Positions 1 to 28,488 of a DNA stretch of 28,488 nucleotides are shown in pieces (positions within the stretch are counted from its first letter, which is position 1; each line of letters begins with the position of its first letter). Where the stretch lies: the IMG/VR virus record IMGVR_UViG_3300025840_000184, positions 1-28,488 of that record; one strand, 5' to 3'. Made by a program: the position numbers and the translations under genes. The DNA comes from a virus. Below the pieces are notes generated by a model. That model had not been told where the DNA came from. It did no database searches and worked only from the letters and a program-made list of their open reading frames with translations.

Positions 1-438
1 GTATGGCAAGATTTGTTCTACGATTCTGGTACCGTCAGTGGAGTTTTTGACAAATATTGAAAGAGTAAAAGTAATGTCATATGGTACAGGATTATACCGC
101 ATCTTTTTTCTTTTACCGAAATTATCATCGTGCGGTGTAGTAGCAAATTTATTTGCTGTAGGTAGTTTTCTTTCGGGCGCGTAGTTGAATCCAGTGATTT
201 CGAAACCCATACGAGGCAATACGATAGAGAATGGGTGTTCCTGCGGATCTCGGCCGCCATCAATACCTTCGATGCGAGCTAAGAACTTCTCACGTGGACC
301 ATAAGATAGCGGTACTTTGACTACTTGCTTGACACGACCATCTGTATTTTCTCTGTTGATTTGTATATCATTGAACAGCGTGCCAAACAATATGACATAC
401 TTTCGCAGAGTGTCGTGATAAAAAGTTCTACCAAACAT
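1..438 (-). CDS. gp15: Tail sheath stabilizer and completion protein, T4 gp15-like (partial, C-terminus outside window)
   Basis: The first 146 codons are visible; the gene runs off the window at position 1. T4 gp15 is the ring-shaped terminator that caps the tail tube and sheath and joins the tail to the neck. The N-terminus MFGRTFYHDTLRKYVILFG and the segments NDIQINR, KVPLSYGPREKFLAR and IVEQILPY follow the T4 gp15 pattern (MFG-YF--S-RRY, NIQIKR, RVPITYASKEHF, IVEQILPY), recalled from knowledge of the family. The ATG overlaps the stop of the gp14-like gene as TAATG, and AGGTGG lies about 10 bases upstream. The gp13-gp14-gp15 order is that of T4, which strengthens the call. The family is about 270 residues long, so roughly half is present here. 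Confidence 0.93.
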   Translation of the reverse strand, partial: MFGRTFYHDTLRKYVILFGTLFNDIQINRENTDGRVKQVVKVPLSYGPREKFLARIEGIDGGRDPQEHPFSIVLPRMGFEITGFNYAPERKLPTANKFATTPHDDNFGKRKKMRYNPVPYDITFTLSIFVKNSTDGTRIVEQILPY

Positions 439-1169
439 TAGTATTGTCCACCTTCGCTAAATGGATCTTCTTCTGAAAAGTCAACAAAATCTAATGCGGC
501 AGATTGGAATTCTGATGAGTCATCGAATACATCGTCGGGATCAAAGTTAGAAACACCGAGAGGTCGCCCTGTATTCGCATCGATAATAATATCATTGTTT
601 GCATCGAGCTGCAAACCGTCTGTCGTGGCCATGGCTAGACTATAATTTGTTTCCATATCATCGATAGCTGCAATACCGGTATTGAGCTTCTCATTACTAT
701 ACTCAAACTGTTCGCAAATCAGATCGTAACATTGCAATGCACCGAGTTGATAGAAAACTGGAGCTTCGTGCTCTGCAAATTTAATGACGTATACTTTTTC
801 TGTAAGAGGAAAATAGATGATATCGCCTTCTTTCGGCCTCGGAGAATCTTCATAATCACCGATAGACTCATTATATCTCTTATTAGCGACAGTAAATGTG
901 ATCTCGTCTCTTATCTGTATATTAAATCGAGAGAGGAAATCCCCTTCGCCCTCAAATCCTTCAACATTCTTGATATACATTTCAATTTGATAAGAATAGT
1001 CATACGTAGATAGCGCATCCTCATTTAGGACACCATCTTTCGACACGATAGTGCGCGGACAATACCATACGTCATGACCATAAATCTTGATTGATTCAAT
1101 GATCAAATCCTCGATCAGATCTTGCTCTGACGTATTAGTAAAGTTATTAAAATATGGATTTGTGGCCAT
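438..1169 (-). CDS. gp14: Neck protein, T4 gp14-like
   Basis: This is a T4 gp14-type neck protein. With gp13 it closes the DNA-filled head and forms the connector to the tail. From the chosen start the product is 243 residues. Segments such as IIESIKIYGHDVWYCPR and VEGFEGEGDFLSRF, then IQIRDEITFTV, correspond to the conserved gp14 pattern (ESIQMRGVEVMYIPR, FEGYEGANSFFSSF, QVQDEVTMTV in T4). The frame is open back to a TTG at 1181. I prefer the ATG at 1169, which begins MATNPYF and agrees better with the family start; AGG is found upstream at about 1185 and ATAGGT just before the ATG. The acidic C-terminus (DDVFDDSSEF onwards) is typical. The stop shares bases with the gp15 ATG, implying translational coupling. 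Confidence 0.93.
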   Translation of the reverse strand: MATNPYFNNFTNTSEQDLIEDLIIESIKIYGHDVWYCPRTIVSKDGVLNEDALSTYDYSYQIEMYIKNVEGFEGEGDFLSRFNIQIRDEITFTVANKRYNESIGDYEDSPRPKEGDIIYFPLTEKVYVIKFAEHEAPVFYQLGALQCYDLICEQFEYSNEKLNTGIAAIDDMETNYSLAMATTDGLQLDANNDIIIDANTGRPLGVSNFDPDDVFDDSSEFQSAALDFVDFSEEDPFSEGGQY

Positions 1170-1211
1170 ACCTATGTACAATTCCTAAGTTGTGTGTATA
1201 ATTAGCTAGTG

Positions 1212-1955
1212 CTAACCAATCATATCCATTACAGGCAAGCTGTAATTGTTTATCATCTCATCTTCTAATCTTTTTACTTCAGCATCGGCTTCGTCATATA
1301 TCTGACGTCCGTTGAAAGTTACACCACCAGGTAATTGTAATCCTTCAAATTTGGTAAGGTTTGTACCCCATTGACGTTTGATTAATTGTGCCGTATAATA
1401 TTGAAGCCAACGATCAGCCCATACATCTGTGTATGTTGCAGGATCTACGAGTTCATATGCTTCAACTAGTAAATATTGCCCTACTTCTAGATCGCCAGCC
1501 GTCTCGTCGATGTGCAATCTATTTCGATGTCTATTATATCTAATTTGTGGTTTACCAATGAGAATTTCTGATACTAGAGCCAGGTGCTCCATTGTCATAT
1601 AATAGTCAATAAGGGCCACGTTCGTCAAAGTATACAGATCATTGAGCGCAATCTGATAACGAATATTGAAGATATCCCCTGAAGAAGTATTCGGATCGCC
1701 GATCGGAAAAAGTTTGACAGCACCAATGATATTCTCTGGCAAATCAATGTACTTATTCGCAACTGTATTTGCATCAATAGCATGCTTGTAATATATTTTT
1801 TCTGTGCCATCGAAGTGATAGTCCCAATAAAAACGCAGCGCTTGGTCGATCCTATCTTCAACTTGTAGATCGTCAACATTGATTTCTATTACAGGTTTAC
1901 CAAGAGACCGAAGGCAATACTCCTTAAAATCATCTCTCGTTGTAGGAACTGCCAT
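1212..1955 (-). CDS. gp13: Neck protein, T4 gp13-like
   Basis: This is a T4 gp13-type head-completion/neck protein of 247 residues that acts with gp14 at the portal vertex. The N-terminal TRDDFKEYCLRSLGKPVIEI followed by DQALRFYWDYHFDG is the hallmark of this family, as are LPENIIGAVKLFP, FNIRYQIALNDLY and the central WLQYYTAQLIKRQWGTNL block. The length is close to other marine T4-like gp13 proteins, though shorter than T4's own (309 aa). The ATG has a clear Shine-Dalgarno (ACGGAG, about 9 bases upstream). A late-promoter-like CATAAATA lies at 1980-1987, so this gene may head a gp13-gp14-gp15 transcript in addition to read-through from upstream. Confidence 0.94.
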   Translation of the reverse strand: MAVPTTRDDFKEYCLRSLGKPVIEINVDDLQVEDRIDQALRFYWDYHFDGTEKIYYKHAIDANTVANKYIDLPENIIGAVKLFPIGDPNTSSGDIFNIRYQIALNDLYTLTNVALIDYYMTMEHLALVSEILIGKPQIRYNRHRNRLHIDETAGDLEVGQYLLVEAYELVDPATYTDVWADRWLQYYTAQLIKRQWGTNLTKFEGLQLPGGVTFNGRQIYDEADAEVKRLEDEMINNYSLPVMDMIG

Positions 1956-1979
1956 TTATTTTTCTCCGTAGCTTTAATT

Positions 1980-1987
1980 TATTTATG
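1980..1987 (-). promoter_or_regulatory. Putative T4-type late promoter upstream of gp13
   Basis: On the minus strand the octamer CATAAATA differs by one base from the T4 late-promoter consensus TATAAATA. It lies about 25 bases upstream of the gp13 ATG and just before the Shine-Dalgarno, at the junction after the repeat-protein gene, so an RNA started here would cover gp13-gp14-gp15. The match is short and imperfect, and the 3' flank is not otherwise diagnostic. Confidence 0.4.
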
Positions 1988-1990
1988 CAA

Positions 1991-4900
1991 CTATGAGCGT
2001 GACCGTACTGTAATCTCTTTTGGCGGATAGACTCTACATGTAATCGAATCGGGTTCGAATACTCGCACAACAATAAACTGATCAATATTTGTTGTAGTAC
2101 CATCACCAGACACTATAGAATTTGTAATACCTCTAAATCCTGCTTTAACCAATGTATCTGATTTGACTCCATTACCAGCGACAATTGAATTAGTTATTCC
2201 ATTGATGCCGATAACTTTCACTATTCTTTCTGCAGGAGATACAACTCTACTATTATTCTGAGGTAGATTAGTGCTTGTGCTAATAATCTTGCGAGTAGTA
2301 ATACAAACAACTTGTGCAGATGTTGTCAGCGCACCATTACCTTTGACAGTTCTCTTACCTTCGCCGCTTACAACGACTGAAAGTCGCAGATCACCATTTG
2401 CTCTCTGATGTCTGCGTGGTATATCTCCAATACCTTCGACTGTCGATTGAGGTTGTAGATTACCAGTACCAAATACTTTATGTGTGCCAGAACCGGAAAC
2501 TGAAGGAGTAGGTTGAACAGCGAGACCATTGAGTGTCACTATTCGAATGTTCGAGGGCGATTGAACTGTTGAATTACCAGAAACGAGAGAACCATTGGCT
2601 TTGATAATTCTTTCACCGATTGCAGATATCGATGCATTGTCAGAAATCAAATCACCAGAACCAGGATTAGTTCTAATCACAGCTGATGCTATGACTGAAT
2701 CTGTAGCAACGAGATTGCCCGAACCGACAATCTTTCTTTCTCCGATACCAACCGAAGAGCTATCAGATACGAGTGTACCAGTTCCTGTTATTGTTCTCTC
2801 ACCAACACCCACTGAACTGCCTGTAGTGATAAGATTACCGGCGCCGGTGATAATTCTTTCGCCAACACCGCTGACTACACAATTTGTAGGTTCAAAATTT
2901 GCGTCTATAATAATTGCAGATCTGCCTTCACCATTCACTGTAGAGTTAGTGATAAGTGCACCTGAACCAACTACTTTATGAACACCAACACCATTAACAG
3001 ATGATTGAGGAGTGAGATTAATATCAGTCGTGATTGTTCTCTTACCGCTCGCAGTCACTACAGATTGTGTAATACCAAATACTCCATCACTCGGTATAAT
3101 TCTTTCACCAATTCCGGACACTGCGGTAGATATGTTTAGATCGCCGTGAGCAGTAATATTACGATGTACATTACTCGTGAGTATAGACTGTGTTGAAATA
3201 AGCGAACCCGAACCTACAATAGTTCTTTCACCAATTGGTGAAGTAACAAATATTGCTGTAGGTTGTAACTCTGCAGAACCAATAATTTTTCTCGTGCCGA
3301 TACCTGCGATCGACGCAGATGTTTGAATAGCAGCAGCGCTAGTAATAGTTCGTGTACCATCACCAGAGACTACAGCATCTGAAGCAATGATATTTCCTCT
3401 AGCTACCGTGAAGACACCACCAATCCCCGATATTGAGGCAGCCGTTACCAAATTACCTGTACCGGTAATTATTCTTTCACCTACACTGACAATACTCGCT
3501 GACGTAATGAGATTACCACTACCAGTAATAGTTCTTTCACCAATACCAACAGCAGAATTATTTGAAACAAGTGAGCCACTACCAATGACTTTATGAATAC
3601 CAATACCAGAAACTTGAGCTATTGTTGTTATTGATATAGATGTTGTGATAGATCTTTCTGTTGTACCATTTACTACACTTGGTGATGGTTGTATATCACC
3701 ACTCAGTTTAATTTTTCTATTGCCAGTACCCACAGATGATATCGAAGTAATTAATTCTCCATCACCTGTAATCTTTCTTTCACCTATACCATTCACTGAT
3801 GATGATGTAGTCAGGGCAATACTTCCTACAATCGATCTATCACCACCACCAACAACTGAAGATCCAGTAATGATATTTCCTATGCCTGTAACTGTCCTTT
3901 CACCCGAACCAACCGAAGAGCTCGTTACTGTCAACGATCCATTAGCTACAATCTTTCTTTTACCAATACCAGATGCTGTCGACCTGATAGTAAGAGTATT
4001 GCTTTCTCCATCTAGCGATCTATTACCGGTACCATTTACAACTGATAACGTTCCCAGCTGGCCGTTAGCCTTGATAGTTCTTTCGCCATTTCCTACGACT
4101 GATGGAGAAGGTTGAATATTTCCAAACGCGGTCACCGTTTTACTTGATACACCAGATACACTCGAATTTGATATACCAAAAACACCGTTAACAAATAGTA
4201 TCTCGTGTTCACCTACACCATTTACACTTGAATTTCCTGATTGAATTGATGCGGTAATCGTGAGTTCATGAACACCATCACCAGAAATAGAGGAATTATT
4301 TTGAGGTAGTGATGATACTGACGTGATTGTTCTGCCACCGGTACCAGATATGGACGGCGTAGTAGTCAAGCTACCTACGGCTGTAATTTCTCTTTCTACA
4401 ATACCATTTAAGCTAGAATTATTTGATACGAGTGAACCAGTACCAAATATTGTAGCAACAATAACTTCACCATTACCTGAAACAGCACAGTTATCTAATT
4501 GTAAACTACCGTCAGCTGTAATTTCTCTTTCAGCTATACCATCTAAACTAGAAACTTGGCCTGATACAACATTAAATGTTCCAGCCATAGTTCCATGATA
4601 TTCACAATTATAGTATAATATATCAGGAGCATCATCAGGCACGACGAATGTGATGGTACCACTATCGATACCATTATTCGATACGCCATCGTTATATTGA
4701 TTTGTTGTACCAGTGCTCGATGCGGTCTTGATCCAGAAAGGATGACCTGATGCATCGATATTGAAATTGTATGTAGAACCTCGTTTGAGGTAGAGTGTGG
4801 GATTACTTACATTGTCGAAAAGATATGCGCTAGCTCCATCATTAGTAACTTCGTAAGTAATCGTTTCAGGAGTATGAGCACCAACAGTACCAGAACCAGA

Positions 4901-5155
4901 TACAGTTCGAGTACCATTTCCTACAAAAGATGGAGTGGGAGTAAAGTTACCGGTAGCAGTAACTTCGCGTATACCTGAACCCGTTACTGAAGACGGTCCA
5001 GATACAGCTTGACCTTGTGCTAAACTGACTGGAGTATGGACACCATTACCCGCAACAGACGCGTTGTCAGACAGTAAAGAACCCGAAGCTTCCTCGAACT
5101 TTTTTACATATCCGACATCAACATAATCGTCTGCTACATATATTATGCGTGCCAC
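1991..5155 (-). CDS. Long beta-repeat virion (fibre-like) protein with an N-terminal cupredoxin domain
   Basis: This is a 1054-residue repetitive structural protein. A short N-terminus (YVADDYVDVGYVKKF) is followed by a few repeat units. A cupredoxin-like domain occupies about residues 98-197, and then some 40 repeats of about 19-20 residues run to about residue 1010. The unit is G-x-G-x-R-x-I-x-G-x-G-x-L with a Ser/Val segment, a two-strand rhythm that fits a beta-solenoid or fibrous shaft. The C-terminus (QFIVVRVFEPDSITCRVYPP) is non-repetitive. The start is GTG: a TAG lies two codons upstream in frame, and a strong AGGAG sits 6-7 bases before the GTG. The gene stands between a hairpin terminator and gp13. 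Function in the virion is inferred from the repeats and from the surrounding structural genes; no exact homologue is recognised. Confidence 0.85.
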   Translation of the reverse strand: MARIIYVADDYVDVGYVKKFEEASGSLLSDNASVAGNGVHTPVSLAQGQAVSGPSSVTGSGIREVTATGNFTPTPSFVGNGTRTVSGSGTVGAHTPETITYEVTNDGASAYLFDNVSNPTLYLKRGSTYNFNIDASGHPFWIKTASSTGTTNQYNDGVSNNGIDSGTITFVVPDDAPDILYYNCEYHGTMAGTFNVVSGQVSSLDGIAEREITADGSLQLDNCAVSGNGEVIVATIFGTGSLVSNNSSLNGIVEREITAVGSLTTTPSISGTGGRTITSVSSLPQNNSSISGDGVHELTITASIQSGNSSVNGVGEHEILFVNGVFGISNSSVSGVSSKTVTAFGNIQPSPSVVGNGERTIKANGQLGTLSVVNGTGNRSLDGESNTLTIRSTASGIGKRKIVANGSLTVTSSSVGSGERTVTGIGNIITGSSVVGGGDRSIVGSIALTTSSSVNGIGERKITGDGELITSISSVGTGNRKIKLSGDIQPSPSVVNGTTERSITTSISITTIAQVSGIGIHKVIGSGSLVSNNSAVGIGERTITGSGNLITSASIVSVGERIITGTGNLVTAASISGIGGVFTVARGNIIASDAVVSGDGTRTITSAAAIQTSASIAGIGTRKIIGSAELQPTAIFVTSPIGERTIVGSGSLISTQSILTSNVHRNITAHGDLNISTAVSGIGERIIPSDGVFGITQSVVTASGKRTITTDINLTPQSSVNGVGVHKVVGSGALITNSTVNGEGRSAIIIDANFEPTNCVVSGVGERIITGAGNLITTGSSVGVGERTITGTGTLVSDSSSVGIGERKIVGSGNLVATDSVIASAVIRTNPGSGDLISDNASISAIGERIIKANGSLVSGNSTVQSPSNIRIVTLNGLAVQPTPSVSGSGTHKVFGTGNLQPQSTVEGIGDIPRRHQRANGDLRLSVVVSGEGKRTVKGNGALTTSAQVVCITTRKIISTSTNLPQNNSRVVSPAERIVKVIGINGITNSIVAGNGVKSDTLVKAGFRGITNSIVSGDGTTTNIDQFIVVRVFEPDSITCRVYPPKEITVRSRS
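2110..5095 (-). repeat. In-frame degenerate repeat array, unit about 57-60 bp (19-20 aa)
   Basis: Nearly the whole 1054-aa gene apart from the cupredoxin domain consists of a degenerate unit. On the plus strand it shows as recurring phrases such as GTAATAGTTCTTTCACCAA and ACCAGTACCGGTAATAATTC, encoding GERTITGSGNL-type peptides. Units are similar but not identical, differ by one to three codons in length and stay in frame, as expected for a beta-repeat fibre that grows and shrinks by slippage or recombination. It is not a CRISPR array, because there are no constant-length repeats with unique spacers. Confidence 0.85.
4565..4864 (-). other. Cupredoxin-like domain with a complete type-1 copper ligand set
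   Basis: Residues about 98-197 of the 1054-aa protein read like a small blue-copper domain. LYLKRGSTYNF is followed by the first ligand His138 in ASGHPFWIK, then TFVVPDDAPDILYYN and the ligand loop CEYHGTM with Cys184, His187 and Met190, closed by AGTFNVV. The C-x2-H-x2-M spacing is that of amicyanin-type cupredoxins. I see all four canonical ligands; whether copper is bound in the particle is not shown. Related plastocyanin-like stretches exist in other marine phage structural proteins, so the domain may be used as a fold only. Confidence 0.75.
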
Positions 5156-5175
5156 TGTCTACTCCTAAACGATAA

Positions 5176-5202
5176 ACAGCCACGATCTTTCGATCGGGCT
5201 GT
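5176..5202 (-). terminator. Hairpin terminator after the 128-aa structural gene
   Basis: Read on the minus strand this is ACAGCC-CGATC-GAAA-GATCG-T-GGCTGT. It forms an 11-bp stem with one bulged base and a GAAA (GNRA-type) loop, followed by TTTATCGTTT. It sits in the 70-base gap downstream of the 128-aa gene and ends just before the Shine-Dalgarno of the 1054-aa gene. The trailing T-run is interrupted, so termination may be partial, or the stem may instead protect mRNA ends. Confidence 0.65.
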
Positions 5203-5225
5203 CTATGTTCTAGTCAGTTACTAGA

Positions 5226-5612
5226 TCAATTAGGTGCAGTATATGTAAGCGAAGTAACTGACAGGGTGTCACCAGTACCGAGAGTGGTAGATGACAGCAA
5301 GATTGAGCCCGTTCCTGTATCATCATCAGTTACATCACCTTCGAAGATGGTGTTGCCTGAAGAATCGTGTACTTCAAACCAGGCTACAGTGCCAGCGGCA
5401 GTATTGGCATCTTCAGTAATTGCTGCAGCGGTTGCTACACCAGAAGCTGCAGCGCCAAAAGCGGTGCCTGAAAAAGTCAACGTAGCAAGCAGTGTGCCAC
5501 CGTTTGAAGTATAGAAATTGAGTGTACCGGCTGAACCGCCCGCGTCAATCAGATCTACTACTGTGTCTGCGATCGTGTTCCGTACCAGAGTTGGGTGTTG
5601 AAGAGTCGCCAT
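5226..5612 (-). CDS. Small virion structural protein, conserved marine phage type
   Basis: The 128-residue protein is rich in Ala, Thr, Gly and Ser. Its pattern recurs in small structural proteins of many phages: NTIADTVVDLIDAGG near the N-terminus, then GTLLATLTFSGTAFG, an Ala-rich stretch, VAWFEVHDSSGNTIFEGDV and a final LSVTSLTYT. The alternating hydrophobic residues suggest a single beta-sandwich. No enzymatic motif is visible. The ATG has a good GAGGA Shine-Dalgarno 9 bases upstream. A perfect late-promoter octamer lies about 90 bases upstream and a hairpin terminator follows, so this gene may form its own short transcription unit. A decoration or fibre-associated role is plausible, but nothing in the sequence decides it. 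Confidence 0.8.
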   Translation of the reverse strand: MATLQHPTLVRNTIADTVVDLIDAGGSAGTLNFYTSNGGTLLATLTFSGTAFGAAASGVATAAAITEDANTAAGTVAWFEVHDSSGNTIFEGDVTDDDTGTGSILLSSTTLGTGDTLSVTSLTYTAPN

Positions 5613-5703
5613 GAGCTTTTTCCTCGTTTCTAGGTTTAGATTGTAACTTTAAAGTTTTGATTGTTCCGTCGGGTTTCTTAATTTGAATTTCGCCAGATAA
5701 CAT
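5545..5703 (-). CDS. Possible small overlapping ORF (52 aa), doubtful
   Basis: An ATG at 5703 opens a 52-codon frame starting MLSGEIQIKKPDGTIKTLKL, whose first half looks like an ordinary beta-hairpin peptide. The frame ends at a TGA at 5545, overlapping the first 68 bases of the 128-aa gene, and the overlapping half is Ser/Arg-rich and less convincing. AGG lies about 12 bases upstream. Against it, the late-promoter octamer at 5704-5711 directly abuts the ATG, so a transcript from that promoter would begin inside this frame and could not express it. It would need read-through RNA from the fibre gene. I do not recognise a family. Confidence 0.3.
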   Translation of the reverse strand: MLSGEIQIKKPDGTIKTLKLQSKPRNEEKAHGDSSTPNSGTEHDRRHSSRSD

Positions 5704-5711
5704 TATTTATA
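5704..5711 (-). promoter_or_regulatory. Putative T4-type late promoter, perfect TATAAATA
   Basis: The minus strand carries TATAAATA, an exact match to the T4 late-promoter consensus, in the 109-base gap between the 1075-aa fibre gene and the 128-aa structural gene. An RNA starting some 7-10 bases downstream would have a leader of about 80 bases before the 128-aa gene. The location in the longest inter-gene gap of the window supports a real promoter. Confidence 0.6.
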
Positions 5712-5721
5712 AAACCTCGTT

Positions 5722-8700
5722 TTACACTATTCGAACTTTGAGATTGGCAGGAGCTAAAGCAGTGACTTCGACAGTCGTTGTATTAGCCAATACCCAATTA
5801 TAATCAGTACCAATGACCGCACCTTGATCACCTGAACTGCCTGCATAATTTAAAGATACACCATCAGAGGTAGGAGAAGTCAATCCACTGCTCGTTAAAT
5901 TGTACGTTATAGCCAAATCAAGAGTTGAACCCATTGTGATATGATTTGCATCAGATACAGCTTCAAATTGTGTTTTGTCCATTCTATTTACTGATAAAGC
6001 AGAGGCTTCTTGTATTGCACCTTTTTCGCTATTGATTGCTGCATTTGTCCACGTATTTGTAGCGTAAGTAATATTACTATTATATTGCCATGTGCCGCCA
6101 TTATTTCTTGCTATACTTCTTTCACCATCCGTATTATGTATAATTTTCCACGTAGTTCTATTATCAGTACTAAAACTATAGTAAATATCACCATTGTTTT
6201 TCGCTTCGGTAACTGTTACGCCGTTTATATCATTCCAATTTGTTGTATCAATCTGTGCAGTACTTCCAGTAATTGCTGTATTGTAACCGGTCAAATAACT
6301 CGCGCCACCTGTTTTTTGAGCACATAAGTAATAATATACTGGAGAAGAATCGGCTGTAGCATGAATCATCATAGTTCCGTCACCTCCCATGAACGATCGT
6401 GGTTGATATTGCCAACCTTGAGCTCCATGATCGCCGTGAGTACCATTTACCATATGCCCAGTGACATATGCAGTTGACAAATCCCAAGGTGTTTTGACAC
6501 CGACTTTGGCTAAATATGAACGATGACTTTGACTCGATTCTCGATTATATCTATTAATAAAGATAGCAGTACCGTCTGAATTCCATTCGAATATTCCTCG
6601 CGTGTAATAATGATCAGTGTATTCTTCGCCCGTCGCACTCCCATTTCCTCTGATACCTTCGAATATTTTCGCTGTATTCGTATGTGCTGCAGCTAATGTT
6701 CTAGTAGACAAATCCCATGGAGTAGTTAATGTATACTCCCATACATATTTGCTGCTATTAGTAGTATAATAATCCATTGCCCATAATTTAGTACCATCCG
6801 GTTTGATATTAAAATGCATTATCGATGAAGCGCCGGCAGTTGTGCATAGATTAGTAGTAGTATATTTTGTTGAGGTATTAGCTGATCCAATATCCCAATC
6901 AGTTGTCAATTCAACCGATACGAGAGTGGACCCAAGTGTATAAAAAAACATATGACCATTCGCACTGAATTCAATATCATAAGAATCGGTTGAGGAACTC
7001 GGATTATAAATTTTTGTTGAGGAAACTACTGGCGTGTTATAGAGAAAATCATATGGTCTATTTAAATCTACTGTATAAAATTGATTGTTATAACCACCAT
7101 AAAAAACAGCTATATTTCCGTTGTCTCCCCAACAAACGGCCCTAATAGCATTCTCGATAGAAAATACACCATTCTCAAATGTGGTATCTTGATAGTTTAC
7201 CATATTATTTGCATTAGTACCAGAAACTGGATAAAAATCTATAGCGTCATATGTCATTCCCAAACGTTCATCGGGAACCGGACCATATGAAGTACTGTTG
7301 TAATTATCGGGATTAAGATGCATTCTACCTAAATCGTAGGAAGACGATGATGAAGCTAATTCTAGGCCCTCTGCCTCACTTTTAACACTAAAATTTTCTA
7401 ATGTCCATGATGTAATAGGATCTGTATTATCAAATGGATCAATAATAGTATATGAACCATCAATTGCAGTAAGAACTGCTTTACCTCCATTCCCAGATAT
7501 TACTTTTCCTACATCATTAGCTGACCATGACCCGCTTGATCTTTTAAATCTAGCTTTTGATATATGTGCACATGTAAATTTATAAACACGACCTATTTTA
7601 GGAAAAAACAAATATAAATTGCCGTCAGCATCTGCGTCTAACATAGAATCGTAATTATTATCAAAAAGTGTTAATGTGTTAAAAGTACCGCCATTATCAT
7701 CATACCATTTTCTAAACGGTTCTTTTTCCAACCATTGACCTTGAGGACCAGATGAACTATGATCTATTAGCATATCCCAATCACCTAAAACTTCATTCGC
7801 ATGATATCGATTTCCTCCTCTACCAGTATATTCGAAAAAAGCTATTTGTCGATTGTTCCATTTTTTCCCGACAACCCTTTGTAAATCATCACTCATCGGG
7901 CCGGCCCAAAGTTCTCCAAGAGAAGTAGTCACTGCAGTATGATGAGGAGCTAGACCGTTATTAGGATCCGTATAATATACATCACGAATAAGGTTATATC
8001 CATTACTAGTCTTACTTACACCAACTGCAGATGTTGAGTTAACATTATCGAATAATTGATGCATGTAATAATTACCTTGCACATACAAACCAGTAGGTTT
8101 ATACCATCCTCTATATAAAATATAATCCAAGGTGGTACCATACAAACCCGAGGCCCCGGATACAGTATTTCCTACGTGAGTTACATTACCGGGTTCAATT
8201 ACATACGGTGTGGATAAAGAAAATTCATGTACAAATGGATAATAACTATATGAGGAACCGCTATATGTTCTCGTATTGCCCATCAGCCACATTCTATCAC
8301 CGTCGTCATCGAATTCTATATCCCACTTCTGGTACAAATAATTATACCCGGTATAGGTAATATCAGAAGTCCAATCAATGCTAGTTGTATTAGCTAAAAC
8401 TGCAGTAGATGGATCGTATGGGGTCGATAAATCATAATATGCAAATCCAGTCAAAGCTGTATTTGCGATAAAAATTTTATTTCCATTATCGATAAATTTC
8501 ATAATTTTTAAATAACTAGCATATCCAGGCGAACTTCCAGCAATACCTGGCGATAAATCACTTAATATAGTAGCTAACTCACCTGCAGTATTTGCAGTGT
8601 TACCGTCCCATTCTAAATTATATGGTGTATGTCCTGCATTTGCTGATGTCAAAGTGACATTATAAGTTGTACCATCGCTAATCTCATAATTAGATCCAGT

Positions 8701-8949
8701 TGAATTGACATCCCAGCTTGATTCTACTAATCCATCAACAACGGCATCTTTAGTAACTGATACAACTGGAATATGACCGCTTGGCATTGCTGAAGATAAC
8801 GTAATTGCTGCGGTCTCATTATTTGCAAATGTTTTTGTCAATGTACCTTTAGTTTCTACTTTATCTGTATTGAGATTAGTAAAGTTTGCGTCCATCTCTG
8901 GGTGTGTAAGAGCTGAACCTTTACCTGAACGTGTAGTAATCGTAGACAT
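5722..8949 (-). CDS. Tail-fibre-like protein with beta-propeller-type repeats
   Basis: This is a 1075-residue structural protein. The N-terminus TRSGKGSALTHPEMDANFTN is a widespread phage fibre/appendage start. Residues about 150-830 carry several copies of a blade-like pattern. Each has a hydrophobic strand with D/N-x-G, an aromatic-rich strand, then a Leu-Ser/Thr-Thr-Pro-Tyr/Trp-Asp phrase: YDLSTPYDPSTA, FSLSTPYVI, ELTTDWDIGSA, TLTTPWDLST, VKTPWDLSTA. This is the repeat seen in beta-propeller-like proteins of phages and bacteria. The C-terminus (DANHITMGSTLDLAI, then NWVLANTTTVEV) is a common distal module. The ATG overlaps the stop of the preceding 115-aa gene (TAATG). A receptor- or glycan-contacting role is inferred; no catalytic motif is visible. 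Confidence 0.82.
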   Translation of the reverse strand: MSTITTRSGKGSALTHPEMDANFTNLNTDKVETKGTLTKTFANNETAAITLSSAMPSGHIPVVSVTKDAVVDGLVESSWDVNSTGSNYEISDGTTYNVTLTSANAGHTPYNLEWDGNTANTAGELATILSDLSPGIAGSSPGYASYLKIMKFIDNGNKIFIANTALTGFAYYDLSTPYDPSTAVLANTTSIDWTSDITYTGYNYLYQKWDIEFDDDGDRMWLMGNTRTYSGSSYSYYPFVHEFSLSTPYVIEPGNVTHVGNTVSGASGLYGTTLDYILYRGWYKPTGLYVQGNYYMHQLFDNVNSTSAVGVSKTSNGYNLIRDVYYTDPNNGLAPHHTAVTTSLGELWAGPMSDDLQRVVGKKWNNRQIAFFEYTGRGGNRYHANEVLGDWDMLIDHSSSGPQGQWLEKEPFRKWYDDNGGTFNTLTLFDNNYDSMLDADADGNLYLFFPKIGRVYKFTCAHISKARFKRSSGSWSANDVGKVISGNGGKAVLTAIDGSYTIIDPFDNTDPITSWTLENFSVKSEAEGLELASSSSSYDLGRMHLNPDNYNSTSYGPVPDERLGMTYDAIDFYPVSGTNANNMVNYQDTTFENGVFSIENAIRAVCWGDNGNIAVFYGGYNNQFYTVDLNRPYDFLYNTPVVSSTKIYNPSSSTDSYDIEFSANGHMFFYTLGSTLVSVELTTDWDIGSANTSTKYTTTNLCTTAGASSIMHFNIKPDGTKLWAMDYYTTNSSKYVWEYTLTTPWDLSTRTLAAAHTNTAKIFEGIRGNGSATGEEYTDHYYTRGIFEWNSDGTAIFINRYNRESSQSHRSYLAKVGVKTPWDLSTAYVTGHMVNGTHGDHGAQGWQYQPRSFMGGDGTMMIHATADSSPVYYYLCAQKTGGASYLTGYNTAITGSTAQIDTTNWNDINGVTVTEAKNNGDIYYSFSTDNRTTWKIIHNTDGERSIARNNGGTWQYNSNITYATNTWTNAAINSEKGAIQEASALSVNRMDKTQFEAVSDANHITMGSTLDLAITYNLTSSGLTSPTSDGVSLNYAGSSGDQGAVIGTDYNWVLANTTTVEVTALAPANLKVRIV

Positions 8950-9296
8950 TAACTTAATCTCGTGACTGTGGGTTTGATGAATACTTTACCATTGAGTATT
9001 TCCTCGACGTTTGTGTTACCTGCTTCATACATCATGACGTCGTAGACATATCTGACGTGTTCATCTAAATTAGTTGTTTGATCTTTTGTGAGTGAAATTG
9101 TCATAACACCATTCGGCGCATCATTGACAGCAGTTGTAAAATCAATGCTCGCCGTAGACGTGTAGGATTTTTTCATCGAAGCGCTAAATAATTTAGTCGA
9201 AACATCAAGAGATGCGCCCGCAGAGTCTTTCAAATAGATTTTGAAACTAGCATCTGTGCCTTGAGCGACAGTCAGATCTTCTACTCTCGAAGCCAT
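8949..9296 (-). CDS. Small Ig-like virion structural protein
   Basis: The 115-residue all-beta protein has the pattern RVEDLTVAQGTDASFKIYL, then VSTKLFSASMKK, GVMTISLTKDQT, VRYVYDVMMY, and ILNGKVFIKPTVTR at the end. This is the single Ig/BppU-like sandwich found beside fibre and baseplate genes in many contractile-tailed phages, where such proteins act as adaptors between baseplate and receptor-binding proteins. It directly precedes the 1075-aa fibre gene and shares a TAATG junction with it, so the two are probably translated together and may interact. The start is supported by AAGAGAA upstream. The exact role is inferred from context. Confidence 0.78.
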   Translation of the reverse strand: MASRVEDLTVAQGTDASFKIYLKDSAGASLDVSTKLFSASMKKSYTSTASIDFTTAVNDAPNGVMTISLTKDQTTNLDEHVRYVYDVMMYEAGNTNVEEILNGKVFIKPTVTRLS

Positions 9297-9321
9297 CGTT
9301 GTTCTCTTATAGTTGTTTTAT

Positions 9322-9984
9322 TTATTTATTATTTTCTGAAGCCAACCGTGGAGAGAAATTCATACCAACTGCGATTCTGTCTTCTTTTTCGGACAACGAT
9401 GTATATACTTCATGACCATACCATGACGGAAAAATAAGCGCGCTACCTTCTACAGGAGGAATAGTCATATGAGAAATCCATTGAGGATCTCGATCATCTC
9501 CTCCTTTATGTAATCTTTTTTCAGCATAATGATCTGCAAAAAAAGATAGAGTCGATTCAATCAGATGATGTCCCTCTCTCATGAAATTTATCATTCCTGG
9601 GTCGCCAGTTTTTGGCACTTTTACATAATAAACACCAGAAAAAAGACAACCAGGATGTGTATGAAATGAATTTTTGGCGCCCAATATATTAGTGTTTATC
9701 CATGAATTAGACATTTTTATATCTAAATTCATATCCATCACTGAGTTTGCAATATGATTAACTCCCTCGACTATCCTATCCATGATGTGATCATATTCTT
9801 CACACATGCCAGTTTTCATCGCAAACTGCCATCCACCTATATTGGATCTCGAATCACCTTTGTGTGATTTAGAAGCCAACTCATAAAAATCTACAATCGC
9901 TTGATTATTGGGATTTGGAATTTTTATTTCAAAAATACTATCTGACCAAAGATATTGCCTTGAGATATGCAATTGTCCGCTCAT
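9322..9984 (-). CDS. Putative 2-oxoglutarate/Fe(II)-dependent oxygenase (2OG-FeII_Oxy_5 type)
   Basis: The 220-residue protein is of the double-stranded beta-helix type. SWINTNI leads to SFHTHPGCLFSGVYYVKVP (His108 and His110), then G-MINF, a distal ALIFPSWYGHEVY with His191, and RIAVGMNFSP with Arg203. That arrangement is typical of the TIGR02466/2OG-FeII_Oxy_5 family found in marine phages and bacteria. His191 is the likely distal iron ligand and Arg203 the likely 2OG carboxylate contact; the proximal ligand pair is a His-rich HTH. The substrate is unknown. The ATG overlaps the stop of the JmjC-like gene by four bases (ATGA) and AAGG lies upstream, so it is co-translated with that gene. Protein, lipid or small-molecule hydroxylation are all possible. 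Confidence 0.82.
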   Translation of the reverse strand: MSGQLHISRQYLWSDSIFEIKIPNPNNQAIVDFYELASKSHKGDSRSNIGGWQFAMKTGMCEEYDHIMDRIVEGVNHIANSVMDMNLDIKMSNSWINTNILGAKNSFHTHPGCLFSGVYYVKVPKTGDPGMINFMREGHHLIESTLSFFADHYAEKRLHKGGDDRDPQWISHMTIPPVEGSALIFPSWYGHEVYTSLSEKEDRIAVGMNFSPRLASENNK

Positions 9985-10778
9985 AACATACCTTCGAACG
10001 GACTACGAAATATCAACGGATAACTAATAGACAGACGATTTGTGAGTGGCTTAAAATAATGGAATTGTCTCGTTGGAATATAGACCATATCGCCTGGTTT
10101 CATAGTAACTTGTAGTTGAATATTAAAACTATCAAATAGTTCTTTTCTCTGTTCATCTGACCAATCAGCATCTAACAAATGATCGAGTAGTTGGCATGCT
10201 TTATTTTCGTAAATTGTGACTTCAGATTCGCCATCAATCTGAAAAATAAAGTTAGATGGTATGTCGCAATGCGGACTAAAAGAATTACTATCCTTTAAAC
10301 CAGCATAGAGATGAGCATGCCCTGAATATTCACTAATCTGTGCTGGCCAAATTCCAAAATTAACATAATCAACATAAAAAGTATCTAATAACTGATGAAT
10401 TAATTTTTTTGCGTTTTCATTAAAATCTTCCCAATTAGTTACTATGAATGTATGATTGTTTTCTAATAATTCTTGTGCAGATGTACACGGCGAAGAATTA
10501 AAGTTGTCTACTTCTTTTCGAACTTCTTCAGTAACTAAATTTTGTTTTTCAATTTGAGTATCATTTTTGATGTTTACTACATTTACTAGTTCACCAATAT
10601 TTTCTGTCTTATTCAAATATAAATGATTACCTAAATGTGGCAAACTAAATGTGTCAATTAAACTATCCCAGTCAGCATATTTTTCGGGCTCTTCAAGCAT
10701 ATTTTCAACATATACGCCTCTATCATTGAACCAAATATCTTCTCTTAAATCATTTAGTTTCTTTTGATCTATCATCAT
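9981..10778 (-). CDS. Putative JmjC/cupin-type Fe(II) oxygenase
   Basis: In this 265-residue protein the C-terminal half has the cupin/JmjC signature. SFSPHCDIPSNFIFQIDG contains the H-x-D pair (His170, Asp172), then GESEVTIYE. After an acidic helical insert comes VTMKPGDMVYIPTRQFHYF with distal His240, followed by NRLSISYPL. Such proteins (cupin-8 and ribosomal-oxygenase-like families) are usually 2-oxoglutarate-dependent hydroxylases of proteins. The N-terminal half (DLREDIWFNDRGVYVENML) is helical and unassigned. The gene overlaps its upstream neighbour by 29 bases and its downstream oxygenase by 4, so all three are tightly coupled. The start is one of two tandem ATGs (10778 or 10775). Substrate unknown. 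Confidence 0.75.
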   Translation of the reverse strand: MMIDQKKLNDLREDIWFNDRGVYVENMLEEPEKYADWDSLIDTFSLPHLGNHLYLNKTENIGELVNVVNIKNDTQIEKQNLVTEEVRKEVDNFNSSPCTSAQELLENNHTFIVTNWEDFNENAKKLIHQLLDTFYVDYVNFGIWPAQISEYSGHAHLYAGLKDSNSFSPHCDIPSNFIFQIDGESEVTIYENKACQLLDHLLDADWSDEQRKELFDSFNIQLQVTMKPGDMVYIPTRQFHYFKPLTNRLSISYPLIFRSPFEGML

Positions 10779-11496
10779 TTAATTCCACTGTGTATTTTGA
10801 TCTTTTCATGACATACTTACGATAAAATTGATTAGCTGAAGCAATGATTCCAGGCTTTTGTCTTTTTTCTGGAGTCATTATGATTCTATAGTCAGCTTTA
10901 TGTATAGGTATCACGTGTAATAATGGTGTACCAGCTTTAATTGTATATGTACCTTCTCTTCTTGGAGACATGATCCAATTCAAAGCTCCGAATCGAGGAT
11001 TATAATCTACTATTCCTGGATAAATGATAAAATCATCGACAATATCTGAATGATAATGAGGAGGCAATAATAAAAAAGACACATCTCCTTCGGGCATGAC
11101 TACCCAAGGAGAAGTAAAATGAAGTGGTTGCAATCGTTTCACAGCATTTTTATCGCCCGGAGGAATACCATCAGTGATATCTGCGTTCATACCATTCGGA
11201 CTGCTATCATGCACCGGACAAGGTAATTGTCCATTCGAAGGACGCATTTTAGTACCACCGCCAGCATATGCCATCGTCGCTTTATCTGAGCAATATACTT
11301 TAAATTCATCCCAAGCGGGTATAATCCATCCGGTATTTTTATAATCGAAAATACCTGGACAATCGACAAAAGTTTCTTTGCCGTGTTTTTCTATTTGTTT
11401 CTTTTTATGAGCGCCTTCAACCGCTGCTGCTCTTTGAATTGGATGAATTTCATACAGAGAATTACTTACATCTAAAAATTTTACATCAATCGTCAT
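10750..11496 (-). CDS. Conserved-looking protein of unknown function in the oxygenase cluster
   Basis: I do not recognise this 248-residue protein with certainty. It has no signal peptide or membrane segment. Visible motifs are FVDCPGIFDYKNTGWIIPAW near residue 45, an FTSPWVVMP stretch, LLPPHYHSDIVDDF, PGIVDYNPRFGALNWI and IKAGTPLLHVIPIHK near residue 195. The alternating strands, a His pair in PHYHSD and GTPL-x-x-VIP resemble a single beta-barrel or cupin-like fold, and loosely the DUF6065-type proteins; this is a guess. It overlaps the JmjC-like gene by 29 bases and follows the o-spanin gene by 3 bases. Membership of a three-gene block with two oxygenases suggests a role in the same modification or substrate handling. 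Confidence 0.7.
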   Translation of the reverse strand: MTIDVKFLDVSNSLYEIHPIQRAAAVEGAHKKKQIEKHGKETFVDCPGIFDYKNTGWIIPAWDEFKVYCSDKATMAYAGGGTKMRPSNGQLPCPVHDSSPNGMNADITDGIPPGDKNAVKRLQPLHFTSPWVVMPEGDVSFLLLPPHYHSDIVDDFIIYPGIVDYNPRFGALNWIMSPRREGTYTIKAGTPLLHVIPIHKADYRIIMTPEKRQKPGIIASANQFYRKYVMKRSKYTVELNDDRSKETK

Positions 11497-11499
11497 AAT

Positions 11500-11952
11500 T
11501 TACCATTTAATTAAATCAAGTATCGAATCAGTTCCTTCTTGCACGATTTCTTCTGTATCTTCTGGAGTTTCTTTAATCATTGTCTCGATCGACTCTTCAT
11601 AATATACAATAAGAGCTTTCTGCTGGTTTATATATCTGCGCAATTCTGCGATATTGAGACTCATGTTCTCATAGTCTGGAACACTTAACGCAAAGAATAC
11701 ACCAACTCCTGCTTCTTCTTCATACCTTTGTAAAAATTCTTCCATGTTTTCAGGAGTCACAGCATAAAACTTGACTCGATGAAGATTCAAAGGTTTTGGT
11801 CTTGGTTGTATTGGAATGTCTTTGACGATGTAATCCGTCTTGACAATGACTTGTGGTTCTACGCTAGCACAACCACTACTCAGTATCAGTGGAAATAATA
11901 GGCTCAGCGCCAGAATCGATTTCAAGTTCTGAAAAAATCTTAGCTGTGGCAT
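11500..11952 (-). CDS. Putative o-spanin (Rz1-like outer-membrane lipoprotein)
   Basis: The 150-residue protein has a basic N-terminus, a hydrophobic stretch (SILALSLLFPLIL) and a lipobox-like LSSGC with Cys28 as the predicted lipidated residue, so it should be exported and anchored to the outer membrane. The mature part begins ASVEPQV, has a Pro-rich segment (IPIQPRPKP) typical of o-spanins, then helical, Glu-rich sequence. Its first 77 bases overlap the 3' end of the i-spanin gene in another frame, the classical Rz/Rz1 overlapping layout. Paired spanins fuse inner and outer membranes in the last step of lysis of Gram-negative hosts. The -3 residue of the lipobox is Ser, slightly atypical. 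It is longer than lambda Rz1. Confidence 0.75.
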   Translation of the reverse strand: MPQLRFFQNLKSILALSLLFPLILSSGCASVEPQVIVKTDYIVKDIPIQPRPKPLNLHRVKFYAVTPENMEEFLQRYEEEAGVGVFFALSVPDYENMSLNIAELRRYINQQKALIVYYEESIETMIKETPEDTEEIVQEGTDSILDLIKW

Positions 11953-12268
11953 TGTTCACTCTCTTCTCAATCAGTCCAGGTTTTTGCATAGTCAGCATCG
12001 TGAGATCATGACGACGAAGCTTCGCAGCTAATTCATCTTGATATACTTCTGCTTCTTGCGCTCTCTTTGCGAGTTTCTCCATATTTTCTTGAGCAATCGC
12101 ATAATCTTCTTGCAAGTTGTTAATCGTCTCTTGATTTGTTTCGGCGACTAACGCTAACTTAGCATTGTTATCTCGTAGTACGGCCATTCGTTCTTGAGTA
12201 TCAGTGTAATAATACCAAGCACCGCCACCCATCGAACCAAGCAATAATAATAAAATCAAATACGGCAT
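11876..12268 (-). CDS. Putative i-spanin (Rz-like inner-membrane protein)
   Basis: In this 130-residue protein an N-terminal membrane anchor occupies about residues 3-21 (YLILLLLLGSMGGGAWYYY). A long charged coiled-coil-like region follows, to about residue 95 (RDNNAKLALVAETNQETINN and on), then a short C-terminal tail. This type II membrane topology with a periplasmic coiled coil is the hallmark of i-spanins. Its C-terminal coding sequence overlaps the lipoprotein gene by 77 bases in another frame. The Shine-Dalgarno (AAGGAAAG) lies in the last codons of the holin-like gene, three bases upstream of this start. Sequence identity to known spanins is not claimed; the call rests on topology plus gene arrangement. 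Confidence 0.78.
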   Translation of the reverse strand: MPYLILLLLLGSMGGGAWYYYTDTQERMAVLRDNNAKLALVAETNQETINNLQEDYAIAQENMEKLAKRAQEAEVYQDELAAKLRRHDLTMLTMQKPGLIEKRVNNATAKIFSELEIDSGAEPIISTDTE

Positions 12269-12271
12269 AAT

Positions 12272-12610
12272 TTACTTTCCTTTCTGATAAGCTTGCGCTC
12301 CAAAAAATGCTGCCACTAAACCAGCGACAGCGACAAAATATGTTGGTGCCATGTCTCCTAAAATATTAGAAGCTTTTTCTAGCCCAACAACATCAGTAAT
12401 AACAACCATGGCGGGATAGAGCAACATACCAGCAAGAGAGAACCATGCCATATTTCGTTGGGCATCTCGCATTGCATCTTGATCTTCAAGTTCTTTTCTC
12501 TTGAATTCCATATACATTGCATGTTCTTCTCTACTTACCTTTCCATCGCCATTTGTATCTGCTGGATGATAGCTTGTTGGCTCTTTTCTAATTTTTTCTT
12601 CTTCAGCCAT
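12272..12610 (-). CDS. Holin-like membrane protein with an N-terminal EF-hand
   Basis: In this 112-residue protein a soluble N-terminus (HPADTNGDGKVSREEH) carries a canonical EF-hand loop at residues 18-29, with acidic or polar ligands Asp18, Asn20, Asp22, Lys24 (backbone), Ser26 and Glu29. A charged helix (KRKELEDQDAMRDAQRN) leads to two predicted membrane segments at about 54-74 and 86-106, and the protein ends in a basic tail (QKGK). Size, two membrane helices and position directly before a spanin pair indicate a holin or holin-like lysis timer. The ATG has a strong AGGAGA site 5-6 bases upstream. Similar EF-hand-plus-two-helix proteins are known to me from marine phages, generally annotated as holin or hypothetical. 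Confidence 0.72.
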   Translation of the reverse strand: MAEEEKIRKEPTSYHPADTNGDGKVSREEHAMYMEFKRKELEDQDAMRDAQRNMAWFSLAGMLLYPAMVVITDVVGLEKASNILGDMAPTYFVAVAGLVAAFFGAQAYQKGK

Positions 12611-12618
12611 ATTATCTC

Positions 12619-12879
12619 CTACTTTGTTTTTACAATATCAAATCCCACAGGATCGACTGTTTTGATCTCCACAAGATGACCGTTGAGAGTGATTAATTTA
12701 AAGTGAGTGTTAGTCACCTTTTTGAGTTTTCTACAAACATACGTTTTAGGATTAAATCCTTGTTGTTTGCTGCCATCGGGTTTTTCAATGATTTCATTGG
12801 GAAAATATATCGTGACTTCGAATTCATCAATGAATAACGCGACAACCCAATTATGAAATTTTTCGTATAATTTTTTCAT
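12619..12879 (-). CDS. Small hypothetical protein
   Basis: The 86-residue basic protein has no membrane segment or recognisable catalytic motif. After a helical start (KKLYEKFHNWVVALF), a beta-rich part includes FEVTIYFPNEI, a KPDGSKQQGFNPKTYVCRK block, HFKLITLNGHLVEIK and PVGFDIVKTK. The length and the PDG/PKTYVCRK/VGFDI pattern resemble short uncharacterised proteins of marine T4-like phages. Its start ATG overlaps the oxygenase stop (ATGA) and the Shine-Dalgarno is weak, so translation probably depends on coupling. It lies between the P4H-like oxygenase and the holin, which does not identify a function. Confidence 0.72.
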   Translation of the reverse strand: MKKLYEKFHNWVVALFIDEFEVTIYFPNEIIEKPDGSKQQGFNPKTYVCRKLKKVTNTHFKLITLNGHLVEIKTVDPVGFDIVKTK

Positions 12880-13487
12880 AGCTTATTGATTCCGTGCGCC
12901 CAAAAAACAAGAGTTCGACGTGTTCCTCGAGTAACTGGATTTACACGATGTGTAAACCAACTATCAAAAAATACAACGTCTCCTTTTTCCATTTCTACTT
13001 TATCGAAAGTATTTGCGCCAATATTTATTTCGAGTTCACCGCCTTCATATTCATCTGGATCTGATAACATGACAATTCCAGAAATTTTCCTGTCGTATTT
13101 TCTATATCCTAACGGAGTACAATCGCGATGTTCTTTATACTCATTTCCCTCTTCATAAATTAAATAATTTATTGCTTCGATAAATTCTATGTCGTATAAG
13201 AATAAATCATAATTTGCTTTCCCTGTCATATGTGCTATTTTCTGCCAAAGCCATTCGGTATTTTGATCAATTGTCATGTACCCAACTTTATTATTACGAT
13301 AGTCATGAACTTCGGGATCATTATTTTCAGGATCATACGTCTGACCGATAGTCATAGCCGGCTGGAAATCTAATATTTTTTCGAAAAATTTAATTCTTTC
13401 AAGTTCTTCATCTTCGAAAACAGATTTCATAACGCCGAAATGCGGGAGCAAATGAGGAGGAACGAGTTTTTCATGGATTTGATACAT
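12876..13487 (-). CDS. Putative prolyl-4-hydroxylase-like 2OG-Fe(II) oxygenase
   Basis: This 203-residue protein has the full signature of the 2OG-FeII_Oxy_3/P4H family. INYLIYEEGNEYKEHRDC carries the H-x-D iron ligands (His120, Asp122), and KISGIVMLSDPDEYEGGELEI is the classic Leu-Ser-Asp and EGGEL strand. GDVVFFDSWFTHRVNPV has the distal ligand His180, and GTRRTLVFW has the Arg190/191 that would hold 2-oxoglutarate. The catalytic set is intact, so an active Fe(II)/2OG hydroxylase is likely. The gene starts 25 bases after the stop of the Tyr/Pro-repeat fibre gene. AGGTGA lies 6 bases before the ATG, and a perfect late-promoter octamer is 46 bases upstream. Substrate unknown; the repeat protein just upstream is a tempting candidate. 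Confidence 0.9.
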   Translation of the reverse strand: MYQIHEKLVPPHLLPHFGVMKSVFEDEELERIKFFEKILDFQPAMTIGQTYDPENNDPEVHDYRNNKVGYMTIDQNTEWLWQKIAHMTGKANYDLFLYDIEFIEAINYLIYEEGNEYKEHRDCTPLGYRKYDRKISGIVMLSDPDEYEGGELEINIGANTFDKVEMEKGDVVFFDSWFTHRVNPVTRGTRRTLVFWAHGINKL

Positions 13488-13511
13488 TATAAATCACCTG
13501 TCAATAATTAA

Positions 13512-15203
13512 TCAAACATCAGCATCATATTTCATATTTATAAAGCCTTTCTGGGCTGCATTTGTATTATTTGTGCCTGATCCAACATAGGCTTGTAGAG
13601 AGTTTTGATACACGCCGCCTACTTCTGTTGCATATACAGTCGCATAAACAGTTGATGGTAAAGCTGGCTGTGTATATGTGCCGGCAGCTGGAGCAGAAGT
13701 GCCAGGTGCTCTAAATTGATAATACGTATTTTCTGCATTTTGAACGTATACAATCGTATCTTCGCCAGATATGCCAGTATAATATCTCGCTGGATAATCA
13801 GTCTGCACATAATATGAGGGCTGTGTATAGTCTCGTGCCGGATAATATGTTGTTCTAGACGGATAATCAGTCTGTACCTGATACGCAGGTTGAAAAGATG
13901 TCCTTGAAGGATAATCCGTTACTGTTTCATAAGCAGCTTGATAAGATACACGCGTGGGATAATCAGTATAAGTTGTGTATGCAGGTTGCACTGAATATCG
14001 TTGAGGAAAATCAGAGTATACAGTTACATCGGGCTGTGTAGTTGTCCTACCAGGAAAATCGGAATATATAGTTACATCAGGTTGTGTAGTTGTCCTACCA
14101 GGATATGCTGTGTACACAGTTACATTTGGTTGTGTAGTCGTTCTACCCGGATGATCAGCATAAATTGTATAAGCTGGTTGAACGTTTTGCAAAATATAAT
14201 ACGATGCTTGCCAGTATGATCTAGCAGGATAATTTGTATATACTATATAACCAGGTTGCTTTGTATATCGTGCTGGATAAGAATCAGCCCAATAATACCA
14301 CGCGTGAATTTGATACCATGATGCACTGACGCTATATGCTGGTTGAGCTGAATAACGTTCAGGGTAAACAGAAGGAATTTCGTCGCCAAACGCCTGCACA
14401 TAGGTATAAGGTCCACTAATATAAGCGGGTTGATATGAATATCTTGCAGGATAACTTGCAGCGGGTTGATATATCCATCTACCAGGATGTTGAAAATACG
14501 TAGAGTATGCTGGTTGTACTGAATATCTTCTCGGATAAGTGACATAATTATTTGGACCGTCAAATTCAGGTATCTGCGGTGCCGCTAGCGGCCCGTTATA
14601 ACCCGCTTGATAATAGCCTCTCGATGGATAAGGTCCCAGATAATATCCTCTCGCAACTCCATAATAAGATGATTCATAAGCTGGTGAATAATAAGACGTT
14701 CCTACAAAAGTATCTGATACATAATATCCTGGAGAAAAATATGATGTTCCTTCATAAAAGCTTGAAGTTTCATATGCTGGCTGATAATATGATGTCCCTT
14801 CGTAAAAGCTTGAAGTTTCATATGCAGGTTGAAGAGTATATCTCGCGGGTCGCGCTTGCGAAGTTTCATATGCTGGCTGTGTTGTATATCGTTCAGGATA
14901 ATCAGCATATACTGAATACGCTGGTTGTGTCGTAGTTCTAGACGGATATGTCGTAACAACATTATATGCAGGTTGTACTATTTGATATGCGGCTTGTTGA
15001 TAAACCCTTGAAGGATAAAGTGTTGTGACTTGATAGGCAGGTTGTACTACGTTTGGCTGACCTCTGCCTCCTCGACCTTCAATTTCTAAAATATGTTTAC
15101 CGTAGGGCAAATCAATAGGAGTATTACGAGTCGCGACGTCGCGCGATTCGGTAAACGTCTCAGCCCAAGTCCTGCTAAAAAACCCTTTGCCACCAGCTGG
15201 CAT
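13512..15203 (-). CDS. Tyr/Pro-rich repeat structural protein (fibre or adhesin-like)
   Basis: In this 563-residue protein the N-terminus (FSRTWAETFTESRDVATRNT, then LPYGKHILEIEGRGGRG) and C-terminus (YVGSGTNNTNAAQKGFINMKY) look like the two ends of a beta domain of the glycine-rich fibre-tip type. Between them about 20-25 repeats of roughly 16 residues run from residue 50 to about 475. The unit is A-Y-x-x-x-x-D-Y-P-x-R-x-x-x-Q-P, with variants such as FYEGTSYYQP. The composition is extreme, dominated by Tyr, Pro, Thr, Ser, Arg and Gln, with almost no Lys or Cys in the array. The ATG has AGGAG upstream. The gene follows two fibre genes and is followed 25 bases later by a P4H-like oxygenase. 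A virion surface role is inferred. Confidence 0.8.
   Translation of the reverse strand: MPAGGKGFFSRTWAETFTESRDVATRNTPIDLPYGKHILEIEGRGGRGQPNVVQPAYQVTTLYPSRVYQQAAYQIVQPAYNVVTTYPSRTTTQPAYSVYADYPERYTTQPAYETSQARPARYTLQPAYETSSFYEGTSYYQPAYETSSFYEGTSYFSPGYYVSDTFVGTSYYSPAYESSYYGVARGYYLGPYPSRGYYQAGYNGPLAAPQIPEFDGPNNYVTYPRRYSVQPAYSTYFQHPGRWIYQPAASYPARYSYQPAYISGPYTYVQAFGDEIPSVYPERYSAQPAYSVSASWYQIHAWYYWADSYPARYTKQPGYIVYTNYPARSYWQASYYILQNVQPAYTIYADHPGRTTTQPNVTVYTAYPGRTTTQPDVTIYSDFPGRTTTQPDVTVYSDFPQRYSVQPAYTTYTDYPTRVSYQAAYETVTDYPSRTSFQPAYQVQTDYPSRTTYYPARDYTQPSYYVQTDYPARYYTGISGEDTIVYVQNAENTYYQFRAPGTSAPAAGTYTQPALPSTVYATVYATEVGGVYQNSLQAYVGSGTNNTNAAQKGFINMKYDADV
13533..13540 (-). promoter_or_regulatory. Putative late promoter inside the 3' end of the Tyr/Pro-repeat gene
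   Basis: The minus strand carries a perfect TATAAATA within the last codons of the 563-aa gene (encoding FINMKY), about 46 bases before the ATG of the P4H-like oxygenase. RNA from here would cover the oxygenase, the 86-aa gene and the lysis genes. An 8-base match is expected about twice by chance on one strand of this AT-rich window, so position relative to the next gene is the main support. Confidence 0.5.
13785..15038 (-). repeat. In-frame tandem repeats, unit 48 bp (16 aa), Tyr/Pro-rich
   Basis: The array encodes 16-residue units ending in Q-P and containing Y-P-x-R. Some neighbours are nearly identical in DNA at exactly 48-base offset. TGTGTAGTTGTCCTACCAGG occurs at 14035 and again at 14083. 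AAGCTTGAAGTTTCATATGC recurs about 14758 and 14806. Elsewhere units diverge or are cut to 7-12 residues, so recent local duplications are superimposed on an older array. The pattern is protein-coding throughout on the minus strand. Confidence 0.9.
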
Positions 15204-15215
15204 ATTTAACTCCTA

Positions 15216-16262
15216 TTACTGCGCCCAACCAGCTTTTCTTAATGCAAGTCCACCGTAAATTGTACCATTAACACAATAGAATGTGTAGATATCTATCCCA
15301 CTGGATGATGGAGGCTCTACGCCTTCTGCCCAATATATAGCATCCGATTCACCGCTTCCTGGCCATTCAATTTCCCATGTACCACCGCTATTTGTTACTA
15401 TAAGTGTTAGAGTAATAGCTCCTGATGTAGGAATATTTTGTAAATCTACACTAAAATTACCAGTCGCAGTAATTGTATGAACAGAGCCGAGAAGAGGATT
15501 GATTGTATATGCATTGCCGGCGATTGTGCCTGCGTACACTGTTTCTCTAAAATAATCTTCTACATTTAAGATTTTTGTACTTACAGTAGTAGAATTAGCA
15601 GATAAGACTGTTGAACCACCGCATGTTAGCTGGAACTGATCTACGGCATTAAAATCTAAATATGTATCTGTATCACCGCTGTGTACTATTTTGCCAACAT
15701 GATATGTATTAGCACTAAATGTAGCACCAGTTGCAGAAGCAGTGATGTCCATGACTGAACCAAAATCGATCTTCTTGCCATCAGATATTGCTACGTTAGC
15801 TGCAAAGACTACATCACCGTCTGATTGCAATTGCAATGCTTGAGTTGCTGAACTGCCAGCTCTAATATCTAGATGTCCTGATGTTTCTACGAAAGCTCCG
15901 TATGTAGTGCCATTATCTCTTAAAGTAATTTGTCCGGTCGAAGTATTCGCGATCAATGGTCCAGTACTATTTAAATTTAATTCAGTCGCGCTTTGAACAC
16001 TATTTCCAGATAAAGTTAAATCGTCGACATTAATTGATGTAATAGAAACGTAGTTAAAATTGTTTGCGGTCAGCGTATTGATGAATGCATTACCAGGAAT
16101 ATCCAAATTATACTGCGGATTTGTCTTTCCAATACCTACACGATTAGTAGAAGCATCGACGAACAATGTACCTGAATCGACATTTAAATTGGCTCCAACC
16201 GACATGTCTCCTGTGACGACTAAACCATCGAGAGTATCAAATTGTTGTGATGTAGATGCCAT
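15216..16262 (-). CDS. Tail-fibre-like structural protein
   Basis: The 348-residue protein has repeated beta phrases typical of phage fibres. DGLVVTGDMSVGANLNV is followed by the widespread LFVDASTNRVGIGKTNPQY motif, then LDIPGNAFINTLTANN. Short strands such as DLTLSGNSVQSATELNLN and GHLDIRAGSSATQALQLQSD suggest a trimeric beta-shaft. The C-terminal 100 residues (TITATGNFSVDLQNIPTSGA, then WEIEWPGSG and FYCVNGTIYGG) form a separate beta domain resembling distal modules of other phage appendages. The ATG at 16262 has AGAAGAG upstream. It is one of a run of fibre-type genes, and which host surface structure it contacts cannot be read from the sequence. Confidence 0.82.
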   Translation of the reverse strand: MASTSQQFDTLDGLVVTGDMSVGANLNVDSGTLFVDASTNRVGIGKTNPQYNLDIPGNAFINTLTANNFNYVSITSINVDDLTLSGNSVQSATELNLNSTGPLIANTSTGQITLRDNGTTYGAFVETSGHLDIRAGSSATQALQLQSDGDVVFAANVAISDGKKIDFGSVMDITASATGATFSANTYHVGKIVHSGDTDTYLDFNAVDQFQLTCGGSTVLSANSTTVSTKILNVEDYFRETVYAGTIAGNAYTINPLLGSVHTITATGNFSVDLQNIPTSGAITLTLIVTNSGGTWEIEWPGSGESDAIYWAEGVEPPSSSGIDIYTFYCVNGTIYGGLALRKAGWAQ

Positions 16263-16274
16263 TTTTTTCTCTTC

Positions 16275-16688
16275 TTATAATTTGAATATTCCTGATGTGC
16301 TCCATGAAATGTCTACATTAGAGCCATCAGGTGTAATTGGTAATCCGTTGATATTTGTATCCATAAATGCAACTAGTCTGCTCGTTGCTGTGTTTCCCGT
16401 GTCGATATAAAACAATAAAGCTTCGCATTCTGTTGTATCTGTGACCGAGACAAATCTCACATCGTCGGCATTTAATACACCGTTTGTCAGAGTGACATTT
16501 GTCAATGTAGCATTCGCTACTGCAGTATTGGCTAGTGCACTCACGTCAGAATAAAACTGATCTGTCGCAGTATAACTCTCATTGTCAGTATTGATCAGCG
16601 CAACCTTGAGATTGCCATCATTCAAAGCAGAATCAGTCGCACCAGACAGTAATGCCTCTTTGTATTTATCGTATATCGCGTTAGCCAT
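16275..16688 (-). CDS. Small virion structural protein, widespread phage type
   Basis: The 137-residue protein starts ANAIYDKYKEALLSGATDSA, continues NLKVALINTDNESYTATDQF and later has LTNGVLNADDVRFVSV, CEALLFYIDTGN, SRLVAFMD and GLPITPDGSNVDISW. This string of motifs belongs to a small structural protein found beside fibre genes in many tailed phages. It is predicted all-beta with no membrane segment. The start ATG overlaps the stop of the 937-aa fibre gene (TAATG) and no strong Shine-Dalgarno precedes it, so it is likely translationally coupled. A minor tail or fibre-associated role is inferred from its neighbours. Confidence 0.82.
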   Translation of the reverse strand: MANAIYDKYKEALLSGATDSALNDGNLKVALINTDNESYTATDQFYSDVSALANTAVANATLTNVTLTNGVLNADDVRFVSVTDTTECEALLFYIDTGNTATSRLVAFMDTNINGLPITPDGSNVDISWSTSGIFKL

Positions 16689-19501
16689 TAGGGTCTAGTC
16701 TCAATCTTTAGAACTTTAAATCGATGTATATTTGTACCTGATGCAGATCCGCATGTTGCCTTCAGATCTATGTGAGTATTATTAGCTGCGACCGATGGAA
16801 GAATAACCACATCACTCATATTATTCTCGACTTCGCCATATCGTGTGTAAAATATATCAAGATTATCTGTTACTATGATATTGATTTCGACAGCATAACC
16901 TGAATCGGCATCGGCTAGATCTTCACCGTGAACAAAATACTTGAAGCCTTGAGTTTGGCCAATTGGGAAACTATCAATGACTGTTGCAGCGGTAGTCGTT
17001 ACATCATCGCCTGTACCAGTAAATGCTACACCATTTGCTTCTAGCGCGCCAACTTCGAGGTTCAAAATCGTAGCAGTATTTGCTACGTTGATATCGTTAA
17101 AATAACCCCAATCCCATGGTAACGCCATTGAACCAACATTAGATTGATTACTAGAAATCAAATTAGTATCTAGTCTGCCATTTACACTGACACTATGAGT
17201 GCTGAGAGAACCGAGATCAACGTTACCATCAATCTGTAAGCTATCGCCTAGTACTTGGCCAGTAACATCGATACCAATTGCAGTCGTGAGAAGTTTACGG
17301 CTTCCGTTGTAATATAACTTGACACCGTTTCCTGATTCAGCTGCAATCATTACAGTTGTATCGGTATCTTCAATTAATACATTATTAGCTTGTATTTCTA
17401 GGTTACCTGAACCTTCTTCTCTAATATATGCATTAACACCGTCATTGAAAAAATGTAAACATTCAATATGAGGAACGCCAAAATACATACCAATATGATC
17501 AGCGACGACCACTCTATTTTCTGAATAATCAATATGAATGGCATTATTTGTAGAAGCTGTATCGAAGAAAACATCTTCTTCAAAAAGAGCAGTTGACTGA
17601 ACACGTAGGGTATCAGTGTTAGCTTCACCCTCAATGTCTATACCAGTATTAGTAGTGATTAGTTTTTGATCACCATTAAAGTGCAGTGACGCACCGTTGC
17701 CAGCGAAGCCACAGAAATATGCAAGACCATCGGTATCTTGAATTTGCATGTTATTAGCTTGCACGACGAAATCACCTGTACCAGATTCTTTAATGTAAGA
17801 TACATTATTAGAAGAATCGTGGTACATTGTCAAATCTGCAGATGTACCCAGAGTGATGTAGTTATCATCATCAAAGTTGAGTGTATTAGCTGATTTATCC
17901 CATGTTAATGTAGGATTACCAGTAGAACCTTCAACATTTATATCGTCTTCAAACAAAGAAGTACTACGTACTCGCAAAGTATTCGTATTAGCGAGATCAG
18001 TAATGTGTACTTGATTGTTATTGGCTAAAAGTGCTGCAGTGTCATCAGGAGAATAGATGATGACATGGCTTCCGTCAATGCCTTCGAGATAGCGAGAACC
18101 ATCCGTCGCTCTCGCCACTAAATTAGTGGCTTCGATGTAGAGGCTACCGGTATTTGCTTCAGTAATATAGCTATGAGAACCATCATGCTTGATAGTCAAA
18201 TCATTACCATCACCCCAAACGACTGGCGTGTCATCTCTTACGTAGAGTGTGTTAGCTGATGCATCCCATGAGATATTGTTAGAATCAAGACCAGTAGATC
18301 CATCAAAGTTGGCATCTGATTGAACGCGTAACGTATTAGTATTTGCTTCGCCATAAATCTCTACGCCATCTGGAGAATTATCTGCATCTGATGCACTATC
18401 AATTGTAGATAGTCTTTCTGTTCCAGCAGCAAACAATGCAACTTCATTTTCTCCAGTTGCATTCGCTGTCATGTAATGAGTACCGCGCCCGATATTAGTC
18501 AGCTCGAAGCCTTCGTTAACTTCTACATATAGATCGCGATCATCGGCTTTAATATATGCATCAGTCCCGTCTGTAAACATCTGGAACTTATAAGTGGTCA
18601 GATCTTGTGTGCCGTCGTATGTAGTGCTTCCGCCCATCAAGATCTTATTGTTATCGAAGATTACGAGATCGTCTTCGAGGATTGCATCACCATGTACAGT
18701 AATACCATAAGTATTAGTGGTCATCTTAGCAATGTCATTCCAGAATAAAACTACTTCGCCATTTAAATTGGCGGTAATCATTTCCTCGCCGCCGGTCTCC
18801 GATCTCAACTCAAAGCGATCAGTAATCAGATTTAGATTAGCAGTCGATCGAACGTCTTGAACGTCAGTATTCGAATACATTCTACCGCCGGTGTAGAACA
18901 TTTCCATTTGACTTGTGCCGCCCCATGGTTCTGCATTAGAGGAACCACCGAATGTAGCACGGATATCGTCATTAAAACTGAGTACGGTATTAGCATCATC
19001 CCATTGTAGATCGGGATTTGTATTCGAACCAGATCCGACAAATCGTACGTCATGTCTTGCTTCGATAAAGTTTTCTACTATCAAGCCATATGTAGAATTG
19101 ACATAGACTTCGACTGATTGAGGAGTAAATGTAGTGTTAGATACTACGTAAAGAGTGTCAGCTGTTATATTATTTGTATTAGGATCCCAATTACCGCCGC
19201 GTAATCCACCAAAATCACCGTTGGCAAAACCAGGTGTTGTATTACCAAATTCATTATCATCTGAACCATCGAACAAGCCATTATTGAGAACAACCATTGT
19301 ATTCGAAGTGAACTGACCAAAGAGTGTAGCATTGCCGAAGGTCATCGATCCGCCTGGCAATGAGTTAGCTGTCATGACCGATGTTGCACCAGAAACTGTA
19401 TCGCCTCTGATAAGCTCGATAATGTTATTAGTTTTAAGTAACCAATCAGCGAAAGTATTATTAGCGGTATCGAGTTGGTCAAATCCAGACAATAATGCCA
19501 T
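16688..19501 (-). CDS. Modular tail-fibre-like protein
   Basis: In this 937-residue protein the N-terminus (LLSGFDQLDTANNTFADWLL) is an attachment-type region. The rest is built from modules of about 120 residues. Each contains a TLRVQSTALFEEDV-like strand, a phrase like PTLTWDKSANTLNFDDD, an ITLGTSADLTMYHD strand, SYIKESGTGDFVVQANN and a KLITTNTGIDIEGEAN turn. The HDGS-SYI-E-TG-L-I pattern is known from marine phage fibres. A separate C-terminal domain (about residues 790-937) starts GVAFTGTGDDVTTTAA and ends FKVLKIETRP. AGGAT precedes the ATG. The modular design suggests a long trimeric fibre shaft with a globular end. Confidence 0.84.
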   Translation of the reverse strand: MALLSGFDQLDTANNTFADWLLKTNNIIELIRGDTVSGATSVMTANSLPGGSMTFGNATLFGQFTSNTMVVLNNGLFDGSDDNEFGNTTPGFANGDFGGLRGGNWDPNTNNITADTLYVVSNTTFTPQSVEVYVNSTYGLIVENFIEARHDVRFVGSGSNTNPDLQWDDANTVLSFNDDIRATFGGSSNAEPWGGTSQMEMFYTGGRMYSNTDVQDVRSTANLNLITDRFELRSETGGEEMITANLNGEVVLFWNDIAKMTTNTYGITVHGDAILEDDLVIFDNNKILMGGSTTYDGTQDLTTYKFQMFTDGTDAYIKADDRDLYVEVNEGFELTNIGRGTHYMTANATGENEVALFAAGTERLSTIDSASDADNSPDGVEIYGEANTNTLRVQSDANFDGSTGLDSNNISWDASANTLYVRDDTPVVWGDGNDLTIKHDGSHSYITEANTGSLYIEATNLVARATDGSRYLEGIDGSHVIIYSPDDTAALLANNNQVHITDLANTNTLRVRSTSLFEDDINVEGSTGNPTLTWDKSANTLNFDDDNYITLGTSADLTMYHDSSNNVSYIKESGTGDFVVQANNMQIQDTDGLAYFCGFAGNGASLHFNGDQKLITTNTGIDIEGEANTDTLRVQSTALFEEDVFFDTASTNNAIHIDYSENRVVVADHIGMYFGVPHIECLHFFNDGVNAYIREEGSGNLEIQANNVLIEDTDTTVMIAAESGNGVKLYYNGSRKLLTTAIGIDVTGQVLGDSLQIDGNVDLGSLSTHSVSVNGRLDTNLISSNQSNVGSMALPWDWGYFNDINVANTATILNLEVGALEANGVAFTGTGDDVTTTAATVIDSFPIGQTQGFKYFVHGEDLADADSGYAVEINIIVTDNLDIFYTRYGEVENNMSDVVILPSVAANNTHIDLKATCGSASGTNIHRFKVLKIETRP
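17220..18760 (-). repeat. Modular repeats of about 350-365 bp (about 120 aa) in the fibre gene
   Basis: The plus strand shows the same phrase, reading GTA-TTAGTATT-GCTTC or close variants, near 17600, 17970 and 18325, with weaker copies near 17250 and 18690. They encode the TNTLRV/TDTLRV strand that opens each module. Spacing is about 360 bases. Copies differ at many third positions and by small in-frame indels, so this is an old modular duplication and not a recent tandem repeat. Confidence 0.7.
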
Positions 19502-19504
19502 TTC

Positions 19505-19693
19505 TTATCCTACTATGTGTTTTAGAAGTATCTGTTTTAATTGTGCGACTTCGGATTCTAAAGAGTCGACTCTTTCTTTTAATTCTTTTTCTCGATATAC
19601 CCTTTGTCTAGCCATCTTATACGCGTCTAACTCACGATTATTAGTATTTATAAACGCACCTTCTGCAACGCGTCGGAATTCTTGATTATCCAT
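19505..19693 (-). CDS. Small conserved coiled-coil protein
   Basis: The 62-residue, highly charged and helical protein starts DNQEFRRVAEGAFINTNNRE. It continues with a coiled-coil-like heptad segment (KELKERVDSLESEVAQLKQI) to the end. The NQEFRRVAEGAF start followed by a coiled coil occurs in short proteins encoded next to large baseplate/fibre genes in T4-like marine phages, usually without a known role. It overlaps the stop of the 932-aa gene as TAATG and ends three bases before the 937-aa fibre ATG. It may be a linker or a fibre chaperone; neither is shown. Confidence 0.82.
   Translation of the reverse strand: MDNQEFRRVAEGAFINTNNRELDAYKMARQRVYREKELKERVDSLESEVAQLKQILLKHIVG
19645..19652 (-). 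promoter_or_regulatory. Possible late promoter within the 62-aa gene
   Basis: TATAAATA on the minus strand matches the T4 late consensus exactly. It lies inside the codons for FINTN of the 62-aa gene, about 144 bases upstream of the 937-aa fibre ATG. It could start a fibre transcript, but the peptide FINTN alone would often generate this octamer, and about two chance hits are expected in the window. Confidence 0.3.
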
Positions 19694-22491
19694 TACGCAG
19701 TTACACCGATCACTCTGATGTCATCGATTTTCGGAACCAATCGCCTTTCTTCTGATCTCAGCACAACTTTGATGGCAACAGAATTATACGTATCTAAGAC
19801 AGCACCAGCTTCGTTAAAGTATCTGATGATTCCGTAGTTATCTGGATTCTTGAAAGCGCTATTGTTCGACACGAGAGTATCTACTTTAAAACCAGTGCCT
19901 TGTAAATTGACGTTTGCAACAGGAGAATTAAAAGTGATTTCTCCCGCGCTGGAATTAGCACTATTTACCATATAGAGTTGATAGTTATTTTCGAATAGAG
20001 GACTATAAACTCTCAGAACATCACCAGCTGATAGAGCAGTTATTTCACTAGTATCGAAACCGACACCTGCAATCGTTGAATTACCGTATTCAGTGACGAA
20101 AGTACCAGTAAGTGTGCTAGCAGCGGCAGGGAAACTCGGGAACGTATACTCATATTCTTTAAAGTCATACATGTTTTCAGTATCACTGTACAAAGGATTA
20201 ATATCACCACCAACAAATGTCAATTTTGTCCAGTGTTTATCATCAAAAGCTTCAGTGTCTGCATTGTTGAAGATTTTAGCATACACATCAATCTCTGTTG
20301 TTCGCGGCCTATAGCCGTTGACAATAACTCTGATATCTTCTGCTGCAGACTTATTACCCAATTTGAGAGTCTTTGAAATCCAGCGAGTATTAGCACTACC
20401 GTTATTGAGATGCTCGTTCGTATTGCTATTATTGATATTCCATCTGTGGCAAATCATATTTAATTGATCTAGATCAATATTAGGAGACATGTAAGACCGA
20501 GTAGAATCACCTAAATATTGATAATTTAAATTGATTTGTGCAGACTTATATTGATTATTAGCGAGATAAATGTCTGTCTGCAATACTTCTTTCGACGCTG
20601 AAAGAATTGCACCGTCATATTCTCTTACGAAGTTTGGTATGTTCATATAGAAAATATTATCTGTAGTACCCAAGTAATAATCACCGGGCGTATTCTCGTA
20701 TGACAGATTGTATGAAGTAGTAGGTTTAAACTGCGGTTGAACCTGAGCTTTCCAATCTGATCTGAAAACTGATACGGGCAAATCGTCGATAGAAGAAACA
20801 GTAGCTGTCGTTCCAGTTTCAACACCGACTACTACGTCAGAAGCAGCAAAAGCCATTGTATTATTCGCTGTATATTCTGTATGATTTACAGAAGAATTTC
20901 TCAGACGAAGTCTCTTATTATAGTAATCATAGTATTCAACTTCGCCTACTACTGATACTTTCAATGTACCGCCTGAAACAGTATGCAGTGCAGCTTCTTG
21001 AACATATAGAATAGTAGTTGATGAATTACTACCGACTGATCGATCAACAGTAAAAACTTGTTTGATAGTCGAATCTGTTTCATGCGTAATAACAACTTTT
21101 TGGCCATTATTAATATTTTGAAACGCAGTACCAACACCAGTAATTTTCTTTTTACCCGCGCTAATAGATACTGTACCACTTTCATCAGCCGTATTTTTGT
21201 AAACGAGTTCTCCTGACGCCCAACCAGCATCAGCTGTTGTGAGAGTCAAGAATTCATAAGGCTTATTCACAAGCGTAACGTCGACAGAGTTGACATCGTA
21301 TTCTGCACAGTGAACATCAAACTTAATATCGAGGTCAGAATTTTCTATCCAACTGCCGTGTCCAGGACCTGCGAGTCTTGCTTTTTTGGAGTTATATCGA
21401 TACAGAGAACCACGATGACCCTTTGAACTACCCTGTGACACGATTTCAGTTTTCTTTCCGTCAATAGTGAGATAATCACCTTTGACATTCTGCCAAAGAA
21501 CGGTACCTTTATCTTCGACTACTACACCGATAGCATAGTAATTGTCAGTTTCGACAGTCACAGGACTTGAGAATGTGACTCTTGATTCTGAAGTAGCAGA
21601 GGGACTAGGATTAATTGCTGCCCATGGTAAGTGAGCTCTCGATTTTTTGTATATAGACGTAGCGATCGGCGTACCATCTTTTTCGCATTTGGCAAGAAAG
21701 ACATTGACTCCTGGAGATTCTCTGCCAGATGCATTACTGTTTCTCTCTGATTTCTTTCTAAAGTACAAAGAAATATCAGTAATATCAACTGTTGGAGAAC
21801 CATCAAACTTTTCTGCTGAAACCCAAAACGTCTGATAGAAATCTGCTTTTTGTACACTAAATTCTGGCTTATCTGTTTTAGGATTTTTGGGCGGTGAAAT
21901 ATCACAAATAACTGTGTCTGGTACAGAATATTCCGGGGCTCCAAATGCGGGCAAACCACCAGACGGTCTCGCTACAGAAGCGCTCACGTCTTGTTTAATA
22001 GTCTTGATCTTAGCATCTGTGTCTGGAGCTAATACATGATTGTAGGCAATCAGTTTGATTCGATCGCGCATTCTATCATTAGCAGTTGATCGAACGTTCC
22101 AGTATTTCCATGTATCTGTCCAGTCGATAGTACCGTTAGAGGTTGTACCAGTAATAGAAGCTTCATCAGTTCCATAGTTACGAATACGTAGATTCAATTT
22201 GCCGCTAGGACTTGTCTTAAAATATGTCCATCTACCTCGATTACCAGCTTTATGTGTATTATGTTCAATAGAATCTCCCAGAGGATCACAAAAATCTGTG
22301 ATGTCTTCGAAATCATTTCCAGGCCTGTTATCAATCATAACCTTGTAACGAGTATTTGGCTTTAGATTGTGGACGTTGACTTCGAGGGGAATAGGTTTAG
22401 AAAAACCTTTCAGTGCACTTGGAACGCCGAAGATGTCTTCTCCAGGAGCTCTGAATTTTTCCATTATAGCAATGTTATTTTTTGCTGCCAT
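19693..22491 (-). CDS. Large virion structural protein (baseplate/fibre associated)
   Basis: In this 932-residue beta-rich protein the N-terminal region (IPLEVNVHNLKPNTRYKVMI) resembles a fibronectin-III-like strand pair, followed by DITDFCDPLGDSIEHN and a RGRWTYFKTSPSGKL segment. The middle includes FYQTFWVSAEKFDGSP, VDITDISLYFRKKS and a series of beta domains with KKITGVGTAFQNI-like strands. The end is IKVVLRSEERRLVPKIDDIR, a C-terminal pattern seen in several large T4-like marine phage structural proteins next to DUF4815 genes. The ATG is preceded by AAGGG in the 14-base gap after the upstream gene. I cannot match it to a particular T4 baseplate protein; its position suggests baseplate wedge periphery or a proximal fibre. 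Confidence 0.78.
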   Translation of the reverse strand: MAAKNNIAIMEKFRAPGEDIFGVPSALKGFSKPIPLEVNVHNLKPNTRYKVMIDNRPGNDFEDITDFCDPLGDSIEHNTHKAGNRGRWTYFKTSPSGKLNLRIRNYGTDEASITGTTSNGTIDWTDTWKYWNVRSTANDRMRDRIKLIAYNHVLAPDTDAKIKTIKQDVSASVARPSGGLPAFGAPEYSVPDTVICDISPPKNPKTDKPEFSVQKADFYQTFWVSAEKFDGSPTVDITDISLYFRKKSERNSNASGRESPGVNVFLAKCEKDGTPIATSIYKKSRAHLPWAAINPSPSATSESRVTFSSPVTVETDNYYAIGVVVEDKGTVLWQNVKGDYLTIDGKKTEIVSQGSSKGHRGSLYRYNSKKARLAGPGHGSWIENSDLDIKFDVHCAEYDVNSVDVTLVNKPYEFLTLTTADAGWASGELVYKNTADESGTVSISAGKKKITGVGTAFQNINNGQKVVITHETDSTIKQVFTVDRSVGSNSSTTILYVQEAALHTVSGGTLKVSVVGEVEYYDYYNKRLRLRNSSVNHTEYTANNTMAFAASDVVVGVETGTTATVSSIDDLPVSVFRSDWKAQVQPQFKPTTSYNLSYENTPGDYYLGTTDNIFYMNIPNFVREYDGAILSASKEVLQTDIYLANNQYKSAQINLNYQYLGDSTRSYMSPNIDLDQLNMICHRWNINNSNTNEHLNNGSANTRWISKTLKLGNKSAAEDIRVIVNGYRPRTTEIDVYAKIFNNADTEAFDDKHWTKLTFVGGDINPLYSDTENMYDFKEYEYTFPSFPAAASTLTGTFVTEYGNSTIAGVGFDTSEITALSAGDVLRVYSPLFENNYQLYMVNSANSSAGEITFNSPVANVNLQGTGFKVDTLVSNNSAFKNPDNYGIIRYFNEAGAVLDTYNSVAIKVVLRSEERRLVPKIDDIRVIGVTA

Positions 22492-22505
22492 TATTTTTTA
22501 CCCTT

Positions 22506-25500
22506 TTACCTGCCGCTGAAGTTGGTTTTGATACTAGCAACATTGAGAGATGGAACATTAAAACCGAAGTTGCTTACTATATTATTATTTAGCGATGGAT
22601 TTATAAGAGATGTGAGATTAGTCAAATCTTTTGTAGTGCCGGCACTACCGATACCAGTACCACCAACAACACCCGTACCCGGAAGCACTTGATTAGTCAA
22701 GTTTGTGATATTGACATGAGGAGTAGTTACAATTGGATCTTTTGGTGGCCATTTGTTGATATTTGGATTTACCCACAAATCATTTGGTAATGTGCCAACA
22801 ATTTCATTGTACGTACCATTGCTCACAAATCCTGTTCCAGCACCGCCGCCGCCAGTTACTGGCGGTATCACCCAATTTGTATTGATAATAACACCCCTTG
22901 CTTTCGATCCACCATTTCCTGCTAAGTGACAATTAGATGGACTAGAGAGAGTCACATTGAATACTTCGTTAATTTCAAATTCTTGATCTTCTAATATCGG
23001 TACTGATATTATTTTTTGGGTTTCGCCCACTGCAAATGTCAGTGTGCCAGAAGTTGCAGTATAATCTTGACCTGCAACAGCTATAGTACTCCAGCGTGTT
23101 GATAGAGCAGAATCTGCAGTTCGAGTTCCATTCGATGTTGCATAATTTACAGTTACAGTCACATTCGAAGCTTCGCTCAATATGACATTAAAGTCCATTG
23201 TTCCGGACTTTTCAGTCGTAGTAGCATCTTCTATTCTAACATTTGGTGTGGTGACGTCAGTAATCGTCACTGTCGCTCGTGTATTTACAAAATTTACGTG
23301 TTCATAGTCTGCATTGAGCAAATCAATGTACATTGTCTCATCAGATTCTGATACTACATCCTGTTTAGCTCTAATATAAATGGTAGTTTCTACACGACCC
23401 TTAGGTATTCTGACAGAACCAGATCGAGGTATGTAATCTTGATTTGCTTCAGTTGCAGTACCATCAGCAGTTTTAAAGTTAATATTAATATCTTGATCAG
23501 CTGTCTTGTCAAGTCTAACTTTTACATATCCAGTGGTATTTTCTTTGACAGTCACGTCTTCAACACTGATGTTGATGATTTCAGGCAGCGGTTCTGGAGT
23601 TCCGCCACCATCGTCAACGCCACCGGTCTCGCAACCAGTTGGTGGTCCTACTTCACAGCCGCAGCATGTTCCATCATCACCACCGCCGACGTCGCAGACA
23701 TCAATATCAAAATCCACGCAACCTGTATTATCTGGAGGAGTATACCCACAAATTTCAGAATTTTCTTCTGCAGTTTTGAGTTCTACTTGACAATTGCCAA
23801 CAAATTGATTGCTAGGACTCGAAGCATTTCCGTAACCTCCAAGGCTTTCGATCGACTCACCGGTATATACGTAAATAGATCGAGTAAAGTCTGCTCCACA
23901 TTTTCTACTTTGTACTGTTCCAGCTGCTGGACACTTTGTTCCAGTATCTTCTGGCGGAGTTATTGTTCCTCCCCCACAATCAGGACTATTAGGCGTTCTC
24001 TTACCAACCATTTCTCCACGATTGCCATCACACACATATGTAACTTGTGTTGTACCTTCGCATACATTATATAAGAAATCGCCGCGCGGGCACGGAGGTT
24101 GTTGATTTACACTTGTTGATCCTTTATCATAGATCGAGTCAGCTTGAGTCTCAGCATAATAACAAATTTCAAAGTTAAATACTGGCTTTTGCTTATAAAC
24201 TCTGACAGTAATATATTTTCCTTTAGTATGATCATAATCAAATTTAATTTGACCAGATTTTGTTACTGAAGCAAAAGTAGTAGAACCAAATTGGAAAGTG
24301 CTACCTGTTCCGCTTTCTAACCAGACATTTACATTTTTATACGGTTGATTATTACTATTTTTGACTGGATATTTTTTAACAAAAAGATTCAAAGCTTCTG
24401 AATTTGGAATTTGTGTTGGTGATTGAGTACCCAACCAAACAGTACTTCCAGATTCCTGGCTATTATTAGTAGGCGGTCTGCTAGTTTGAATTACCTCGTA
24501 AGCAATACCACCTTCAGGGTTAAAGAAGTTAATCTTAATTTGTCGAGTCAAACCGTCTTCTGGAGCTTCGTTGTAACCGACAAATGTAAATTCTTCCCAA
24601 ACACTATCATAGACTTCGACGTCTGAGCCGTTGACTGCAGTACCTGCATGTTTTGTATTTTGATTTGATTTAAACTCACAGAATTGATTTATCTCGATTT
24701 CTGGTACTACAGGAACAGGAGCATAAGTTGCATAACTCTGCGTAGAGAGTTTTCTTCGTACCCATGGGAACCTGACTGTTTTACCTGTGAGATAACGAGT
24801 AGATGTAGGTGAAACTTCAAATTCAACAGTCAACTCATTCTTCGATGGTTGTAGTTTATATTCGTAAATAGACGCAGCAAAATTAGGATCGCCGACTGCT
24901 GACATATTGTAGTTTTCGAAGTTGTCTACAAAGAAACCAAACTTAAATCTCTCGAGTGTAGAATCGACTGAACTTTGAATCGTTCTATTTCGTGTTTCAT
25001 TTTCGAGCGCCGTAATATTTTGATTATATTCGAGAGCCGCGATTCTTTTTTCTAGTTTCGATATCTCAGTCATCGTATACCCGCGGGTTTGGGCATCGAT
25101 TCGACGTAGTGTGTTACTATATTTTGAGATCCTTTGACTGCCCGCACCCATATTCATTGTTCTCTTATTCAGTATTTCTTTCAACTGAGTAGAGAGATTT
25201 TCGGGCAGAGAGGGATACGGAGCTACATCACATGTGTATAGTACGAGTTTTTGCGGATTGTCATCTTTCTTCGTCTCTGAAGAACCAACTGATACTTCAA
25301 ATCGGCCGTCAGCCATGACTGATATTTCATCACGTCGCGGTTTGAAGTAAGAGTAATTAAATGTGAAATCGCTTTGCGGTTTTGGAAACTTGAATGATGT
25401 CGACGGGAATGACACTGTTTCTGCTGGATCACATGTGATGAGTGGATCAGCAGGATCTGTGACAGTATTTGCTGTTGCTTCTGCCATGATTCTGAAGTCG

Positions 25501-28488
25501 GCGCACTCGCGCAAATCATAATACCTACCATTATTTTGAGTAAATTCGGGTATTTCTAGCAAGTGCATAGAGCTGGTCAAATTAGCAAGAGGCGTCGCGT
25601 CATCTAAAGTATATGAGTTGATGATTTTTAGACCGTGACTTGATTCTGAAATGTAATCTAACTCGACCAAGATTGTATTAGCCAAAGATGATGGATTTTC
25701 TACACGACTGTCAGCATACAAATAGCCAAGGCCGTAATAACTCGAGTTTTGATTATGATCGATATAGAACTCATCAGTGATATTTTCTGCACTCGTATTA
25801 GCGCCGTTGTATACGTTCTTTAATCTAAAGATGCCAGAGAAACCAAGACACTTTGGATTGGGCAACGCACCAGCAGTCGTAGTTATTTTTACAAAACAAC
25901 CGCGGTTGACATTGAGATTTGATATAGAATTAGTAATCTTTTGATCATAAGTAACAGTGACTGTTGACCCTGTATCGACATTTCGTCCTAAATCGATAGT
26001 CATTGTCGTCTGAGAACTATTCACATTAGCAGACATCGATGAACGTCTATTCAAAGGAATTGGCACATCTTTAGGGAAATATCTTTCGAATACGTAAGTA
26101 GCAGCAGTATTAGTATATGCACCAGTATTAGTTCTAATGGTCATTTTATTTTGACCATCGATTCGTAAAATTTGAGCAGTATCTGTACCGTCTTGTATCC
26201 AATCACCTTCTTCAAAAGCAGATGTAAATGATGCAGTCGGCGTGCTAGCGCTCACTGTAATTACATAACAATTAGCACCAAATTCGGATGGATCTACTAG
26301 CTCAGCTGAGCTAATAGAAACGCCGGTATAATCCTGTGTAGATGCTACAATATCTGATTCTGGAATAATAATCAGATCATTTTCTTCTACGTCGCTGAGA
26401 GCACCAATATATGGGAAAACTGCTGTACCACCATCACTCGTGATACTAATAGTACCATCAGTCGCGACTGTCAATGCACCTTGAATTTGTCTATAGATGT
26501 ATGAATAATTAGAAAACGATTTGACTGGTGATTTTACGTCAAATACGAGAGTGTCATTATTACTGTCGACTAATTCAGCATATTTTGTGTATACAGATTT
26601 TCTATAGTTATCCAGTTGTGCAGTACTTTTGATACTCCGCAGAATGAATTGATTGCCATTCTGCAATACGATATCAGCGATGCCATCTTGAGAAGTACCA
26701 GAATTGTCGGGACTATAGATGCCGCGAACATTATCGAACGAATAACCGCCTGACATTTGAATGTCAAACAAGTAGAGACGATAGCGAGCATCAGCAGTTC
26801 CTTGAATTCCTGATTCATACAACATACTGCGTACTCTTGCTGTACCAATACTAGCTCCAGCTAATGAACTAGTCACAGTGTTGCTGCTTGTGCCGTGCAG
26901 CGTAATAAATTTAGAATGTGACATCGTCAACTGCACTGTTTGACCTGAAGTAAAGACGTGAGCGCCAGCTACTTCATTTACAACAACATAGTTAGCATAG
27001 TTGAGATCAATGCCCTGATTGTTTGCAGTCTCTGTTTCTGTACTTTTTGCTACATCTTTTGCAAAATTGGTTTCTGTCTGAACTCGATAGCCATTGATAT
27101 ATGCATGACCCGGATCAATGACGTAAGAGAAATTAGTATTCGAATCGGCAAATGTCAATGTAGATCGAGTAGCAGCATTAAACTGATCGAGAACATAGTT
27201 TCCTGACTCTTCATAAGTTCTCTCGGCGAGCATATCACCAATCTTATTATACTGAGTCAGTTTATTTTGCAGATAGGGATTGCCCTCTGAGAATCTTACG
27301 AGAGGGAAATAGTTTGCAGCGGTCAATTCTTGTGCATCTGTCTTCACTACGAGAACAGGAGTCAGTTTTAATCTGTCTGCACCTGGCGCTGCTGAGTTGA
27401 GGAAACCTTGAGCATTGTCATAGAGCGAAGAATCAGTAAATACGTTGACAACAGATTCTGTACTATCGAATCCGATTGATACGTCAGTCGGCGTATTCGA
27501 ATATTTTTCGACCATCTTAAACTGCGGTGCAACATTTAAGAAGAGTCCTTTCTGATAAATTTTACCAGCTGTAACTGATACACCATAGCCATAACCCACA
27601 GGATCTGTGAAGTCAGCAGACGGTGCAATAGTTACTTCTTGATAAAAATCTTGTGGAGCAATAACAAGATTTTGAATTTGAGTTGGAGTAGCTCCAAGAG
27701 AATATACGCTGACATGAGGAAGTACGTCATATCCCGTACCGCCACGCGTGAGTGTTAAGTCTAAAATTTGCCCCGCTGTCGTAGTCGTGACTGTACCTGT
27801 CGCGCCGTTACCCCTGAAACCCACTACTTTCAATTCATTATTGCTAGAGCTAGTAGTCAGTATTGTACCTATAGCCAATTTTTCCCATGAATCGACATCA
27901 AGATTACTACCTGATTGTTTTACAGGATTTGGTTTAATTCGCAATATCGAAGTATCGTTATCAGTATTTGAATAAAAATCTGAATCGCTAGTCAATAATA
28001 CTTCTACAGATCCTGAAGAATTCGTGAGTGTTTCGCCTTGAACAAAAGGATTCGGCCAGTTGTTATCACTGTCAGTGACTGTCACAACTTCGATAGCTGG
28101 CAAAATAACAACAACGTCACTATTAGAGAAAGCTTGAATAGTGCCGCCGCTCGATACTGTCAAATCGAATAGGCGATTATCTTTTGAGAAAAGTCTAAGT
28201 ATATTGCCCTGAGTAAATTCGTCGACGACCTGTGTAACATCAGCATCATCGTTGTATTCGAGATAAAGTGTCTTCAAATTGCCGGCCGCATCGTTCTCAA
28301 AACCATTTTCTACGTGTACAACCTTAGCAACTTTACCAGTAGAATTTTCTTTGGCGAAGAGTCCGTTGATATCTGCTAGATCGACTGCTGCCCCTGATTG
28401 AGTCGTATCTAGAATCTTGACATATGGAAATGCATTCTTGAATGTAAAATCACAACCAGCAAGTATTGTTCCAGCTTTGAGGATGTGA
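22506..28488 (-). CDS. Giant DUF4815-type structural protein with Cys-rich linker and two Calx-beta domains (partial, N-terminus outside window)
   Basis: About 1993 codons are visible. No stop occurs between 28277 and the window edge, and the upstream 70 residues (ILKAGTILAGCDFTFKN onwards) are coding-like, so the gene begins outside the window; the TTG at 28277 is not the start. Around 27500-25600 a DUF4815-like region includes RFSEGNPYLQNKL, MLAERTYEESGNYVL and DPGHAYINGYRVQTE. A coiled-coil-like stretch is near 25140-24970. A Cys-rich linker is at 23600-24110 with 14 Cys. Two Calx-beta domains follow (about 23255-23580 and 22875-23240, each with ISVEDVTVKE- or RIEDATTTEKS-type starts and a DYTATSGTL-type strand). 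The protein ends in a Gly/Asn-rich tail. It is probably a large baseplate-peripheral protein. Confidence 0.85.
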   Translation of the reverse strand, partial: HILKAGTILAGCDFTFKNAFPYVKILDTTQSGAAVDLADINGLFAKENSTGKVAKVVHVENGFENDAAGNLKTLYLEYNDDADVTQVVDEFTQGNILRLFSKDNRLFDLTVSSGGTIQAFSNSDVVVILPAIEVVTVTDSDNNWPNPFVQGETLTNSSGSVEVLLTSDSDFYSNTDNDTSILRIKPNPVKQSGSNLDVDSWEKLAIGTILTTSSSNNELKVVGFRGNGATGTVTTTTAGQILDLTLTRGGTGYDVLPHVSVYSLGATPTQIQNLVIAPQDFYQEVTIAPSADFTDPVGYGYGVSVTAGKIYQKGLFLNVAPQFKMVEKYSNTPTDVSIGFDSTESVVNVFTDSSLYDNAQGFLNSAAPGADRLKLTPVLVVKTDAQELTAANYFPLVRFSEGNPYLQNKLTQYNKIGDMLAERTYEESGNYVLDQFNAATRSTLTFADSNTNFSYVIDPGHAYINGYRVQTETNFAKDVAKSTETETANNQGIDLNYANYVVVNEVAGAHVFTSGQTVQLTMSHSKFITLHGTSSNTVTSSLAGASIGTARVRSMLYESGIQGTADARYRLYLFDIQMSGGYSFDNVRGIYSPDNSGTSQDGIADIVLQNGNQFILRSIKSTAQLDNYRKSVYTKYAELVDSNNDTLVFDVKSPVKSFSNYSYIYRQIQGALTVATDGTISITSDGGTAVFPYIGALSDVEENDLIIIPESDIVASTQDYTGVSISSAELVDPSEFGANCYVITVSASTPTASFTSAFEEGDWIQDGTDTAQILRIDGQNKMTIRTNTGAYTNTAATYVFERYFPKDVPIPLNRRSSMSANVNSSQTTMTIDLGRNVDTGSTVTVTYDQKITNSISNLNVNRGCFVKITTTAGALPNPKCLGFSGIFRLKNVYNGANTSAENITDEFYIDHNQNSSYYGLGYLYADSRVENPSSLANTILVELDYISESSHGLKIINSYTLDDATPLANLTSSMHLLEIPEFTQNNGRYYDLRECADFRIMAEATANTVTDPADPLITCDPAETVSFPSTSFKFPKPQSDFTFNYSYFKPRRDEISVMADGRFEVSVGSSETKKDDNPQKLVLYTCDVAPYPSLPENLSTQLKEILNKRTMNMGAGSQRISKYSNTLRRIDAQTRGYTMTEISKLEKRIAALEYNQNITALENETRNRTIQSSVDSTLERFKFGFFVDNFENYNMSAVGDPNFAASIYEYKLQPSKNELTVEFEVSPTSTRYLTGKTVRFPWVRRKLSTQSYATYAPVPVVPEIEINQFCEFKSNQNTKHAGTAVNGSDVEVYDSVWEEFTFVGYNEAPEDGLTRQIKINFFNPEGGIAYEVIQTSRPPTNNSQESGSTVWLGTQSPTQIPNSEALNLFVKKYPVKNSNNQPYKNVNVWLESGTGSTFQFGSTTFASVTKSGQIKFDYDHTKGKYITVRVYKQKPVFNFEICYYAETQADSIYDKGSTSVNQQPPCPRGDFLYNVCEGTTQVTYVCDGNRGEMVGKRTPNSPDCGGGTITPPEDTGTKCPAAGTVQSRKCGADFTRSIYVYTGESIESLGGYGNASSPSNQFVGNCQVELKTAEENSEICGYTPPDNTGCVDFDIDVCDVGGGDDGTCCGCEVGPPTGCETGGVDDGGGTPEPLPEIINISVEDVTVKENTTGYVKVRLDKTADQDININFKTADGTATEANQDYIPRSGSVRIPKGRVETTIYIRAKQDVVSESDETMYIDLLNADYEHVNFVNTRATVTITDVTTPNVRIEDATTTEKSGTMDFNVILSEASNVTVTVNYATSNGTRTADSALSTRWSTIAVAGQDYTATSGTLTFAVGETQKIISVPILEDQEFEINEVFNVTLSSPSNCHLAGNGGSKARGVIINTNWVIPPVTGGGGAGTGFVSNGTYNEIVGTLPNDLWVNPNINKWPPKDPIVTTPHVNITNLTNQVLPGTGVVGGTGIGSAGTTKDLTNLTSLINPSLNNNIVSNFGFNVPSLNVASIKTNFSGR

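Follow-up and report, generated by a model that had tools for sequence, protein, structure and literature searches.

The window analysed here is the whole linear IMG/VR contig IMGVR_UViG_3300025840_000184 (28,488 nucleotides), which is probably a genome fragment. Checking its ORFs, we found all the examined genes on the minus strand, at the positions given in a preliminary description of this DNA (Table 1). The repeat-protein gene and the prolyl-4-hydroxylase (P4H)-like gene are separated by 24 bases (25 in that description). The P4H gene stands in a late context, as its run of genes also contains the spanin pair and further late genes. Profile scans returned no family match for the 86-aa protein, and a nucleotide search with 10 kb of the window found no match among cultured phages.

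Table 1. Features of the window around the P4H-like gene
Feature	Coordinates	Strand	Basis
348-aa protein directly upstream of the repeat gene	15216..16262	-	weak tail-fibre matches (phrog_18345 tail fiber, 1.5e-4)
563-aa Pro/Tyr repeat protein, putative tail-fibre tip or adhesin	13512..15203	-	homologues in L002/L003
203-aa prolyl-4-hydroxylase-like Fe(II)/2OG oxygenase	12876..13487	-	Pfam, AF2, Foldseek, conserved pairing and residues
86-aa protein, start overlapping the P4H stop (ATGA)	12619..12879	-	kept in relatives L004-L007
Overlapping Rz-like spanin pair, between the P4H and 248-aa genes	11500..12268	-	phrog_739, phrog_812
248-aa DUF6065-like protein, phrog_7084, putative dUTPase-like fold	10750..11496	-	recurrent in cassettes
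265-aa JmjC_2/Cupin_8 oxygenase-like protein	9981..10778	-	Pfam; H170, D172, H240
220-aa 2OG-FeII_Oxy_5/TIGR02466 protein	9322..9984	-	profiles; H108-T-H110, H191

The repeat protein consists of a conserved N-terminal region, about 20 units of 16 residues (QPAYxxxxxYPxRxxx) interrupted by unique inserts, and a non-repetitive C-terminus, which bears out the earlier count of roughly 20-25 Pro/Tyr-rich repeats. The motifs QP[ANDGS] and [YHFR]PxR occur 20 times each, and identity at a lag of 16 residues is 0.373 against 0.094 ± 0.014 in shuffled sequences. The window fibre thus has this unit instead of collagen-like Gly-X-Y repeats. Conservation across its own repeats is 0.86 for Tyr, 0.91 for Arg and 0.87 for Pro, and divergence of the units from phage to phage is large. 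We infer from its position among fibre genes only that the protein is a putative virion component. One fibre gave an Extensin_1 match that was weak and far below the cut-off, and we took it as an effect of composition.

Comparing the repeat regions of P4H-paired fibres, we find 7.8-20.4% Pro in 36 of them; the exception, L276, is Pro-poor (4.2%) and has 25% Asn and 12.5% Tyr. Asn and Tyr are plentiful in most repeats, with low ends of 1.6% and 0.8%, and Thr makes up 6.9-25%. Lys never exceeds 1.6% and Asp falls to 0; many repeat regions have little or none of either residue, and both were dropped as hydroxylation targets for this reason. Proline is therefore the most constant target candidate across the diverged repeats, and Tyr, which had also been proposed as a target, is not favoured, given the paired fibre with so little of it.

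The 203-aa protein matches 2OG-FeII_Oxy_3 (8e-17, Pfam), and its sequence carries an HxD...H triad (H120, D122, H180) together with a basic candidate 2OG-binding residue (R190). In the set of fibre-linked P4Hs (n = 39), H120, D122 and R190 are present in every member and H180 in 36; the loss of H180 is confined to one paralogue group (L135, L139, L222) that lies beside a second repeat gene. The AF2 model (pLDDT 89, pTM 0.86) has the double-stranded beta-helix fold of P4H/PHD type, and its best Foldseek rows are prolyl hydroxylases with TM values of about 0.7. The best match is the Pseudomonas putida P4H bound to EF-Tu (4iw3, 5e-12), and the top matches include Dictyostelium PhyA (6t8m, 8e-12), PHD2 with HIF peptides, and the chlorella-virus collagen prolyl hydroxylase (5c5t, 6e-10). 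Thus, the gene encodes a prolyl-4-hydroxylase-like enzyme of putative activity.

The two other oxygenase-like genes also have the His/Asp residues and Pfam families ascribed to them. The 265-aa protein matches JmjC_2 (4e-12) and Cupin_8 (5e-10) and has the HxD...H arrangement of the JmjC/RoxA type, a class with Arg or His of ribosomal proteins as substrate. The 220-aa protein matches 2OG-FeII_Oxy_5 (1e-14) and TIGR02466 above its cut-off, with an H-T-H...H motif and not the canonical HxD/E, so that it is a putative oxygenase. The named residues of all three proteins are conserved in three relatives.

The co-occurrence of P4H and repeat genes, a search for which had been suggested earlier, was followed across phages in both directions. 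In the forward direction, P4H clusters scoring at least 160 bits with a visible upstream gene (n = 37) were compared with weaker relatives (n = 65): a Pro-rich repeat gene lies upstream in 35/37 against 2/65, and one of these two is a borderline true member. On the P4H tree the paired enzymes form a single clade (support 99/91), in which 36/37 clusters have a Pro-rich repeat gene immediately upstream, and the pairing state changes 2 times versus 29 for shuffles. In the reverse direction, 46 contigs were picked solely through the N- or C-terminus of the repeat protein; the terminus scans used close sequence sets, and a mixed N-terminal alignment was too diverse. The P4H gene is immediately downstream of the repeat gene in 44 of these contigs, two genes further on in one, and directly upstream in the last, so that it lies within about 3 kb in all 46. 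The permuted order is that of L305 (P4H-DUF6065-fibre). Tandem fibres at some loci also keep the association with P4H, and in the L218/L276 lineage P4H is kept with the Pro-poor fibre, two genes lying between them. The genes downstream of the cassette belong to 14 families, so the cassette persists in changing gene neighbourhoods. Since the pairing has a single origin, the cluster counts are not independent events. Taken together, conservation of the P4H-repeat-fibre pairing across dozens of diverged, uncultured T4-like phages is strongly supported; the preliminary description had inferred the pairing from the window alone. In bacterial genomes, the best-scoring relatives of the P4H were cellular enzymes of scattered occurrence (26-49% identity), and the fibre cassette was absent at the five loci inspected.

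Most paired loci also hold a DUF6065 protein and a DUF6065-like protein, the latter being the 248-aa ORF of the window. This ORF had been described as an unknown; it belongs to phrog_7084, which is common to PF19541/DUF6065 proteins. Its model (pLDDT 79) has a dUTPase-like match in Foldseek (E 0.01, probability 0.99), and in a VIA comparison the top rows are all dUTPases, with Z of about 10 over 116-133 residues. The family has an invariant Asp164, and its invariant PG..D motif resembles dUTPase motif 3 by eye, the other motifs not being recognised by eye. Through this linkage two uncharacterised families, DUF6065/PF19541 and phrog_7084, are tied to a likely pathway.

A PF11397 transferase accompanies 24/38 clusters and was found in 7/13 records; all five members of set A2 match the family above the curated cut-off (best 5e-33). 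No PF11397 gene is present among the scanned window ORFs or in L004-L007, which are partial contigs and include the 160-kb L007. A sequence search returned no solved structure for the transferase family. We take Gnt1, the Skp1 GlcNAc-transferase, to belong to PF11397 (GT60/Skp1 Gnt1-like). The Dictyostelium Skp1 transferase modifies hydroxyproline that a PhyA-type P4H has formed (PMC8724618). The abundance of Thr in the repeats makes Thr/Ser equally candidate targets for the phage transferase.

We consider it rather likely that the window's P4H hydroxylates prolines and serves one partner, the Pro-rich fibre-cluster repeat protein encoded just upstream. Gene identities, fold, iron-site residues and the conserved pairing are shown here, whereas activity, modified residue, virion location and benefit are inferred. 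The enzyme would be made late in infection and act in the host cytoplasm, either ahead of virion assembly or while it proceeds, hydroxylating prolines of the repeats with Fe(II), O2 and 2-oxoglutarate. In the window clade, the hydroxyprolines may mainly stiffen an extended Pro-rich scaffold displaying variable inserts that probably contact the receptor. In most relatives, the PF11397 transferase linked to the locus would next glycosylate hydroxyproline or Thr/Ser, as Gnt1 does on Skp1. The enzyme class, the forward and reverse pairing, the constancy of Pro, the PF11397 linkage and the varied surroundings all argue for fibre prolines as the predicted target. Against this reading stands the lack of a transferase gene in the window and in the 160-kb L007.

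Since the closest structural match has EF-Tu as its partner, a host target has to be weighed. The P4H would then modify a host protein such as EF-Tu and favour late phage translation, its place next to the fibre gene being an inherited late operon block; the shared run with late genes and the one origin of the association agree with this. We regard it as unlikely, for it leaves the two-way fidelity to one gene type unexplained, including the permuted and tandem arrangements, and the P4H-fibre unit stays while its downstream neighbours vary. That the enzyme hydroxylates Asn or Tyr of the fibre, not Pro, seems quite unlikely to us. Both residues abound in most repeats, Tyr matches Pro in conservation within the window fibre, and the Asn/Tyr-rich fibre of the L218/L276 lineage would fit such a target equally. 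However, Tyr and Asn drop to 0.8% and 1.6% in other paired fibres, and prolyl hydroxylases head the structural matches.

The preliminary description had joined all three oxygenases of the window in one virion-hydroxylation module. They do stay together with the 248-aa gene in L004, L005 and L007, but among the collected loci JmjC relatives and close Oxy_5 relatives are limited to the window's own close clade, and both genes are missing from the wider cassettes. Moreover, cultured cyanophages hold distant JmjC/Oxy_5 homologues, yet searches of the cultured-phage collection with the fibre, 248-aa and transferase sequences found no counterpart. A three-enzyme module is thus very unlikely. Very unlikely, too, is a P4H-like protein whose main task is to help the repetitive fibre fold or assemble, as a chaperone or assembly factor with dispensable catalysis: the paralogues without the distal iron-binding His would suit it, but every other cluster, however deeply diverged, retains the residues that bind iron and 2OG.

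To return to a hydroxylase dedicated to the fibre: since dozens of diverged phages retain the pairing, we assume that they probably modify their own host-contact protein chemically, by analogy with what animals do to collagen. Few unexplained genes of marine phages are as common as those for 2OG oxygenases, and the strict, old and reciprocal link to one structural gene gives a concrete substrate candidate for one oxygenase subfamily. If true, phages hydroxylate and often glycosylate a virion protein post-translationally, the supply of O2 and 2-oxoglutarate bears on virion maturation, and hydroxyproline glycosylation is not limited to eukaryotes. More tentatively, it is possible, though less likely than not, that a widespread tailed-phage lineage has a complete pathway, reserved for the fibre with which it contacts the receptor, that hydroxylates prolines and then glycosylates the hydroxyprolines; its members would be the P4H, two DUF6065/putative dUTPase-fold proteins and the PF11397 transferase, and infectivity would then depend on O2 and 2-oxoglutarate. 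Among bacterial viruses, such a pathway would parallel the modification of collagen and extensin as well as the Skp1 pathway.

Searching the open-access literature, we found no report of fibre hydroxylation by a phage prolyl hydroxylase or 2OG oxygenase, no report on DUF6065, and no substrate tied to marine-phage 2OG-Fe(II) oxygenases. A P4H for collagen was said in 2012 to be lacking in bacteria and viruses (PMC3368898). The marine-phage enzymes (phrog_61, phrog_81) belong to the same broad families and are common in cyanophages and pelagiphages, but stand in other gene contexts in the cultured phages examined; the structural likeness of a phage 2OG-Fe(II) oxygenase to human EGLN3 has already been noted (PMC12774648). 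PKHD-type hydroxylases (PiuC/YbiX) give the best PDB sequence match (7.5e-13) and the best NCBIfam match, the latter below cut-off, but are cellular enzymes, and the inspected bacterial loci lack the fibre cassette. The P. putida enzyme PPHD, the best structural match, is likewise a free-standing bacterial-type P4H, whereas its known partner is a host translation factor and it has no fibre linkage. Chlorella virus PBCV-1 vCPH shares a virus-encoded P4H fold, although it comes from a eukaryotic virus, while the partner of the tailed-phage enzyme is a Pro repeat protein unlike collagen. T4-like gp38 adhesins and phage collagen-like proteins are also repeat-rich proteins of the tail-fibre cluster with non-repetitive inserts. 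The gp38-type adhesins are Gly-rich and phage collagens have Gly-X-Y repeats, while the repeats of L002, a close relative of the window, have about 10% Pro, 19% Tyr and 6% Gly. Like the Skp1 pathway of Dictyostelium and Toxoplasma (PhyA and a hydroxyproline GlcNAc-transferase), the phage system has a cytoplasmic P4H with this fold, and the cassettes of most relatives also include a PF11397 transferase, in the order P4H then transferase. Unlike it, the system belongs to a prokaryotic virus, its candidate substrate is a highly repetitive fibre and not one Skp1 proline, the window is without the transferase, glycosylation in the phages is putative, and their cassettes add the DUF6065/putative dUTPase-fold proteins.

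Searching with the single protein and with a profile alignment, we gathered relatives of the window's prolyl-4-hydroxylase-like enzyme (P4H) from viral contigs. A Pro-rich repeat gene lay immediately upstream of P4H in near relatives (loci L004-L007) and in distant ones of only 39-40% identity (L009, L010, L012, L013 and L015). Grouping all the P4H-like ORFs with an 85% identity threshold gave 110 clusters, and such a gene preceded P4H in 35 of the 37 clusters with a score of at least 160 bits and a visible upstream gene. Below 160 bits it was present in 2/65, one a true case at 159.7 bits and the other a misclassified DUF6065 gene. On a maximum-likelihood tree, the fibre-paired enzymes fell in one supported clade of 37 (36/37 paired), and the pairing label needed 2 changes vs 29 for shuffles. 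Thus, the enzyme-fibre association arose once and was then retained through deep divergence, contigs of 183-323 kb included.

For the reverse direction, loci were chosen by the repeat protein alone, via its N-terminal (alignment A5) or C-terminal (alignment A4) region. P4H was found within ~3 kb of the repeat gene in 46/46 fibre-selected contigs, which include near-identical ones and represent fewer than 46 independent cases. In 44 of the 46 it lay no more than 80 b downstream of the fibre gene (of the second, where two stood in tandem). The exceptions were L276, with P4H two genes farther downstream, and L305, with a permuted P4H-DUF6065-fibre order. The co-occurrence of P4H-like and repeat genes across phages, raised in the preliminary description, therefore holds both ways.

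That description had also suggested that three oxygenases might form a virion-hydroxylation module. Every ORF it named was recovered in place on the minus strand. The three oxygenase-like proteins indeed represent distinct subfamilies (three different Pfam families, each well above cut-off), and the His/Asp residues named for each were confirmed, with conservation in three relatives; in the 220-aa Oxy_5 protein, HTH replaces HxD/E. Among the loci collected, JmjC relatives and close Oxy_5 relatives occurred only in the window's close clade. Distant homologues of both were present in cultured cyanophages, while the cultured-phage collection searched gave no match to the fibre, transferase or 248-aa protein. 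The JmjC and Oxy_5 genes are therefore not members of the conserved fibre cassette. The original observation is confirmed; fibre hydroxylation gains ground as a reading for P4H, with its two-way pairing, and is not supported for JmjC and Oxy_5.

In most loci, two more genes lie downstream of P4H: DUF6065 (PF19541) and one for a DUF6065-like protein (phrog_7084), the type to which the window's 248-aa ORF belongs. Within 3.5 kb of P4H, each of the two occurred in 32/38 clusters and a PF11397 transferase in 24/38; the PF11397 profile matched 5/5 transferase members tested (best 5e-33). The transferase was absent from loci of the window's close clade, and neither the window nor the two relatives nearest to it had the first DUF6065 beside P4H. 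Modelled with AF2 (pLDDT 79), the 248-aa protein resembled dUTPases (Foldseek E 0.01; VIA Z ~10), with an invariant Asp, judged by eye, at the place of the dUTPase motif-3 Asp. On this modelling, the DUF6065-like family, PF19541 proteins included, appears to have a dUTPase-like fold, a hint on fold, not function. Our literature search found no paper on DUF6065.

The AF2 model of the window P4H (pLDDT 89) best matched P. putida P4H with EF-Tu, Dictyostelium PhyA, PHD2 with HIF peptides, PiuC and a chlorella-virus collagen prolyl hydroxylase; its nearest solved relatives by sequence are PKHD-type PiuC enzymes. The fibre-linked set retained the iron and 2OG residues, except one paralogue group in which Ser or Ala replaces the distal iron-binding His. 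The same genomes carry an intact P4H copy.

The 563-aa repeat protein has a 16-residue period (lag-16 identity 0.373 vs 0.094 ± 0.014 in shuffles), its repeat blocks are separated by unique inserts, and unit number varies among its relatives. The fibre N-terminus has a common form (W...TFN.PG...IPYGR...V.G.GG.G), related across loci despite very unlike repeat units: QPAY/YPxR (window), PGNATGTYN, GPANYNAAT, NYNPLVPGT and NYNVAYPIANQP. In 36 repeat regions Pro made up 7.8-20.4%, Tyr fell to 0.8% and Asn to 1.6%, and Lys never exceeded 1.6%; by composition, this leaves Pro as the most constant candidate target residue. The main argument for caution comes from the lineage of L276: there the enzyme and fibre genes stand apart, and Pro accounts for only 4.2% of the fibre, against 25% for Asn. 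In the window's repeat family Pro, Tyr and Arg are each conserved above average.

Features of the window and of related loci (L-numbers)
Feature	Position	Observation
DUF6065-like 248-aa ORF	window 10750-11496	
112-aa protein	window 12272-12610	EF-hand-like loop (DTNGDGKVSREE) and hydrophobic stretches; adjoins spanin pair; possibly a holin
115-aa protein	window 8949-9296	phrog_3304 match (L-shaped tail fiber protein assembly), weak LtfC match; between Oxy_5 gene and 1075-aa protein
L218/L276 repeat protein	L276:5335-6888	ASYNAQN-type units; with full P4H-DUF6065-DUF6065like-transferase set
P4H paralogues with distal His replaced	L135:7426-8001, L139:3393-3968, L222:4095-4670	adjoin second Pro/Asn repeat gene and PF11397 transferase
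Locus of GNPGNPG-type Gly/Pro repeat protein (1245 aa)	L013:1955-7049	followed by a DUF6065 and a 2OG oxygenase of its own; the fibre-P4H cassette comes next
Synechococcus phage S-SCSM1 (cultured cyanophage)	L313:4935-7352	2OG oxygenase, annotated GDP-fucose protein O-fucosyltransferase, another 2OG oxygenase

With its additional Gly/Pro repeat protein and oxygenase, L013 may hold two repeat protein-oxygenase pairs in one genome. In L019, L023, L043, L066, L081 and HTVC033P (L086), the gene immediately upstream of a different 2OG oxygenase encodes a Gly-rich, adhesin-like protein, which may represent a parallel pairing separate from the fibre-P4H clade.

The window is a linear, complete IMG/VR record of 28,488 b and probably a fragment. 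Families for head closure, the head-tail adaptor and the baseplate-wedge/tail-fibre connector occur at its left end, and large proteins of tail or fibre type at its right; this layout is consistent with a T4-like virion gene cluster. The 1075-aa protein gave no match in a family search.

In summary, a P4H-fold enzyme with catalytic residues shows conserved two-way pairing with a Pro-rich repeat protein of the fibre cluster, and a PF11397 transferase usually joins the pair. We propose that P4H would hydroxylate fibre prolines, that this could stabilise the extended Pro-rich scaffold, and that, in loci with the transferase, hydroxylated sites would receive a sugar. It was assumed in a 2012 paper that neither viruses nor bacteria have such enzymes for collagen (PMC3368898), and the nearest phage paper noted phage oxygenases resembling EGLN3 and tied no substrate to them (PMC12774648). 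In the literature searched, we found no description of phage fibre hydroxylation with a linked glycosyltransferase; the chemistry itself is known. The closest known system is the Skp1 pathway, in which hydroxyproline made by a PhyA-type P4H is the GlcNAc acceptor (PMC8724618); we liken these two steps to the phage P4H and PF11397 transferase.
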